Below, one piece after another: positions 1 to 64,000 of a stretch of 64,000 bases of DNA (the stretch's first letter is position 1; every line of letters begins with the position of its first letter). The stretch covers positions 248,001 to 312,000 of the forward strand of contig NZ_JAVIFV010000001.1 of NCBI RefSeq assembly GCF_031157375.1, read 5' to 3'. The notes beneath the pieces were generated by a model. That model saw only the letters and a list, made by a program, of their open reading frames with translations. It was not told the DNA's origin and ran no database searches. The position numbers and the translations under genes are program-made. Source of the stretch: Sphingosinicella sp. LHD-64. Lineage in GTDB: Bacteria > Pseudomonadota > Alphaproteobacteria > Sphingomonadales > Sphingomonadaceae.

Positions 1-758
1 AAGAGCTGCGAGAGCAGCGCATTCTCCTTGCGGAACTTGGCCATTGCGCCCTCGACCATCTTCTCGACGATGTCGGCGGGCTTGCCCGATTCCTTGGCCT
101 TCTCAAGCGCGATGCCACGCTCGCGCTCGATCAGGGCGGCGTCGAGATCCTCGCCGCGCAGCGCCAGCGGGTTCGCCGCGGCGATGTGCATGGCGAGCTG
201 CTTCCCGAGCGCCTCGAGTGCGGCCTTGTCGGCCGCGCTCTCCAGCGCGACCAGCACGCCGATCTTGCCGAGGCCCGGCGCAGCGGCATTGTGGACATAG
301 GACACGACCGCGCCCTCGTTCACGCTGACGCGGCCGGCGCGGCGCAGCGACTGGTTCTCGCCGATCGTGGCGATGTTGTTGGTCAGCACCTCGTTGACGC
401 TGCCGCCGCCCGGATAGGCGGCATTGCCCAGCGCCTCGATGTTCGCGCCGGTCTCGAGCGCCAGCTTCGCGACTTCGCGCACGAAGCCCTGGAACTGCTC
501 GTTCTTGGCGACGAAATCGGTCTCCGAGTTCACCTCGACGACCGCGCCGGTCGCGCCCTCGACGGCGACGCCGACCAGGCCCTCGGCGGCGACGCGCCCG
601 GACTTCTTGGCGGCGGCCGCGAGGCCCTTGGTGCGCAGCCAGTCGATGGCGGCTTCCATGTCGCCATTGGTCTCGGCCAGCGCCTTCTTGCAGTCCATCA
701 TGCCGGCGCCGGTGCGCTCGCGCAGTTCCTTCACCGCTGCGGCCGTGATCTCAGCCAT
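1..758 (-). CDS. tsf: Elongation factor Ts (partial, cut by window edge)
   Basis: Elongation factor Ts, the nucleotide exchange factor that recycles EF-Tu in the cytoplasm. About 252 codons are present; the C-terminal end lies beyond position 1, so the truncation comes only from the window. The N-terminus has the UBA-like helical start ([16 protein letters not shown]) and the family signature TDFVAKN at residues 80-86. The ATG at 758 is preceded on the minus strand by AGAGGATATGAGAC, a good ribosome binding site. It lies 56 bases downstream of rpsB, the usual bacterial rpsB-tsf order, so the two are probably co-transcribed from the rpsB promoter. Confidence 0.98.
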
Positions 759-785
759 GTCTCATATCCTCTTGATAGAACGGGT

Positions 786-804
786 CCCCGGCCCATGGCC
801 GGGG
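786..804 (-). other. Perfect hairpin in the rpsB-tsf spacer
   Basis: An 8-base perfect inverted repeat (CCCCGGCC, loop CAT, GGCCGGGG) lies between the rpsB stop and the tsf start. No T-run follows it on the minus strand, so a simple intrinsic terminator is unlikely. Inference: it may act as an RNA-processing or stability element that adjusts the S2 to EF-Ts ratio. Confidence 0.5.
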
Positions 805-814
805 AATGTTGCGC

Positions 815-1573
815 TTAGGCTTCAGCCAGCGCCGCTTCGGCCGGCGGCTCGTCCTGCGCGCCGAGATCGACGCCGCGGGCGGCCGCGCCGCCCTGCTTGC
901 CGGCGAGCACCGCATCGGCGATCGCGTCGCAATAGAGACGAACGGCGCGGCTGGCATCGTCATTGCCCGGCACCGGGAAGGCGATGCCGTTCGGGCTCAC
1001 ATTGGTGTCGAGCACCGCGACGACCGGAATGCCGAGCACGTTCGCTTCCTTGATCGCCAGCTCTTCCTTGTTGGCGTCGATCACGAACATCACGTCCGGG
1101 ATGCCGCCCATGTCGCGGATGCCGCCAAGGCTGAGCTCGAGCTTGTCGCGCTCGCGGGTGAGCTGGAGCACTTCCTTCTTGGTGAGGCCGTGCGTGTCGC
1201 CGGCGAGCTGCTCCTCGAGGCTCTTGAAGCGCTTGATCGAGTTGGAGATCGTCTTCCAGTTGGTGAGCATGCCGCCCAGCCAGCGATGGTTGACGAAATG
1301 CTGGCCCGAGCGGCGCGCGGCCTCGGCGATCGGATCCTGCGCCTGGCGCTTGGTGCCGACGAACAGCACCTTGCCGCCCGACGCGGCGGTCGAGCGCACG
1401 AAGTCGAGCGCACGCGCGAACAGCGGCACGGTCTGCGACAGGTCGATGATGTGCACCCCGTTGCGCTCGCCGAAGATGTACGGCTTCATCTTGGGGTTCC
1501 AGCGATGGGTCTGGTGGCCGAAATGCGCCCCGGCCTCGAGCAATGCCTGCATGGTGACGTCGGTGGACGCCAT
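815..1573 (-). CDS. rpsB: 30S ribosomal protein S2
   Basis: Ribosomal protein S2, needed with S1 to complete the small ribosomal subunit. The 252-residue product starts [20 protein letters not shown] and has the family's [20 protein letters not shown] block. The ATG at 1573 is chosen over an upstream in-frame start because AAGGAGAAACATC lies directly before it. Family length is about 240-260 residues, so this start fits. The Asp/Glu/Ala-rich C-terminal tail is of the kind alphaproteobacterial S2 proteins often carry. It is the first gene of the rpsB-tsf unit. Confidence 0.98.
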
Positions 1574-1665
1574 GATGTTTCTCCTTCCGGTTATACCTCT
1601 GCGGGGCCGAGAGACTGGATCGCTCCAGCCACCGGTATGATGGCCCTGCATGTGGAATGGGCGCG

Positions 1666-1694
1666 CATTTAGGGGAGACCGGGCGGGAAATCAA
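1666..1694 (-). promoter_or_regulatory. Probable rpsB promoter
   Basis: On the minus strand TTGATT (1694-1689) and TAAATG (1671-1666) are separated by exactly 17 bases and would start a transcript near 1659 with a leader of about 85 bases. This is a pattern call from sequence only. It lies clear of the LexA box at 1722-1736, so S2/EF-Ts expression need not be SOS-controlled. Confidence 0.4.
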
Positions 1695-1712
1695 CCCGGT
1701 GCTGATTCCCGG

Positions 1713-1741
1713 TTGACTGTAGAACAAAAAGAGAACATAGG
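1713..1741 (+). promoter_or_regulatory. LexA-box promoter facing the small ORF at 1815
   Basis: The box GAACAAAAAGAGAAC occupies 1722-1736, i.e. GTTC-N7-GTTC on the other strand, the direct-repeat LexA operator of alphaproteobacteria; the recA gene in this window has the same arrangement at 17162-17176. A TTGACT hexamer (1713-1718) stands just before it on the plus strand, with a weak -10 (CATAGG, from 1736) at about 17 bases, so the operator fills the promoter spacer. Bound LexA should block plus-strand transcription. The rpsB promoter in the other direction does not overlap it. Confidence 0.75.
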
Positions 1742-1814
1742 CATGTCAGGCAGCGATCGAGGAACCCTTGGCCGTCGCCTGGATTCAGCTGTGGATGGTT
1801 GAGAGGATAAAGCT

Positions 1815-2003
1815 GTGGCTCACCTGTTGACGATCGCGTTCTTTCTGACCCTGCTGGTGGCGCTGGGCATGGTTCTCGAGTTCATTCTGAAGGAGAGCTG
1901 GGCGGAGATCTGCGCCGCCTTAAGGGGCGCGCCGGCGGCTCCGGCAAGGGCAGCTCGGCCTCGTTCGACCGTTGCGCGACCGCCCCGGCACGCTGCCGCC
2001 TGA
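1815..2003 (+). CDS. Small single-helix membrane protein, predicted SOS-regulated
   Basis: A 62-codon ORF with a GTG start preceded by GAGAGGATAAAGCT. Residues 2-25 form a strongly hydrophobic helix (LLTIAFFLTLLVALGMVLEF), followed by a short acidic/amphipathic segment (KESWAEICAALRG) and a basic Pro/Ala/Arg tail. Its 3' third overlaps the end of pssA on the opposite strand. No family is recognised. A LexA-type promoter lies about 75 bases upstream. Small SOS-induced inner-membrane proteins that stop cell division are known in alphaproteobacteria (SidA of Caulobacter); a similar role here is inference from size, topology and regulation, not homology. The tail may be an extension of low constraint. 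Confidence 0.6.
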   Translation: MAHLLTIAFFLTLLVALGMVLEFILKESWAEICAALRGAPAAPARAARPRSTVARPPRHAAA

Positions 2004-2739
2004 CCTTCGCATAACTCGCGATGCTGAACGGAATGAGGGCGAGATAGACGAGCGCGACGACGCTCAGGGTCTGCCAGGGCGCGGAGAAGAGCGCGCCGCC
2101 GACCAGCGCGATGACAAGGATCGCTTCCAGCCGGATGTTGCGGCGGAGACGCAGCGAGGTCCAGGAAAAGGTCGCGAGGTTGGAGATCGCCAGGAAGGCA
2201 ATGAAGCCGGCCCAGATCGCGACCAGCCAGAAATTGCGCAGCCACTCCCATTCCTGGCCACTGGCCAGCCAGAGATAGATCGGCAGCAGGAGCAGCCCCG
2301 CCCCGGCCGGCGCCGGCACGCCCGTGAGGAAACCGGCTGACTTGTGCGGCTGGTCCTCGACGTCGATGCGGGCATTGAAGCGGGCGAGCCGGAGCGCCAT
2401 GCAGACGGCATAGGCAAGCGCGAACACCCAGCCGATACCACGCTGCTCCTGCAGCACCCAGAGATGGAGCACGATCGCCGGCGAAACACCGAAAGCGATA
2501 ACGTCGGAAAGCGAATCCAGCTCGGCCCCGAACCGGCTCTGCCCCTTCAGCGCACGGGCAATGCGGCCGTCCATGCCGTCCAGCACCGCCGCGGCGATGA
2601 TCGCATAGATCGCCCGGTCCCACTCGCCGGCAATGGCGAAGCGGACGCTGGTGAGGCCGACGCAAAGCGCCAGCGCAGTGATCGCATTGGGAACGACCGC
2701 GCGCAGCGGGATTCCCCGGCGCTCCGGCACCCCGGTCAT
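1882..2739 (-). CDS. pssA: CDP-diacylglycerol-serine O-phosphatidyltransferase
   Basis: Phosphatidylserine synthase of the CDP-alcohol phosphatidyltransferase family, an integral membrane enzyme making phosphatidylserine from CDP-diacylglycerol and serine. The family motif DG-x2-AR-x8-G-x3-D-x3-D is complete at residues 57-79 (DGRIARALKGQSRF followed by GAELDSLSD). The 285-residue chain has six to eight hydrophobic segments and ends in a basic, Pro-rich tail that overlaps the small plus-strand ORF. It starts 10 bases after the psd stop, so psd and pssA form one unit carrying out consecutive steps to phosphatidylethanolamine. Confidence 0.95.
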   Translation of the reverse strand: MTGVPERRGIPLRAVVPNAITALALCVGLTSVRFAIAGEWDRAIYAIIAAAVLDGMDGRIARALKGQSRFGAELDSLSDVIAFGVSPAIVLHLWVLQEQRGIGWVFALAYAVCMALRLARFNARIDVEDQPHKSAGFLTGVPAPAGAGLLLLPIYLWLASGQEWEWLRNFWLVAIWAGFIAFLAISNLATFSWTSLRLRRNIRLEAILVIALVGGALFSAPWQTLSVVALVYLALIPFSIASYAKVRRQRAGAVAQRSNEAELPLPEPPARPLRRRRSPPSSPSE

Positions 2740-2749
2740 GTCGGGCAGC

Positions 2750-3493
2750 TCATTGCGCGACGCCCTCGATCAGCTCGGAGACGCCGAGCCTGGCGATCAC
2801 CGTCTCGCCGGCAATGGTGCGCTGGCCGAGCAGCACCTGGCTCGACGTGCCGGCGGGGAGATAGACGTCGACGCGGCTGCCGAAACGGATCAGGCCGACG
2901 CGCTGTCCGGCGACCACGCGGTCGCCCGCCTTGACCCAGGGCACGATCCGCCGCGCGACCAGACCGGCGATCTGGGTGAAGGCGATCTTCGTCCCGTCCG
3001 GCGCCTCGACCAGGATGTGCTGGCGCTCATTGTCCTCGCTTGCCTTGTCGAGGTCGGCGTTGAGGAACTTGCCGGCGATGTAGACGACCTTGAGGATCGT
3101 GCCGGCGACCGGGGTGCGATTGATGTGGACGTCGAACACGCTCATGAAGATCGACACGCGGATCACCGCGTCCGGCGACATGCCGCCCTCCCCGCCGATC
3201 AGCTCCTTGGGCAGCGGCACGGTCGCGATCATCGTCACCATGCCGTCGGCCGGCGCGATCACCAGCCCCTCGCCCGTCGGCGTGGTGCGAACGGGATCGC
3301 GGAAGAAGCTCAGGATCCAGACGGTGACGCCGGCGGCGAGCCAGCCCAGCCAGTCCCAATCGACGATCCACCAGAACAGGAAGGCGATCGCGCCCGCGAT
3401 GACGGCGAACTTGCGGCCTTCGGGATGAACGCTCGGCAGGCGATAGCGGACGGTGGGCGTGACCGGACTGTCCGGCTTTTCGAGGGAGCTCAT
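2750..3493 (-). CDS. psd: Phosphatidylserine decarboxylase proenzyme
   Basis: Converts phosphatidylserine to phosphatidylethanolamine with a pyruvoyl cofactor made by self-cleavage. The 247-residue form belongs to the short PSD class. The expected cleavage site is the Gly-Ser bond in RFGSR (residues 203-207), which would give a large beta chain and a short alpha chain starting with the pyruvoyl group. Hydrophobic helices at about 30-45 and 48-64 anchor it in the inner membrane, and the FFRDP and VHINRTP blocks are typical. It is the first gene of the psd-pssA pair and is divergent from icd. Confidence 0.95.
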
Positions 3494-3568
3494 GGGCGCA
3501 CCTTCTAGGGCCAGAGCAGGGGCGAAACAACCGAAAGGGCGGCCCCTCGCGAATCCCTCGCAGCCGGA

Positions 3569-3597
3569 TTGATCGATGGCGCTTCCCCGCTTAAGGC
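3569..3597 (+). promoter_or_regulatory. Possible icd promoter
   Basis: TTGATC (3569-3574) and TAAGGC (3592-3597) are 17 bases apart and would start a transcript about 32 bases before the icd ATG, leaving room for the AAGGAA ribosome binding site. The match to consensus is moderate, and the call rests on position and spacing. Confidence 0.35.
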
Positions 3598-3636
3598 CCT
3601 GTCACACGTCAATCCGGGGAAGGAACGGACAGCCTC

Positions 3637-4860
3637 ATGGCGAAGATCAAGGTGAAGAACCCCGTCGTCGAGCTCGATGGCGACGAGATGACCCGCATCA
3701 TCTGGCAATGGATCCGCGAGCGGCTGATCCTGCCCTATCTCGACGTCGACCTCATCTATTTCGACCTGGGCGTCGAGAAGCGCGACGAAACGGAGGACCG
3801 GATCACCGTCGAATCCGCCGAGGCGATCAAGAAATACGGAGTCGGCGTGAAATGCGCGACGATCACGCCGGACGAGGCCCGGGTCGAGGAGTTCGGCCTC
3901 AAGAAAATGTGGAAGTCACCCAACGGCACGATCCGCAACATCCTGGGCGGCACGATCTTTCGCGAGCCGATCGTGATCGAGAACGTGCCGCGGCTGATCC
4001 CCGGCTGGACCGATCCGATCGTCGTCGGTCGCCATGCCTTCGGCGACCAGTATCGCGCGACCGATTTCCTCGTCCCCGGCCCCGGCAAGCTCACCATGAA
4101 ATGGGAGGGAGTCAACGGCGAGACGATCGAGCGCGACGTGTTCGACTTCCCGGAAGCGGGTGTCGCCATGGGCATGTACAATCTGGACGAGTCGATCCGC
4201 GACTTCGCCCGCGCCTCGCTGAACTACGGCCTCAACCGGCAATGGCCGGTCTATCTGTCGACCAAGAACACCATCCTCAAGGCCTATGACGGCCGCTTCA
4301 AGGACATCTTCGCAGAGGTTTACGAGAAGGAGTTCGAAGCGCAGTTCAAGGAGCTCGGCATCGTCTACGAGCACCGCCTGATCGACGACATGGTCGCCAG
4401 CGCGCTCAAGTGGAGCGGCAAGTTCATCTGGGCCTGCAAGAATTACGACGGCGACGTGCAGTCGGACCAGGTCGCCCAGGGCTTCGGCTCGCTCGGCTTG
4501 ATGACCTCAATCCTGATGACGCCGGACGGCAAGACCGTGGAGGCCGAGGCGGCGCACGGCACCGTTACCCGCCACTACCGCATGCACCAGCAGGGCAAGG
4601 CGACCTCGACCAACCCGATCGCGTCGATCTTCGCCTGGACCGGCGGCCTCAAGTTCCGCGGCAAGTTCGACGACACCCCCGAAGTGACGCGCTTCGCCGA
4701 GACGCTCGAGCGGGTCTGCGTGCAGACCGTCGAGGACGGCAAGATGACCAAGGATCTCGCCATCCTGATCGGCCCCGAGCAGAGCTGGATGACGACCGAG
4801 CAGTTCTTCGAGGCGGTCCGGTTGAATCTCGAAGCCGCCATGGAGGCCGAGCCCGTCTGA
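3637..4860 (+). CDS. icd: NADP-dependent isocitrate dehydrogenase (eukaryote-like type)
   Basis: TCA-cycle enzyme oxidising isocitrate to 2-oxoglutarate and CO2 with NADP. The 407 residues match the eukaryote-like homodimeric class (start [20 protein letters not shown]), not the E. coli class. Hallmarks include [19 protein letters not shown], the substrate loop around [18 protein letters not shown], and [12 protein letters not shown] near the cofactor site. The start has AAGGAACGGACAGCCTC before it. It is monocistronic by appearance: psd diverges upstream, and a palindromic repeat plus a T-run follow the stop. Confidence 0.97.
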
Positions 4861-4872
4861 GACGATTTCTCC

Positions 4873-4956
4873 CGTCACCCTGAACTCGTTTCAGGGTCCA
4901 ACTGATCACCGCGGGATCGGTGGAGAACTGGATGCTGAAACAAGTTCAGCATGACG
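4873..4956. repeat. Palindromic intergenic repeat (TCACCCTGAAC type)
   Basis: Two arms, CGTCACCCTGAACTCGTTTC... at 4873-4900 and its counterpart TGGATGCTGAAACAAGTTCA... at 4929-4956, form an imperfect long palindrome, and each arm also folds on itself. Elements of this type are a familiar intergenic repeat class in sphingomonads and relatives. It is just downstream of icd, followed by a run of seven T at 4965-4971, so it may help end icd transcription. Confidence 0.7.
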
Positions 4957-4979
4957 AGAAGCGGTTTTTTTGTTCAGGT

Positions 4980-5011
4980 ATCGGGCGCGCGTGCTGACAA
5001 GCGCGCCCGAT
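4980..5011. repeat. Perfect 11-base inverted repeat before the CPA2 antiporter gene
   Basis: ATCGGGCGCGC (4980-4990) and GCGCGCCCGAT (5001-5011) are perfect complements around a 10-base loop. The hairpin ends 16 bases before the favoured ATG at 5028 and would bury the alternative ATG at 5010. No T-run follows. It could be a leader hairpin affecting translation, or a protein-binding palindrome. Confidence 0.65.
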
Positions 5012-5027
5012 GCTGCATAAAGGCCTC

Positions 5028-6827
5028 ATGGCCAATGAATTCACGGCTTCCGGTCTCAGCGACGCCCTGGTGATCCTCGGCGCGGCCGGTGTCGTCATCC
5101 CGGCCTTCGCCCGCTTCCGGATCAGTCCGGTCATCGGCTTCATCCTGATCGGCGTGCTCGTCGGCCCGGCCGGGCTCGGCGCGATGGCCGGCGACTATCC
5201 GTGGCTGCGCTTCGTCACCATCACCGACCGCGAGGCGATCGAGCCCTTCGCCGAGTTCGGCATCATCCTGCTGCTCTTCTCGATCGGGCTGGAATTGTCC
5301 TTCAAGCGTCTCTGGGGCATGCGGCGCCTGGTCTTCGGGGTCGGGGCGGCCGAACTGGTACTCGGCGCGGTGTTCATCGGGTTCGGCCTCTATCTCTTCG
5401 GCAACAGCACGACCGCCTCGATCGCGCTCGGCCTCGCCCTCGCTTTGTCCTCGACCGCGCTCGTCCTGCCGATCGTCGGCACCAGCACCCCGGTCGGCCG
5501 CTCCGCGCTCGCCATGCTGCTGTTCGAGGATCTGGCGATCGTTCCGATCATCTTCGCGCTCGGCGCCCTCGCCCCGCGCGCCGCGGTCGGAAGCGAATGG
5601 GAAGGGCTGGTCGAGGCGCTCCTGATCGGCACGGCGGTGGTCGCGGCGATGCTGGTGCTGGGTCGCTTCTTCCTCCCACGCCTGTTCGCACAGGCCGCGC
5701 GGACCAAGAGTCCCGAGCTGTTCCTGGCCGCCAGCCTGCTCGTCGTCATCGTCGCGAGCCTTGCCACGGCGGCGGCCGGCCTGTCGCCGATCGTGGGCGC
5801 GATCATCGCCGGCGTGCTGATTGCGGAAACCGACTATCATGACGAGGTCGAGGTCATCACCAAGCCCTTCCAGGGCCTCGCGCTCGGCGTCTTCCTGATC
5901 ACTGTCGGCATGAGCGTGGACCTGCGCGTCATCCTCGCCAGCTGGCCGGCCCTGCTTGGCGCAGTACTCGGCGTGCTGCTGGTCAAGGTGATCGTCACCG
6001 CTTTGCTGCTCCGCCTCAACGGGGCGCGTCCGGCCGTTGCCGCCGAGACCAGCGTGATCATGGCCTCGCCTTCCGAAACGACGCTCATCGTCCTCACCGC
6101 TGCGGCCGCGGCGGGCCTGATCGCACGTGAAACCGCAGCGTTCTGGCAGATCGTGACCGCGATCGGCCTCACGATCACGCCGCTGCTCGCCAAGCTCGGT
6201 CAGGTGCTGGCGCGCCGCGTCGACGTGCAGCCGGAAGTGGAGATCCCGCTCCCCGTCGCCGGGCAGGAGCAGCCGGCGGCAGTGATCATCGGCTTCGGCC
6301 GCGTCGGCCGGCTGGTCGCAGAGATGCTCGAAACGCACGGCCGGCGCTACATCGCCGTCGATTCGGACGTGGATGCGGTCGCCGCCGCCCGGCGCGAGGG
6401 CATTCCGATCATCTTCGGCGACGTCGCCCGCCCGGAAATGCTCGACCGCCTGAACCTCGGCCATGCCAGCGCGCTCATCCTGACGATGGACGATCCTGTG
6501 CTCACGGTGAAGCTCACCCGGCGGGTGCGCGGCTGGTGCCCGGGCCTCACCATCGTCGCGCGCGCGCGCGACCCGCTCCACGCGGCCGAGCTCTATCGGG
6601 CGGGCGCGACCGACGCCGTCCCAGAGACGATCGAATCCTCGCTCCAGCTCTCCGAAGCGGTGCTGGTCGATCTCGGCATGGCGATGGGACCTGTGATCGC
6701 CTCGATCCACGAGAAGCGGGCGGAGCTGCGCCAGCAGATCATGGACCTCGGCAAGCTCGACCGGGAGCCGCCGATGCGCGGCATCCGCCTCCGGGACATG
6801 CCCGGCAAGGAGCCAGCGGCGAGCTAG
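5028..6827 (+). CDS. CPA2-family cation:proton antiporter with TrkA-N domain
   Basis: A monovalent cation/proton antiporter-2 family protein (YbaL/KefB-like). About twelve membrane segments span roughly residues 10-400 and include the conserved [15 protein letters not shown] and [12 protein letters not shown] blocks; a cytoplasmic RCK/TrkA-N nucleotide-binding domain follows from about residue 415 with the Rossmann motif GFGRVG. The start at 5028 is preferred over 5010 because AAAGGCCTC precedes it and the earlier ATG lies in a hairpin. The last four bases overlap the end of alaS on the other strand. The ion transported (K+ or Na+) cannot be told from sequence. Confidence 0.92.
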
Positions 6828-9484
6828 GCCGTCTGCGGCTCGGTCGCCAGCGCCGCGCGGACGGCGTTAAGCGCGGCGGCCGCCTTGCTCCCGTCGGGGC
6901 CGCCCCCCTGCGCCATGTCGGGGCGGCCACCGCCCCCCTGCCCGCCGACCGCCTCGACCGCCTTTCGGACGAGATCGACGGCGTTGAGGGAGCCTGCGAG
7001 GTCGTCGGTCACGCCGACCGCGACGGTGGCGCGGCCGTCATTGACGGCGACCAACGCGACAACGCCGGAGCCGACCCGGCCCTTGGCCTCGTCGATCAGG
7101 CCGCGCAGCTGCTTGGGATCCATGCCGTCCAGCACCTGGCCGATGAAGCCATGGCCGCCGATCTGTTCGGGGGCCGCCGCGTCGGCCTTGCCGCCGCCGC
7201 CGAGCGCCAGCGCCTTCTTCGCCTCGGCCAGCTCGCGCTCGAGCCGGCGGCGCTCCTCGACCAAGGCGGCGACGCGGGCGGGCACCTCCTCGGGTGAGGC
7301 CTTGAGCGAAGCTGCGGCTTCCTTGAGCCGATCCTCGCGCTGCACGAACCACTGGCGCGCCGCCTCGCCGGTCAGCGCCTCGATGCGGCGGACGCCCGCG
7401 GCGACCGCGCTTTCCGAGGTGATCTTGAAGAGCTGGATGTCGCCAAGCGCGCTGACATGGGTGCCGCCGCACAGCTCGACCGAATAGGGCGCGTCGCCCT
7501 CATGGCCCATCGAGAGGACGCGGACCTCGTCGCCATATTTCTCGCCGAACAGGGCCATGGCGCCAGCTTCCATCGCATCGTCGATGCTCATCAGACGGAT
7601 GCCGACCGGCTCGTTCTCGCGGATATAGCGGTTCACGTCGGCCTCGACCGTCTCGATCTCCTCGCGGGTCAGCGGCTTGGGGTAGGAGAAATCGAAGCGG
7701 AAATAGTCCGGCGCGACCAGGCTACCCTTCTGGGTCACATGCGTGCCGAGCCGGTGGCGCAGCGCCGCGTGGAGCAGGTGGGTGGCGCTGTGATTGGCGC
7801 GGACTTTCGACCGGCGCGCGGCATCGACGGAAAGATGGACCGTGTCGCCGACCGCGATCTCGCCCGCGCCGATCATCGCGTGATGGCCATGGAGCTTGCC
7901 GAGCGGCTTCGACGTTTCCTCAACCTCGGCCAGCAAACCCTTGTCTGACGTGATTTTTCCGGTGTCACCGATTTGGCCACCACTCTCACCGTAGAAGGGC
8001 GACTGGTTGGTCAGGATGGTGACTTTGTCGCCAGCCCTGGCCGTCGCGACCCGCGCGCCATCCTTGACCAATGCGACCACCTGGCCGTCGCCGTTGTGGC
8101 CGAGATAGCCAGTGAATTCGGTCGGCCCCAATTCCTCAGCGATGTCGAACCACACCTCCTCGCTCGCTTTGGCGCCCGAGCCCTTCCAGGCGGCCTTCGC
8201 GGCCGCCTTCTGCTCGGCCATGGCGGCATCGAAACCGATCCGGTCGACCCCGAGGCCCGCCGCGCGCAACGCATCCTCGGTGAGATCGTAAGGGAAGCCG
8301 TAGGTGTCGTAGAGCTTGAATGCGGTGGCGCCCGGCAAGGTCTCCCCAACCGTCATACCGACAGTCGCCTCATCCAGCAGCTTGAGGCCGTTGGCGAGAG
8401 TCTGGCGGAAGCGGGTTTCCTCCAGCTTCAGCGTTTCCTCAATCAGCGGCTGGGCGCGGACCAGCTCGGGCCAGGCGGCGCCCATCTCGGCGGTCAGGCT
8501 GGGTACGAGCCGGTACATCAGCGGCTCGGCGGCGCCGAGAAGCTGTGCATGACGCATCGCGCGGCGCATGATGCGGCGGAGGACATAGCCCCTCCCCTCG
8601 GCGGCCGGGAGCACGCCGTCCGCGATCAGGAAGCCCGCGGCGCGCAGGTGATCGGCAATGACGCGGTGACTGGCCTGATTTGCGCCGCTTGTGTCCGTCC
8701 GGGTGAGCTCGCCCGAGGCCGCGATCAGCGCCTTGAACGTGTCCGTGTCGTAATTGTCGTGGACGCCCTGCAGCACGGCCGCGACGCGCTCCAGCCCCAT
8801 GCCGGTGTCGATCTGCGGCTTCGGCAAGTCGCCGACGATGACATCGTCCGCCTGCACGTTCTGCATGAAGACGAGGTTCCAGATCTCGACGAAGCGATCG
8901 CCATCCTCGTCCGGCGAACCCGGCGGGCCGCCCGGAATATGCTCGCCATGATCGTAGAAGATCTCCGAGCAGGGCCCGCAGGGGCCGTCCGGGCCCATGG
9001 CCCAGAAATTGTCCTTGGTCGGGATGCGGATGATCCGCTCGTCGGGCAGGCCCGCGATCTTCTTCCACAGATCGAAGGCCTGATCGTCGGTGTGATAGAC
9101 GGTCGCGGTCAGCCGGTCGGCAGGAAGCCCCCATTCCCGGGTCAGCAGCTCCCAGGCGAGCAAAATCGCCCGCTCCTTGAAATAGTCGCCGAAGGAGAAA
9201 TTCCCCAGCATTTCGAAGAAGGTATGATGCCGGGCGGTGTAGCCGACATTGTCGAGATCGTTGTGCTTGCCGCCGGCGCGGACACATTTCTGCGAGGAGA
9301 CCGCCATCGAATAAGGCCGCGTCTCCTGGCCGATGAAGACGTTCTTGAACGGCACCATGCCGGCGTTGACGAACATCAGCGTCGGATCGTTCTGCGGGAC
9401 GAGCGGCGCGGAGGGGACGATCGTATGCCCTTCTCGCCCAAAATAGTCGAGAAAACCGCGCCGGATGTCGTTGGTCGATGTCAT
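6824..9484 (-). CDS. alaS: Alanyl-tRNA synthetase
   Basis: Charges tRNA-Ala. The 886-residue product has the full domain order: class II catalytic domain ([20 protein letters not shown], motif 2 region [19 protein letters not shown]), editing domain with zinc ligands in the HSATHLLH block (about residue 565) and CGGTH (about residue 670), and the C-Ala domain ending with a Gly-rich [15 protein letters not shown] stretch. Length is normal for the family. It is convergent with the antiporter gene and lies 45 bases downstream of the ASCH-like gene. Confidence 0.98.
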
Positions 9485-9529
9485 AGGGGGTCACTTAGGC
9501 GAGCGGGGGCGTCACGAAAAGGCCCGCGA

Positions 9530-10087
9530 TCACCCTTCCCCATCCAGAACGGCACGGCCGCGCGGGCTGAGGCGATAGCCGACCTCCAGCGATTCGGTGA
9601 GGCCGAGCGCCTTCAGCTTGCGGACGTCGCGCTTGAAGTCGAGCGTCTCGCGACCGAGACGCACAGCGAGATCGGCGGCACGGACGCCTTCATGGTCACG
9701 GATAAGGCGCAGGACTTCGCGGGTCCAGGCGCCCATTTTTTCGAGACGCGCTGCGAGGCTGGCGCGCTCGGCGGGGTCGAGATCGGCCTGTTCACGCAGG
9801 GCGATGCGCGGGTCCGCACCGAGATACCGGACCGCGATACGATAGATATCCCCTTCCCGTCCCTCCAGGGAACGCATCAGCGCGTCGCGGCTGTCGAAAC
9901 CTGCGGCGCGGGCGTCGCTCTCGGTAATCGCGGCGGGGTCGACCGGATCGACCCGGTCGAAGCCGATCATGCCGGCAAATGTGTGCTGCTTCCCGCCCGC
10001 GACGGCGGCGGGCTTTCGCCAGCGGCGGAACGCCAGCGTCACCTCGCCTGCCGCGATACCCCGCACGATGTCCTGCTTGAACAGCAT
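9530..10087 (-). CDS. ASCH-like protein with winged-helix-like C-terminus
   Basis: A 185-residue protein without a firm assignment. The N-terminal 80 residues (MLFKQDIVRGIAAGEVTLAF, then RRWRKP) resemble ASCH/PUA-fold proteins, which often bind RNA or modified bases. The C-terminal part (residues 115-180) looks like a small helix-turn-helix that ends in a wing-like RLSPRGRAVL segment. The region between, LDPAERASLAARLEKMGAW, is helical. It lies just upstream of alaS in the same direction, so a link with translation or RNA handling is possible but not shown. Confidence 0.75.
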   Translation of the reverse strand: MLFKQDIVRGIAAGEVTLAFRRWRKPAAVAGGKQHTFAGMIGFDRVDPVDPAAITESDARAAGFDSRDALMRSLEGREGDIYRIAVRYLGADPRIALREQADLDPAERASLAARLEKMGAWTREVLRLIRDHEGVRAADLAVRLGRETLDFKRDVRKLKALGLTESLEVGYRLSPRGRAVLDGEG

Positions 10088-10243
10088 CGCACCGATGTGC
10101 GCGATGGGCTGCCGGCCTGCAAGCGACGAAGCCCCACGATCCCCCTTGCGCTTCGCCGCGGACAGGAGGAAGCTGGCGGTTTCCCATAAGGCGCGCGGCC
10201 GCGTCTTCTCGCGGACCGCGACCAGCGGACGAAGGAGACGATC

Positions 10244-12268
10244 ATGCCCGACAGAGCTGCAGGCACCAGAACCATCGCGCTTGTGGGCCCCGGCGGGGCG
10301 GGTAAGACCAGCCTAGCCGAGGCCCTTCTTTTTGCGGCCGGCGCCACCGGGCGCCAGGGATCGGTCGCGGACGGCACCAGCGTCGGCGACGCCAGTCCCG
10401 AGGCCCGCGCCCGCTGCGGCTCCACCGAATTGAACCTGATGCATTACGACTATCTGGGCGACCGCTATGCGCTGATCGACGGACCCGGCTCGGTCGGATT
10501 TGCAGCCGATGCCGCTCTGGCGATCGCGGCGGCCGATCTCGCCTTGGTCGTGATCGACCCCGACCCCGACCGCGCGCTGCTCGCCGAGCCGGCGTTGCGG
10601 CAGCTCGAGGCGCTCGGCGTGCCGCACATGATCTTCGTCAACAAGATCGATTCTGCGCGCGGTTCGATCCAGGGTCTGCTGGAGGCGCTGCAGCCGATGA
10701 GCCGATCGCCGCTGATCGCACGCTGGATCCCGATCCGGGATGGCGAGAAGGTCACCGGCTTCGTCGATATCGCGCTGGAGCGCGCTTATTATTACCGGCC
10801 CGGCCAGCCCTCCGAGCAGAGGGACATCCCCGCCGACCTCGCCGACCGCGAGGTGCTGGAGCGGACGCATATGCTGGAGCAGCTCGCCGACCATGACGAT
10901 GTGCTGCTGGAACAGCTCCTTATGGACGAAATCCCGGATCGCCAGACCGTGTTCGACGATCTCGCCAGGGAGACCGGCGCGGGCCAGATCGTCCCCGTCC
11001 TGTTCGGCTCGGCGGCGAACGGCCAGGGCGTCCGGCGGCTGATGAAGTCCCTGCGCCACGAAGTCCCCGCGCCCTGCACGGCCGCCGAGCGGCTGGGTGC
11101 CACCGGCGGCTGCGCCTTCGTGTTCAAGGTCAGCCATGGCGGCGCAATGGGGCGGCTCAGCTACACGCGCGTGTTCGGTGGCGGCCTCAAGGAAGGCGCC
11201 GAACTCAGCACGAGCGGCGGCGATTCGGTGCGGATCGGCACTTTGTTCGCCATGCAGGGCGACAAGAGCGTGAAGCTGATCGAGGCCAAGGCCGGCGATG
11301 TGGTGGCGATCGCCAAGCTCGACGAGGCGCGCCCCGGCGAATGGCTGGCGAGCGGCAAGGCGCCGCCGGCGCCCGGGGTCTCCCCGGCCACGACGAACTA
11401 CGCGCTCGCGATCGCGACCAAGGATCGCAAGGACGACGTGCGCCTGTCGACCGCCCTGCACAAGCTGACCGAGGAGGATGCCGCGCTCCATTGGGAGCAG
11501 GACGAGGCGATGCACGAGACCCGACTCAAGGGCGTCAACGACGAGCATCTCAAGGTGACGCTGGAGCGGCTCAAGCGGCGCTATGGCGTCGCAGTCGATT
11601 CGCGGCCCTGCCAGGTCGGCTACAAGGAATCGATCCGCAAGACCGTGACCCAGCGCGGACGGCACAAGAAGCAGTCCGGCGGCCACGGCCAGTTCGGCGA
11701 CGTCGTGCTGGAGGTGAAGCCCCTGCCCCGCGGCGGCGGGTTCAAGTTCGGCGAGCGGATCTCGGGCGGCGTCGTGCCGAAACAGTGGATTCCGGCGGTC
11801 GAGGACGGCGTGCGCGACGCGCTTGCCAAGGGGCCGCTCGGCTTTCCGGTGGTCGATGTCGAGGTGACCCTGGTCGACGGCTCCTACCACACCGTCGACA
11901 GTTCGGAGATCGCGTTCCGCACCGCCGGCCGGATCGGCATGTCGGAGGCGCTGGCGCAGGCGGCGGCGCATCTGCTGGAGCCGGTGATGAAGGTGACGGT
12001 GACCGCGCCCAGCAACGCCACCTCGCGCGTGACCTCGGCAATCGCCAGCCGGCGCGGCCAGATGCTCGGCATGGAGCCGCGCGAGGGCTGGTCGCGCTGG
12101 GACAAGGTCGAGGCGCTGATCCCCGAGGCGGAGATGCAGGGCTTCGACGCGGAACTCAGGTCCCTGAGCCAGGGCCTCGCGACCTATGAGGCAGCGTTCG
12201 ATCATCTCGCCGAGCTCAACGGGACCCTCGCCGACAAGGTGGTGCAGCGGGAGCTCGAACCGGCCTGA
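10244..12268 (+). CDS. EF-G-like translational GTPase paralogue
   Basis: A 674-residue protein with the elongation factor G domain order. The P-loop is GPGGAGKT (residues 15-22) and the G4 motif is NKID (133-136). The G3 motif reads DGPGS (79-83) where canonical EF-G has DTPGH, so the catalytic His is Ser, and the switch I RGIT block is replaced by RARCGST. Domain IV has GGHGQFGDV. Such EF-G-like paralogues occur in many alphaproteobacteria beside a normal fusA elsewhere. GTP hydrolysis may be slow or need another residue. GAAGGAGACGATC precedes the start. It probably does not replace fusA. Confidence 0.9.
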   Translation: MPDRAAGTRTIALVGPGGAGKTSLAEALLFAAGATGRQGSVADGTSVGDASPEARARCGSTELNLMHYDYLGDRYALIDGPGSVGFAADAALAIAAADLALVVIDPDPDRALLAEPALRQLEALGVPHMIFVNKIDSARGSIQGLLEALQPMSRSPLIARWIPIRDGEKVTGFVDIALERAYYYRPGQPSEQRDIPADLADREVLERTHMLEQLADHDDVLLEQLLMDEIPDRQTVFDDLARETGAGQIVPVLFGSAANGQGVRRLMKSLRHEVPAPCTAAERLGATGGCAFVFKVSHGGAMGRLSYTRVFGGGLKEGAELSTSGGDSVRIGTLFAMQGDKSVKLIEAKAGDVVAIAKLDEARPGEWLASGKAPPAPGVSPATTNYALAIATKDRKDDVRLSTALHKLTEEDAALHWEQDEAMHETRLKGVNDEHLKVTLERLKRRYGVAVDSRPCQVGYKESIRKTVTQRGRHKKQSGGHGQFGDVVLEVKPLPRGGGFKFGERISGGVVPKQWIPAVEDGVRDALAKGPLGFPVVDVEVTLVDGSYHTVDSSEIAFRTAGRIGMSEALAQAAAHLLEPVMKVTVTAPSNATSRVTSAIASRRGQMLGMEPREGWSRWDKVEALIPEAEMQGFDAELRSLSQGLATYEAAFDHLAELNGTLADKVVQRELEPA

Positions 12269-12272
12269 TTTT

Positions 12273-12353
12273 CCTCCCCGCGATTTCGTGGGGAGGGGGC
12301 CGTCCGCAGGACGCTTCGCGCGGTCTCCCCTCCCCTGCAAGTTCAGGGGGAGG
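12273..12353. repeat. Palindromic CCTCCCC-type repeat between convergent genes
   Basis: Two hairpins, CCTCCCC...GGGGAGG (12273-12296) and CCTCCCCTG...CAGGGGGAGG (12329-12353), enclose a short GC-rich centre. The element fills the whole gap between the EF-G-like stop (12268) and the symporter stop (12356), so it may serve as a bidirectional transcript end. The same repeat type occurs at 48407-48524 and inside valS. Confidence 0.7.
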
Positions 12354-12355
12354 AT

Positions 12356-13657
12356 TCAGGCCGGCGCGCTCGCCTGTGCCGGCGCTTCCTCCTCGCCGCG
12401 CGAGACGACCACCGCGGCCGCGAGATCGCCGGTGACGTTGAGCGTGGTGCGGCACATGTCGAGCAGCCGGTCGACGCCGAGGATGAGGCCGATCCCCTCG
12501 GGCGGCACGCCGACCATGGCGAGGATCAGCGCGACGACCGGGAGCGAGCCGGCCGGCACGCCCGCCGTGCCGATGCCGGCGAGGATACAGACGAGCAGCA
12601 CCGCGACCTGCTGCCACAGGTCGAGCTGGACGCCGAAGAACTGGGCGAGGAACAGGACGGTGACGCCCTCGAAGATCGCGGTGCCGTTCTGGTTGGCGGT
12701 GGCGCCGATGGTGAGGACGAAGCGCGAGATGCGCGGCGGCAGCTTCAGCTTGTCCTCGGCGACGCGCAAAGCCGTCGGCAGGGTGGCGTTGGACGAGGCG
12801 GTCGAGAAGGCGACGACCATCGCCTCCTGCACGTCGCGGAAGAAGCGGACCGGCGACATGCCGCCGAAGAGCTTGAGCGCGATCGGATAGGAAACGAACA
12901 TGTGCAGGCCGAGCGCGAGCAATACCACGCCGACATAGGCGCCGAGCCGCACCAGCAGGTCCCAGCCGAATACGGCGGCGAGGTTGAACATGAAGCAGGC
13001 GATGGCGAGCGGCGCGAGGCGGATGACGATGCCGATGAGCCGCATCGTCACATCGAACAGGCCCTGGATCACGTCCTGCAGCTTCTGCGCGGCGGGTGTG
13101 TTCACCAGCAGGAGGCCGATGCCGAAGACGAGCGCGAAGAACATCACCGCCAGGATGTCGTTGGCCGCGGCGGCGGCGATCACATTGTTGGGGATGATGT
13201 TGAGGAAGGCGGCGACACCGCTCGGCCGCTCGGCATTGGCCGAGATGATCGCCCCGGCATTCTCGCGCGCGTCGGCGAGGAGCTGGTTGGCGAGGATCGG
13301 ATCGACACCGGCGCCGGGCTGGAAGATGTTGGTGACGGCGAGCGCGAGCACGACCGCGATGGAGGACAGGAGCAGGGTGAAGACGAGCGTCTTGATCCCC
13401 ACCCGTTTCAGCGCGGCGACATCGCCCATCTCCGCGATGCCCACGACGAGCGCCGAGAAGAGCAAGGGGATGACGAGCATGAACAGGAGGCGCAGGAAGA
13501 TTTGACCGATCGGCCCGGTGACATAGGTCGTGACCGCATCCACCCACGGTGCGCCGGGCTGGGTCATGTGGACCGCAAGACCGGCGACCAGGCCGATCAG
13601 GAAGCCGATCAGCATCTTCATCTGCAGCGAAATGCGGCGGCCGCCAGCGCTTTCCAT
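12356..13657 (-). CDS. Dicarboxylate/amino acid:cation symporter (GltP/DctA family)
   Basis: Secondary transporter of the DAACS family in the inner membrane, importing glutamate, aspartate or C4-dicarboxylates with H+ or Na+. The family signatures are present: the serine-rich hairpin FSTASSNATLPTAL, ATANQNGTAIFEG in the seventh membrane segment, and a GTAGVPAGSLPV loop. The substrate-binding region ends DRLLDMCRTTLNVTGD; an Arg before C(R)TT is common in transporters of acidic amino acids. The start at 13657 (MESAGGRR) is preferred since AAGGGGCAATC precedes it. The product is 433 residues, the usual length. Confidence 0.93.
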   Translation of the reverse strand: MESAGGRRISLQMKMLIGFLIGLVAGLAVHMTQPGAPWVDAVTTYVTGPIGQIFLRLLFMLVIPLLFSALVVGIAEMGDVAALKRVGIKTLVFTLLLSSIAVVLALAVTNIFQPGAGVDPILANQLLADARENAGAIISANAERPSGVAAFLNIIPNNVIAAAAANDILAVMFFALVFGIGLLLVNTPAAQKLQDVIQGLFDVTMRLIGIVIRLAPLAIACFMFNLAAVFGWDLLVRLGAYVGVVLLALGLHMFVSYPIALKLFGGMSPVRFFRDVQEAMVVAFSTASSNATLPTALRVAEDKLKLPPRISRFVLTIGATANQNGTAIFEGVTVLFLAQFFGVQLDLWQQVAVLLVCILAGIGTAGVPAGSLPVVALILAMVGVPPEGIGLILGVDRLLDMCRTTLNVTGDLAAAVVVSRGEEEAPAQASAPA

Positions 13658-13947
13658 GATTGCCCCTTGTGGTTTGTGCGGCCGGCATCCGGGCGCCTGC
13701 GCCACGAAAAGTCAACCTCATTCGGCGGTTTACCTGGACTGACCTGTCGGCGGACGGGAGAGGCGACATGCTCAAGATCGCGGGAATCGCGCTGCTGCCG
13801 GACTGGCCTACGTTTCTCGGCTTCGCGCTGGCGGCGGCTGGCGCGGCGGCGCGGGTGCGGGATATCGAGTGGGTGACGTGGACGGCGCGCTGGATCGCCG
13901 CGGCGGCGATCGGCGCGCGCGGCGCAACTCGCGCTTGGCGCGCGGCG
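13658..13947. other. Gene-poor spacer with a doubtful short ORF
   Basis: This 290-base stretch separates the symporter start from the GST stop. On the plus strand an ATG at 13768 follows GGGAGAGGCGAC, and the reading MLKIAGIALLPDWPTFLGFA looks like a hydrophobic N-terminus, but the frame runs on through the antisense of the GST gene without a stop, as GC-rich shadows do. It may be a remnant N-terminus or chance. The bases nearest 13658 should hold the symporter promoter. Confidence 0.3.
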
Positions 13948-14571
13948 TCAGGCGTAGGCGTAAGGCCCGCCGCGCTTCAGCGCCGCCGCATGGGCCGGGC
14001 GGGCGTGGATACGCTCCAGCCAGTCGGTGAGGCTGGGGCGCGAGGCGTCGAGGCCGGCGCGGTTGCGGGCGGCCTCGAGCGGGAAGCTCATCATGATGTC
14101 GGCGGCGGTGAATTCGTCGCCGGCGAACCAGTCGCGGCTGGCCAGCTCGTTTTCGAGCCAGTCGAGATGCCTGCCGAACATGGCGAGCAATGGCGCCCTG
14201 GCGGGCTTGCCCAGCAGGCCGAGGCGGTTGACGACGAGGATCGCGAAGAGCGGCGGCATCATCGAGCCCTCCGCATAATGGAGAAAGTGGCGGTAGCGGA
14301 GCACCGATTCGCGGTTGGCGGGCGGCCCCAGGCGGCCTTCCGCCTTCTCGACCAGATATTCGACGATCGCGCCGGTCTCGGCGAGAACCAAGCCATCATC
14401 CTCGACCACCGGCGACTTGCCGAGCGGATGGACGCGGGCGAGCGCGGGCGGCGCGAGCAAGGTCTTGGGATCGCGCTTGTAGGGGACGATTTCATAGTCG
14501 AAGCCGAGTTCTTCGAGCAGCCAGAGGACACGCTGGGAGCGCGAGTTCTCGAGATGATGAACGGTGATCAT
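13948..14571 (-). CDS. Glutathione S-transferase family protein
   Basis: A 207-residue cytosolic GST. The thioredoxin-fold N-terminus (MITVHHLENSRSQRVLWLLE) carries the SRSQR motif where the catalytic Ser is expected, followed by the cis-Pro region GKSPVVEDDGLVLAETGAIV. The C-terminal helical domain includes the N-capping motif region FTAADIMMSFPLE. The ATG at 14571 is chosen because GGGAGGGCGCG precedes it. It is divergent from the Bcr/CflA exporter; conjugation plus export would be a sensible pairing, but no shared regulation is visible. Confidence 0.92.
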   Translation of the reverse strand: MITVHHLENSRSQRVLWLLEELGFDYEIVPYKRDPKTLLAPPALARVHPLGKSPVVEDDGLVLAETGAIVEYLVEKAEGRLGPPANRESVLRYRHFLHYAEGSMMPPLFAILVVNRLGLLGKPARAPLLAMFGRHLDWLENELASRDWFAGDEFTAADIMMSFPLEAARNRAGLDASRPSLTDWLERIHARPAHAAALKRGGPYAYA

Positions 14572-14703
14572 CGCGCCCTCCCTGGGCGATCCATGTGCGA
14601 CCCACATACGACCCACGTGCGGCCGCGGCTTCCATAATCGCACGGCAGGGAATAGGGAACCGATCGCGGGAGTCGTTCCGGGCCACCCGCACCAGCGACA
14701 TGG

Positions 14704-15981
14704 ATGCCCCCTGTGACCGACCCCCGCCTTGCCGCCGCGCCTGCCGTCCTGCGCCCCGGCTTCCGGGAGTTCGTGGTGCTGATGGCGGGGCTGATGTCGC
14801 TCAACGCACTGGCGATCGACGCGATGGTGCCGGCGCTGCCGGCGATTGGCGAGGCGCTGGATGTGGCGACCGACAATCAGCGCCAGCTCGTCGTCTCGCT
14901 CTATTTCCTGGGGTTCGGGACGACGCAGCTTCTCTACGGGCCGCTCGCCGACCGGTTCGGGCGCAAGCCGGTGCTGCTCGGGAGCCTGCTTCTCTATATC
15001 GGCTTCGCGCTCGCCTGCGCGGCGGCGCCGAGCTTCACTTTGCTGCTCGCGGCCCGGCTTGCGCAAGGCGCCGCCGCCGCCGCCACCCGCGTGCTCGTCA
15101 TCTCGATCATCCGCGACCGCTATGAGGGGGCGGCGATGGCGCGGCTGATGAGCCTTGTTTTCCTTGTTTTCCTGTTGATGCCGGTGCTCGCGCCAGCCTT
15201 CGGGCAGCTCACCCTGATGATCGCGCCGTGGGAGTGGATCTTCTTCGGCCTCGCCATCTTCGGCGCGGTGATGCTGGTCTGGAGCCTGATCCGCCTGCCC
15301 GAGACGCTGCATCCCGAATATCGGCGGCCTTTGTCGGCGCGGGTGGCCCTGGAGGGCGCGCGCGAGACGCTGACCAACCGCATGTCGATCGGCTACACGC
15401 TCGCCTTCACGCTGATGATGGCGCCGCTGGTCGGCTACATCTCCTCGGTCCAGCAGATCGTGTTCGACGTCTATCAGCGGCCGGAGCTCATCGCCGCGAC
15501 CTTCGCCGGCGTCGCGGCGCCGATGGCGCTTGCGTCCTGGCTCAACGCCCGGCTGGTCGAGCGCGCCGGCACGCGGCGGATCGCCCATCTCGGCCTGATC
15601 CTGTTCACGGCGCTGGCGCTCGTCCACCTCGCCTCGGCGCTGCTCGTCGAGAGCCTCGGTCTCTTCATTCTGCTCCAGGGCCTCACCATGGCCAGCTTCG
15701 CCTTCGCCGCGTCGAACATGGGTGCGCTGGCGATGGAGCCGCTCGGCCATGTCGCCGGCACCGCCTCGTCGGTGCAGGGCACCATCACCACCGTGATCGG
15801 CGCCGCGCTGGGCATGACGATCGGCCTCAGCTTCGACGGGACGACCATCCCGCTGATCCTCGGCGCTGCACTCTGCGGCGCCGCCGCCCTCGCCACCGTC
15901 CTCGTCACCGAGCGCGGCCGCCTGTTCGGCCGCGATCCGAACCTGCGCGGCGCGGAAGTTTCAGAAGTTTCAGCTTCCTAG
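14704..15981 (+). CDS. Bcr/CflA-type multidrug efflux MFS transporter
   Basis: A 425-residue major facilitator transporter of the drug:H+ antiporter-1 Bcr/CflA type. Twelve hydrophobic segments are visible. MFS motif A appears in the second loop as GPLADRFGRKPVLL, and the alphahelix 4-5 region holds RVLVISIIRDRYEG, typical of this subfamily. The start is uncertain: ATG at 14704 lacks a clear ribosome binding site and GTG at 14713 is an alternative. The substrate cannot be inferred; relatives export bicyclomycin, chloramphenicol and other compounds. Confidence 0.9.
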   Translation: MPPVTDPRLAAAPAVLRPGFREFVVLMAGLMSLNALAIDAMVPALPAIGEALDVATDNQRQLVVSLYFLGFGTTQLLYGPLADRFGRKPVLLGSLLLYIGFALACAAAPSFTLLLAARLAQGAAAAATRVLVISIIRDRYEGAAMARLMSLVFLVFLLMPVLAPAFGQLTLMIAPWEWIFFGLAIFGAVMLVWSLIRLPETLHPEYRRPLSARVALEGARETLTNRMSIGYTLAFTLMMAPLVGYISSVQQIVFDVYQRPELIAATFAGVAAPMALASWLNARLVERAGTRRIAHLGLILFTALALVHLASALLVESLGLFILLQGLTMASFAFAASNMGALAMEPLGHVAGTASSVQGTITTVIGAALGMTIGLSFDGTTIPLILGAALCGAAALATVLVTERGRLFGRDPNLRGAEVSEVSAS

Positions 15982-16016
15982 GAGCAAAAAATCCGGCCAC
16001 TGAAACTTCCGGAGAC

Positions 16017-17087
16017 TCAGATATCGTCCTCGGCATCGGGGCCGGTCATCAGCGCCTCGCCGACCTCGTCGGTGCGGCCGCGGATCGCCTTTTCGATACG
16101 ATCGGCAATTTCCGGATTTTCGCGCAGATAGACCTTGGCATTCTCGCGGCCCTGGCCGATGCGGATCGAATCGTAACTGAACCAGGCGCCGGACTTCTCG
16201 ACCAGGCCGGCCTTCACGCCGAGATCGAGCACCTCGCCGAGCTTGGAGACGCCCTCGCCGTACATGATGTCGAACTCGACCTGCTTGAACGGCGGCGCGA
16301 GCTTGTTCTTGACCACCTTCACCCGGGTCGCGTTGCCGACGATGTCGTCGCGGTCCTTGATCTGGCCGGTGCGGCGGATGTCGAGCCGGACCGAGGCGTA
16401 GAATTTCAGCGCATTGCCGCCGGTCGTCGTCTCGGGATTGCCGTACATGACGCCGATCTTCATGCGCAGCTGGTTGATGAAGATCACCAGGCACTTCGAC
16501 TTGGAGATCGAGCCGGTCAGCTTCCTCAGCGACTGCGACATGAGCCGTGCCTGCAGGCCGACATGGCTGTCGCCCATCTCGCCCTCGATCTCGGCGCGCG
16601 GCACCAGGGCGGCGACCGAATCGACGATCAGGATGTCGACCGCGTTGGAGCGGACCAGCGTGTCGGTGATCTCCAGCGCCTGCTCGCCCGTGTCCGGCTG
16701 CGAGACGATGAGATTGTCGATGTCGACCCCGAGCTTCTTGGCATAGATCGGATCGAGCGCATGCTCGGCATCGACGAAGGCGGCGACGCCGCCATTCTTC
16801 TGCGCCTCGGCGACCGCATGCAGCGCTAAAGTGGTCTTGCCCGAGCTTTCCGGCCCGTAGATCTCGACGACGCGGCCGCGCGGCAGGCCGCCGATGCCGA
16901 GCGCGATGTCGAGCCCGAGGCTGCCGGTGGAGATGGTCTCGATCTCGATCGCCTCGCGCGAGCCGAGGCGCATCGCGCTCCCCTTGCCGAAGGCGCGGTC
17001 GATCTGCGCCAGCGCGGCGTCGAGAGCTTTCTGCTTGTCCATATCCATCTGGGTCCTGTCGGAAACGACTTGAAGCGATGCCACCAT
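16017..17087 (-). CDS. recA: Recombinase RecA
   Basis: The central homologous recombination protein, which also acts as co-protease for LexA self-cleavage in the SOS response. The Walker A motif is GPESSGKT (residues 78-85), the Walker B region is [13 protein letters not shown], and the L2 region holds [17 protein letters not shown]. Length is 356 residues with an acidic C-terminus (GPDAEDDI). The ATG at 17087 follows GGGGAGACCGGCC. A LexA operator of the alphaproteobacterial kind lies 75-89 bases upstream, so the gene should be SOS-inducible. Confidence 0.99.
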
Positions 17088-17161
17088 GGCCGGTCTCCCC
17101 GTATTGCGTCAGCACGGATCGTTCAACGTGAGATCGCGGTCGTACACGAAACGTTCCATGA

Positions 17162-17176
17162 GAACAAGAGGAGAAC
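17162..17176 (-). promoter_or_regulatory. LexA (SOS) box of recA
   Basis: On the minus strand the site reads GTTCTCCTCTTGTTC, a perfect GTTC-N7-GTTC direct repeat, the known alphaproteobacterial LexA operator. It lies upstream of recA, where autoregulated SOS control is expected, and serves as an internal reference for the second box at 1722-1736. A possible -10 (TACGAC) lies about 17 bases after the second half-site. Confidence 0.88.
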
Positions 17177-17225
17177 TTGTGCTTTACGCGCCGCGGCGCA
17201 TTCCTTCCGGGCGAAGGCGGTGATC

Positions 17226-17712
17226 ATGACCCCGTTCGACGACTTCGAACCGATGAGGATCCCGACCGCAAGCGGGCACATCTTCCTGCGCCGGGCGGGG
17301 CAAGGGCCGCCGCTCCTGCTGCTGCACGGCTTTCCCGAAACGCATCTGATGTGGCGGGAGGTCGCGCCGCATCTGGCCGACGGCTTCACCATCCTGTGCG
17401 CCGATCTGCGCGGCTATGGCGACAGCGGCTGCCCGCCTTCGGATGCCGAACACATGCCACAACCGGGAAGACAGGACGAAGGGACGCCACATCGCCTTCC
17501 CCGTGCTCGCCTTGTGGAGCCGGAACGGAGCGCTCGAAAGCTGGTACGAGGCCGAAGGCGGTGCACTTGGTATCTGGCGTGAATGGGCCGATGACGTGCG
17601 CGGCCATGCGGTCGACGGCGGGCATTTCTTTCCGGAGGAAGAGCCGAAGCGGATGGCGGTGAGGCTCCGGGCGTTCTTCACCGGCGCACAGCGTCCAGCG
17701 CCTGCGCCATGA
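17226..17712 (+). pseudogene. Decayed alpha/beta hydrolase (haloacetate dehalogenase-like)
   Basis: Two pieces of one haloacetate/fluoroacetate dehalogenase-like protein remain. The first (from ATG 17226) has the [20 protein letters not shown] and [19 protein letters not shown] blocks, then loses frame near 17455. The second piece, in another frame from about 17485, has the C-terminal block ([29 protein letters not shown]). The stretch that should lie between, about 130 residues with the catalytic Asp of the GHDRGG nucleophile elbow, is missing, so a frame-changing internal deletion has destroyed the enzyme. Its 3' end overlaps the convergent hydrolase gene by 35 bases. Confidence 0.85.
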
Positions 17713-18475
17713 CGCCGGCGAAATCGGGATGATCGTAGAGGTCGTTATGGCCGGCCGCCGGGATCGTGCGGTCGAAGGCGAGGTTCGGAACCGAACGCCG
17801 CAGCGCGTCGGTTCGCGCCGGCGGGATCAGCGTGTCGCGGCCACCGGCGACGATCGCGACCCGCATGTTCGTGGCGGCGAGATCGCCGGCGGGATCGAGC
17901 CGGTTGCGGAACAGGGCCCGCACCGGAAGCCAGGGATAATGGCCGGCGGCGACGCGTTCGAGAGAGTCGAACGGCGTGACCAGGATCGCGCCGTCGATCG
18001 GACGCGCGGCGGCAAGTGCGGCGGCGACGCCGCTGCCCACGCTGAAGCCGACCGCGACGATACGCCGCGGCCGCAGGCGCGCGCGGGCGAAATCGTGGAT
18101 CTGCAGCGCATCCTCACGCAGCGCCGTAGCGCTCGGGCTGCCTTCGCTCGGGCGATAGCCGCGATAGTGGAAGGCGACGATGTCCGCCTGCGGATAGAGG
18201 CGGTGAAGGAAGGCCGCCATCACCTCGCCGTTCCAGGCATTGCCGCCGAAGCCGAGGATCAGCAGACGTTCGCCGGACGGCCGGGCGGGCGGGATGTGGA
18301 GGCCGCGGAGCCGCGCGCCCGAGGCGGTCGCGAGCTCGAGCCGTCCCGACCCCGGCGGCGGCGGGCCGGCGGCGCCGACCTGGCCGGTCGGGAAGATCAG
18401 GGCATTCTGCCCGAAGAACAGCAGCACGCAGATCGCGAGATAGACGGAAAGCGGCAGGAAGAGCAGCCACCACAT
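17678..18475 (-). CDS. Membrane-anchored alpha/beta hydrolase (Bem46/ABHD13-like)
   Basis: A 265-residue alpha/beta hydrolase with one N-terminal transmembrane helix (WWLLFLPLSVYLAICVLLFF), so the catalytic domain is tethered to the inner membrane. The nucleophile elbow is GFSVGSG, the acid is in GGRDTLIPP, and the His is in AAGHNDLYDHP, giving a complete Ser-Asp-His triad. The order and the FHYRGYRPSEGSPS block match the Bem46/ABHD13-like group, whose bacterial substrates are mostly unknown. The ATG at 18475 is a judgement; an in-frame TTG slightly upstream is possible. It follows the receiver-protein gene by 37 bases. Confidence 0.85.
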   Translation of the reverse strand: MWWLLFLPLSVYLAICVLLFFGQNALIFPTGQVGAAGPPPPGSGRLELATASGARLRGLHIPPARPSGERLLILGFGGNAWNGEVMAAFLHRLYPQADIVAFHYRGYRPSEGSPSATALREDALQIHDFARARLRPRRIVAVGFSVGSGVAAALAAARPIDGAILVTPFDSLERVAAGHYPWLPVRALFRNRLDPAGDLAATNMRVAIVAGGRDTLIPPARTDALRRSVPNLAFDRTIPAAGHNDLYDHPDFAGVMAQALDAVRR

Positions 18476-18512
18476 CCAGCGTCGCCGCCCGGTCAACCGG
18501 ATGGGCGCCCGG

Positions 18513-18878
18513 TCAGGTCCGGAGCGCGAGCGCCTGGGCCAGCGCCGGCTCGATCGCGTCGATCGTATAGGGCTTGGCGAGCACCGGCGCGGCGGCATGG
18601 CGCGCCGGCGGCGGATCGAGGTGGCCGCCGGTGGCGAGGATGAACGGCATGCCCCGATCGGCAAGCCTGTCGGCGAGCGGCCAGGCGCGCTTGCCGTCCT
18701 TGAGCTGCACATCGACGATCGCGACGTCGAAGCCGCCCGCCTCGGCATGGCCGAGCGCGGCCTCGAGCGTGTCGCAGGTGGCGACGACCTCGTGGCCGAG
18801 CGATTCGAGGAAATCCTCGAGCATCATCGCGATGAGCGGCTCGTCCTCGACGACCAGGATCGAACGCTTGCTGTCCAT
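18513..18878 (-). CDS. Stand-alone response regulator receiver protein
   Basis: A 121-residue protein consisting only of a receiver domain. The acidic pocket is EDE (residues 11-13), the phospho-acceptor is Asp56 in VDVQL, and the conserved Lys is in LAKPYT near the C-terminus. There is no output domain, so it should act by protein interaction or as a phosphate relay or sink. It follows cckA in the same direction by 69 bases, which makes an adaptor or sink role in the CckA pathway worth testing; this is inference from position. Confidence 0.93.
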   Translation of the reverse strand: MDSKRSILVVEDEPLIAMMLEDFLESLGHEVVATCDTLEAALGHAEAGGFDVAIVDVQLKDGKRAWPLADRLADRGMPFILATGGHLDPPPARHAAAPVLAKPYTIDAIEPALAQALALRT

Positions 18879-18947
18879 AGGCGAAGGCTTAGCGGGTGCT
18901 GCGCAAAGCGAAAGATTTATTTCGCTGGAACCATGATCGCGCCCCCA

Positions 18948-21344
18948 TCACTTGCGCGCGGCACGATCGGCTGCCAGCACGTCGCGCACCGTTTCGGCGA
19001 GCTGCTGGACCGAGAAGGGCTTGGCGAGGAAGGAGACGTTGGGAAGGTCGATCGACTTCCTGAGCTGCTCCTCGGCATAGCCGGAGATGAACAGGATCGG
19101 CAGGTCCGGATGGCGCTTGCGCGCCTCACGGGCGGTGGTGGGACCATCCATGGTCGGCATCACCACGTCCGAGATCATCAGGTCGACCTTCGGCTCCTTC
19201 GCCAGGATTTCCAGGCCCGCCTCGCCATTCTCGGCGACGAGCACGGTGTAGCCGTTGCGCGAGAGCGCGCGCTCGGCGACGGCGCGGACCATCGTCTCGT
19301 CCTCGACCAGCAGGACGGTGCCGCTGCCCCAGAGGTCGCCGGCCTTCTCCTTCGCCTTGGCCTTGGGCGCCGCCTCGCCGGGCTGGGCGCGGTGGACCGG
19401 CAGATAGATGGTGAAGCTGGTGCCCTTGCCGGGCTGGGATTCGGCGAAGATGAAGCCGCCCGACTGCTTGACGATGCCATAGACGGTGGAGAGGCCGAGG
19501 CCCGTCCCCTTCCCCACCTCCTTGGTGGTGAAGAACGGCTCGAAGATCTTGCCGAGGATTGCTGGCGGGATGCCGGTGCCGGTGTCGGTGACCTTGAGCC
19601 CGGTATAGTCGGCGATCGGCAGGATATCGGTGCCCATCCGGCGCACGTCGTCGGCGCTGACGGAAAAGGTCTGCAGGGTCAGCGTGCCGACGCCTTCGGG
19701 ATCCTTGGCAACCATCGCGTCGCGGGCATTGACCGCAAGATTGACGATCACCTGTTCGAGCTGGCCGGGGTCGGCGCGCACCGGGCCGAGCCCGCGGCCA
19801 TGCTTGACCTGGAGCCTGATCCGCTCGCCGAGCAGGCGGGTGAGCAGGTGCGAGACTTCCGAGACCACATCGGGAAGCTGGAGGACCTGGGGCCGCAGCG
19901 TCTGCTGCCGGGAGAAGGCGAGGAGCTGGCGGGTGAGGTTGGCGGCGCGGTTCGAGTTCGAGCGGATCTGCTGGATGTCGTCATAGTCGGAATCGCCCGG
20001 CGTATGACGCATCAGCATGAGATCGCAGGTGCCGAGGATCGCGGTCAGGATGTTGTTGAAGTCATGCGCGACGCCGCCGGCGAGCTGGCCGACCGCCTGC
20101 ATCTTGGTCGCCTGGGCGATCTCGCGCTTCAACCGCGCCTCTTCGCTGTTGTCCCTGAGGCTGATCATCACCGCGGCGGCGCCGAGGCCGCGCGCGCCGG
20201 CGACGGTCATCGCCACCGGCTCCTCGGGATTGGTGCGCAGGCGGACGGCGAGGTCGCCCGAGAGCGCGCGGCCGCGGCCGAAGCGGCGGACGGCATCCGA
20301 GACCGCGCCCTTGTCCTCCTCGACGACGAGATCGCTCGGCCACGTCGGGCGTTCGCTCGGGGACAGGCCGGCGGCCTTGCGGAACTCCTTGTTGACGAAG
20401 ACGAGGCGGCCGTCGGTGTCGGCGAGGGCGAGGCCGAGCGGCAGGCTGTCGAGCAGCGCGTGGATGTGCGCGCCGGCATCCTCGCCCGATGCGGCGGCGG
20501 GCGCGTCGTCCAGCATCAGGAAGAAGGAGGGCGATTCCGGCGTCTCGCCGAGCGGGATCTGGACGATGCGCAGCGGCGGGCCGGCCTTGCCCTCGGCGGC
20601 GAGGTGGAACTGGCCGTTTTCGGCCGCGGCGAGATGCTCGACCAGGCCGGTGCCGTCGGCGCTGTCCTCCTGATCGCCCATCGCGCGCTGGGCGAAGGCC
20701 GGGTTGGACGCGCGGATGCGTCCGTCCGCATCGGTGAGAACGAGCATCAGGCCGGCCTCGCCGATCCGCCGGCCGGCCTCGCCGGTGGCGAGCCGGCGCG
20801 CTTCGCCGGTGAGATCGAGCGCCTCGCCCTGGCCGAGGCGCCAGAGCAGCAGGTCGCCCTCGCCCGGTGCCGGGCCGACCTCGCCCCCGATCGTGCGGCC
20901 GTTGATCGCAAACGGCTCGAGCAGGGCGAGGCCGTCGCGGCGGGCGGCCCGGGCGGCGGCGGCGAGCGTCTCGCGCAGCTGTTCGTCGGGCAGCGCCGAT
21001 GGCGCGACGCCGTGGCCGAGCCACTGGCCCCAGGCCCTGTTGGCGCAGATGAGGCGGCCCTGGGCGTCGGTGAGCGCCAGCGCCGTCCCCTCCCCCGCTG
21101 CATCGAGCGCGGCGCGGAGCAACGTGACGTCGGTCTGCGCGGTCAGCGGCGCCTGGGCCGGCACCGCCACGCGCGGACGGGCGAGCAGGAAGAGCGCGCC
21201 ACCGACGCCGATGAGCCCGGCGAGGAAGATCCCGGCGAAGGCCGGGTCGCCGACCGCCCAGAGCAGCAGGCCCGCCGAAACGAACGCGGCCAGCGCGAAG
21301 AGCGGGAGATCGCGCCCGGGCCGCGGCCTGGCGGCGCCGTTCAT
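18948..21344 (-). CDS. cckA: Hybrid sensor histidine kinase CckA
   Basis: The alphaproteobacterial cell-cycle kinase that phosphorylates CtrA and CpdR through ChpT. Two N-terminal membrane helices (about residues 12-55) precede PAS-like domains, then the dimerisation/phospho-acceptor block [14 protein letters not shown] (His near residue 425), an ATPase domain with TDTGTGIPP and [18 protein letters not shown], and a C-terminal receiver domain with phospho-acceptor Asp in [12 protein letters not shown]. The start at 21344 is chosen over one 60 bases upstream because it gives an ATGA overlap with the DUF2062 gene. Length (798) fits the family. Confidence 0.95.
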
Positions 21345-21907
21345 CCCTGCATCTCCGTCGCCGCGCGCCGGTGGCCCCGGCGGCGCCACTTGCGCCCCTG
21401 CCACCAGCGCCAGATGTAGCGCGAGATCGCCCAGCCGACGACGCCCGAGACTGCAGCGATGATGAAAAGGCCCGAGATGACCGCAGGCGCCGCGTCGGAA
21501 AAGGCCCAGGCGGCCCAGTCGCCGAGGCTGGCGCCGCCGCTGTAGAGCGCCTGGAAGGAGGCGAGATCGGCGTGGAAGCCGAGCTTGTTGCCGACCCAGA
21601 TCGAGGCGACCAGCAGGAAGGGCGTGGTCGCCGGATTGGTGAGGAAGGTCATCGCTGCGGCGATCGGGATATTGGCGCGGAACGGGATCGAGGCCAGGGC
21701 AGCGCCGATGATCTGGATGCCCGGGATCAGCGCGAAGATGCCGACGAACAGGCCGACGCCGACGCCGCGTGGCACCGAGCGTCGGGTGAAGCGCCAGAAC
21801 TCGCTGTGAAGCACGCGACTGCCGAACACCCGCATCCAGCGGCTCTTCTCCAGATCCTCGCGCTTCGGGGCGTTCTTCGCCATCCAGCGACCGATGCGCT
21901 CAACCAT
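21341..21907 (-). CDS. DUF2062 membrane protein
   Basis: A 188-residue DUF2062 protein. The conserved part has [20 protein letters not shown], then a membrane hairpin with [13 protein letters not shown], which is the family signature, and two more helices before a basic tail. Function is unknown; members are sometimes near envelope or glycosyl transfer genes. It overlaps the smpB end by 8 bases at its own start and cckA by 4 bases at its stop, so it is translationally coupled in a dapA-smpB-DUF2062-cckA unit. Confidence 0.9.
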
Positions 21908-22382
21908 GCTGGCGCAGCAGGCGGCCCTGCTCCCTCTTCCAGTCCTTTTCCTTCTCGTAGTCGCGCTTGTCGTGGCTCTTGCGACCCTTGGCGAGCGCGA
22001 GCTCGACCTTCGCCCGGCCGCGGCTGTTGAAATAGACCGACAGCGGCACGAGCGTCATGCCCTGGCGCGCGACCGCGCCGTGCAGCTTGGCGATCTGCCG
22101 CTGGTGGAGGAGCAATTTGCGCGGGCGCTTGGGCTCGTGGTTGAAGCGGTTGCCGTGGCTGAATTCGGGGATGTTGGCATTGATCAGCCAGACCTCCTCC
22201 TCGCTGACTTCGGCATAACTCTCGGCGATCGAGCCCTCGCCGAAGCGCAGGCTCTTCACCTCGGTGCCGGTCAGCGCGATGCCGGCCTCGTACTTGTCCT
22301 CGATCGCATAGTCGAACCGCGCCCGCCGGTTCTCGGCGACGACCTTCTTCTTGTCGAACTCGGTGGGGCGCGGGCGGGCCAT
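21900..22382 (-). CDS. smpB: SsrA-binding protein SmpB
   Basis: Partner of tmRNA in rescue of stalled ribosomes. The 160 residues show the oligonucleotide-binding core ([33 protein letters not shown]), the PHxx-like [13 protein letters not shown] block, and the basic C-terminal tail that enters the ribosomal mRNA channel. It shares one base with the dapA stop (TGATG) and overlaps the DUF2062 start, so it is the second gene of that unit. Confidence 0.97.
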
Positions 22383-23257
22383 CAGATCAGGCCGGCATGG
22401 GCCAGCGCCGCGTCGACGGCGCGGCGGCTCGCGTCGGAGGGCGGCGTCATCGGGAGGCGCAGGGCGGAGGGGAATTCGGGGCGGACACGGCTGAGCGCAT
22501 ATTTAACCGGTCCGGGTGAAGCATCGGTGAACAAGGCGGCGTGGAGCGGATAGAGCTGGTCCTGCAGCGCCAGCGCGTCCGCCCAGCGGTTCTCAAGACA
22601 GGCGTTCTGGAAGTCGGCGCACAGGCGCGGCGCGACATTGGCGCTGACCGAGATGCAGCCGACGCCGCCCATCGCGTTGAAACCCAGCGCCATGTCGTCA
22701 TTGCCGGAGAGCTGGACGAAGTCGGGACCGCAGAGCTGGCGGTGGGCGGAGACGCGAGCGAGATTGCCGCAGGCATCCTTGATCGCGACGACGGTTGGCA
22801 GCGCCGCAATGCGGGCAAGCGTTTCGGGCAGGATGTCCGTCACCGTGCGGGTCGGCACGTTGTAGACGACGATCGGCAGGTCGCAGGCCTCGGCCAGTGC
22901 GGTGAAGTGCGCGACCAGCCCGTCCTGGTTCGGGCGATTGTAGTAAGGCAGGACGCACAGCGCGGCGTCGGCGCCGCGCGCCTTGGCCGCCTTCATATTC
23001 TCGATCGCGGTCTGGGTGCTGTTCGAGCCGCAGCCGGCAATCACCGGCACGCGTCCCGCCGCCTGTTCGACGCACACCTCGACGACGCGATAATGCTCCT
23101 CGGCGACCAAGGTCGCCGATTCACCGGTCGTACCGCAGGGCACGAGCGCATGACTGCCTTCCGCGATCTGCCAGTCCACGAACGCCCGGAACGCGCCCTC
23201 ATCGAACGCTTCGTCGCGGAAAGGCGTCACCAGAGCGGGGATCGACCCCTTGAACAT
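22382..23257 (-). CDS. dapA: 4-hydroxy-tetrahydrodipicolinate synthase
   Basis: First committed enzyme of the lysine/diaminopimelate pathway, condensing pyruvate with aspartate semialdehyde. The Schiff-base Lys is K160 in [10 protein letters not shown], the catalytic Tyr is Y132 in VVYNVPTRT, and CGTTGE lies at 41-46. The start at 23257 ([13 protein letters not shown]) is chosen because GAAGGAGACATTC precedes it; the longer reading adds five residues. Length is 291, as expected. It is the first gene of the dapA-smpB-DUF2062-cckA unit and is divergent from the lytic transglycosylase gene, so diaminopimelate supply and wall turnover are side by side. Confidence 0.97.
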
Positions 23258-23362
23258 GAATGTCTCCTTCACCCCGCGGCGATGCCCGGCCTAGACATGG
23301 ATATAGGACGTCCGGGGGGATGTTCATGGTCTGATAAGGAGGGGGCGGTCATTCTGTCCAGC

Positions 23363-25375
23363 ATGCACAAGGGAGCGGGTCTTTTTCTCCTGATGGGTGT
23401 CTCGGTTGCCGCAGTTGCCGGCACGACGATGACCGTGCCCGCCGTTCAGGAACGCATCGCGAAGGCGCCGAATGCGTCCCGGGTCGCCGTCACCGCGCTG
23501 GCGCAGGCACCGTCGCGGCCGGCCCAAGGTTCGGCGATCGCCGGCGCGGTGGCGCGCTGGAACAGCCTGAGACAGAGCGACTCCCTGCCCTTCTCCTCCT
23601 ACGCCTCGTTCCTCAGCACATACCGCGGCTGGCCCGGCGAGACCGCGATGCGCCGGACCGCGGAGCGCCGCCTGTCGGTCGAGCCGGTGTCGCCGCGCGA
23701 GGTGCTGCGCTTCTTCGACGCCTTCCCGCCACTCACCCCGACCGGCCATGCCCAGCGCGCCTTCGCGCTGCTGGCGACGGGCGAGCGCAGCCAGGCGCTG
23801 GAGGCGGCACGCACCGCCTGGACCTCGGGCGTGCTCGCCCAGACCGACGAATCGCGGCTGCTCGGTGCGTTCGGCAGCGGCTTCACCACCCGCGACCACG
23901 ACCGGCGGATGGACGTGCTGCTCGACAATGGCGACCGGCAGAGCGCCGGGCGCACATTGGCGATGAGTTCGTCCGAGCGCCGCCCGCTCTACGAGGCGCG
24001 TCTCGCGATGCAGAACCGTTCGTCGGACGCCGCGCCGCGGCTCGCGGCGATCGGATCGGCGGCGGCGAGCGATCCCGGCTTCCTCGCCGACCGCGCCGTA
24101 TGGCTGCGCGAGACGGGCAATTCGGCCGCGGCGCGCGAATGGCTGGCCCAGCCGCGACGGCTGCGCAACCCGCCGGCCAATCCCGAGAAGTTCATGGAAA
24201 CGATGGTCGCCTTCGCGAGGGCCGCGTCGAACGACCGGCAGTGGACGACCGCCTACCGGATCGCCAGCCAGGTCGACGACATCTTCCCGGCCGGCACCGA
24301 CGTCAGCCGCGGCACCTATGGCGAGCGCGACGAATATACCAACCTCACCTGGCTCGCCGGCCAGGCGGCGCTGCGCCTCAATCGCCCGGCCGACGCCGCG
24401 GCGATGTTCGACCGCTACGGCCGGGCCGCGCAATCGCCGCAGACCCGCGCGAAGGGCTTCTACTGGGCTGCGCGCTCGGCCGCGCAGGCGGGACAGACAC
24501 AGCAGTCCAACGCCTGGCTCGAACAGGCCGCGGCGAGCCCCGACCAGTTCTACGGCCTGCTCGCGCTGGAGCGGCTGGGCCGCACCCCGCCCGCGCCGCC
24601 CGCGACACCGTCCGCAACCGCCGAAGAGCGCGCGGTCTTCGCCCGGCGACCGCTGGCCGAGGCGACCCGCTATCTCGGCATGACCGGGCAGCGGAACGAC
24701 CAGACCCAGTTCGTCCGCGCGCTGGCGAGCAGCCTGGACAACGACCGCGACCGCGCCGTCGCCGCCGAGTTCGGCCGGTCGATCGGCCGGCTCGACATGG
24801 GCGTCTGGGCGGCACGCGAGGCGCGCTCGAACGGCGACAGCTTCTACACCCGCGCCGCCTTTCCCGAGGTCACCATACCGCCCGCCTATCGCAACCACTG
24901 GGCGGCGGCGCACGGCATCATGCGGCAGGAAAGCTCGTTCGAGCGCAGCGCGGTGAGCTCCGCCAATGCCCGCGGCATGATGCAGCTGATCCCGAGCACG
25001 GCGCAGATCGAGGCGCGGCGGCTCGGCGTGCCGTTCAATGCCGGGCGGCTGACCGAGGACCCGGACTACAACATCCTGCTCGGCACCGCGCACCTGTCGC
25101 GGCTGATGGACCAGTTCGGCGGCAATCTCGTGCTGGTCGCGGTCGCCTACAATGCCGGGCCTGGCCGTGTGCCGCAGTGGATCGCGGCCAACGGTGACCC
25201 CCGGCTGCCGGGCACGGACGTGGTCCAGTGGATCGAGAGCATCCCCTTCTCCGAGACGCGCAACTATGTGCAGCGCGTGGTCGAGAATGCGATGATCTAC
25301 GACACCATCCATCCGGAGCGCAGCCGCTCGCATGGCCGCGTTTCCTACTATCTCGGCCAGCGCTCGGCGCGCTGA
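23363..25375 (+). CDS. slt: Soluble lytic murein transglycosylase
   Basis: A 670-residue exported lytic transglycosylase that cleaves peptidoglycan glycan strands to 1,6-anhydro products. An N-terminal signal segment (GLFLLMGVSVAAVAG) is followed by a long alpha-superhelical region and the C-terminal SLT domain from about residue 515: the catalytic Glu is in GIMRQESSF, then NARGMMQLIPSTA and AYNAGPGRV. The ATG at 23363 is the first Met in frame, but AAGGAGGGGG lies 17 bases before it, a long spacing, so a rare earlier codon such as ATT at 23351 is possible. Confidence 0.93.
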   Translation: MHKGAGLFLLMGVSVAAVAGTTMTVPAVQERIAKAPNASRVAVTALAQAPSRPAQGSAIAGAVARWNSLRQSDSLPFSSYASFLSTYRGWPGETAMRRTAERRLSVEPVSPREVLRFFDAFPPLTPTGHAQRAFALLATGERSQALEAARTAWTSGVLAQTDESRLLGAFGSGFTTRDHDRRMDVLLDNGDRQSAGRTLAMSSSERRPLYEARLAMQNRSSDAAPRLAAIGSAAASDPGFLADRAVWLRETGNSAAAREWLAQPRRLRNPPANPEKFMETMVAFARAASNDRQWTTAYRIASQVDDIFPAGTDVSRGTYGERDEYTNLTWLAGQAALRLNRPADAAAMFDRYGRAAQSPQTRAKGFYWAARSAAQAGQTQQSNAWLEQAAASPDQFYGLLALERLGRTPPAPPATPSATAEERAVFARRPLAEATRYLGMTGQRNDQTQFVRALASSLDNDRDRAVAAEFGRSIGRLDMGVWAAREARSNGDSFYTRAAFPEVTIPPAYRNHWAAAHGIMRQESSFERSAVSSANARGMMQLIPSTAQIEARRLGVPFNAGRLTEDPDYNILLGTAHLSRLMDQFGGNLVLVAVAYNAGPGRVPQWIAANGDPRLPGTDVVQWIESIPFSETRNYVQRVVENAMIYDTIHPERSRSHGRVSYYLGQRSAR

Positions 25376-25383
25376 GGCCTTCC

Positions 25384-25520
25384 CGTCATTCCAGCGAAAG
25401 CTGAAATCTCGTTTCTTTCTTCCTTTTCGCCGCCCCTTCGCGCGCAAAATCGAGCGGCCGCGCGATGGCGTAGGGTGCGCGGAGAAGAAAAGGGAGATTC
25501 CAGCTTTCGCTGGAATGACG
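25384..25520. repeat. MITE-like palindromic element between slt and greB
   Basis: Perfect 20-base terminal inverted repeats, CGTCATTCCAGCGAAAGCTG at 25384-25403 and its reverse complement at 25501-25520, flank a 97-base interior whose ends are also complementary (AATCTC versus GAGATT with CTTTTC/GAAAAG tracts). The whole element can fold into one long stem. It has no ORF. The outer 20 bases match the widely seen GTCATTCCAGCGAAAGCTGG repeat family. It stops 13 bases before the greB start and could influence its expression. Confidence 0.75.
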
Positions 25521-25533
25521 ATAGGGAAAGGAC

Positions 25534-26034
25534 ATGAGCGAACGCCCGAACTACATCACGCCCGACGGCTTCCGGCGGCTGCGCGAGGAATATGAGGCGC
25601 TGTTCGGCGGCGAGCGGCCGAAGCTGCTCGAGACGATCGCCTGGGCGGCGGCGAACGGCGACCGCTCCGAGAATGCCGACTATCAGTACGGCCGGCGGCG
25701 GCTGCGGGAGATCGACCGGCGGATCAACTTCCTCGCGCGGCGGATGAAGGAAGCCAAGGTGACCGATCCGGCGCGGCAGCCCGACCGGAGCCGGGTCTGG
25801 TTCGGCGCGACGGTGACGCTGGCCGACGAGGACGACAACGCGCGGATCGTCACTCTGGTCGGCGAGGACGAGGCCGATGCCGGCACCGGCCGGATCAGCT
25901 GGTATTCCCCGATCGCCCGCGCCGTCCGCGGCGCCGCGGTGGGCGATCTCAGGCGGGTCGCCCTCCCCTCGGGCGAGAAGGAATATGAGGTGATGGCGAT
26001 CGCCTATCCCCCCGACTCGTCATGCCGGACTTGA
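25534..26034 (+). CDS. greB: Transcription elongation factor GreB
   Basis: Gre factor that stimulates transcript cleavage by backtracked RNA polymerase. The N-terminal coiled coil (MSERPNYITPDGFRRLREEY, then SENADYQYGRRRLREIDRRI) has the acidic loop residues GDRSENADYQYG of GreB, and the C-terminal FKBP-like domain contains ISWYSPIARAV. Length is 166. The last residues (DSSCRT) and the TGA stop are encoded by a palindromic repeat that begins at 26018, so the native C-terminus was probably a little different. Confidence 0.93.
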   Translation: MSERPNYITPDGFRRLREEYEALFGGERPKLLETIAWAAANGDRSENADYQYGRRRLREIDRRINFLARRMKEAKVTDPARQPDRSRVWFGATVTLADEDDNARIVTLVGEDEADAGTGRISWYSPIARAVRGAAVGDLRRVALPSGEKEYEVMAIAYPPDSSCRT

Positions 26035-26097
26035 TCCGGCATCCACCTTTCCTTTCCTCAGAAAGAAGATGGACCCCGGATCAAGTCCGGGGTGACA
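26018..26097. repeat. Palindromic repeat that ends both greB and the AraC-type gene
   Basis: Left arm CGTCATGCCGGACTTGATCC... (26018-26045) and right arm ...GGATCAAGTCCGGGGTGACA (26070-26097) surround a pyrimidine/purine centre. Each arm is itself a palindrome around ACTTGATCC or GGATCAAGT. The TGA in the left arm (26032-26034) is the greB stop, and the same triplet on the opposite strand of the right arm (26081-26083) is the stop of the convergent regulator. Confidence 0.75.
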
Positions 26098-26656
26098 AAG
26101 GAGTGGCCACGCCGCGCAGGTCCCGCGGGCTGCGGCCGGTCCAGCGCTTGAAGGCGCGGGAGAAGGCGGCGGGATCGGAGAAGCCGAGGCGGTAGGCGGC
26201 GTCCTTCACCGACAGGCCCTGGTCGCGGATCAGCTTGAGCGCCCGGCGATGGCGCAGCCCGTCGAGGATCTGCTCGAAGGTCAGCCCTTCGGCCTTGAGG
26301 CGGCGATAAAGGGTCTGGCGACTGCAGCCCATCGCCTTGGCGACGCGGTCGATCCGGGCCTCGCCCGCGGCGAGCAACGGCTCCAGGTGGCGTTCGACCT
26401 CGCGGCGAAGCGCGCTTGGGCGGGATTGCATTTCCTTGCCGACGGCCTTGGCGATCTCGCCGAACAACAGGGCGAGCGCGCTTCGGCGTTGCCCGGAACC
26501 GGCGGGCGCCCGCCGCGCCGTGAAGGCTGCCCCGATCGCTTCCGGCCAGACGAAGGCGCAATCGTCGCGCCGCTCGCAGGTGCCGCAGGACTGGGCCCGC
26601 ATCCGTTCGATACAACCTGCGATCATGTCTTTGATCCCCCCGATCATGGGCAGCAC
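26081..26656 (-). CDS. AraC-family regulator with cysteine-rich N-terminus
   Basis: A 191-residue transcription regulator. The last 100 residues form an AraC-type double helix-turn-helix: first HTH around IDRVAKAMGCSRQTLYRRLK, second around DAAYRLGFSDPAAFSRAFKR. The N-terminal part contains a CGTCERRDDC cluster (three Cys within ten residues) that could bind a metal or sense redox state. The final residues (SPRT) come from the repeat at 26070-26097. It is divergent from the membrane protein gene at 26709 with a 52-base gap, so that gene is the likely target. Confidence 0.85.
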   Translation of the reverse strand: MLPMIGGIKDMIAGCIERMRAQSCGTCERRDDCAFVWPEAIGAAFTARRAPAGSGQRRSALALLFGEIAKAVGKEMQSRPSALRREVERHLEPLLAAGEARIDRVAKAMGCSRQTLYRRLKAEGLTFEQILDGLRHRRALKLIRDQGLSVKDAAYRLGFSDPAAFSRAFKRWTGRSPRDLRGVATPLSPRT

Positions 26657-26708
26657 TGTACTATTTCAATAATACGCTTCTTTCCGGACAGGCACAAGGG
26701 AGAGCGGC

Positions 26709-27407
26709 GTGACCCCGATCATGTTGGTGCATATCATTGGCGGCAGCATCGCCTTGCTGTCGGGCGCCGCGGCGCTCATCCTTCGCAAGGGATCGCGCTG
26801 GCACGCGCAAGCCGGCACGGCCTTCTTCGCGGCGATGCTGGTCCTGGCCGGCACCGGCGCGGTGATCGCGGCGCTGAAGCCGGAGCGGGGGACCGCGGTG
26901 ATCGGCATCTTCACCTGTTATCTGGTGACCACCGCCTGGAGCGCGGCACGGCGCCGCGACGGGCGGCCGGGCGGGCTCGAACATGCGGCGCTGGCGGTCG
27001 TGCTCGGCTGCATGGCCGCGCTGCTGTCCTTCGGCGTGTCGGGGCTCAATGATCCGGCCGGCCGGGTCGACAGCCTGCCCTGGCAGGTCCATTTCGTCTT
27101 CGGTGCGGTCGCCGGGCTGGCCGCGATCCTCGACCTCAATTTCCTGCGCAAGGGTCAGCTGGCCGGGATGCAGCGGATCGGCCGGCACCTGTGGCGGATG
27201 TCGACGGCGATGCTGATCGCGACCACGTCCTTCTTCCAGGGCCAGCAGGACGAGTTTCCCGAGGCCTGGCAGGGTGCGATCCTGTGGAACGCGCTGCCGC
27301 TCATGGTGCTCGCGGCGATGCTGTTCTGGATCGTCCGCGTCCGCTTCAGCGCGGCCTTCCGGAAATGGCCGCCGCGGATCGCCGAGCCGGCCGAGGCCGC
27401 GGCCTGA
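26709..27407 (+). CDS. Seven-helix membrane protein (DUF2306-like)
   Basis: A 232-residue integral membrane protein with about seven helices; the N-terminus MTPIMLVHIIGGSIALLSGA and the repeated His residues in and near the membrane (LVHIIGG, RWHAQAG, QVHFVFG) resemble DUF2306-like proteins, which may bind haem or metal. The start is a GTG preceded by AAGGGAGAGCGGC. No function is known. It is transcribed away from the AraC-type regulator and ends exactly next to the convergent lipoprotein gene, with no spacer between the two stop codons. Confidence 0.75.
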   Translation: MTPIMLVHIIGGSIALLSGAAALILRKGSRWHAQAGTAFFAAMLVLAGTGAVIAALKPERGTAVIGIFTCYLVTTAWSAARRRDGRPGGLEHAALAVVLGCMAALLSFGVSGLNDPAGRVDSLPWQVHFVFGAVAGLAAILDLNFLRKGQLAGMQRIGRHLWRMSTAMLIATTSFFQGQQDEFPEAWQGAILWNALPLMVLAAMLFWIVRVRFSAAFRKWPPRIAEPAEAAA

Positions 27408-27788
27408 TCAGCGTAGATAGCGGCCGGCCGCGGCGACCAGGGCGGTGCGGATCTCCGGATCGGTGATGCGCATGTCGCGGTCGTGGTCGGCGTAGTAGCG
27501 GAACCAGATGTTGGCGCGATGGGCGGTGTCCTCGCTGACGAAGCCTTCCGCCGCGTCGCGGAAGCCGAGCGTGACGATGGCGCGGCCTTCCGGGGTTTCG
27601 AGCAACCAGGGATCGAGCGTCCCGACGCCAGGGCCGCGCAATTCACCCTCGTAGGGCCGGCGCTCGCGCCAGGCATCGCCGGCATAGGCGTAGCGGCCGT
27701 AGCCCGGCGCGCCATAGTGGAAATCGTCCCAGGCGCAGGCGCCGAGGGCCGCGCTCGCTGTCAGAATCAGAAGGATCGTGCGCCGCAT
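27408..27788 (-). CDS. Small predicted lipoprotein
   Basis: A 126-residue protein with a lipoprotein signal peptide (MRRTILLILTASAALGAC); the Cys in ALGAC is the expected lipidation site, so it should sit in the cell envelope facing the periplasm. The mature part is rich in Tyr, Arg and Gly, with a conserved-looking FRYYADHDRDMRITDPEIRT segment. No family is recognised. The start at 27788 is chosen because GGAGAGCGGAC precedes it and the signal peptide begins there. It is downstream of ppk2 on the same strand. Confidence 0.75.
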   Translation of the reverse strand: MRRTILLILTASAALGACAWDDFHYGAPGYGRYAYAGDAWRERRPYEGELRGPGVGTLDPWLLETPEGRAIVTLGFRDAAEGFVSEDTAHRANIWFRYYADHDRDMRITDPEIRTALVAAAGRYLR

Positions 27789-27832
27789 GTCCGCTCTCCC
27801 TGTCGAGTACGACCCTAGCAAAGGATGCCGGC

Positions 27833-28612
27833 TCAATCGCCGTCGCCGAGCGCCTCGCGGAAGGACTGTGCCAGATCGGGACGGATCGGCGGCGGCTTTT
27901 TCGGCAGCGCGGCGGCGAGCGTGTCGGCGACCTGGGTCAGCGCGGCGATGCGGGCGGCCTTCTTGTTGTTGCCGTCGATCACCGTCCAGGGCGCCCAGCG
28001 CGTGTCGGTACGCTCGAACATGTCCTTGAGCGCCTTCGTATAATCGTCGCGGCGGGCGCGGTTGCGCAGATCCTCCGGGCCGACCTTCCAGTGCTTCCAG
28101 GGGTCGTCGAGGCGGGCGCGCAGGCGCTTGTCCTGCGTCTCCTGCGTCACGTGAAAGAAGAGCTTGATCAGGATCGTGCCGTCGGCGGCGAGCTGCGCCT
28201 CGAACTCGTTGATCTCGTCATAGGCGCGCTTCCACTCGGCCTCGGTCGCGAAGCCCTCGACCCGCTCGACGAGGACGCGGCCGTACCAGGTGCGGTCGAA
28301 GATCGCGACCTCGCCGGCCTCAGGCAGGCGCGTCCAGAAACGCCAGAGATAGTGGCGGGCCTTCTCCTCCAGCGCCGGCGCGGAGATCGGCCAGACCTTG
28401 TAGGTGCGGGGATCGCAGGTGGCGGTCAGCCGCTGGATCGCCCCGCCCTTCCCCGCCGCGTCCCAGCCCTCGACGGCGATGATCGCCTTCTTCCTGTGGA
28501 CGTCGGCGGTGACGAAGAGGCGGGAGAGGCGTTCCTGCAAGGCTTCGAGGTCGGTTTCGTAGTCGCCTTCATAATTGGCGCCGGATTCGTGCTCCCCGAG
28601 ATCGATGGTCAT
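27833..28612 (-). CDS. ppk2: Polyphosphate kinase 2
   Basis: PPK2-family kinase that transfers phosphate between polyphosphate and nucleoside di- or monophosphates. The 259-residue single-domain form has Walker A EGWDAAGKGG (residues 49-58), Walker B FDRTWYGR (105-112), and the lid region that follows (VLVERVEGF). Subclass (NDP versus NMP preference) cannot be set with certainty by eye. Polyphosphate metabolism links to phosphate storage and stress. Its start is 16 bases from the stop of the upstream metallopeptidase-like gene, so they may be co-transcribed. Confidence 0.95.
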   Translation of the reverse strand: MTIDLGEHESGANYEGDYETDLEALQERLSRLFVTADVHRKKAIIAVEGWDAAGKGGAIQRLTATCDPRTYKVWPISAPALEEKARHYLWRFWTRLPEAGEVAIFDRTWYGRVLVERVEGFATEAEWKRAYDEINEFEAQLAADGTILIKLFFHVTQETQDKRLRARLDDPWKHWKVGPEDLRNRARRDDYTKALKDMFERTDTRWAPWTVIDGNNKKAARIAALTQVADTLAAALPKKPPPIRPDLAQSFREALGDGD

Positions 28613-28628
28613 TTGCTCGGCGCCCCAG

Positions 28629-29630
28629 TCATGTGTTCAGATACGGCCTGGCAATCACGTCGAAATCCTCCGGCTCAGTCGCCGAAACGATGGCGAGGAG
28701 CGCCGCGGATCGATCCCCTGACATATCGAAGAACCGCCGGCACATGTCGAGGCCGACCGCATAGCCGAGCTGGGCGGGACGATCCGGCCGGTCCTCATTC
28801 CGCCCGCTGAACCAGCCCCGCGATTGCGCGGCGGGGTGTGAAGCGATGGCGATAAACTCCCGCCTGAGTTCATCGGCATGCCTCTGGAAATAGCGGTGGC
28901 GTTCGCGGAGCTGGGCCGTCGTCAACCACGACACCAGCTCGGCGCCGCCCTCGCGGACGGCCATGGCGAGATTGGTGGCCCGGCCGGGGACGGTATACAG
29001 CCGGCGATATTGTTCCAGCCCCTGCCGATGGACCTGCGCGACATGGCCGTATTCATGCGCGACGAAGCCGACCACGTCCTCTATCTGCGCCCGACCGGCG
29101 CGGCCCTCCGGAAACTCCGACATGTCGGTTTCGGCGGTCATGCCCACATGCTCGACGGGCATAAGGATGCCTAAGCTCGCCGCATCCGTGCCGGACCGGA
29201 CTTCCCGTGGCGTCGCGCCGGGCCCGAGCGTGCCGACGAGGAAGAAAACGGGCGCATCAGGCGTCCCAGGCAGGAGCGCTCGAACGCGCGCCATCGCCTG
29301 AAGGATGCCGGGCTCGAAAGGCCGCAGGCGGTCGCGTAAGCCCACCAGCGCGCGATAGAAAAGCGGCCGTTCGGCCAGACGCTCCGCATAGGCTGCCGGG
29401 GTGACCCGATAGGTGCGCAGATAAGCCGCAAGGCCCGCCGACGCAGCCTCCAGATAGTCGGCAATCGCCTGTTCCGTCGACCGGGTGGCGATCAACGCCT
29501 CGAAGCGCTCCAAATCTTCGAAACGGAGCATAGATGACGAATGGCCAGAATCGCCCCATGCAGGACGGCCCGAGAACCCAGCGATCGCTGCGGCGCCAGA
29601 ACGGACGACGGCACGCCGTGACCAGCCCAT
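28629..29630 (-). CDS. Exported zinc metallopeptidase-like protein (HEYGH)
   Basis: A 333-residue protein with an N-terminal export signal; the SRRAVVRSGAAAIAGF start resembles a twin-arginine signal. HEYGH at 192-196 is an HExxH zinc site, and REGGAEL (226-232) supplies a Glu placed like the third ligand of gluzincins, as in DUF2268-type peptidases. A PAQLGYAVGLDMCRRFFD segment near the C-terminus fits the same fold. The substrate is unknown. GAAGAAAGGATCATCG precedes the start. It shares its strand with ppk2. Confidence 0.75.
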   Translation of the reverse strand: MGWSRRAVVRSGAAAIAGFSGRPAWGDSGHSSSMLRFEDLERFEALIATRSTEQAIADYLEAASAGLAAYLRTYRVTPAAYAERLAERPLFYRALVGLRDRLRPFEPGILQAMARVRALLPGTPDAPVFFLVGTLGPGATPREVRSGTDAASLGILMPVEHVGMTAETDMSEFPEGRAGRAQIEDVVGFVAHEYGHVAQVHRQGLEQYRRLYTVPGRATNLAMAVREGGAELVSWLTTAQLRERHRYFQRHADELRREFIAIASHPAAQSRGWFSGRNEDRPDRPAQLGYAVGLDMCRRFFDMSGDRSAALLAIVSATEPEDFDVIARPYLNT

Positions 29631-29675
29631 CGATGATCCTTTCTTCGTCGGGAAGACGGGGATGGTTTAACGGAT

Positions 29676-31466
29676 TTAGCCCGTTGCCGCCTCCGCGATG
29701 CGGATAGACAGCTCGCGCAGCTGCTTGGCCGTCACGTTGCCCGGCGCGTTCATCATCAGGTCCTCGGCCTTCTGGTTCATCGGGAAGAGGACGACCTCGC
29801 GGATGTTGGGCTCGCCGGCGAGCAGCATGACGATGCGGTCGATGCCGGGCGCGGAGCCGCCGTGTGGCGGGGCGCCGAACTTGAAGGCGTTGATCATGCC
29901 CGCGAAGTTTGTGTCGACGTCCGCTTGCGTGTAGCCGGCGATCTCGAACGCCTTGTACATGATGTCCGGGCGGTGGTTGCGGATCGCGCCCGAGCTCAGT
30001 TCCACGCCGTTGCAGACGATGTCGTACTGGTAGGCGAGGATGTCGAGCGGGTCCTTCGTCTCCAGCGCCTCGAGGCCGCCCTGCGGCATCGAGAAGGGGT
30101 TGTGGCTGAAGTCGACCTTCTTGGCGTCCTCGTCATACTCGAACATCGGAAAGTCGACGATCCAGCAGAATTCGAAGCGGCTCTCGTCGATCAGACCGAG
30201 CTGCTCGGCGATGCGGGTGCGGGCGGCGCCGGCGAGCTTGGCCGCGGCGCCTTCCTTGCCGGCGGCGAAGAAGATGCCGTCGTCCGGGCCGAGGCCCAGC
30301 GCCTCGATGAGCTTGCGGGTGGCTTCCTCGCCGTGATTCTTGGCGATCGGGCCGCCCAGCTCGCCGCCCTTCTGCGTGATGTAGCCGAGGCCGGCATGGC
30401 CTTCGGAGCGCGCCCAGTCGTTCATGTCGTCGAAGAACTTGCGGCTCTTCTCGGCCGTGCCCGGCGCCGGGATGGCGCGAACGACGTCGCCGCCCGAAAC
30501 GATCCGGTCGAACAGGCCGAAGCCCGAGCCCTTGAAATGGTCGCTGACGTCGGAGATCAGGATCGGGTTGCGCAGGTCCGGCTTGTCCGAGCCGTATTTG
30601 AGCATCGCTTCCCTGAACGGGATGCGGCGGAACGGCAGCGGCGAAACGCTGCGGCCCTTGCCCTGCCAGTCGGCGAACTCCTCGAACACGCCGTGCAGCA
30701 CCGGCTCGATCGCCGCGAACACGTCGTCCTGCGTCACGTAACTCATCTCGAAATCGAGCTGGTAGAACTCGCCGGGCGAGCGATCGGCGCGGGCGTCCTC
30801 GTCGCGGAAGCAGGGCGCGATCTGGAAATAGCGGTCGAAGCCGGCGACCATGATCAGCTGCTTGAACATCTGCGGCGCCTGCGGGAGCGCGTAAAACTTG
30901 CCCGGGTGGACGCGGCTCGGGACAAGATAGTCGCGCGCGCCCTCCGGCGACGAGGCGGTCAGGATCGGGGTCTGGAACTCGGTGAAGCCCTGGTCGATCA
31001 TCCGGCGGCGGATCGAGCTGATCACGTGGCTGCGCAGCAGGATGTTGGCGTGCAGCCGCTCGCGCCTCAGGTCCAGGTAGCGGTAGCGCAGGCGGATGTC
31101 CTCGGGATAGTCGGCCTCGCCGGCGACCGGCAGCGGCAGCTCGTCGGCGGCGGACTGGACGGTGACGCTGTCCGCGACCACCTCGATCGCACCGGTCGGC
31201 AGGTTCGGGTTGGTCGCCTCGGGACCGCGCGACACGACCTCGCCGTCGATCGTCACCACGGATTCGGCGCGCAGATGTTCGAGCACCTTCAGCGGTTCGC
31301 TGTCGGCGCGGGCGACGATCTGGGTGAGGCCGTAATGGTCGCGCAGATCGACGAACAGCACCCCGCCATGGTCGCGCTTGCGGTGGACCCAGCCGGACAG
31401 GCGGACCCGGCTGCCGACATGGCTTTCGCGGAGTTCGCCGCAGGTGTGGGTGCGATAGGCGTGCAT
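29676..31466 (-). CDS. aspS: Aspartyl-tRNA synthetase
   Basis: Bacterial-type class II AspRS of 596 residues with N-terminal anticodon-binding OB fold ([20 protein letters not shown]), motif 2 ([19 protein letters not shown]), the GAD insertion domain, and motif 3 ([14 protein letters not shown]). The start at 31466 ([13 protein letters not shown]) is preferred to an upstream in-frame Met because homologues begin at this position. Whether it is discriminating or also charges tRNA-Asn cannot be read from the sequence alone. It is divergent from rnd. Confidence 0.97.
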
Positions 31467-31572
31467 CGGGTCGCTTTCGAAGTCTGAAATATGTGGAAAA
31501 GTATGTGCGAGGCGCTTCGCGTCACTCACAGCGCTTTGTCAAGCGATCTGCCCGTGGTTATGACGGCCGCCA

Positions 31573-32754
31573 ATGCAGATTCATTCCCTCATCACCGACA
31601 CCGAGTCTCTCGAAAAGCTCTGCGAACGGCTGGCCCGGTCCGATTTCGTCGCGGTCGACACCGAATTCATGCGCGAGAACACCTATTGGCCTGACCTGTG
31701 CCTCTTGCAGGTCGCGAGCCGCGAGGAGGCCGCCGCGATCGACCCCAAGGCCGAGGGAATCGATCTCGCGCCGCTGCTCGAGCTGCTCGTCAACAACGAG
31801 GAGGTCCTGAAGGTCTTCCATGCCGGCGGGCAGGATATCGAGATCGTCGTCAACCTGACCGGCCGCACCCCGCATCCCATGTTCGACACCCAGGTCGCCG
31901 CGATGGCGCTCGGGCTCGGCGAGCAGGTCGGCTATTCCAATCTCGTCGAATCGCTGCTCGGGCGCAGTCTCGACAAGGGCGCGCGCTTCACCGACTGGGC
32001 CCGCCGCCCGCTCGACAAGCGCCAGATCGACTATGCGATCGGCGACGTGACGCACCTTGCCGAGCTCTTCCCGAAGATGCTCGACCGGCTCATGAAGACC
32101 GGGCGCGGCGCCTGGCTGGACCAGGAGATGGAGCGGATCTCCGACCCCGCCAACTATCTCAACGATCCAGCGACATCCTGGAAGAAGGTCAAGGTGCAGA
32201 GCCGCAAGGCCGAAGTGCTCGGGCGGCTGAAGGCGCTCGCCGCCTGGCGCGAGGTCGAGGCGCGCTCGAAGAACCTGCCGCGCGGGAGGATCATGAAGGA
32301 CGAGACGCTCGCCGACGTCGCCATGCACCCGCCGGCCGATCAGGACGCGCTCGGCAAGGTACGCGGCCTCTCCCCCGCCTGGCGGACCAACGACATCGGC
32401 GGACGGATGATCGAGGCGCTTGGGCATGCGCGGCCGTTGCCACCGGACGAGATGCCGGCGCGGGACGAACGCTCGCCGGGCCTGGGCCGCGAGGGTGCGC
32501 TGGTCGCCGACCTGCTGAAGCTGCTGCTCAAGATCCGGGCGCGCGAGAGCAATGTCGCGCCACGACTGGTCGCCCGCTCCGAGGAACTGGAATTGCTTGC
32601 TGCGGGCCGGCGCGAGGGGCTCTCGATCCTCGAAGGCTGGCGCTACGAGGAGTTCGGGCGCGACGCGCTCGACCTCGTCGAGGGGCGCTTGGCCTTCGCG
32701 ATCCGCAATGGCAAACTGGTGATGACCCGGACCGAAGTGGAGAGCGTATCATGA
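31573..32754 (+). CDS. rnd: Ribonuclease D
   Basis: 3'-5' exoribonuclease for tRNA maturation. The DEDDy exonuclease residues are visible: VDTEFM (motif I), FHAGGQD (motif II) and YAIGDVTHL (motif III). One or two HRDC domains follow (for example WREVEARSKNLPRGRIMKDE, about residues 215-290). The 393-residue length is normal. The ATG has no obvious ribosome binding site. The stop overlaps the next start as ATGA, so the small inhibitor-like gene is translationally coupled to it. Confidence 0.95.
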   Translation: MQIHSLITDTESLEKLCERLARSDFVAVDTEFMRENTYWPDLCLLQVASREEAAAIDPKAEGIDLAPLLELLVNNEEVLKVFHAGGQDIEIVVNLTGRTPHPMFDTQVAAMALGLGEQVGYSNLVESLLGRSLDKGARFTDWARRPLDKRQIDYAIGDVTHLAELFPKMLDRLMKTGRGAWLDQEMERISDPANYLNDPATSWKKVKVQSRKAEVLGRLKALAAWREVEARSKNLPRGRIMKDETLADVAMHPPADQDALGKVRGLSPAWRTNDIGGRMIEALGHARPLPPDEMPARDERSPGLGREGALVADLLKLLLKIRARESNVAPRLVARSEELELLAAGRREGLSILEGWRYEEFGRDALDLVEGRLAFAIRNGKLVMTRTEVESVS

Positions 32755-33047
32755 AAGCCGCCGTCACCGCCCTCGCCATGATGACCGTCGCCTGCACGAC
32801 CACGCCGCCGGAGGAAGGCGGCAATGGTGGGCCCGGCGGCGCCCAGCGCTGCAACGCCGACGGGCTGCAGAGCCTCGTCGGCCAGCCGGGGACCCCCGAG
32901 CTCGGCGCCCAGGCACAGCAGCGGAGCAATGCGCGCACCCTGCGCTGGATTCGCCCGGGCGACGCAGTGACGATGGACTATCGCGAGGATCGCCTGAATA
33001 TCGAGCTCGATGCCGAGGGCAAGGTCGCCCGCTTCAACTGCGGCTAG
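32751..33047 (+). CDS. I78-type peptidase inhibitor-like lipoprotein
   Basis: A 98-residue exported protein related to the peptidase inhibitor I78 family (relatives of Aspergillus elastase inhibitor). The N-terminal MKAAVTALAMMTVACTTTPP has a lipoprotein-like cleavage region with Cys15. The family pattern is present: CNADGLQSLVGQPGTPEL, RWIRPGDAVTMDYREDRLN, and a final FNCG, whose Cys pairs with the first. It probably protects the envelope from serine proteases. It starts inside the rnd stop and ends with a 4-base overlap on the convergent gamma-carbonic anhydrase gene. Confidence 0.85.
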   Translation: MKAAVTALAMMTVACTTTPPEEGGNGGPGGAQRCNADGLQSLVGQPGTPELGAQAQQRSNARTLRWIRPGDAVTMDYREDRLNIELDAEGKVARFNCG

Positions 33048-33607
33048 GCGCCTGCCGCGACCGCCGCGGCGTGCTGCCTTGCCAGCTCGACATAATGGGC
33101 GACGCCGGCCCGCATGCCGGCAATGTCGGCCTGGCTCAGATCGCGGACATATTTGGCCGGGCGACCCGCCCAGAGCTGTCCCGAAGGGATTCGCCGGCTC
33201 GGCGTCAGCATTGCGCCGGCGGCGAGCATCGCGTCGCCTTCGATCTCGCAGCCGTCCATGACGATCGCGCCGAGCCCGACGAAGGCACGGTCATGGAGCA
33301 GGCAGCCATGGACCATCGCCAGATGGCCGATCAGCACGTCGGCGCCGATGATCGTCGGATGGCCGTCCGGCGTGCCCGGTCTCGGCGAGTCGCAATGGAT
33401 GACGGTGCCGTCCTGCACGTTGGTGCGCGCGCCGATGCGGATGCGGTTCACGTCGCCGCGCAGCACGCAATTGTACCAGATGCTCGCCTCCGGCCCGAGC
33501 TCGATATCGCCGATCAGCACCGCGCCCGCGGCGACGAAGGCGGCCGGGTCGATCCGCGGCGTTTTGCCGCCGATGGCCAGGAGGCGCGCGTCCCTCACCT
33601 CATTCAC
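33044..33607 (-). CDS. Gamma-carbonic anhydrase-like hexapeptide protein
   Basis: A 187-residue left-handed beta-helix protein of the gamma-carbonic anhydrase/YrdA group. The three zinc-ligand His are visible in VIHC and IGHLAMVHGC, and the hexapeptide repeats run from about residue 25 to 140 (SIWYNCVLRGD is a group hallmark). Members are trimeric; many lack carbonic anhydrase activity, so enzymatic function is not certain. It overlaps the end of the spermidine-synthase-like gene by 8 bases, suggesting translational coupling on the minus strand. Confidence 0.92.
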   Translation of the reverse strand: MNEVRDARLLAIGGKTPRIDPAAFVAAGAVLIGDIELGPEASIWYNCVLRGDVNRIRIGARTNVQDGTVIHCDSPRPGTPDGHPTIIGADVLIGHLAMVHGCLLHDRAFVGLGAIVMDGCEIEGDAMLAAGAMLTPSRRIPSGQLWAGRPAKYVRDLSQADIAGMRAGVAHYVELARQHAAAVAAGA

Positions 33608-35828
33608 CGCCCGGCCACAGATCGGGATAGTTGATGATCGAGAGGATCGACGCGTGGTCGTCGCTCCAGCCGGAGAAGCCCCGGGTCGGCTCCAGCACCT
33701 CCCAGTAGATGCTGTCGGCGCCGCTCAGCTGGTAGAGCTGGTTGAGGGTTTCGGGGTTGCGCGACAGGGCGATCCAGACCGAGATGGTGAGGTTGGCGGC
33801 CTGCTCGTCCTCCTCCGGCACATATTGCAGCAGCCAGGCCGTCCAGCCCTCGCGCCGGGCGATGTCGGCGACCACCGGCTTCAGGTCGAGATAGCGGTTG
33901 GAGACATGGAACAGCACGATGCCGTTCGGCTGCACCGCCCGGCCATAGACCCGCAGCGCCTCGCGCGTGAGGAGGTGCATCGGCACCGAATCGGACGAGA
34001 AGGCGTCGACGGCGAGCACGTCGAAGGAATTGGCCGGCTCGCGGGCCATGCTCAGGCGGGCGTCGCCGAGGACGATGCGCGCGTCGGGCGCGCAGCGGTT
34101 CAGGAAGCTGAACCGGTTGCGGGCGACGTCGACCATCGCCGGATCGATCTCGAAGAAGGTCCAGCGCTGGCCGGGCTGGTGATAGCAGGAGAGCGTGCCG
34201 CTGCCGAGGCCGATCACCCCGATCCGCGCAGTGCCGCCGAACAGGGCATTGGCGTTGTCCAACACCAGGCCCACCCCGGAACGGCGGGCATAATAGCTGG
34301 TCGGCATCGTCTCGAGCCCCGGCTCGAGGTTCTGGATGCCGTGCAGGGTCGTGCCGTGGGTGAGCACGCGGGCCGATCCGTCCGGCCGCTCATAGACCTC
34401 GTAGATCCCGAAATAGGAACGGGTCCGGTCCTCGATGCCGGTGCGGGCGATCGTCGACCAGCCGCCATAGCTCAGCATCAAGGCCGCAAGGCTGACGGTA
34501 AAGGCCCAGCGCCGGCCGAGGCAGGCCAAGGCGAACAGCGACACGACGATGCTGCCGGCCATGGTCACCATCGGCGAATGGCCGAGATAACCCTGCTCGG
34601 TCAGATAGGAGAGCGCCAGCGCGGAGAGCGGCACGACGATCGCGATGATGCGCGCGCGCGACGACGGCCAGGGCAGCAGGATATATTGCGGCACGAGCAG
34701 CGCCGCGCCGAGGATCAGCAGCGGGTGCTCATAGGCCCAGTCGAACAGGAGCGGCGCGACGATCGCGCAGAACAGGCCGCCGAGCATGCCGCCGAACGAC
34801 ATGGCGAGGTAGAAGCGAGTGAGGTGGCCGACCGCGGGGCGCAGGCGAAACATCTCGCTGTGCAGCGCCACGGCGATCGCGAACAGCAGGGCGAGCCCCA
34901 TCGTTGCCGAGACGAACGGATTGCGCGTGCCGTCGCTGAACGCGAGGCCGCCGCAGATCAGGATGACGAGCGGCGCGCCGATGGTAATGACCTCGGCCGG
35001 CTTGCGACGCGCGGCGAAGGCGATCACCCAGCTGAGGAGATAGAGGCCGAGCGGCAGCACCCAGAGCAGGGGCATCGCGACGATGTCGGTGGTGAGGTGC
35101 GTCGTCGTCGACAGCATCAGGCCCGACGGCACGGCGGCGAGCGCGATCCAGTGCAGCGTGCGGCGAATGGTCGGCGGCGCCTCCTGCTCTTCCGGGACGA
35201 CCTCGACCGCGTCGGCCGGCACGGTCAGCGCGCAGCCGATGACGAGCAGGACCAGCGCCGCATAGATGCCCGTCCACAGCCAGCTCTGCTGCTGGAGCGT
35301 CATCAGCGGCTCGACGATCAGCGGATAGGAGATGAGGCCGGCGAAGCTGCCGAGGTTGGACGCCGCATAAAGCGGATAGGGATCGCCGCGGCTCGTCTCC
35401 AGCGCATACCAGCGCTGCATCAAAGGCGCCTGGGCTGAGACGATGAAGAACACGGGACCGATCGAGTTCAGCAGGAACCAGGGCACCCAGATCGCTGGCT
35501 CGAAGGTGGCCGGCGGCACCGCAGAGGTGAGCCCGATCGGCAGCCAGAGCGCCGCGACGCCGAACAGGACGATGTGGATCCCCGCCTGCCGCCGCGGCTT
35601 CATCCGGGCCACCCAATGGGCGTAGGCATAGCCGGCGAGCAGCAGGAACTGGTAGACCAGCATCGCGCTGTTCCACACCGAGGGCGCGCCGCCGATCCGG
35701 GGCAACGCCATGCGCGCGATCATCGGCTGGGTGAGGAAGAGCAGGAACGACCCGGTGACGATGGTCAGCAGGAAGAGCGGACGCGCATAGCGCTCGTTGA
35801 CCCGTCCGGCGGCGGCTTCACTGTGCAC
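33600..35828 (-). CDS. Fused membrane transporter-like / spermidine synthase-like protein
   Basis: A 742-residue protein. The first 470 residues hold about twelve to fourteen membrane helices similar to those in membrane-bound spermidine synthase homologues. From about residue 475 follows a soluble Rossmann domain with IGVIGLGSGTLSCY and an acidic strand FEIDPAMVDVA, then DARLSMAREPANSFDVLAVDAFSSDSVPMHLLT, matching spermidine synthase-like methyltransferase folds. Aminopropyl transfer is plausible but not certain. It lies between the PLP decarboxylase, with an 11-base overlap, and the gamma-carbonic anhydrase gene, in a hemB-decarboxylase-synthase run. Confidence 0.88.
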   Translation of the reverse strand: MHSEAAAGRVNERYARPLFLLTIVTGSFLLFLTQPMIARMALPRIGGAPSVWNSAMLVYQFLLLAGYAYAHWVARMKPRRQAGIHIVLFGVAALWLPIGLTSAVPPATFEPAIWVPWFLLNSIGPVFFIVSAQAPLMQRWYALETSRGDPYPLYAASNLGSFAGLISYPLIVEPLMTLQQQSWLWTGIYAALVLLVIGCALTVPADAVEVVPEEQEAPPTIRRTLHWIALAAVPSGLMLSTTTHLTTDIVAMPLLWVLPLGLYLLSWVIAFAARRKPAEVITIGAPLVILICGGLAFSDGTRNPFVSATMGLALLFAIAVALHSEMFRLRPAVGHLTRFYLAMSFGGMLGGLFCAIVAPLLFDWAYEHPLLILGAALLVPQYILLPWPSSRARIIAIVVPLSALALSYLTEQGYLGHSPMVTMAGSIVVSLFALACLGRRWAFTVSLAALMLSYGGWSTIARTGIEDRTRSYFGIYEVYERPDGSARVLTHGTTLHGIQNLEPGLETMPTSYYARRSGVGLVLDNANALFGGTARIGVIGLGSGTLSCYHQPGQRWTFFEIDPAMVDVARNRFSFLNRCAPDARIVLGDARLSMAREPANSFDVLAVDAFSSDSVPMHLLTREALRVYGRAVQPNGIVLFHVSNRYLDLKPVVADIARREGWTAWLLQYVPEEDEQAANLTISVWIALSRNPETLNQLYQLSGADSIYWEVLEPTRGFSGWSDDHASILSIINYPDLWPGGE

Positions 35829-37271
35829 TCAGTCTTCCTTCCGATTGCAGCGCAGCGGCGGTGCGGACCAGGACGTCGATGGCGTCATCGATATGCGCCA
35901 GATGGGTACGGAACGACAATATCGCGCAACGCAGCCAGGGCGCACCGTCGATCCGGGTGCCGCTCAGGAAGAGCCGGCCTTCCTCCTGGATGCGGCGCAG
36001 CAGGCGATCGTTGAACGCGTCGGTGTTGCCCCTACCCGGGCGGAAACGGAAGGCCACGATCGACAGATCCGGTGGGCCGCCCACCTCCCAGCCGTCCAGC
36101 GCCGCCAGCCGGGCATGAAAGTAACGGGCGAGCCCGATCTTCTCGGATTGCGCGGCGCGAAAGGCAGCGACGCCGGCGGCCTGCAGCGGCAGCCAGAGGC
36201 GCAGCGCGCGGAAATGGCGGGTGAGCTCGGGCGAGAGGTCCGCCGGCGACGGGCCGACGCCGGTCTCGCCCAGCGGCTGGATATAGTCGGCGCTGGCGCT
36301 GAAGGCATGAAGCAGGTGGCGACCGTCGCGGACGACAACGGCGCCGGTGCCGTAGGGCAGGAAGAGGGTCTTGTGCGGGTCGAGCGCGACGCTGTCTGCG
36401 GCATCGAGCCCGTACAGTGCCGCCTTGCCCTCCTCGCACAGCATGAAGAGACCGCCATAGGCGCCATCGACATGGAACCAGGCGCCATGGCGGGCGCAGA
36501 GCGCGGCGATCCCGGCGAGCGGATCGACCGAACCGGTGTCCACCGTCCCGGCCGAGGCGACGACCAGCCAGGGCCGGATGCCGGACGCACGATCCTTCTC
36601 CAGCGCCTCGGCCAGCGCGCCGATGTCCATGCGATGCTGCGAGTCGGTCGGAATTAATCGTCGAGGCGCGCGCCCGCGCCCGGCGATGTTCAGGCCCTTG
36701 TCGATGCAGTGATGGGCGAATCGGGTGAGATAGACCGCGCCGCCGCCCTCGGCATCCCGTGCCTCGCGCGCCGCGACGATGGCGGTGAGGTTGGCGAGGC
36801 TGCCGCCCGAGGTCAGCGTGCCCGCCGCACCTTCCGGAAAGCCGATGACCCGCGCGATCCAGGCAGCGGTCGCATTCTCCAGCCGCACCGCGCCGGGCGC
36901 GGCGGAAGCGAAGCCCGAATATTTGTTGGTCGCCGCGGCAAGGAAATCGGCAAGTGCCGAATGGAACAGGCCGCCGCCCGGCACATAGCCCATGAAGCGC
37001 GGTGAGGTGGTCGTGATGCCGGGCTCGGCAACCGCGCGATGGAAATAGGCGATCAGCTCGGCGAGATCGCGGCCTTCGTCGCCGAACTCGCCGTCCAGGG
37101 GCCGCACGCCCTCCCAGTTGCGGTTGGCCGGCGCCCCGGGGAGGGCGTCGAGAAACCCTTGAGCGTAGTCGAGCGCATCGGCGGCCAGCGTGCGCCGGCG
37201 CTCCGCATCCGGCTCGAGCGGCGCCGCCGCCGCTTCCAGCGCAGCGATCTCGGCGCGCAGCGCGTCGAGCA

Positions 37272-37272
<1 letters not shown>
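35818..37272 (-). CDS. PLP-dependent group II decarboxylase (aromatic L-amino acid type)
   Basis: A 484-residue pyridoxal-phosphate enzyme of the group II decarboxylase family (DOPA/tyrosine/glutamate decarboxylase fold). The Schiff-base Lys is K301 in ALDPHKTLFLPYGTG, the cofactor-stacking and ring-N residues are in FHVDGAYGG (Asp269), and TSGGSLANLTA forms the phosphate cup. The substrate is not determined by eye. Overlap with the neighbouring spermidine-synthase-like gene suggests the two act together, perhaps in polyamine or biogenic amine metabolism (inference). It shares one base with the end of hemB. Confidence 0.92.
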
Positions 37273-39247
<1,975 letters not shown>

Positions 39248-39316
39248 ACCGAATTTCATGCTGCGTTGCACAAAATTGACTTGAGAACGCTAACATGGGT
39301 CCTTTATAAGGACCCA

Positions 39317-39613
39317 ATGGACACGAACCGGCCGATCTTCGAGGCGATCGCGACCCGCAAATGCGTGGCTGCGACCTACAACCGCACGGCGTTCAAGCTG
39401 GCGCCGCACATCCTCTATACGCGTCACGACGAGCTCTATGTCGACGCCGTCGCGGTGGAGCGCGATGGCCAGCCGCCGCGCGAGATCAAGCTCGGGACCT
39501 TCAAGCTTGCCGGCCTCAAGGACGTGGCCGTCGCCGACATGCCGTTCGAGCCCGAGTCGCTGTTCGATCCCAATGACGGCAAATATCGGGGCGTGACGTT
39601 GTTCGCAGTCTGA
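39317..39613 (+). CDS. Small WYL-like conserved protein
   Basis: A 98-residue protein starting MDTNRPIFEAIATRKCVAAT. The arrangement (basic N-terminus, NRTAFKLAPHILYTRHDELY core, FEPESLFDPNDGKYRGVTLF end) resembles the WYL-type ligand-binding fold found alone in small sphingomonad proteins; no DNA-binding domain is present. AAGGACCC precedes the ATG. A TTGAGA-N17-TTATAA pair (39281-39309) lies directly before it, which would place the transcript start at or near the start codon. Function unknown. Confidence 0.7.
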   Translation: MDTNRPIFEAIATRKCVAATYNRTAFKLAPHILYTRHDELYVDAVAVERDGQPPREIKLGTFKLAGLKDVAVADMPFEPESLFDPNDGKYRGVTLFAV

Positions 39614-39657
39614 GGCCCCCTTGCGGTTGGGGTGATAACCGCGTTAGGATGCATCCG

Positions 39658-39732
39658 ATGACCCGTACTTGGCTCTACACCTATTTTACCGGCTTTACCG
39701 CCTTTGGCGGGAGGAGTCGGGCGCGCGCGTAA
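39658..39732 (+). CDS. Aromatic-rich leader peptide of aroG
   Basis: A 24-codon ORF too short for usual gene callers, starting MTRTWLYTYFTGFTAF and ending RARA before TAA at 39730. Six of residues 5-16 are aromatic: one Trp, two Tyr and three Phe, exactly the end products of the pathway that DAHP synthase begins. GTTAGGATGCATCCG precedes the ATG. It is followed by an intrinsic terminator at 39759-39788 and then by aroG, the standard layout for ribosome-mediated attenuation. Confidence 0.85.
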   Translation: MTRTWLYTYFTGFTAFGGRSRARA

Positions 39733-39788
39733 CGCACAAGCACAGCCTGATTTCCGCGAACCGCCAGCTGCAAAACTGGCGGTTTTTT
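39698..39788 (+). promoter_or_regulatory. Transcription attenuator of the aroG leader
   Basis: Four short segments can pair in alternative ways: CCGCC (39698-39702), GGCGG (39706-39710), CCGCC (39761-39765) and GGCGG (39778-39782). Pairing 1:2 and 3:4 leaves the terminator; pairing 2:3 (five to six base pairs) would prevent it. A ribosome stalled in the Trp-Leu-Tyr-Thr-Tyr-Phe codons (39670-39687) would shield segment 1 and free segment 2. The antiterminator is shorter than the terminator, so folding energies need checking. Confidence 0.7.
39759..39788 (+). terminator. Intrinsic terminator in the aroG leader
   Basis: The stem AACCGCCAG (39759-39767) pairs with CTGGCGGTT (39776-39784) around an eight-base loop and continues directly into a run of six T (39783-39788). 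This is a strong rho-independent terminator placed 31 bases before the aroG start codon, between the leader peptide and the structural gene. Confidence 0.88.
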
Positions 39789-39818
39789 ATTGCCCTTCAC
39801 AAGAGTATCGGACCCGAC

Positions 39819-40880
39819 ATGACGCACCAGACCGACGACGTCCGCATCGACGAGATCAAGGAGCTCTCGCCCCCCGCCCACCTGCTGCGCGAATTCGCGA
39901 TCAGCGGCGAGATCAGCGACACGGTCTATGCGGCGCGCCAGGCGATCCACCGCATCCTGCACGGGCAGGAGGAGCGGCTGCTGGTCGTGGTCGGGCCCTG
40001 CTCCATCCATGATCCGGCCGCTGCGCTCGACTATGCGGTCCGGCTGGCGGAGCAGCGTCAGCGGCTCGGGGACCGACTCGAAATCGTGATGCGGGTCTAT
40101 TTCGAGAAGCCGCGCACGACGGTCGGCTGGAAGGGCCTGATCAACGATCCGGACCTCGACGGCAGCTTCAACATCAACAAGGGCGTGCGCGTCGCGCGTG
40201 AGCTGCTGCTCGACATCAACCGGATCGGCCTGCCGGCGGGCACCGAGTTCCTCGACATGATCACGCCGCAGTACATCGCCGATCTTGTCGCCTGGGGCGC
40301 GATCGGGGCGCGCACGACCGAGTCGCAGACCCACCGCGAGCTTGCCTCGGGCCTCTCCTGCCCGGTCGGGTTCAAGAACGGCACCGACGGCAATCTCAAG
40401 ATCGCGCTCGATGCGGTGACGGCCGCGTCGCAGCCGCACCATTTCCTGTCGGTGACCAAGGGCGGCCATTCGGCGATCGTGGCGACGAAGGGCAATGACG
40501 ACTGCCACATCATCCTGCGCGGCGGGAAGGAGCCCAATTACGATCATGCCAGCATCGAGGCGGCCGCCCGCGAGGCGGCGAAGGCCGGTTGCGATCGCCG
40601 GATCATGGTCGATGCGAGCCACGGCAACAGCCGCAAGAAGCCGGAGAACCAGCGGCTGGTGGTCGCCGACGTCGCCGGGCAGATCAAGGCCGGCGAGCGG
40701 CGGATCTTCGGGATGATGATCGAGAGCCACCTCATCGGCGGGCGGCAGGAGCTCGTGCCGGGCCAGTCGTTGACCTACGGCCAGAGCGTGACCGACGGCT
40801 GCATCGGCTGGGACGAGACGGTCGAGCTGCTCGACGTGCTGGCCGATGCGGTGGGCGAACGGACGGCGCTGGCGGCCTGA
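39819..40880 (+). CDS. aroG: 3-deoxy-7-phosphoheptulonate (DAHP) synthase
   Basis: First enzyme of the shikimate pathway, condensing phosphoenolpyruvate and erythrose 4-phosphate. The 353 residues are of the AroG/F/H type: VVVGPCSIHDP, the EKPRTTVGWKGLINDP substrate loop, GARTTESQTHRELASGLSCP, and DASHGNSRKKPENQ. The start at 39819 (MTHQTDDVRIDE) is taken as homologues begin near it; the longer frame upstream belongs to leader RNA. Enzymes of this class are usually feedback-inhibited by an aromatic amino acid, and the leader adds transcriptional control. Confidence 0.97.
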   Translation: MTHQTDDVRIDEIKELSPPAHLLREFAISGEISDTVYAARQAIHRILHGQEERLLVVVGPCSIHDPAAALDYAVRLAEQRQRLGDRLEIVMRVYFEKPRTTVGWKGLINDPDLDGSFNINKGVRVARELLLDINRIGLPAGTEFLDMITPQYIADLVAWGAIGARTTESQTHRELASGLSCPVGFKNGTDGNLKIALDAVTAASQPHHFLSVTKGGHSAIVATKGNDDCHIILRGGKEPNYDHASIEAAAREAAKAGCDRRIMVDASHGNSRKKPENQRLVVADVAGQIKAGERRIFGMMIESHLIGGRQELVPGQSLTYGQSVTDGCIGWDETVELLDVLADAVGERTALAA

Positions 40881-40886
40881 GGCGTC

Positions 40887-41297
40887 CTATTTCGGCGCCG
40901 ACTGGCGACGGACGCTGAGCGAGGCACCGTCGATCGTCAGGGTCAGGCCATCGGGGTCGCCACCCTCGTCGATGAGGAAGACATGATCGCCATTTGCCTG
41001 GACGATCGCACTCATCGCCCGTTCGATCGGGATCCGTACCGTTGGAATCCGCGCATAGTCGGAGCTTACTTCAACGAGATTGGCGCCGACACGGGTGACG
41101 GTAATCGTTACGCCCGACCGCGACGATCCGCGCGCATCGGAGATCACGTCGCCATAATAGGTGCCCGCGACTCGATCCGCGATGTCCTGCCCGTCCGGCC
41201 GGCTCGCCTGTGTGCCGGATGCAATGGCGGGCATCGGGGCGGCGACCGAAGCTGCGGAGATCACAAGCAGGGCTGCGTGAAGTGCGATTCGCTCCAT
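40887..41297 (-). CDS. Small exported protein of unknown function
   Basis: A 136-residue protein with a signal peptide (MERIALHAALLVISAASVAA, cleavage likely after PAIASG). The mature part contains GTYYGDVISDARGSSRSGVT, then beta-rich segments with conserved-looking YARIPTVRIPIERAM and a FLIDEGGDPDGLTLTIDG end. No family is recognised; the pattern suggests a small periplasmic beta-sandwich. The start at 41297 is supported by GGAGGGGCGG. It is convergent with aroG and follows the MATE gene. Confidence 0.65.
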   Translation of the reverse strand: MERIALHAALLVISAASVAAPMPAIASGTQASRPDGQDIADRVAGTYYGDVISDARGSSRSGVTITVTRVGANLVEVSSDYARIPTVRIPIERAMSAIVQANGDHVFLIDEGGDPDGLTLTIDGASLSVRRQSAPK

Positions 41298-41366
41298 CCG
41301 CCCCTCCAGAAAAACAGGACGCGACGGGCTTGTCGTAGCCGGTCCGCCGCTGAGGAGCAACGTGAG

Positions 41367-42842
41367 CTAGCCCGAAGGATTGAGCCGTCCGCCCGGCTCC
41401 GCGACGGCCTGTGCCTCCTCTTCCAGCTCGGTGACAGGCGGCGGGGCCATCATCCGGCTCTCCCGCCAGCCGCCGTGCAGATAGAAGGCGATCGCCATCG
41501 CCATATTGGCGAGCGCACTGACCGGAAAGCTGAGCCACAGCGCGTCCGCCCCGAGCCATGGATAGGCACCGACGGCGAAGCCGAGGCGGATCGGAAACAG
41601 GCCGATGGCGAAGATGATCAGCGGGCCCAGCACCGCGCCATTGGCGCGCACCGTGCCGAAGAGGATCATGGTCACGCCGAACAGCAGGAAGCTCCACGTG
41701 ACGAGGAGCTGGATATGCCGGGCGATCGGCAGCGCCGGGCTCTCGCCGCCGAGGAACAGGGCGAGCGCCGGCCGATCGGCCACCGCGAGCACGACCACCA
41801 GCGATCCGGTAATGGCAAGGTTATAGAGGATGCCGGCACGCGTGACCTTGCCCACCCGATCCCATCGCCCGGCACCGATATTCTGGGCCACCATGGCGCT
41901 GACCGCGGCGGCCAGCGCCATGGCGGGCATCTGGATATAGGCCCACAGCTGCAGGACCACGCCGAAGGCGGCGGTGGTGTGAACGCCTTCGCGGTTGACG
42001 AGGCCGAGGGCGGCGAGCGCGGAGGCGGAGACCACGATCATCTGCAGGCCCATCGGCACGCCCTTGCGCACGACGATGCCGAGCAACGCCCGATCGGGCC
42101 AGAGAAGGCGCAGCTCCGCCCCGCGCAACCGGATCGGCAGGTCGCGGCGATAGATGAACACGATCAGGCCGATCAGGGCGACGTAATTGGCGACGACCGT
42201 CGCCATCGCCGATCCGGCGATGCCCATTGCCGGCACCGGGCCGAGCCCGAGGATGAAGACGGGGTTGAGGCCGCTGTCGAGCACCACGGCGACGATCATG
42301 AACCAGAGCGGGGTCATCGCATCCCCGGCCCCGCGCAGGCTCATGACGAGCAAGGTCGCGAGCAGGATCGGCGGCATGGCGATGAAGATGACGCGCAGAT
42401 AGGCGAGCGCGAGCGGCACCGCGTCGGGCGGCGTGGCGAGAATGCGCAGCAGGTCCGGCGCGAAGATCCAGCCGAGCAGGCCGATCGCGGCGGCCACAGG
42501 CACGAAGGCGCCGATCACGGTGCCGGTCACCCGCCGCACTTCGGCGAGATCGTGGCGGCCGAACGCCTGGCCGATCAGCACCGTGGCCGCCATGCCGAAG
42601 CCGAAGACGAAGGCCATCAGCAGGAACATCGTCATGTTGGCGTTGGACGTCGCCGCCAGCGCGTCCTCGCCGAGGAAGCGCCCGACCCAGATCGCGTTGA
42701 TCGACCCGTTCAGCGACTGGAGAACCGAGGAGATGAGCGTCGGGACGGCAAAAGCGAGCAGCACCGGGCCGATCGGGCCGGTGGTGAGGTCGCGCTGGCC
42801 TGGCCTGCTTGCCGTCGGTGCTGACGTCCGTTCGTCTCCCAT
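41367..42842 (-). CDS. MATE family efflux transporter
   Basis: A 491-residue multidrug and toxic compound extrusion transporter in the inner membrane. Two six-helix halves are visible; family blocks include TLISSVLQSLNGSINAIWVG at the N-terminus and IGQAFGRHDLAEVRR after helix 2, with the equivalent QNIGAGRWDRVGKVTRAG in the second half. It follows valS by 18 bases on the same strand and may be co-transcribed. Exported substrates cannot be deduced. Confidence 0.93.
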   Translation of the reverse strand: MGDERTSAPTASRPGQRDLTTGPIGPVLLAFAVPTLISSVLQSLNGSINAIWVGRFLGEDALAATSNANMTMFLLMAFVFGFGMAATVLIGQAFGRHDLAEVRRVTGTVIGAFVPVAAAIGLLGWIFAPDLLRILATPPDAVPLALAYLRVIFIAMPPILLATLLVMSLRGAGDAMTPLWFMIVAVVLDSGLNPVFILGLGPVPAMGIAGSAMATVVANYVALIGLIVFIYRRDLPIRLRGAELRLLWPDRALLGIVVRKGVPMGLQMIVVSASALAALGLVNREGVHTTAAFGVVLQLWAYIQMPAMALAAAVSAMVAQNIGAGRWDRVGKVTRAGILYNLAITGSLVVVLAVADRPALALFLGGESPALPIARHIQLLVTWSFLLFGVTMILFGTVRANGAVLGPLIIFAIGLFPIRLGFAVGAYPWLGADALWLSFPVSALANMAMAIAFYLHGGWRESRMMAPPPVTELEEEAQAVAEPGGRLNPSG

Positions 42843-42860
42843 CCGGCCCCCTGCCGCCGT

Positions 42861-45794
42861 CTAGCTCAGCCGCGCGAGCGCCGCCCGGTATTTTTCCGCG
42901 TCGGACGACTTCTCCGCATGGTCGGCCCGCGCCTTCTCCACCGCCTCCGGCTTGGCGCGCTCGACGAAGCTCGGATTGTCGAGGCGCCCGGCGAGCGAGT
43001 CGCGCTCCTTCTCGGCGGCTTCGGCGGCTTTGGCGAGACGGGTCTTCTCCGCCGCGATGTCGATCACGCCTTCGAGCGGCAGGATGAAGGTCGCCTCGTC
43101 GACGATGATCTGCGCCGCCCCGCCCGCAGGTTCGCTGCCGGCGATCGCCTCGATCCGGGCGAGGCGCTGGATCGCGGCGGCGTGACGTTCGATCCGGGCC
43201 GACGTGCCCGGCGCCGCACCGCGGACGTGCAGCGGCAGCTTCGCGCCGGGTGGCACGTTGAGCTCGGAGCGCGCGGTGCGGATGCCGCTGACGAGGCGGA
43301 TCAGCCAGTCGATCTCCAGGCCCGCCTCGGGATCGAGCGCGCGGGCGTCCGGCATCGGCCATTTGGCGAGGATCAGCGGATAGGGCCGCTCACCAATCGC
43401 GCCCCACAGCTCCTCGGTCACGAAGGGCATGAACGGGTGGAGCATGACGAGAATCTGGTCGAGCACCCAGGCGGCGACTTCGCGGGTTTCGGCGGCATCG
43501 TTTCCCTCCCCTTGATCCCCTCCCGTAAGCGGGAGGGGAGAGAGAACGGGCTTGATCAGCTCCAGATACCAGTCGCAGAAGGTGCCCCAGGTGAACTGGT
43601 AGACCGCGTTGGCGCTCTCGTCGAAGCGGAGTTCCGCGAGGGCGAGGTCGAGGGCCTGGACGGTCTTCACCGTCTCGCCGATGATCCACGTGTTGACCGG
43701 CAGGGTCGCCTGCGGCGGCTCGATCGTCTTCGACGCGCCGATGCCGTTCGCCTGGCAGAAACGGGCGGCGTTCCAGAGCTTGGTGGCGAAGTTGCGATAA
43801 CCCTCGACGCGCTTCTCATCGAGCTTGATGTCGCGGCCCTGGCTTTCCATCGCGGCCAGCGTGAAGCGCAGCGCGTCGGCGCCATAGGTGTCGATGAGGC
43901 CCAGCGGATCGACCGTGTTGCCCTTCGACTTGGACATCTTCTGGCCCTTGGCGTCGCGGACCAGGCCGTGGAGATACAATGTCTTCCACGGTCTCTCTCC
44001 CATGAACTCGAAGCCCTGCATCGCCATGCGGGCGTCCCAGAAGAAGATGATGTCGAAGCCCGAGACGAGCACATCGTTGGGATAGTGGCGAGCCAGTTCG
44101 CTCCCCGGCTTCGCGACCCACTTTGCCCCCTCTCCCCCGGGGGGAGAGGGTTGGGGTGAGGGGGTTCGGCCTTCGAGGGAACGTTCAGACGTGGGAGCCC
44201 CCTCACCCTGCCCTCTCCCCCCAGGGGAGAGGGTTGGTTCCGCGTTGTCCGGCCAGCCCAGGGTCGCAAACGGCCAGAGGGCGGAGGAGAACCAGGTGTC
44301 GAGGACGTCGGGATCGCGCCAAAGGTGGACGGTGTCCCCACCCTTCAGAAAGCCATCAAAGGCTGCGTCTCGCGAGTCAGCAATGCTCACTTGATGCTTC
44401 GAACCATAATATTCGCGAGCCAGAAGCAGCGCCTCAGCTTCGGTTTCGGCGACAAAGGTCTTTTGCGCCGGTGCGAAGTCCTGCTTGAAGGTCTGGTCGC
44501 CACGCTCGCCGAGCACCGGCCCATACCACGCCGGAATCCGGTGCCCCCACCAGAGCTGGCGCGAGACGCACCAGGGCTGGATGTTCTCCAGCCAGTTGAA
44601 CCAGGTCTTCTCCCAGGTCTTGGGGACGATCCTGATGTCGCCGGAGCGGACCGCTTCGATCGGCTTCTTCGCCAGCGTTTCGGCGTCGACATACCATTGG
44701 TCGGTCAGCCAGGGCTCGATCACCGCGCCGGAGCGGTCGCCGAACGGCGTCGCGACCGTCCGGTCCTCGACCTGCTCCAAAAGGCCCGCTTCCTCGATGA
44801 GTGCGACGACGCGCTTGCGGGCGTCGAAGCGGTCGAGGCCGAGCAGGTCGTCGGGGATCAGGCCGTCGGCGGTCTGGATCACCTTCGCATCGCCGTCGAG
44901 CATGTTGAGCATGTCGGCGGGCTTGATGCCGGCGCGGCGGCCGACCTCGAAGTCGTTGAAATCGTGGCCCGGCGTGATCTTGACCGCACCCGACCCCAGT
45001 TCCGGATCGGCATGCTCGTCGGTGATGATCGGCACGAGGCGCCCGGTGACCGGCAGGCGGACGTTCTTTCCCACCAGCGCCTTGTAGCGCTCGTCCTCCG
45101 GATTCACCGCGACGGCCATGTCGGCGAGCATCGTCTCGGGCCGGGTGGTGGCGACCGAGATATGGCCGGAGCCGTCCTCCAGCGGATATCTGAAGTGCCA
45201 GAACTTGCCCTGGACATCCCGCGTCTCGACCTCGAGGTCGGAGATCGCGGTCTTGAGGCCGGGATCCCAGTTCACCAGCCTTTTGTCGCGGTAGAGCAAT
45301 TTGCGCTCGTAGAGATCGACGAACACCTTGAGGACGGCCTTCGAGAAGCCCTCGTCCATGGTGAAGCGCTCATTGCGCCAGTCGCAGGACGCGCCGAGCC
45401 GGCGGAGCTGGCGGGTGATCTGGCCGCCGCTCTCCGCCTTCCATTCCCACACCTTGGCGACGAATTCGTCGCGGCTGTAGTTGGTGCGCTTGTCCTGCCG
45501 CTCCTCCATCTGCCGCTCGACCACCATCTGGGTGGCGATGCCGGCATGGTCCATGCCGACCACCCAGAGCGCGTCCTTCCCTTGCATGCGGGCATGACGG
45601 ATCAGGATGTCCTGCAGCGTGTTGTCGAGCGCGTGGCCGATGTGGAGCGACCCCGTCACGTTGGGCGGCGGGATGACGATGGTGTAGGGCTCGGCCTCGT
45701 TGCGCTCGGCGCGGAACAGGCCGTTCTCCTCCCAATGCGCGTACCAGCGCGCCTCGATCGGACCGGGTTCGAAAGTCTTGGGCAGTTCGCTCAT
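42861..45794 (-). CDS. valS: Valyl-tRNA synthetase with two in-frame repeat insertions
   Basis: Charges tRNA-Val. HIGH signature at residues 51-54 (LHIGHAL), the CP1 editing domain, KMSKSKGN near residue 616, anticodon-binding helices and the C-terminal coiled coil are all present. The 977 residues exceed the roughly 880-950 of relatives. Two segments look foreign: about residues 519-556 (Pro/Gly/Ser-rich, with [12 protein letters not shown] and [11 protein letters not shown]), between LGWPDNA and [18 protein letters not shown], and about 750-764 ([13 protein letters not shown]), after LELIKPV. Both are encoded by palindromic repeats of intergenic type that keep the frame open. The gene should be essential, so both insertions are presumably tolerated. 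Confidence 0.96.
43503..43545. repeat. Palindromic CCCCTCCC-type repeat inside valS
   Basis: CCCCTCCCG (43517-43525) and CGGGAGGGG (43530-43538) form a perfect 9-base stem with a TAAG loop; flanking CCCTCCCC and GAGAGAACGG bases belong to the same element type. It is translated on the minus strand as [13 protein letters not shown] within valS. The stem is the same class as the intergenic elements at 12273-12353 and 48407-48524. Confidence 0.8.
44128..44233. repeat. Long palindromic CCCTCTCCCC-type repeat inside valS
   Basis: Two arms of about 36 bases (44128-44164 and 44198-44233) are inverted copies separated by 33 bases. Each arm holds its own hairpin (CCCTCTCCCCC...GGGGAGAGGG) followed by TTGGGGTGAGGGGG or its complement. 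Such CCCTCACCC...CCCTCTCCCC elements are common between genes in many proteobacteria; here the element is in the coding frame of valS without any stop. Confidence 0.88.
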
Positions 45795-46294
45795 GCGTGG
45801 CGCTTAGACGAGAGGCGCACTCCGGAGCAATCACCGTCACGGCGGCGAGAGCCGGAGGCGGCCATCCACGTCGCCCCGGGGCCGGTTCGCAAGACATTTT
45901 TTCCGGCAGCCTTGCGGCGGAAGGCACGGAGAACAGCCGGGAATCCCGCACTCCGGCGGGGGCGAAGTTCGGGGATTCCGCAGAAAACAGGAAAATTCCG
46001 GCGTCTCCGTTTTGAGGTTCCTCGGAGAAGTCGTCGGAATCAGGGCATTTTGTTGGCGGCCCGCGCCGAGAATGTGGTTCGGGCCTTGTCCAGTTCTGGC
46101 CGCTTTTGTCCGCCGCCAGGTCGCTGACGGCCATATGCAGGCAGGCGCGGGGCGGCCGGACCGGGGGCTGGTGCGCAGGGGATGAGGAGAAAGGTCTCAT
46201 CCGGCCAGCGTTTCAGACGAAATCCTATTTGTCTCCAACAATCGCAGGGCTGCTCGTTCTGGTCCCGAGATCCCGGCCTTCGCCGGGATGACGG
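45795..46294. other. 500-base gene-free region upstream of valS
   Basis: No convincing ORF lies here on either strand. The sequence has GC-rich stretches resembling decayed repeats (GGGAATCCCGCACTCCGGCG near 45940) and a short half-palindrome abutting the S9 peptidase stop. It must hold the valS promoter near 45795, but I could not pick one with confidence. Confidence 0.5.
46270..46289. repeat. Short palindromic repeat next to the S9 peptidase stop
   Basis: ATCCCGGC and GCCGGGAT flank a CTTC loop, a half-element of the GGGATCCCGGC(CTTC)GCCGGGATGACG repeat type. It ends five bases before the stop codon of the S9 peptidase gene and may be its transcript end. Confidence 0.6.
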
Positions 46295-48370
46295 CTAGTT
46301 GGACGGCCTCAGATACTGGTCGAGCCAGCGATTCACCTCGCGATACCACTGGATCGAGTTTTGCGGCTTCAGGATCCAGTGATTCTCGTCCGGGAAGACG
46401 ACGAGGCGCGAGGGGGCGCCCCGGCGCTGGAGCGCGTTGAACAGGCCGAGCGACTGGCTGTACGGAATGCGGAAATCGCGCTCGCCATGGAGGACCAGCA
46501 TCGGGGTGCGGAAGTTCTGGACGAAGTTGACCGGGTTGTTGCGCTCGTAGTTCGCCGCGGCCTCGGGCTCGAAATAGGGGCCGCCGAACTCGTATTCGGT
46601 GAACCAGAGCTCTTCGGTCTCATAGGCCATGGCGCGCTGGTCGAAGACGCCGGAATGGCTGACCAGGCACTTGAAGCCGTCCGTCCAGTGGCCGGCGATC
46701 CAGTTGACCATGAAGCCGCCATAGGAGCCGCCGAGCGCGCAGGCGTTGGCGATGTCGAGCGCCGGATCCTGCTGTCCCGCGGCGGCGAGGCCCAGTCGCA
46801 GGTCTTCCAGCGGGCCGCCACCCCAGTCGCGGTTGATCGCGTCGGTGAAGGCCTGGCCGTAGCCGGTCGAGCCGTGGAAATCGACGGTGACCGCGGCATA
46901 GCCCGGCGCCGAGAAGAGCCGCGGGTTCCAGCGGTAGGACCAGGCATTGCCGAACGAGCTTTGCGGGCCGCCATGGATCAGGAAGGCGACAGGCAGGCGG
47001 GACTGCTGGCCGTCGGGGCGGACGATCTGGCCCCACACGGTGTCGCCGCGCGCGCCGCGGAAGCTGAACCGCTCGTAGCGGACCGGATCGAGCTCGGCGA
47101 GCAAGGCCGCGTTGACCGAGGTGATCGGCACATTCTCTCCGGCGGCGTTCATCCGGTAGAGATCGTCAGGACGCTCGATCGTGTTGAGGGTGAAGACTGC
47201 GCCGTCGCGAGTCGGGACGACATTGCCGACGGTGCCGGACTGGGTGAGCCGGGTGACGTTGCCGCTCCGGGCATCGACGCGGAACAGGGGTGTGTCGAGC
47301 GTGTCGCCGGCGGTGACGAGCAGGCTGCGCGAATCGGGCGCCCAGGCGATCGAGCCGACCGAGCGGTCCCAGCCTTGCGTCAGCACCCGGGTCCGGCCGG
47401 TGCGCAGGTCGCGCAGATGGATGACCAGCCGGTCCGCTTCATAGGTCGGCCGGGCCATCGCCGCATAAGCCAGCCAGCGGCCGTCCGGCGAGACGGCGGG
47501 CGTGGTGTCGGTCGCCTGATTGGCCTCGGTCAGGTTGGTCGGGGCGGCGCTGCCGTCGGCCGGGACAGAGTAGATGTCGAGATTGGTCGAGTTCGGCTCG
47601 GTGCGGCCGCCCAGACGCAGGGTGAAGTAGAGGGTGCGGCCGTCGGCGCTCCAGGCGATCTCCTCGGCGCCGCCGAACGGCTTGGACGGCGAGTCGCCGA
47701 CGAGGTTCGGCGCGAGGGGCGTGCCGGCGCCCTGCGGCCGGCCGTCGACCAGCGGCAGAGTGAAGATGCGCGAGCGGACGTTCGGTTCAACCCAGGTGTC
47801 CCAGTGGCGGACGAAGGTCTCGTCATAGACGCGGCCGCTCCCCTGCCCGCTCTGCGCGGCCGGGACATCGGCGCAGTTGAAATCGGTGCAGGCCATGTTG
47901 CGATCCGCCCAGATCGCGATCCGGTCGCCGGACGGCGCGAGGCTGAAGCCGGCGATGTCGGTCGCGAAGTCAGACACCCGCTCCGGCGTCCCGCCCGGCA
48001 GCTGGACCCGCCAGAGCTGCTCGGAGCCCGAAGCGCCGCTCAGATAGTAGAGCCAGCGGCCATCGGCGGAGAAGCGCGGGTCATGCTCGTTATGCTCGGC
48101 CGCCGATGCGATCTTGACCGGCTCGGCCTCCGCGGCGCTGAGATCGAGCAGCCAGAGGTCCAGCCGGCCCCGGTTCGCGGCGAGATCGGTCTCGCGCAGC
48201 TGGTAGACCACCCAGCGCCCGTCCGGCGACACGGTCGGCGCGCCGATCCGTCGCATCGAGGCGAGGTCGGTGGCGGTCATCGGGCGGGCGAGCGCGGCAG
48301 ACGCCGGGGCGAGAGCGAGCGCGGCAAGGCTCGCGGCGAGGAGCTTTCTCATGGAGCGTTGGCGTAGCAT
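46295..48370 (-). CDS. Exported S9 family (prolyl oligopeptidase-type) peptidase
   Basis: A 691-residue serine peptidase of family S9 (acylaminoacyl/dipeptidyl peptidase type). A signal peptide (LLAASLAALALAPASAALA) is followed by a beta-propeller of repeated blade motifs such as SPDGRWVVYQL, FSADGRWLYYLS and SPDGRWLAYAA, then an alpha/beta hydrolase domain with nucleophile GGSYGGF, acid HGERDFRIP and His DENHW. It should trim peptides in the periplasm. An alternative start at 48352 (MRKLLAAS) is equally possible; neither has a clear ribosome binding site. It lies between popZ and valS. Confidence 0.93.
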   Translation of the reverse strand: MLRQRSMRKLLAASLAALALAPASAALARPMTATDLASMRRIGAPTVSPDGRWVVYQLRETDLAANRGRLDLWLLDLSAAEAEPVKIASAAEHNEHDPRFSADGRWLYYLSGASGSEQLWRVQLPGGTPERVSDFATDIAGFSLAPSGDRIAIWADRNMACTDFNCADVPAAQSGQGSGRVYDETFVRHWDTWVEPNVRSRIFTLPLVDGRPQGAGTPLAPNLVGDSPSKPFGGAEEIAWSADGRTLYFTLRLGGRTEPNSTNLDIYSVPADGSAAPTNLTEANQATDTTPAVSPDGRWLAYAAMARPTYEADRLVIHLRDLRTGRTRVLTQGWDRSVGSIAWAPDSRSLLVTAGDTLDTPLFRVDARSGNVTRLTQSGTVGNVVPTRDGAVFTLNTIERPDDLYRMNAAGENVPITSVNAALLAELDPVRYERFSFRGARGDTVWGQIVRPDGQQSRLPVAFLIHGGPQSSFGNAWSYRWNPRLFSAPGYAAVTVDFHGSTGYGQAFTDAINRDWGGGPLEDLRLGLAAAGQQDPALDIANACALGGSYGGFMVNWIAGHWTDGFKCLVSHSGVFDQRAMAYETEELWFTEYEFGGPYFEPEAAANYERNNPVNFVQNFRTPMLVLHGERDFRIPYSQSLGLFNALQRRGAPSRLVVFPDENHWILKPQNSIQWYREVNRWLDQYLRPSN

Positions 48371-48406
48371 CGGCGAAACGACCCGGAAAGTCCCCCGCGC
48401 CTTATT

Positions 48407-48524
48407 CCCCTCCCTCTCAGGGAGGGGTTAAGGGTGGGTGCGAGCGCAGCGAGCTCTCGGGCGCAGGTGTGCCGAAAGCGCCTTCGGCGCTACCCACCCC
48501 CGGCCCCTCCCTTGCAGGGAGGGG
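48407..48524. repeat. Long palindromic CCCCTCCCT-type repeat between popZ and the S9 gene
   Basis: Two hairpins, CCCCTCCCT...AGGGAGGGG at 48407-48427 and 48504-48524, flank a palindromic interior with GGGTGGGT (48433) and its counterpart ACCCACCCC (48492). The element ends four bases before the popZ stop codon, filling most of the popZ-S9 gap, and is the largest free-standing member of this repeat class in the window. Confidence 0.75.
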
Positions 48525-48527
48525 AGA

Positions 48528-48938
48528 TTAGAGGCTGCGGCCGGTGATCCGGGCGATCTCGCGGGTGACGAGCTGCTCGACGATCTCGGGCAGGTGCTCG
48601 TCGAGCCAGTCCTTCAGCATCGGCCGGAGCATGTCGCGCACCACCGCCTCCAGGGCGCCAGCGTCGGCCGGTGCCTCGGTGCGCTGGCGGATCGCCGAGA
48701 GCGCGGCCAGCCGTTCGCGGCTTGCCGCGGCGACGTCGCTCGACATCAGCCCGCTTTCCTCGGTGACCGGATCGTCGAGCTCGAGCACGTCCTCTTCTTC
48801 CGGCGTCGGCGCCGGCTCGGCGGACGGCGCCCGGCGCGCGCGCGCGGCCGGCGCGGCGGCCGTGCCGTCCTGGGCGATGACGCGTTTGATGGAAGCGAGA
48901 ATTTCTTCCATCGAAGGATCCTGCGGAATGTCCCCCAT
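48528..48938 (-). CDS. popZ: Polar organizing protein PopZ-like (DUF2497)
   Basis: A 136-residue DUF2497/PopZ protein. The N-terminal helix DPSMEEILASIKRVIAQ is the partner-binding segment, followed by an acidic Pro/Glu-rich linker, and the C-terminal helices (VVRDMLRPMLKDWLDEHLPE, then IVEQLVTREIARI) drive oligomerisation. In Caulobacter, PopZ forms the polar matrix that holds ParB and recruits cell-cycle proteins, which fits the presence of CckA in this window. The start at 48938 gives MGDIPQDPSMEEIL as in relatives. It lies just after tolC, as in many alphaproteobacteria. Confidence 0.92.
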   Translation of the reverse strand: MGDIPQDPSMEEILASIKRVIAQDGTAAAPAARARRAPSAEPAPTPEEEDVLELDDPVTEESGLMSSDVAAASRERLAALSAIRQRTEAPADAGALEAVVRDMLRPMLKDWLDEHLPEIVEQLVTREIARITGRSL

Positions 48939-48955
48939 ATCGAGGGCCTTATTGC

Positions 48956-50473
48956 CTATCGGGGCAGCTCTGTCACGGGGCTGTTTGCGGTCTCCGGCGC
49001 GGTCCGTGTCGCGACCGGGCGGATCATCGGCCCGTCGTCCCAATCGTTCCAGCTGCCCGAATAGCGGTTGTAGTTGACGGTCGGGTCGTAGAGCGGGCCG
49101 TCCTCGAGATTGAGGTCCTCCGCTTCGGCCTGGCCCATCGAATTCAGCAGATCGAAACCGGCGACATAGGCGTCGCGGCGGGCCGTCACCAACGCGACCT
49201 GGCTGTTCAGCAATTCCTGCTCGGCATTGAGAACGTCGAGGACGTTGCGGGTGCCGACCGTCTGCTCGGCGCGGGTGCCCTCCAGCGCCAATTCGTTGGC
49301 GGCAACCGCGATCGTGTTCGATTCGATCGCGTCGTTCGCGGCCACATAACGGGCATAGGAGGCGCGGGCGTTGGCGATCACCAGACGTTCGACTCCGATC
49401 GCCTGTTCGAGCAATTGCCCGCGCTGGGCCTGTGCCTGACGCACGCGCGCGCCGGCGGCGCCGCCCTGATAGAGCGGCACGCTGAGCGTGAGGCCCACGC
49501 CCGCGCTGGTCGTATTCTCGGGAACCAGACCGCCACCGCCGCCGACATTGATGTTGTTGGTGCCGAGCGAGTCCGAATAGCGGATGCTGCTCACGCCGGA
49601 GATCAGCGGCAGGCGCTCGCCACGCGCGGCGCGCACGTCGAAGCCGGCCGCCCGCGCCTGGGCCGCGATCGAGGCGAGGTCGGCATTGTTGGCGAGCGCG
49701 ACCTCCATCGCCTGCCCAGGGGCGCCCGGCAGGCTCGGCAGCGGCGGCGGCGGCTGGAGGTCGCCCGGCGCGACGCCGATCACCCGCTCGTAATTTTCCT
49801 CGCTGGTCTCGAGCGTCCCCTCGGCGATGGCGAGATTGCTGCGGGCAAGCGCGAGGCGGGCCTCGGACTGCGCCACGTCGGTGCGGGTAAGATCCCCGAC
49901 CTCGAACCGGTCGCGATTCGCCTGCAGGTTGGTTTCGAGGACGCGAACCTGATTCTGGTTGAGCTGGACGATCGAACGATCGCGGATCACGTCCATATAG
50001 GCGGCAACCGCCTCGGTGAAGATGTCGCCCTCGGTCGCGCGCAGGTCGGCGCGGCCCGCCTCGACGCGGGTGTTCGCGGCGCGAACCGCGTTGCGGATCG
50101 TCCCTCCGGCAAAGAGCGGGACGCGGACATCGCCGCCGACGTTGAAGTTGCGCTGGTTCTCGCCGAGATTGCGGGTGATCACATCCTGGTTGAAGGCGGC
50201 ATCGCCGTTCACTTGCGGGCGGCCGCGCGCACGGGCCAGCGCCACGCCTTCGTCGAGCCCGCGCAGCGTCTGGCGCTGTGCCATGAGCGTCGGATTGCTG
50301 GCATAGGTACGGACCAGCGCATCGCGCAGGGTCATCGCCGGGCCCGGCGCGGGCGCGGCGGGCGGCAGCGTGGCCGGCATCTGCGCCGGCGCAGCTTGCT
50401 GCTGCGCCAGGGCCGCGCCACTCCAGACCAGTGCGGCCACCCCCGCCGCGGCAAGCAACCGTCCCCGCATCAC
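48956..50473 (-). CDS. tolC: TolC family outer-membrane channel protein
   Basis: A 505-residue outer membrane factor for type I secretion and drug efflux. A signal peptide ends near GAALAQ. Two repeats of the TolC fold are visible: the first has LRDALVRTYASNPTLMAQRQ, the second has VEVALANNADL-like helices; GVGLTLSVPLYQGGAAGARV is the second beta segment. The C-terminus is an extended, mostly polar tail. Start is GTG or the adjacent ATG, with GAGGAG at a suitable distance from both. It is 11 bases downstream of pcm. Confidence 0.95.
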   Translation of the reverse strand: MMRGRLLAAAGVAALVWSGAALAQQQAAPAQMPATLPPAAPAPGPAMTLRDALVRTYASNPTLMAQRQTLRGLDEGVALARARGRPQVNGDAAFNQDVITRNLGENQRNFNVGGDVRVPLFAGGTIRNAVRAANTRVEAGRADLRATEGDIFTEAVAAYMDVIRDRSIVQLNQNQVRVLETNLQANRDRFEVGDLTRTDVAQSEARLALARSNLAIAEGTLETSEENYERVIGVAPGDLQPPPPLPSLPGAPGQAMEVALANNADLASIAAQARAAGFDVRAARGERLPLISGVSSIRYSDSLGTNNINVGGGGGLVPENTTSAGVGLTLSVPLYQGGAAGARVRQAQAQRGQLLEQAIGVERLVIANARASYARYVAANDAIESNTIAVAANELALEGTRAEQTVGTRNVLDVLNAEQELLNSQVALVTARRDAYVAGFDLLNSMGQAEAEDLNLEDGPLYDPTVNYNRYSGSWNDWDDGPMIRPVATRTAPETANSPVTELPR

Positions 50474-50484
50474 CGATTCACTCC

Positions 50485-51135
50485 TCAGAAACTGAACGTC
50501 CGGGGCTTTTCGAAGCCCGGAAGCGCCGCCGCCGCGGCATCTGCATAGGTTGTCACACCGAACGCTCCGGCAACGACCCGCCCGATACCAAGCCGGGTGA
50601 CGCCCTGGTCGATCAGCGCCAGCGCGATCTCTCCGCCGTCCGCGACCTGATCGACGATCGCCTGCGGCACCGCTTCCACGGCACCGTCGATCAGGATGAA
50701 GTCATAAGGGGCGCCGGCGGCATGGCCCTGGTTCAGTGGCCCCTCGACGATCTCGACTCCGGTTCCCGCCAGCGCCGTCCGCGCCGTTGCAGCGAGATCG
50801 CCCGATTCCTCGAGCGCGGTCACGGACGCGACGAGCCGCGCCAGCACCGCGGCCGCATAGCCGGCGCCCGCGCCGATCACGAGCGCGCGTTCCGGTCCGC
50901 GCAGCTTCGCCTCGGTCAGCATCCGACCCAGCGCCATCGGCGGGTTGAGCTGGCGGCCGTCGCCGATCGGCACCAGGGCATCGGCATAGGCGATCGCCTT
51001 GCGGTCCTCGGGCACGAAACGCTCGCGCGCCACCTCACCCATCGCCGCAATCACCCGCGGATCGTTGACCCCGGTGGTGCGGAGCTGGCTCGCCACCATG
51101 GCGCGGCGCATCGGTTCGAAGGCGTGTTCGGTCAT
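50485..51135 (-). CDS. pcm: Protein-L-isoaspartate O-methyltransferase
   Basis: Repairs isoaspartyl residues in aged proteins with S-adenosylmethionine. The 216-residue product has the PIMT opening (FEPMRRAMVASQLRTTGVND), RERFVPEDRKAIAYADALVP, and the SAM-binding motif LVIGAGAGYAAAVLA; the last is degenerate compared with canonical VLEIGTGSGYQ, so catalytic strength is uncertain. The pcm-tolC adjacency is typical of alphaproteobacteria. Confidence 0.88.
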   Translation of the reverse strand: MTEHAFEPMRRAMVASQLRTTGVNDPRVIAAMGEVARERFVPEDRKAIAYADALVPIGDGRQLNPPMALGRMLTEAKLRGPERALVIGAGAGYAAAVLARLVASVTALEESGDLAATARTALAGTGVEIVEGPLNQGHAAGAPYDFILIDGAVEAVPQAIVDQVADGGEIALALIDQGVTRLGIGRVVAGAFGVTTYADAAAAALPGFEKPRTFSF

Positions 51136-51314
51136 CGTCGCGGCTCTACTCGCATAACTGTTTTATTGATGCAATACACTTGTGCGTCTCAGCGGCTTTT
51201 ATCGGCAAGCCGGAAAGAGGCCAAGCGGAAGCGTACGGCGACATGCCGGTCGCTCAGCAAAAGCCGTGCCAGCCCTTTACCGCGACTGAACGGCATAAGG
51301 ATCGGGCCATGACT

Positions 51315-51353
51315 GTCCGAAACCGGACATGGGACCGTCCGATCCCGGACATG
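51315..51353 (+). promoter_or_regulatory. Tandem palindromic operator-like repeats
   Basis: Two 17-base copies, GTCCGAAACCGGACATG (51315-51331) and GTCCGATCCCGGACATG (51337-51353), differ at two central bases and are spaced 22 bases apart, close to two helical turns. Each copy is itself a GTCCG-N4-CGGAC palindrome. They end 35 bases before the GTG start at 51388. This is what paired sites for a dimeric regulator look like; the regulator is unknown. Confidence 0.6.
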
Positions 51354-51387
51354 TCGCGCGCCCGCGCACTTCTGCTATGCGCCCGGT

Positions 51388-52278
51388 GTGACCAGCAGCG
51401 ACATCCAGGACAGGCCGTTCGACCGCGCCCTGCGGCGCCTCCGCCGTGATCGCGCGGCGCGCCTGGGCAGCGAGACGCGCTATCTGCACCGGCGCGCGGC
51501 GGACGAGCTGCTCGAGCGACTCGACCTGGTCACCCGCGACTTCGGCGAGGCACTCGATCTCGGCTGCGGCGACGACTATCTGGGTGCGCAGCTCAGAACG
51601 CGCGGCCTGAACGTCACATCGGCCGACGCCGGTCGCGTTTTCGCCACTGCCGGCATGCAATGCGACGAGGATCGCCTGCCCTTCGCTGACGCGACGTTCG
51701 ACCTCGTCGTCTCGGTCGGCGTGCTCGATACGGTCAACGATCTGCCCGGCGCGCTCACCTTGATCCGACGCGCGCTTCGCCCCGACGGTCTCTTCCTCGC
51801 CGCCTTCTCCGGCGCCGGCAGCCTGCCCCGCCTGCGTGCGGCGATCCGCACGGCCGAGGAGATCGAAGGGAGGGCCGCGGCCCCACGCATCCATCCGCAG
51901 ATCGACGTGCGGGCAGCGGGAGATCTGCTCGGCCGCGCCGGCTTCGCCCTGCCGGTCGCCGACGTCGAAGAGGTAACGGTGCGCTACGGTTCGCTGATGA
52001 CGCTCATCGGCGATCTTCGCGGCATGGCGGCGACGAACATGCTGGCGGAACGGTCGCGTCTGCCGCTGACGCGCCTCGGGCTCGCTGCCGCGGCGGCCGC
52101 ATTCGAAGGCGCAGGCGATCCGGACGGCAAGGCCGGGGAACGCTTCTCGATTCTGTATCTGAGCGGTTGGGCGCCCGCCCCGGATCAGCCCCGGCCGGCA
52201 CGACGCGGCAGCGCGGTGGCGTCGCTCGTCGATGCGCTCAAGCCGCCACGCGCTGCGGCGCCAGGCCGGCGGAACTGA
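51388..52278 (+). CDS. SAM-dependent methyltransferase-fold protein (NDUFAF5-like)
   Basis: A 296-residue class I methyltransferase-fold protein. Motif I is ALDLGCGDDYLGAQL (about residue 54), the following acidic strand is VTSADAGR, and LPFADATFDLVVSVGVLDTV is motif IV. The late GSLMTLIGDLRGMAATNMLA segment matches the mitochondrial NDUFAF5 group, which hydroxylates an Arg in complex I assembly; most bacterial members are untested. The start is GTG at 51388. Paired palindromes lie 35 bases upstream. Its last 41 bases overlap the convergent GT87 gene. Confidence 0.85.
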   Translation: MTSSDIQDRPFDRALRRLRRDRAARLGSETRYLHRRAADELLERLDLVTRDFGEALDLGCGDDYLGAQLRTRGLNVTSADAGRVFATAGMQCDEDRLPFADATFDLVVSVGVLDTVNDLPGALTLIRRALRPDGLFLAAFSGAGSLPRLRAAIRTAEEIEGRAAAPRIHPQIDVRAAGDLLGRAGFALPVADVEEVTVRYGSLMTLIGDLRGMAATNMLAERSRLPLTRLGLAAAAAAFEGAGDPDGKAGERFSILYLSGWAPAPDQPRPARRGSAVASLVDALKPPRAAAPGRRN

Positions 52279-53416
52279 GCGACTCGGTATCCGGCCGCGC
52301 GCGCCGCCAGACGCGGCGGCAAACGAGTGCGAACAGGCCAAGTGCGGCAAGCGGCGCGACATTGACCGGCAGGTCCCCGGTCCAGTTCTGGAGGAAGGCC
52401 ATCAGCGCGATGATCCAGATCGGGACGAGCAGAGGCCGGTCGCGCGCCGTTTCCGCCAGCCACAGGAACGGGATCACCAGGATGATCGCGTCGTAGCTGT
52501 AGAGATAGGGACTGGCGAGCGCCGTCGCGGCGGCAAGACTCGCCGCCCGCGGGCCGAGATCGGTGGTTCGCCGCCAGACGGCGCAGGCGGCGAGCGTGAC
52601 GACGACGGCGACAAGGAAATGCGCGACCAGCGCGACCATGTGGGCGGTCCCGGCCAGGCGCAGCGCGGCATAGACGCTCGCCATCTTGTTCCAGCCGGTG
52701 AGTCCTTCGGTGGCGATCGACGCGTAGAGCGGGGCTTGCGCAATCCAGGCCTCGTAGGATCCCATCCCGAACAGGACGACGCCGATCAGAAGGACTCCCA
52801 TCGTAGACATCGCCGCCCCCGCGATGGCGCGCCATTCCCGGGCGGCGAGCAATGCGAAGGGGAGCACCAGGCCGAGCTGCGGCTTGAGGATCAGGATTCC
52901 GAGCAAGGCGCCGCCGATCAGGGGGCGCTTCGGCAGCAGCGCCAGGCCGGCTGCGAGCAGGCCGCACAGGATGAAGCCGACCTGGCCGATGATCGCGTTG
53001 GTGAGGACCGGCGGAAATGCGGCGGCGGCGAGACCCGCGCGCGGGGCGAGGGTGCGCAGGCACAGCAGGTAGAAGGTCAGCGTCGCGACGACCCAGCACA
53101 GCAGGGCGGGCACATAGGGGAGCAGGCTGAACGGCGCGGCGAGGATCAGGAACGGCGGGGGATAGGGAAAGGGCATGTCCCCGCGCATCGCCACGCCCTG
53201 CTCCTCCACCGCGCGATGGACGGCAACGTCGTAGGCGGCGGCCGGATTCCCGTCGAGCGCGAGGATGCCGGCCGCCCAGAAGCTGACGAAGTCGGATGGG
53301 TAGGGATTGGTGACCTGGGTGGCGAGCGCGAGCGTCGCGACGAACAGGAAGAGCAGTACGACCGGCTTCACCGCGCGTGCGAACCGGCCATAGATGCTCT
53401 CGTCGACCAGCGGCAT
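52238..53416 (-). CDS. GT87-type polyprenol-linked glycosyltransferase (membrane protein)
   Basis: A 392-residue integral membrane protein with about ten helices of the GT87/DUF2029 family, which transfer mannose or other sugars from polyprenyl carriers. The N-terminal loop after helix 1 has NPYPSDFVSFWAAG with the catalytic-type Asp; PFPYPPPFLILAAPFSLLPY and ILKPQLGLVLPFALL follow as in relatives. Its 3' end overlaps the methyltransferase-fold gene by 41 bases. The sugar and acceptor cannot be inferred. Confidence 0.88.
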   Translation of the reverse strand: MPLVDESIYGRFARAVKPVVLLFLFVATLALATQVTNPYPSDFVSFWAAGILALDGNPAAAYDVAVHRAVEEQGVAMRGDMPFPYPPPFLILAAPFSLLPYVPALLCWVVATLTFYLLCLRTLAPRAGLAAAAFPPVLTNAIIGQVGFILCGLLAAGLALLPKRPLIGGALLGILILKPQLGLVLPFALLAAREWRAIAGAAMSTMGVLLIGVVLFGMGSYEAWIAQAPLYASIATEGLTGWNKMASVYAALRLAGTAHMVALVAHFLVAVVVTLAACAVWRRTTDLGPRAASLAAATALASPYLYSYDAIILVIPFLWLAETARDRPLLVPIWIIALMAFLQNWTGDLPVNVAPLAALGLFALVCRRVWRRARPDTESLSSAGLAPQRVAA

Positions 53417-53464
53417 GCGCGGGCTCCTTTCGGTGCCCTGCTACGGATGTTTGGTTTACAAAGG

Positions 53465-53907
53465 CTAACGCTGATCGGGCGGGCGCGGCCCGGCGGGAGG
53501 CCCGAGCAAGGCCTCGAGCAACCCGATCAGGGGCGCGTCCGCCGGCGGCATGGCGATTTCCGGCATGTCGCGGGTCCGTTCCCAGCGAAGAGCGCTGGCG
53601 TCCAGCGCCCGGGGCTGGCCGCGCCAGTCGCGGCATATGTAGAGCAGCAGCACCATATGGCGCGCGCCCATCGGAGCGCTGGCGAAGCAGGCCGGCATCA
53701 GCTCGGCCGGATCGACCTGGATTCCCAGTTCCTCCTCCAGCTCGCGCACCAGGGCAGCTTCGGGCGTTTCCTCCGGCTCCACCTTTCCGCCGGGAAACTC
53801 CCAGAGCCCGGCCATCGACCGCGCCGGCGCGCGCTGCTGGAGCAGGACCCGCCCTTCCCCATCGACGAGCGCTGCGGCGACGACCGTCATTGTCGGGTTT
53901 TTTTGCA
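53465..53907 (-). CDS. mutT: 8-oxo-dGTP diphosphatase (MutT/Nudix)
   Basis: A Nudix hydrolase of 147 residues that removes oxidised dGTP. The Nudix box is complete (GKVEPEE, TPEAALV, RELEEELGI; pattern GX5EX7REUXEEXGU). A GTG at 53907 (VQKNPTMTVVAAALVDG) is chosen over the ATG at 53889 because GGAG lies eight bases before it. It is divergent from the flp genes and 48 bases downstream of the GT87 start. Confidence 0.92.
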
Positions 53908-54002
53908 CAGGGCGTTCTCCAGGTAGGATTCCGTTAACGACACAGGGTTTAGCGCCCTCGCCAAATCGGCGCATTTTCGTGCGTGGGATGGGGATCGAAG
54001 CG

Positions 54003-54170
54003 ATGCGGCTTTTCACCGACATCCGCAAGGACAGGCGCGGCGCGACGGCAGTCGAATACGCGATCATCCTGGCGATGGTCTTCCTGGCGATCGCCACGGC
54101 CGTGTCCGCCGTCGGCGTGACCACGGCGGGCATCTGGAACAATGTCGCCGATGCCTGGCCGGACGCCTGA
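54003..54170 (+). CDS. flp: Flp-type pilin (first copy)
   Basis: A 55-residue Flp/Fap pilin. The short basic leader MRLFTDIRKDRRG is cut after the Gly, leaving ATAVEYAII; the conserved Glu of the mature N-terminus is present (residue 5 after cleavage), followed by a hydrophobic helix LAMVFLAIATAV. Flp subunits form tight-adherence pili. Upstream ATGs at 53979 and 53988 in the same frame are possible starts. No tad/cpa machinery genes are in the window. Confidence 0.88.
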   Translation: MRLFTDIRKDRRGATAVEYAIILAMVFLAIATAVSAVGVTTAGIWNNVADAWPDA

Positions 54171-54291
54171 GCATTAAATCTTTGGCAACTTCCTTGCCCT
54201 AGGACGAACCAAGCTGACCCCAAGATTGCCAAGCGCGGGCGGCCTGGAAGTGTGGACTTCCAACATGGAATTGGAACCAAGGAGACCGGAA

Positions 54292-54456
54292 ATGCAGTTC
54301 ATTCGCAAGATGATCAAGGACACCAAGGGCGCGACCGCCATCGAATATGGCCTGATTGCCGCCCTCATCGCCGTTGCGGCCATCACCGCGATGGGCGCCC
54401 TGGGCAACACGCTCAGCAACACCTTCAACGAGGTCGAGAGCGAGATGTCGAAGTAA
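54292..54456 (+). CDS. flp: Flp-type pilin (second copy)
   Basis: A 54-residue Flp pilin starting MQFIRKMIKDTKGATAIEYG, with the Gly cleavage site, the Glu five residues later, the hydrophobic helix LIAALIAVAAITAMGALG and a short polar C-terminus. CAAGGAGACCGGAA precedes the ATG. It lies 121 bases after the first copy and differs from it in sequence, so the two are paralogues, not a recent tandem copy. A strong terminator follows. Confidence 0.93.
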   Translation: MQFIRKMIKDTKGATAIEYGLIAALIAVAAITAMGALGNTLSNTFNEVESEMSK

Positions 54457-54481
54457 GCCTTCGACTTCGTTCAAAAGGATC

Positions 54482-54526
54482 GGGCGGCGGGACTTGGGTT
54501 CCGCCGCCCTTTCTTTTTCTTCTTTT
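54482..54526 (+). terminator. Intrinsic terminator after the flp genes
   Basis: GGGCGGCGG (54482-54490) pairs with CCGCCGCCC (54501-54509) around a ten-base loop and runs into a T-rich tract (TTTCTTTTTCTTCTTTT). It ends the plus-strand flp transcript just before the accA stop codon on the other strand. Confidence 0.9.
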
Positions 54527-54529
54527 GCT

Positions 54530-55471
54530 TCAGGCGATGGCGAGGAATTTCTCGCGACGGGCAGCGCGAACCGCGTCGCGTTCGAGCGGCGCCAGCGCAT
54601 CGAGCTCCTCGCCGAGCGCGACGCCGAGCATGGCGATCGCCTGTGCCCCGTCGCGATGGGCCCCGCCGATCGGCTCGGGCACGATCCGGTCGACGACGCC
54701 GAGCTGGGCGAGATCGCCCGCGGTCACCTTCATCGCCTCGGCCGCGTCGGCCGCCTTCTCGGCCGTGCGCCAGAGGATCGAGGCGCAGCCCTCCGGCGAG
54801 ATCACCGAATAGATGCTGTGCTCCAGCATGAGCACGCGGTTGGCGGCGGCGATCGCGATCGCGCCGCCCGAGCCCCCTTCCCCGACGATCGCCGCGACCA
54901 TCGGCACGCCGAGCGCCAGGCATTGCTCGGTCGAGCGGGCGATCGCCTCGGCCTGGCCGCGCTCCTCGGCCTGGACGCCCGGAAAGGCGCCGGCGGTGTC
55001 GACCAGGGTGACGACCGGCAGCCCGAACCGGTCGGCGATCTCCATCAGGCGGATCGCCTTGCGATAGCCCTCCGGCCGCGCCATGCCGAAATTGTGCCTG
55101 AGGCGGCTCGCCGTATCGTCGCCCTTCTCGTGGCCGATCAGGACGATGCGGCGCCCGCCCAGCCTGCCGAGGCCGCCGACGATCGCCTCGTCCTCGCCGA
55201 ACGCGCGGTCGCCGGCGAGCGGCACGAAATCCTCGATGAGACCGGCGACATAATTCTTGAAATGCGGCCGGTCCGGGTGACGGGCGACCTGAGTCTTCTG
55301 CCAGGGCGTGAGCTTCGCATAGGTGTCGCGCAGCAGCTTGCCGGCGCGCTCCTCGAGGCGCGCGATCTCGGCCTCGATATTGGGCTCGCTCGCCGACGCG
55401 GTGTCCCGAAGCTCGGCGATCCGCGCTTCCAGCTCGGCGATCGGCTTCTCGAAATCCAGATAGGTGGCCAT
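54530..55471 (-). CDS. accA: Acetyl-CoA carboxylase carboxyltransferase subunit alpha
   Basis: Alpha subunit of the carboxyltransferase that makes malonyl-CoA for fatty acid synthesis. The 313-residue chain has the opening coiled region ([19 protein letters not shown]), [18 protein letters not shown], and the crotonase-fold glycine loop [20 protein letters not shown] with [11 protein letters not shown]. Length is normal. It is preceded by xerD on the same strand by 12 bases, so the two form a unit with the upstream exported-protein gene. Confidence 0.97.
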
Positions 55472-55483
55472 TGGCGCGCGGAG

Positions 55484-56407
55484 TTAGGGCTGCTTCGCGT
55501 CCGCGTCAACGCGCGCGGCGCTCCGCGGCGGCGCATCGGCCAGCGGATGGCGGCTGTTCACCAGCTCGATCAGCCGGCGCGAATCGACATGGGTGTAGAT
55601 CTGCGTGGTCGCGATGTCGGCGTGGCCGAGCAGCATCTGGACGGCGCGCAGATCGGCGCCGCCTTCGAGGAGATGGGTGGCGAAGGCATGACGCAGGACA
55701 TGCGGGCTGATCCGCTCGGGCGGAATGCCGGCCGCCGCGGCGAGCTCGCGGACGAGCTGGTACAGGCGCACGCGGCTCAGATGCTTCCTGCCGGACGGGA
55801 AGAGCCAGAGCGAGTCGCGCGGCACCTGCGCGGCCCATTCGGCAACCGCGGCGCGGGCACGGTCCGAGATCGGCACGAGCCGCTCGCGGCCGCCCTTGCC
55901 GGCGAGGATGAGGAAGGGTTTGTCGGGCGAAACAGCATTGCGCGGCAGCGACACGAGTTCGGTGGCGCGCAGGCCCGAACCATAGAGCAGCTCGATCAGG
56001 GCAGAGAGGCGCAGCGCTGCCGTGCCCCCCTCCCCCTTGCGCCGCTCGATCTCGGCGAAGAGGGCATCGACGGCACGATGGTCGAGCACCCTGGGCAGCG
56101 GCCGCTCGGTGCCCGGCCGCGGCAGCGCGCTGGAGGGATCGTCGGCGCGGAAGCCCTCATCCTGGAGGAACGCGAAGAAGCGTCGCAGCGCCGCCGCCTT
56201 GCGCGCCACCGTGGCACGCTTGAGCGGCATCCACGCTTCGGCGAGCCCGTGCAGCGCCTCCGGCCTGGCCTCTGCGAGTCGCCCTTCGAGCAGCGCCGAC
56301 GCGCCTTCGAGATCGCGGCCATAGGCCAGCAGCGTGTTGCGCGCCGCCCCGGCCTCGGCCGCCATCATCTCGAGGAAGGCGCCGATGAGCTGCCGGTCCT
56401 CCGACAC
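55484..56407 (-). CDS. xerD: Site-specific tyrosine recombinase XerD
   Basis: Tyrosine recombinase resolving chromosome dimers at dif with XerC. The 307 residues contain the core-binding domain and catalytic set: Arg in GSGLRATEL, Lys in GKGGRERLVP, HVLRHAFATHLL (His-x2-Arg), LGHADIATTQIYTH with the Tyr nucleophile. It reads as the housekeeping XerD type, not a phage integrase, and sits in a conserved accA neighbourhood. Only four bases separate it from the stop of the upstream gene. Confidence 0.94.
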   Translation of the reverse strand: MSEDRQLIGAFLEMMAAEAGAARNTLLAYGRDLEGASALLEGRLAEARPEALHGLAEAWMPLKRATVARKAAALRRFFAFLQDEGFRADDPSSALPRPGTERPLPRVLDHRAVDALFAEIERRKGEGGTAALRLSALIELLYGSGLRATELVSLPRNAVSPDKPFLILAGKGGRERLVPISDRARAAVAEWAAQVPRDSLWLFPSGRKHLSRVRLYQLVRELAAAAGIPPERISPHVLRHAFATHLLEGGADLRAVQMLLGHADIATTQIYTHVDSRRLIELVNSRHPLADAPPRSAARVDADAKQP

Positions 56408-56411
56408 CGGA

Positions 56412-58208
56412 TCAGGCCCGCGCCATCGCCTCGGCGGCGATCATCCGCGCCTCGTAATCGAGCCCGACCGCCCGCAGCGCCCGGATGATCCGGAAGAAAT
56501 AGCGCGGCGGCACGCCGGACCAGTCGGGCGTCTGCATCGCGAGGCCGGCGAGGAGTGCGACGGTGCCTGGCCGCCGTTCCCGCGCCGCGCGGTCGATCGC
56601 GTCGGTCCAGATGTCGGTGCCGCCGACCTCCAGCCCGGCGGCCTGCGCGAGCTGCTGGCCCTCGGCATCGCTGATCCGCCCGAGGCCGACCAGCGCGCCG
56701 ACCAGTAGCTGAGAGCGCTGCTTGTCGGCGCTCTCGTCATTGCCGATGAAGGTCCCGACCCGGCCCGCGCTCATGTCGACCGCGGGGCGCGGCGATCCCA
56801 GCGCCAGCATCGCCCAGGCGCGGTCGTCGCCGCCGTCCTGCACCACCGCTGCCCAGCGCGCCGCATCCGCGTCGAACCCGGCCGAGAGCATTGCGGAGAC
56901 CAGGTTCGGCGCATCGCCCGCATAATCGGACGCGGCGGGAATGCGCGTCGCCGCGCCCGCGGTGAGGATCAGCCGGGCGTAGCGCTCGCGAAGGTCGGTC
57001 GGCTCGGTCCAGAGCGTGCGCAGGGCGGTCACGCGGTCGCCCGGGCTGCCGCCGACCCAGGCGGTGCGCAGGCGCGCCCCGATCGTCCCGCCGGTTTCGG
57101 CGACGTCGGTCTGGTCGAGGATCAGGCTGTGGATCTCGCCGAGCGAGTGCGAGGAAAAGACACCGAGCGCCGCGGCGACCGACGCAGCCTGGAGGCGCTG
57201 GTCGAGCGGCACCATCGGCGCGCGCGCGAACCAGGCCTGGACCCGCGGGCCGGCACCGGCGAGCAGGTTTTCCGGAACGGCCGTGCCCGTCGCGCTGGCG
57301 AGGCCGAAGCGCCAGGGGGTCAGCGTCTCGACGCCGTCCCAGACGATCGCGACCGAGCGGCGGGTCTCGGCGCCGGCGCCGACGACCTTCTCGGCCAGCG
57401 CAAGGTCGATGCTGCGCGAGCCTTCGCCGCGCCGCGCCTGGTCGATCAGTGCCGCCGCGCGGGCAGGCTCGCTCTCGAGCGACGCGCACATCGCCTCGGC
57501 CAGCGTCCACACCATATCGCGCGACAGCTGCCTGGCCGGGCCGACCAGCGGGCAGAGCGCGGCGGGATCGGCGGTCGCCAGCGCAGCCTGCCCCGCGACC
57601 TCGATCATCCGCGGCGTGTAGAATTCCTGATCGACCGACTGGACGAGCATCCGCGCGCCATCGGCCTCGCCCATGCGCAGCAGCAGGTCGGCACGTTCGG
57701 CCACCCAGTCGACCGGATTGACCCCCGCCGGCGCCGCCACCCGCGACAGCAGCGCGCGGCGGAGCAGGATCGAGGTCCAGCGCGACGGAAGCGGCGCATC
57801 GAGCCGGCGCATCACCTGCGCGAGCAGCGCGCCCTGATTCGGCCCGAAGGCGTCGCGGCCGAGGCCGTAATTTCCGGGCTCCAGCGGCCCGACGAGGTCG
57901 ACCGGGCGGGCACGGCCCTCGGGAATCGTGAAATAGTTGACCGGCTGGAGGTCTTCCGGTGGCGGCACGTCCTCGCCCTCGCCGATCTCGGGAAGCGGCA
58001 GCGGCGGGGCGATGACCGGAACCGGCGCGCCCGGCTGCGACGGCGCCGGCGACTGGCCCGGCGCCTTCGGGGCCGGCGGTGGCAGGGCTTCGGGGTCGCC
58101 GAAGCCTTCCGGCAAAAGCGATTCGGGCGCTTCCTGGCTGAGCGCCGGGATCGCGACGAGCAACGCCGCGCCGGCGAGCAGCAGCGCCCTACCGGGCCAG
58201 GATGTCAT
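56412..58208 (-). CDS. Large exported protein of unknown function
   Basis: A 598-residue protein with an N-terminal signal peptide (LLLAGAALLVAIPALSQ). Residues 30-75 form a Pro-rich low-complexity linker (PAPKAPGQSPAPSQPG); the rest is mostly alpha-helical with repeated Ala/Leu-rich helices, compatible with a helical solenoid scaffold. I do not recognise a family. It lies directly upstream of xerD-accA and overlaps the small membrane-protein gene by 20 bases, so the four are likely one operon. A periplasmic role linked to division or envelope is inference from context only. Confidence 0.75.
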   Translation of the reverse strand: MTSWPGRALLLAGAALLVAIPALSQEAPESLLPEGFGDPEALPPPAPKAPGQSPAPSQPGAPVPVIAPPLPLPEIGEGEDVPPPEDLQPVNYFTIPEGRARPVDLVGPLEPGNYGLGRDAFGPNQGALLAQVMRRLDAPLPSRWTSILLRRALLSRVAAPAGVNPVDWVAERADLLLRMGEADGARMLVQSVDQEFYTPRMIEVAGQAALATADPAALCPLVGPARQLSRDMVWTLAEAMCASLESEPARAAALIDQARRGEGSRSIDLALAEKVVGAGAETRRSVAIVWDGVETLTPWRFGLASATGTAVPENLLAGAGPRVQAWFARAPMVPLDQRLQAASVAAALGVFSSHSLGEIHSLILDQTDVAETGGTIGARLRTAWVGGSPGDRVTALRTLWTEPTDLRERYARLILTAGAATRIPAASDYAGDAPNLVSAMLSAGFDADAARWAAVVQDGGDDRAWAMLALGSPRPAVDMSAGRVGTFIGNDESADKQRSQLLVGALVGLGRISDAEGQQLAQAAGLEVGGTDIWTDAIDRAARERRPGTVALLAGLAMQTPDWSGVPPRYFFRIIRALRAVGLDYEARMIAAEAMARA

Positions 58209-58362
58209 TCGTCACGTCCTGTTCGATACGCTGGGTCGGCACCTCGGTGTCCCTGAGGCCCAAATAGATCAGGACGCCGACCAGCAGCACGAGGATGAGG
58301 AGAAGGATGATCCCGACCGGCGAACGGCGGCGGCGAGGCGGACCAAAATCGTAACGAGCCAT
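58189..58362 (-). CDS. Small single-pass membrane protein
   Basis: A 57-residue protein with a basic N-terminus (MARYDFGPPRRRRSP), one strong transmembrane helix (VGIILLLILVLLVGVLIYLG) and a short polar tail (RDTEVPTQRIEQDVTNDILA). AAAGGCCGGCC precedes the ATG. It overlaps the start of the large exported-protein gene by 20 bases, so both are probably translated together. Topology follows the positive-inside rule with the tail outside. No family recognised. Confidence 0.75.
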   Translation of the reverse strand: MARYDFGPPRRRRSPVGIILLLILVLLVGVLIYLGLRDTEVPTQRIEQDVTNDILAR

Positions 58363-58407
58363 GGCCGGCCTTTTGCCCCAGCCCGGCGCGCTCTGTATAG
58401 CCCCCGC

Positions 58408-58956
58408 ATGCCCGATACATCCGCCCTTTCCGACAAATCGCCCGAGAAGGCGATCGTCCTGGTCGGCCTGATGGGTGCGGGCAAGTCGACGGTGGGACGG
58501 CGGCTGGCGGCGCGGCTCGGCCGGCCCTTCTTCGACGCCGATGCCGAGATCGAGACGGCGGCGGGGATGACCATCGCCGAAATCTTCGAGAGGTTCGGCG
58601 AAGCGCATTTCCGCGACGGCGAGCGCCGGGTGATGGCACGGCTGATCGACGGGCCCGCCGGCGTGATCGCGACCGGCGGCGGCGCCTTCGCCGACGATGC
58701 GACCCGGGCACTGATCCTCGAACGGGGGGTGGCGGTGTGGCTGGACGCCGACATCGCCACGCTCGCGGAGCGGGTCGGCCGGCGCGACCATCGCCCGCTG
58801 CTCAAGGATCGGGATGCCGCCGAAGTGCTGAGCGAACTCGCCGGGCGGCGCAACGCGGCCTATGCCGAAGCGCATGTCACGGTCCGCAGCGGCCGCGGCT
58901 CGATCGAGAAGACCGTGGACGCCATCCTCGCCGCGCTGGCGGGGCATGCCCACTGA
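58408..58956 (+). CDS. aroK: Shikimate kinase
   Basis: Fifth enzyme of the shikimate pathway, phosphorylating shikimate with ATP. The 182 residues have the P-loop GLMGAGKST (about 19-27), the substrate-binding Asp in DADAEIE, RDGERRVMARL, and ATGGGAF. The R-lid (RRDHRPLLKD) is present. It is divergent from the small membrane protein by 45 bases. In many proteobacteria aroB follows directly; here repeats follow instead. Confidence 0.95.
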   Translation: MPDTSALSDKSPEKAIVLVGLMGAGKSTVGRRLAARLGRPFFDADAEIETAAGMTIAEIFERFGEAHFRDGERRVMARLIDGPAGVIATGGGAFADDATRALILERGVAVWLDADIATLAERVGRRDHRPLLKDRDAAEVLSELAGRRNAAYAEAHVTVRSGRGSIEKTVDAILAALAGHAH

Positions 58957-58962
58957 GATCGT

Positions 58963-59083
58963 CAGCCCAGCGAAGCATGTCCTGAGCGCCTGCCTTGCAG
59001 GCAGTCGAAGGGGCTGGGGTCTCAGGTCGACAATGACATCAAGCCTGGATGTCGCCGAGATGCCAGCCTGCGCCGGCATGACG
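58963..59083. repeat. Repeat-rich spacer after aroK
   Basis: This stretch is made of repeat pieces: a CAGCCCAGCGAAGCATGTCC... element with a central GCCTGCC/GGCAGGC palindrome (58963-59019) and an ATGCCAGCCTGCGCCGGCAT half-element (59060-59083) of the GTCATGCCGGCG family. It lies between the aroK stop and the stop of the convergent antiporter (59088). No gene is supported here. Confidence 0.6.
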
Positions 59084-59087
59084 AAGG

Positions 59088-60872
59088 CTAGACGATTTCC
59101 CGATCGGCGAGCGGGTTGCCGGGACTGAACATCCGTTCCTTGAGCGCCTGCAGGTCGCCGGAGCTTTTCTGGATCTCGAGCCGCTCCCGGTCGCGGCGGC
59201 GATATTCCTCCTCGACCCGGTCGACCTCCTCCGGGGTGACGCAGAAGAGCGACAGCGCCTCGCGGCCCATCGCGATCGCCGATTCGAACATCTCCCGCAC
59301 CGCATGCCTGAGGTCGAGCGACGCGAACTCGATCAGCTGGCGCCGGTCGAAGACGCGCACGAACACCGCCGCATGCGGGAAGGCCTCGAGGATCGGCTGG
59401 AGCCGGTGCGCGGTGAGATCGGTGCCGTCGATGCAGAACAGGATCGCTTTCGCTTCCGCAGCGCCGGCGAGACGCAGCAGATCGATGCGCGTGCCGTCGC
59501 CATAATAGACCTTCATGCCGAAATTGCCGCTGAGCTCGATCTGGCTCGGCTTCGAATCGATGAGGGTCACGGGAATGCCCTTGGCCATCATCATCTGCGC
59601 GACCGTCTGGCCGAAGCGCCCGTAGCCGACGACGATCGCCTGGCTCGGGCCGGACATTTCGGGGCCTTCGAGATCGACCTGTCCGCCGCGCGACCAGCGC
59701 CGGTCGAGCCAGTCGTTCAGCATCATCAGGAAGGGCGTCGTCGCCATCGAGACGGTGACGATCGCGCTGAACAGGCTGGCCGCCGCCGGCTCGATCAGCA
59801 GCGCGCTCTGCGCCGCGGCGAACAGCACGAAGGCGAATTCGCCGCCCTGGCTCAACAGCAGGCCGAGCTTGATCGCCTTGCGCGGCGGCATCCGGAACAG
59901 ACGTGCGAGGCCGTAGAGGACGGCCGTCTTCACGACGATCAGGGCCGCGGCCATGCCGATCACGAACAGCGGCCGCTCGATGATCGCGCCCAGATCGAGC
60001 ATCATGCCGACCGAGACGAAGAACAGACCGAGCAGGATCGACCGGAACGGGTCGATGTCCGCCTCCAGCTCGTGCCGATAGGGCGAGTCGGCGAGCATCA
60101 CGCCGGCGATGAAGGCGCCGAGCGCGGTCGAGAGGTGGAGCGACTCCATCACCGCCGCGGCGGCGGCGACGGTGAACAGGCCGGCGACGATGAACAGCTC
60201 GCGCTCGCTGATCCGGCCGACCAGGCGGAACAGCGGGTTGATGAGGAAGCGTCCGGCGAGCACGAGACCGACGATCGCCCCGATCGTGTAGAGGCCCAGC
60301 ACCCAGCCCGGCGGCGCGGACGGATCGACGGGCGCGCGCGACAGGGCTGCGGTGATCGTGATGAGCGGGACGATCGACAGGTCCTGGAAGAGCAGGACGG
60401 AGAAGGCGCGCTCGCCCGCCGGCGTGTTGATCGAACCGTCGGAGCGCAGGCTCGGCAGCACCTGCGCCGTCGAGGACAAGGCGAGCGGGAGCCCGATCGC
60501 GAGCGCCGCGGCAGGGCTGAACCCGGTCGCGACGAAGACGACCGCGGAGATGGCGAGCCCGGCCACCGTCACCTGCAGCAAGCCGAGGCCGAAAATGGCA
60601 TGGCGCAGCCGCCAGAGCCGCTCGGGATGGAGCTCGAGCCCGACCAGGAAGAGGAGCAGCACGATGCCGAAATCGGCGATGTGCAGCATTCCCTCGGGCG
60701 CATTGACGAGGCCGAGGCCCGAGGGGCCGACCAGCGCACCGGCGACGAGATAGCCGAGCACCGCGCCGAGGCCGAGGCGCCGGAACAGCATCACGAAGGC
60801 CATCGCGGCGCCGAGCATGACGACGCCGTCGCGCAGCGCGAGGGCGACGGTCGCTCCCCCCTCCGCCGCCAT
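59088..60872 (-). CDS. KefB/KefC-type CPA2 antiporter with TrkA-N domain
   Basis: A 594-residue monovalent cation/proton antiporter of the KefB/KefC type. About twelve membrane segments carry LLLFLVGLELHPERLW and the KefC-like GLLLSQGGEFAFVLFAAAQS block; the cytoplasmic RCK domain has GYGRFGQ in its Rossmann fold and CIDGTDLTAHRL nearby. Kef systems release K+ under glutathione-adduct control; the glutathione-binding residues cannot be confirmed by eye. It shares one base with the end of the IscU-like gene upstream (TGATG) and differs clearly from the antiporter at 5028. Confidence 0.92.
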   Translation of the reverse strand: MAAEGGATVALALRDGVVMLGAAMAFVMLFRRLGLGAVLGYLVAGALVGPSGLGLVNAPEGMLHIADFGIVLLLFLVGLELHPERLWRLRHAIFGLGLLQVTVAGLAISAVVFVATGFSPAAALAIGLPLALSSTAQVLPSLRSDGSINTPAGERAFSVLLFQDLSIVPLITITAALSRAPVDPSAPPGWVLGLYTIGAIVGLVLAGRFLINPLFRLVGRISERELFIVAGLFTVAAAAAVMESLHLSTALGAFIAGVMLADSPYRHELEADIDPFRSILLGLFFVSVGMMLDLGAIIERPLFVIGMAAALIVVKTAVLYGLARLFRMPPRKAIKLGLLLSQGGEFAFVLFAAAQSALLIEPAAASLFSAIVTVSMATTPFLMMLNDWLDRRWSRGGQVDLEGPEMSGPSQAIVVGYGRFGQTVAQMMMAKGIPVTLIDSKPSQIELSGNFGMKVYYGDGTRIDLLRLAGAAEAKAILFCIDGTDLTAHRLQPILEAFPHAAVFVRVFDRRQLIEFASLDLRHAVREMFESAIAMGREALSLFCVTPEEVDRVEEEYRRRDRERLEIQKSSGDLQALKERMFSPGNPLADREIV

Positions 60873-61312
60873 CAGCGCACCCGCACCAGGGCGGCAGCCG
60901 CTTCGGTCGCCGCAGCCGCGGCATCGAAGGCAAGAAGAATCGAGCGATGACGCGCCGTTACCCGCCGGGCCTCGGAAAAGACCTCAAGTCCGGGCCAGTC
61001 CCCGGGATCCCCGCGCGCGCCCGTGAGATAGGCCGCGAACGCATCGCGGGCGGTCGCGAATTCCTCTCCGGTCCGGCCGATCGCCTCCCGGCCCATCAAG
61101 GCGGCCGAAGCCTGACCGAGCGCGCAGGCCTGCACCTCCTGGCGGAGGTCGGCGACCCTGCCCGCGCCGTCGACCACGACATCGACGACGACGCGGCTGC
61201 CGCAGACCGGCGAGGTGCGCTCCGCCGTTCCCTGCGGCGTCTCCAGCCGGCCGAGATGCGGGATCGCGCTGGCGAGACGGAGGATATCGCGGCTGTAGAG
61301 GGTGCTCACCAT
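60872..61312 (-). CDS. IscU/NifU-like iron-sulfur scaffold protein
   Basis: A protein of about 146 residues resembling the N-terminal scaffold domain of IscU/NifU. SPVCGSRVVVDV corresponds to the first Cys region and ACALGQASAALMG to the second; a third cysteine typical of scaffolds is not evident, so it may be a divergent carrier. The start is uncertain (61312, 61321 or 61348). It is translationally coupled to the KefB-type antiporter and lies 49 bases downstream of the uracil-DNA glycosylase stop on the same strand. Confidence 0.75.
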   Translation of the reverse strand: MVSTLYSRDILRLASAIPHLGRLETPQGTAERTSPVCGSRVVVDVVVDGAGRVADLRQEVQACALGQASAALMGREAIGRTGEEFATARDAFAAYLTGARGDPGDWPGLEVFSEARRVTARHRSILLAFDAAAAATEAAAALVRVR

Positions 61313-61361
61313 GGCCGGCATATAGGCGGCGATGCCATCGCGCGCCATGGCCCGGCGCGGC

Positions 61362-62012
61362 TCATTTCAGCATCAGTGCGCGGGCGAACACGGCCTCGAA
61401 CATGTCCGGGGTCAGCCGACCGGTATTCTGATTGTAGCGCGAGCAGTGATAGCTATCGATCAGCATGCGCCCGTCGGGCAGGCGATGCTCGGCGAGATGA
61501 CCGAAGCGACAGGCCGCCAGCCGTCCACCGGATGTTCGCACGGCCGAGCCGTGCGCGATCTGGCCGAGGGCGACGAGCACGCGCACGTTCGGCAATCGCG
61601 CCAGCGCCGCCTCGTAATAAGGTCGGCAGGTGGCAATCTCCGCGGGCAACGGCCTGTTCTGCGACGGCAGGCATTTGACGGAATTGAGGATGATGCAGCC
61701 AGTGAGACACAAGCTGTCGTCCGGCCGCTCCTCATAAGCTCCCGTCGCCAGCCCGAATTTCAGCAGTGTGGCGTAGAGCAGATGGCCGGCGTGATCCCCG
61801 GTGAACGGCCGCCCGGTCCGGTTCGCGCCCCACATGCCCGGCGCCAGGCCGACGATCGCGAGCCAGGCTGCGGGATCGCCGAACGCCGGCACCGGGGCAT
61901 TCCACCAGTCGGGATGCGCCGTCCTGAGCGCCGCGCGAAACGCCACCAGCCGCGGGCAGAGCGGGCAGTCGCGCGGCGCTTCGACGTCGGGGAGCGGGCT
62001 TCCGGGCGGCAT
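61362..62012 (-). CDS. Uracil-DNA glycosylase family 5 (UdgB-like)
   Basis: A 216-residue iron-sulfur uracil-DNA glycosylase. CPLCPRL near the N-terminus and later Cys in CIILNSVKCLPS and the ATCRPYYE segment would hold the 4Fe-4S cluster. Motif GLAPGMWGANRTGRPFTGD is the uracil-binding A motif; family 5 enzymes typically have Ala/Gly-rich GLAP here. The catalytic-loop motif is SYHCSRYNQNTGRL. It removes uracil, and possibly hypoxanthine, from DNA. Its start is 23 bases from the divergent folK start. Confidence 0.88.
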   Translation of the reverse strand: MPPGSPLPDVEAPRDCPLCPRLVAFRAALRTAHPDWWNAPVPAFGDPAAWLAIVGLAPGMWGANRTGRPFTGDHAGHLLYATLLKFGLATGAYEERPDDSLCLTGCIILNSVKCLPSQNRPLPAEIATCRPYYEAALARLPNVRVLVALGQIAHGSAVRTSGGRLAACRFGHLAEHRLPDGRMLIDSYHCSRYNQNTGRLTPDMFEAVFARALMLK

Positions 62013-62035
62013 GTTTAGCGTCTAGGCGGCAGGAC

Positions 62036-62545
62036 ATGGCGACGACAAGCTATGCGATCGCGCTCGGCTCGAACCGGCGCCACGGCCGCCACGGCGCGCC
62101 GGCCGACGTCGTGCGCGCAGGGTTGGAGGCGCTCGCCGGACTGGGGAAGATCGAAGCCGCCTCCGCGATCCGCGCGACACCCGCGCTCGGCCCGGCCGGC
62201 CGCGGCTTCGCCAATGCCGCCGCCCTCCTCGCCACCGACCTCGCACCCGACGATCTGCTCGACGCGCTGAAGGCGATCGAGCGGCGCTTCGGCCGGCGCG
62301 GCGGGCGGCGCTGGGGCCCGCGCGTGCTCGATCTCGACATCCTGCTCTGGTCGGAGGGACCGTGGGGCGGCCCCGGGCCGATCATCCCCCACCCCGCGTT
62401 CCGCACGCGGGCCTTCGTCCTCGATCCGCTCGCCGAGATCGCGCCCGGCTGGCGCGACCCGATCGGCGGCCTCAGCGTCCGTCAGCTGCATGCGCGGTTG
62501 ACCGCGCCCCGCCCCGCGCACGCGCCCGATCGCTCGCGCCCTTAG
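62036..62545 (+). CDS. folK: Hydroxymethyldihydropteridine pyrophosphokinase
   Basis: HPPK of the folate pathway, transferring pyrophosphate from ATP to 6-hydroxymethyl-7,8-dihydropterin. The 169 residues start YAIALGSNRRHGRHG, and the signature RWGPRVLDLDILLW with the two Mg-binding Asp is intact, followed by IPHPAFRTRAFVLDPLAEIAPG. The C-terminus is a basic, low-complexity tail. AGGAC precedes the ATG. Confidence 0.95.
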   Translation: MATTSYAIALGSNRRHGRHGAPADVVRAGLEALAGLGKIEAASAIRATPALGPAGRGFANAAALLATDLAPDDLLDALKAIERRFGRRGGRRWGPRVLDLDILLWSEGPWGGPGPIIPHPAFRTRAFVLDPLAEIAPGWRDPIGGLSVRQLHARLTAPRPAHAPDRSRP

Positions 62546-62552
62546 CCGCGGG

Positions 62553-62614
62553 CGTGAATCAGGCTCGCGCCGATATCGAGACCGGGATTCACGTTTCGGG
62601 CTTTAGCCTGAAAC
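62553..62614. repeat. Nested inverted repeats between folK and tRNA-Lys
   Basis: CGTGAATC (62553-62560) and GATTCACG (62586-62593) form an outer stem; directly after it, GTTTCGGGCT (62593-62602) pairs with AGCCTGAAAC (62605-62614) with one G-T wobble. No T-run follows, so termination is doubtful. It may be a palindromic repeat or a processing signal before the tRNA. Confidence 0.5.
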
Positions 62615-62641
62615 GATCCTGGTCTAGGTGACGCGCACGAG

Positions 62642-62717
62642 GGGCCCTTAGCTCAGTCGGTAGAGCAACTGACTTTTAATCAGTAGGTCGCTGGTTCGAA
62701 TCCAGCAGGGCTCACCA
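62642..62717 (+). tRNA. tRNA-Lys (TTT)
   Basis: A complete cloverleaf can be drawn: the acceptor stem GGGCCCT pairs with AGGGCTC (one G-U pair), the D arm contains AGCTCAGTCGGTAGAGC, the anticodon stem ACTGA/TCAGT holds loop CTTTTAA with anticodon TTT, and the T arm reads CTGGTTCGAATCCAG. The discriminator is A at 62714, and CCA is encoded (62715-62717). TTT reads both Lys codons. Confidence 0.97.
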
Positions 62718-62731
62718 TCCATCCCGGATTT

Positions 62732-63211
62732 TCAGGACTTGCGCGGCGTGTCGCGGCTGACCGCGTTGCGTCGGCCTTCCGCTTCCTCGAATTCCCAGAC
62801 CGACATCAGCCTGCCGAGCCACATCCCGCCGCCGACCGCGGCGAAGAAGAACAGCGTCTGCCACATATGGCCCGGCACGATGACATCCTCCAGCGTTCCC
62901 TCGCTCCAGAGCAGCCAGTAGAAGCACAGGCTGAGGCCAGCGAGCATCAGCATCTGCACGACGATCAGCCGCAAGCCGAGGGCGGGCGTGATGACGAAGT
63001 CGCCGGGGTCCTTCGCGTCGGTGAGCCATGCAGCACCCGTGTTGAACACGAACAAGCCGGTGAAGATGCCGATCACGAGCCAGACCGCAAAGGACAGCAG
63101 GTCGTCCTCACCGAAAAAGCCGAAAAACAGAATGACCAGCATCCCCGTGATCGCCGCGGGGATGAGCCACATGACCAGCCCGATGGCGGCGCTTTGCGCG
63201 ATCTTGAGCAT
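62732..63211 (-). CDS. Four-helix membrane protein of unknown function
   Basis: A 159-residue integral membrane protein with about four helices (roughly residues 8-30, 38-58, 80-100 and 118-136). The loop after helix 2 reads NTGAAWLTDAKDPGDFV, and the cytoplasmic C-terminus is polar (EAEGRRNAVSRDTPRKS). No family is recognised. It stands alone between tRNA-Lys and the cyclase gene, on the minus strand. Confidence 0.7.
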   Translation of the reverse strand: MLKIAQSAAIGLVMWLIPAAITGMLVILFFGFFGEDDLLSFAVWLVIGIFTGLFVFNTGAAWLTDAKDPGDFVITPALGLRLIVVQMLMLAGLSLCFYWLLWSEGTLEDVIVPGHMWQTLFFFAAVGGGMWLGRLMSVWEFEEAEGRRNAVSRDTPRKS

Positions 63212-63254
63212 CCCCGCTCCCCGTGGACGAACGCTATCGCAACGGCGCCCCGAG

Positions 63255-64000
63255 TCAACGCGCGGCGCGGGTCAGCCGGTACATCGGGAACTGGCCGTAA
63301 TTCTTGGCGAGCTGGATGCGCCCGACATAGCGGCAGGCGAAGCGCTCCCCCGCCTCCAGCGCGACGATCGCCGCGAACGGCTCGGTCACGAACACCGCGC
63401 CCGGCGGCGTCACCGGCTCGATCCGCGCCGTCTTCGAGACTTCGGTGCCGTAGAAGGTGGTGCGGCCGGTGATATGATCGACGGTGCGATAGGCCGGGCC
63501 GTAATGGACGCCGATCCGCATCCCGCCCGTCCCGTCGAGGCCCAGCGTCGCATAGTCGAACAGGGCGAGCGCGTCCTGAAGCTCCAGTGCGATCTGGGCG
63601 GCCAACGGCGCGCTCGCCGTCACCGCGTAGAGCGCGTCACCCCAGCTGTTGCGGCAGGCAACGCCCTCGCCATGCCCGTCGAGCACGCCGGCCACGACCC
63701 GCATCACCCCGTCCCAGAATGCGGGCAGCGCCGTCTCCTTGAGCGTCGAGAAGCCGGCGAAATCGGTGAACAGGATCGCGGCGAGGCTGCGCTGGTAGGG
63801 GCTGCGCACGCGCGGATCGGGCCGGACGAGGCCGCGATCGATCGGCCCGGGCGCCACGATCGCGCTGCGCCCGCCCCGCGTCTCCCAGGCGGCGACGTCG
63901 ACACCCGTGCCCGCGTCACCGTCGGCGGCGACGCCGTCCCAGACCGCCACCTGGAGCGATTCGGCGCCGAGATGCTGGGCGCGAAGCCGCGCCAGTCCCA
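63255..64000 (-). CDS. Adenylate/guanylate cyclase-domain protein (5' end outside window)
   Basis: C-terminal 248 codons of a class III nucleotide cyclase protein; the frame is open to position 64000, so the N-terminus lies beyond the window. The upstream segment (LARLRAQHLGAESLQVAVWD) resembles the TRAFs-binding-type region found in front of such domains. The cyclase core starts at ILFTDFAGFSTLKE, with metal-binding Asp, and includes NSWGDALYAVTASAPLA, with the second Asp, then MRIGVHYGPAYRT. It could make cAMP or cGMP, or be a degenerate sensor; the substrate-specifying residues are not clear by eye. Confidence 0.82.
   Translation of the reverse strand, partial: GLARLRAQHLGAESLQVAVWDGVAADGDAGTGVDVAAWETRGGRSAIVAPGPIDRGLVRPDPRVRSPYQRSLAAILFTDFAGFSTLKETALPAFWDGVMRVVAGVLDGHGEGVACRNSWGDALYAVTASAPLAAQIALELQDALALFDYATLGLDGTGGMRIGVHYGPAYRTVDHITGRTTFYGTEVSKTARIEPVTPPGAVFVTEPFAAIVALEAGERFACRYVGRIQLAKNYGQFPMYRLTRAAR

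What the first reader, a model, noticed from the sequence alone, without database searches (positions are those of the whole stretch)
1713..2003. LexA-controlled small membrane protein between rpsB and pssA
A perfect alphaproteobacterial LexA box (GAACAAAAAGAGAAC, 1722-1736) sits in the spacer of a promoter that starts with TTGACT and faces a 62-codon ORF with one transmembrane helix. The same GTTC-N7-GTTC form lies before recA in this window, and the rpsB promoter in the other direction is separate. Alphaproteobacteria lack a universal SulA and use unrelated small membrane proteins such as SidA of Caulobacter to halt division during DNA damage. This ORF has the size, topology and regulation expected of a new member of that functional class.
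Basis: partly seen in the sequence, partly recalled or inferred. Interest (0 to 1): 0.8.

Follow-up and report, generated by a model that had tools for sequence, protein, structure and literature searches.

The report
SOS-controlled small membrane protein, sphingomonads
A tiny, so far undescribed membrane protein that the cell should switch on when its DNA is damaged sits beside the same gene in most of the sphingomonad family, and it is a good candidate for the brake that stops these bacteria dividing while they repair DNA.

Summary
The LexA box (1722-1736) lies between a TTGACT element and a 62-codon membrane-protein ORF (1815-2003). Box and ORF are conserved together across Sphingomonadaceae: of 80 pssA 3' junctions not chosen for the ORF, 73 carry a GAAC-N7-GAAC box pointing at it, and 71 of those 73 have a one-helix ORF behind it. 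None of 20 outgroup junctions has the box. In two genera the gene is not beside pssA yet keeps the box. Purifying selection and forced codon choice in the overlapping pssA gene show that the ORF is translated. Two features are new: DnaA boxes between LexA box and start codon in many genera (14 exact in 4.8 kb of leaders, 1 in the surrounding 105.7 kb), and a C-terminal Ala-Ala often kept even away from pssA, resembling a ClpXP degron. No Pfam, NCBIfam or PHROG family matches. Most likely an SOS-induced, short-lived inner-membrane protein that delays division, working like SidA but in a separate family. LexA control of a real protein is close to certain; division inhibition is inferred, not shown.

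The parts
1713..1718 (+). -35 element TTGACT
   Evidence: a TTGACA-like hexamer (at least 5 of 6) stands 9-12 nt before a box start in 79 of 88 loci
1722..1736 (+). LexA operator GAAC-N7-GAAC
   Evidence: conserved in orientation and place
1790..1798 (+). degenerate DnaA-box-like site TGTGGATGG (2 mismatches from the reverse of TTATCCACA)
   Evidence: exact site in 10 of 17 leaders of the window's genus
1801..1808 (+). Shine-Dalgarno-like GAGAGGAT
   Evidence: AGGGGAT/AGGGGAA-type sites at this place in many same-genus leaders
1815..2003 (+). small membrane protein ORF, 62 aa, GTG start
   Evidence: relatives
1824..1889 (+). transmembrane segment, residues 4-25 (my delimitation by eye), inside one predicted helix, residues 2-36
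1923..2000 (+). disordered Arg/Pro/Ala-rich tail ending in Ala-Ala-Ala (candidate ClpXP degron)
   Evidence: family pattern
1882..2739 (-). pssA (phosphatidylserine synthase); its 3' end overlaps the ORF by 122 nt, tail to tail
815..1573 (-). rpsB, neighbour transcribed the other way
17162..17176 (-). LexA box of recA (reference box)

Best explanation
A LexA-repressed gene for a short-lived inner-membrane protein that works as a DNA-damage division brake of Sphingomonadaceae. Shown here by sequence: a LexA operator in the promoter spacer, a translated one-helix protein, and conservation of both through the family. Inferred: (1) after damage, RecA-triggered LexA cleavage frees the promoter; (2) in many genera DnaA bound to the leader array also limits transcription, most simply as a block downstream of the promoter, tying expression to the state of replication; (3) the protein inserts as one helix, short N-terminus outside, basic tail in the cytoplasm; (4) the helix binds a septal component, by analogy with SidA and YneA probably the FtsW/FtsI/FtsN complex, and delays septation; (5) the C-terminal Ala-Ala lets ClpXP remove it so that division resumes. 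Steps 1 and 3 are likely, 2 and 5 plausible, 4 rests on analogy.
For: Box plus ORF: 16 same-genus loci; 73 of 80 junctions with box, 71 of those 73 with a TM ORF starting 20-220 nt on, against 26 of 1460 shuffles and 19 of 73 antisense; 78 of 79 usable named loci with box, 77 with TM ORF. Promoter geometry in 79 of 88. Translation: pN/pS 0.255 over codons 2-42 in 40 Sphingopyxis-type ORFs, all 780 pairs pN<pS, other frames 1.57 and 3.07; PssA Arg codon opposite the ORF stop is AGG in 32 of 33. All 9 copies found away from pssA, from two genera, have a box 33-192 nt upstream. Own lexA with two boxes just upstream. No SulA in 31 genomes. No K/R in the first 8 residues of 76 proteins, mean 7.1 K+R against 1.1 D+E after residue 40. 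C-terminal AA in 63 of 71 junction ORFs and 65 of 77 named ones. Small SOS-induced membrane inhibitors are a common solution elsewhere (PMC13396833, PMC4211646, passages read).
Against: No expression, binding or phenotype data for this gene. No sequence link to SidA, DidA, YneA, SosA or ChiZ was tested (their sequences were not on hand). DnaA boxes are absent from 39 of 71 leaders even at one mismatch and from 66 of 77 named leaders, and degenerate in the window. The C-terminal AA mostly overlaps a conserved pssA block; where it does not, 5 of 5, 5 of 10, 4 of 6 and 8 of 9 copies away from pssA keep it, several of these being close relatives, so exceptions exist and the cases are not independent. 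An SOS-induced one-helix peptide could equally be a membrane-active toxin.
Confidence: 0.55

Rival explanations
1. A TisB/DinQ-like SOS-induced membrane peptide that depolarises the membrane and slows metabolism (persistence), rather than a divisome inhibitor.
For: Small, one helix, LexA box; the N-terminal part with the helix is better conserved than the tail (pN/pS 0.255 against 0.683).
Against: 60-100 aa in 76 distinct proteins, with a basic tail and a frequent C-terminal AA, which 29-aa TisB (recalled) lacks; near-universal presence in the family's genera sampled suggests a checkpoint more than a toxin.
Confidence: 0.17
2. An SOS-induced membrane protein with another task: for example its basic tail tethers DNA or a repair protein to the membrane, or tunes PssA or the envelope during damage.
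For: Arg-rich tail, predicted cytoplasmic; lasting neighbourhood with pssA.
Against: The tail is weakly conserved; the pssA linkage can be explained by the 3' overlap, and gene and pssA are apart in two genera.
Confidence: 0.22
3. The product is RNA: the LexA-driven transcript acts antisense on pssA (or matters for rpsB) and the ORF is incidental.
For: The ORF lies antisense to the pssA 3' end in most loci (overlaps of 17-173 nt in 66 of the 67 junctions that could be placed).
Against: Purifying selection in frame, stop codon kept at the cost of pssA codon choice, no overlap in L172 and L226, 9 copies with no pssA in the fetched 2 kb, box kept in 16 of 20 junctions without rpsB.
Confidence: 0.03
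4. Chance: a LexA-like motif beside a spurious ORF.
For: Within the window alone such motifs are not beyond chance (2 found, 1.21 expected; 36 of 100 shuffles have at least 2).
Against: All comparative results.
Confidence: 0.01

Closest known systems
SidA of Caulobacter crescentus
   Same: LexA-controlled small inner-membrane protein of an alphaproteobacterium; GTTC-N7-GTTC operators in Caulobacter (PMC12700426, passages)
   Different: SidA has 29 aa (PMC4211646, passage); this family has 60-100 aa in 76 distinct members, a basic tail and a frequent C-terminal AA; another order; sequence relation not tested; division inhibition is shown for SidA only
DidA of Caulobacter crescentus
   Same: Small membrane inhibitor used after DNA damage
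   Different: DidA is SOS-independent (DriD-controlled); this gene carries a LexA operator
YneA (Bacillus), ChiZ (Mycobacterium), SosA (Staphylococcus)
   Same: SOS-induced one-TM proteins that block late division; for YneA an FtsW TM7 contact is supported, for the others it is a model of low confidence (PMC13396833, passages)
   Different: YneA and ChiZ have a LysM domain (extracellular in YneA) and YneA is degraded by membrane-bound proteases; here the tail is predicted cytoplasmic with a ClpXP-like end and no LysM match
SulA of E. coli
   Same: Role proposed: SOS division inhibitor made short-lived by proteolysis
   Different: SulA is soluble and acts on FtsZ (recalled); no SulA match in 31 genomes
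uvrB, recN and dinJ of E. coli
   Same: SOS genes repressed by both LexA and DnaA (PMC6015884, abstract and passages)
   Different: Other gene functions and site arrangement; here sites at 11-nt spacing between LexA box and start codon
TisB/DinQ peptides (recalled)
   Same: SOS-induced hydrophobic peptides
   Different: shorter, no basic tail, antisense-RNA control

Membership tests
LexA (SOS) regulon gene | Operator of the organism's LexA type in the promoter | tested here: met
   Perfect box between -35 and the expected -10, same form as at recA; two boxes just upstream of lexA; conserved
LexA (SOS) regulon gene | Induced by DNA damage in a LexA-dependent way | not testable with these tools
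   no expression data for this locus
SidA-type SOS division inhibitors (functional class) | Small protein with a single transmembrane helix | tested here: met
   hydrophobic segment in ORFs behind 71 of 73 junction boxes; AF2 helix 2-36
SidA-type SOS division inhibitors (functional class) | Blocks septation when made; binds FtsW/FtsN | not testable with these tools
   needs bench work
SidA family (by descent) | Sequence homology to SidA | not tested
   SidA sequence was not on hand; the A2 profile finds nothing outside the family among 240 class genomes, but it also misses members inside the family
YneA/ChiZ family | Extracellular LysM domain | tested here: not met
   no Pfam match in 58 members; tail disordered
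SulA (PF03846) | SulA domain | tested here: not met
   no Pfam match; no SulA in 31 genomes
ClpXP substrates with ssrA-like C-terminus | C-terminal Ala-Ala | tested here: met
   window ORF ends AAA; 63 of 71 junction ORFs; 8 of 9 copies away from pssA
ClpXP substrates with ssrA-like C-terminus | Degraded by ClpXP | not testable with these tools
   needs a chase experiment
DnaA-controlled genes | DnaA boxes in the control region | tested here: inconclusive
   exact boxes in 10 of 17 same-genus leaders and sites within one mismatch in 32 of 71 genus-spread leaders, but degenerate in the window and absent from 39 of 71

The most novel reading that the evidence does not exclude
A checkpoint gene ancestral to the family Sphingomonadaceae in which the SOS repressor LexA and, in many genera, an 11-nt-phased array of DnaA boxes jointly control a ClpXP-degradable membrane division inhibitor, so that septation is gated by both DNA damage and the state of the replication initiator.
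Probability: 0.3. Interest if true: 0.86.

Novelty: new variant of a known kind. Interest (0 to 1): 0.72.

Why it matters
How alphaproteobacteria without SulA stop division during DNA damage is known, as far as I found, from Caulobacter. This would give a whole, ecologically important family a candidate SOS membrane effector, unmatched in Pfam, NCBIfam and PHROGs, with a clear gene to delete in culturable strains of Sphingopyxis, Sphingobium or Erythrobacter. The LexA plus DnaA arrangement would make the coupling of damage response, replication initiation and septation directly testable. It is also a clean case of a conserved overlapping gene constraining the codon choice of its neighbour.

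Tried and rejected
Rejected: chance; control of rpsB (box kept in 16 of 20 junctions without rpsB); antisense RNA only; weak HMM hits L098-L100, which lack pssA, rpsB and box; the other 14 of the 30 loci, which show neither pssA nor box. Considered and left open: CtrA half-sites in the leader (TTAACC 3, GGTTAA 3, shuffled 1.0 and 1.3, too few); GANTC not enriched over shuffles (18 against 19.5). The C-terminal AAA was first suspected to be a by-product of the conserved PssA block; none of the 10 outgroup PssA genes that could be placed shows such an antisense AA-stop, and many copies ending elsewhere keep AA, so selection on the protein is the better reading, though the two constraints cannot be separated at canonical loci. 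The A1 and A2 profile searches (82 of 397 family genomes; 94 of 296 order genomes; some weak hits false) understate the spread, because the family diverges fast and few candidates per genome are scored. Foldseek was not run: one helix carries no fold information. Literature searches listed no description of this gene; only listings and the named passages were seen.

Full report
What is there. TTGACT (1713-1718), a perfect GAAC-N7-GAAC box (1722-1736) and a 62-codon ORF with GTG start (1815-2003, plus strand) lie between rpsB (815-1573, minus) and pssA (1882-2739, minus). The ORF overlaps the pssA 3' end by 122 nt, tail to tail. The recA box (17162-17176) lies 74 nt from recA. By motif count alone the window is unremarkable (2 matches, 1.21 expected), the -10 is weak and the promoter scan is empty. 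The own genome has lexA with two boxes just upstream; by eye I also recognise uvrA, imuA and a RecQ helicase behind boxes.

Conservation in the genus. A protein search of 60 genomes, the own one included, gave 30 loci. 16 of the 30 have the ORF beside pssA; all 16 have a box upstream and 14 of the 16 also show rpsB in the stretch held; the other 14 loci show neither pssA nor rpsB. The best named matches to the window's PssA include Sphingosinicella, Allosphingosinicella and Sphingomonas, so the window belongs to Sphingomonadaceae.

Conservation in the family. To avoid choosing loci by the ORF, I located pssA in 114 family genomes (111 found) and fetched 80 of those 111 junctions. The other 31 were the own genome, 16 already fetched as ORF hits (all with a box), 13 second members of a genus and one weak match, so the 80 lean against the ORF. 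Of the 80, 73 have GAAC-N7-GAAC in the 700 nt next to and including the end of pssA. 71 of these 73 have an ORF of 45-130 aa with a hydrophobic segment near its start, beginning 20-220 nt after the first box (the exceptions are L198 and L205). Controls: 26 of 1460 shuffles, and 19 of 73 on the antisense strand, where the start was not restricted. The opposite box orientation occurs in 1 of 80, reversed motifs in 4 and 1, other spacings in 7, 6, 2 and 2. Of the 7 without a perfect box, 4 have a one-mismatch box, each behind a TTGAC (L139, L141, L146, L157); L202 is cut by the contig end, the genome of L135 has the gene elsewhere (L332), and L177 is unexplained. Of 79 usable named loci (80 fetched; Sphingopyxis, Erythrobacter, Sphingobium and others), 78 have a box and 77 a TM ORF. 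In 20 junctions from seven other families of the order no box is present (L325 is only 275 nt). The A2 profile finds nothing outside the family in 240 class genomes at E 0.001, though it also misses members inside the family.

Promoter. A TTGACA-like hexamer (5 of 6 or better) stands 9-12 nt before a box start in 79 of 88 loci (71 junctions and 17 same-genus loci). The operator therefore sits between -35 and -10 of a promoter that reads to the ORF. Of the 80 junctions, 20 show no rpsB in the fetched stretch, and 16 of these 20 have the box, which speaks against rpsB as its target.

Translation. In 40 Sphingopyxis-type ORFs, most of which overlap pssA by only 17 nt, pN/pS is 0.255 for codons 2-42 (all 780 pairs pN<pS) and 0.683 for the tail; the shifted frames give 1.57 and 3.07. 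At the PssA codon opposite the ORF stop, which could be classified in 65 of 75 placed junctions, Arg is AGG in 32 of 33 cases (31 others are Lys, one Gln), although AGG is 5 of 79 Arg codons in four window genes: pssA pays for keeping the ORF stop.

Copies away from pssA. In two genera (g108, three genomes; g89, six genomes) profile hits lie without pssA in the fetched 2 kb (L332-L340). All nine have a TM ORF and a GAAC-N7-GAAC box 33-192 nt upstream; 8 of 9 end in Ala-Ala, one in Val-Ala. In three of the six g89 loci (L337, L339, L340) rpsB still lies 0.6-0.8 kb upstream, so there it is pssA that is no longer adjacent. The pssA junction of the same genome was fetched for two of the nine: L135 (no box, no ORF) and L198 (a box but no TM ORF); the other seven were not checked. 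In 6 of 9 no minus-strand frame of 100 codons crosses the 3' end.

Protein. 76 distinct ORFs measure 60-100 aa, median 75; none has K or R in its first 8 residues, and the part after residue 40 has on average 7.1 K+R and 1.1 D+E. By the positive-inside rule (recalled) the tail is cytoplasmic. AlphaFold2 on 43 sequences gives one helix, residues 2-36, mean pLDDT 94-98 over the first 30 residues, with a disordered tail. No Pfam, NCBIfam or PHROG match (PHROGs was searched with the 16 members of A1 only).

C-terminus. 63 of 71 junction ORFs and 65 of 77 named ones end in AA. Most end opposite a conserved PssA block: 55 of 61 such junction ORFs end in AA (67 of 71 could be placed). Where the end lies elsewhere, 4 of 6, 5 of 5 (L051, L058, L063, L067, L070, three of them one genus) and 5 of 10 end in AA, as do 8 of 9 copies away from pssA. 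L172 and L226 do not overlap pssA and end LAA and VAA. I read this as an ssrA-like ClpXP degron; ssrA recognition by ClpXP is from search listings and passages, the application here is inference.

DnaA boxes. With TTATCCACA as the DnaA box (recalled), leaders between the last LexA box and the start codon in the 71 junctions hold 14 exact sites against 1 in the 105.7 kb around them; within one mismatch 37 against 3, in 32 of 71 leaders. Exact sites occur in 13 of 71 leaders, 0.045 expected by shuffling. A relaxed core ([TC]CCACA, TCAACA or TCCACC, chosen after seeing examples) recurs at exactly 11 nt in 27 pairs (10 nt: 1; 12 nt: 3; 22 nt: 5), which suggests a phased array. In the window's genus the site is reversed, exact in 10 of 17, and degenerate in the window (TGTGGATGG). 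The own genome has 8 exact sites in 3.9 Mb, 19 for the reversed control. It is missing from 39 of 71 leaders, and only 11 of 77 named leaders, about half of them Sphingopyxis, have it within one mismatch, so it is a lineage-dependent second layer. E. coli represses uvrB, recN and dinJ with both LexA and DnaA (PMC6015884, abstract and passages).

Mechanism and comparison. The parts match the class of SOS-induced small membrane division inhibitors: SidA has 29 aa and acts through FtsW (PMC4211646, passages), and YneA contacts FtsW TM7, with low-confidence models suggesting the same for ChiZ, SosA and SidA (PMC13396833, passages). No SulA was found in 31 genomes. I therefore commit to a SidA-like role at 0.55, with a TisB-like toxin (0.17) and another membrane task (0.22) as the serious rivals. 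It fails the tested features of the YneA/ChiZ and SulA families; descent from SidA was not tested. Nine searches listed nothing on this gene, in a library that lacks most subscription papers. A Sphingopyxis granuli transcriptome reports lexA, recA and imuAB induction under anoxia (PMC6472365, passages), where this gene would be worth re-examining.

Noticed in passing
leaders of L145-L204 (for example L161, L166, L168) and of the window's genus; window 1790-1798: DnaA-box-like sites, often at 11-nt spacing, between the LexA box and the start codon; orientation reversed in the window's genus.
   Followed up: partly
window 1882-2003: Tail-to-tail overlap of the ORF and pssA; the PssA Arg codon opposite the ORF stop is AGG in 32 of 33 classified family junctions.
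   Followed up: yes
L189, L248, L251, L256, L279: Three GAAC-N7-GAAC boxes stand before the gene in these Erythrobacter-type loci (33 and 25 nt apart in L189).
   Followed up: no
leaders of 71 junctions of L130-L209: GGAAC, a possible extra LexA half-site, follows the main box more often than in shuffles (43 against 7.3).
   Followed up: no
Sphingopyxis-type leaders (for example L254, L257, L260-L264): No DnaA box in the leaders printed, but a recurrent GAAACC...GGTTTCG inverted repeat (GAAACCGT in 24 and GGTTTCGC in 27 of 40 leaders).
   Followed up: no
L198: A LexA-like box near the pssA end without a membrane ORF, in a genome whose copy of the gene lies elsewhere (L335).
   Followed up: no
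L295 and L306 (own genome): By eye, a radical-SAM protein and an S24-type repressor-like protein stand behind LexA-like boxes, possible further SOS genes.
   Followed up: no
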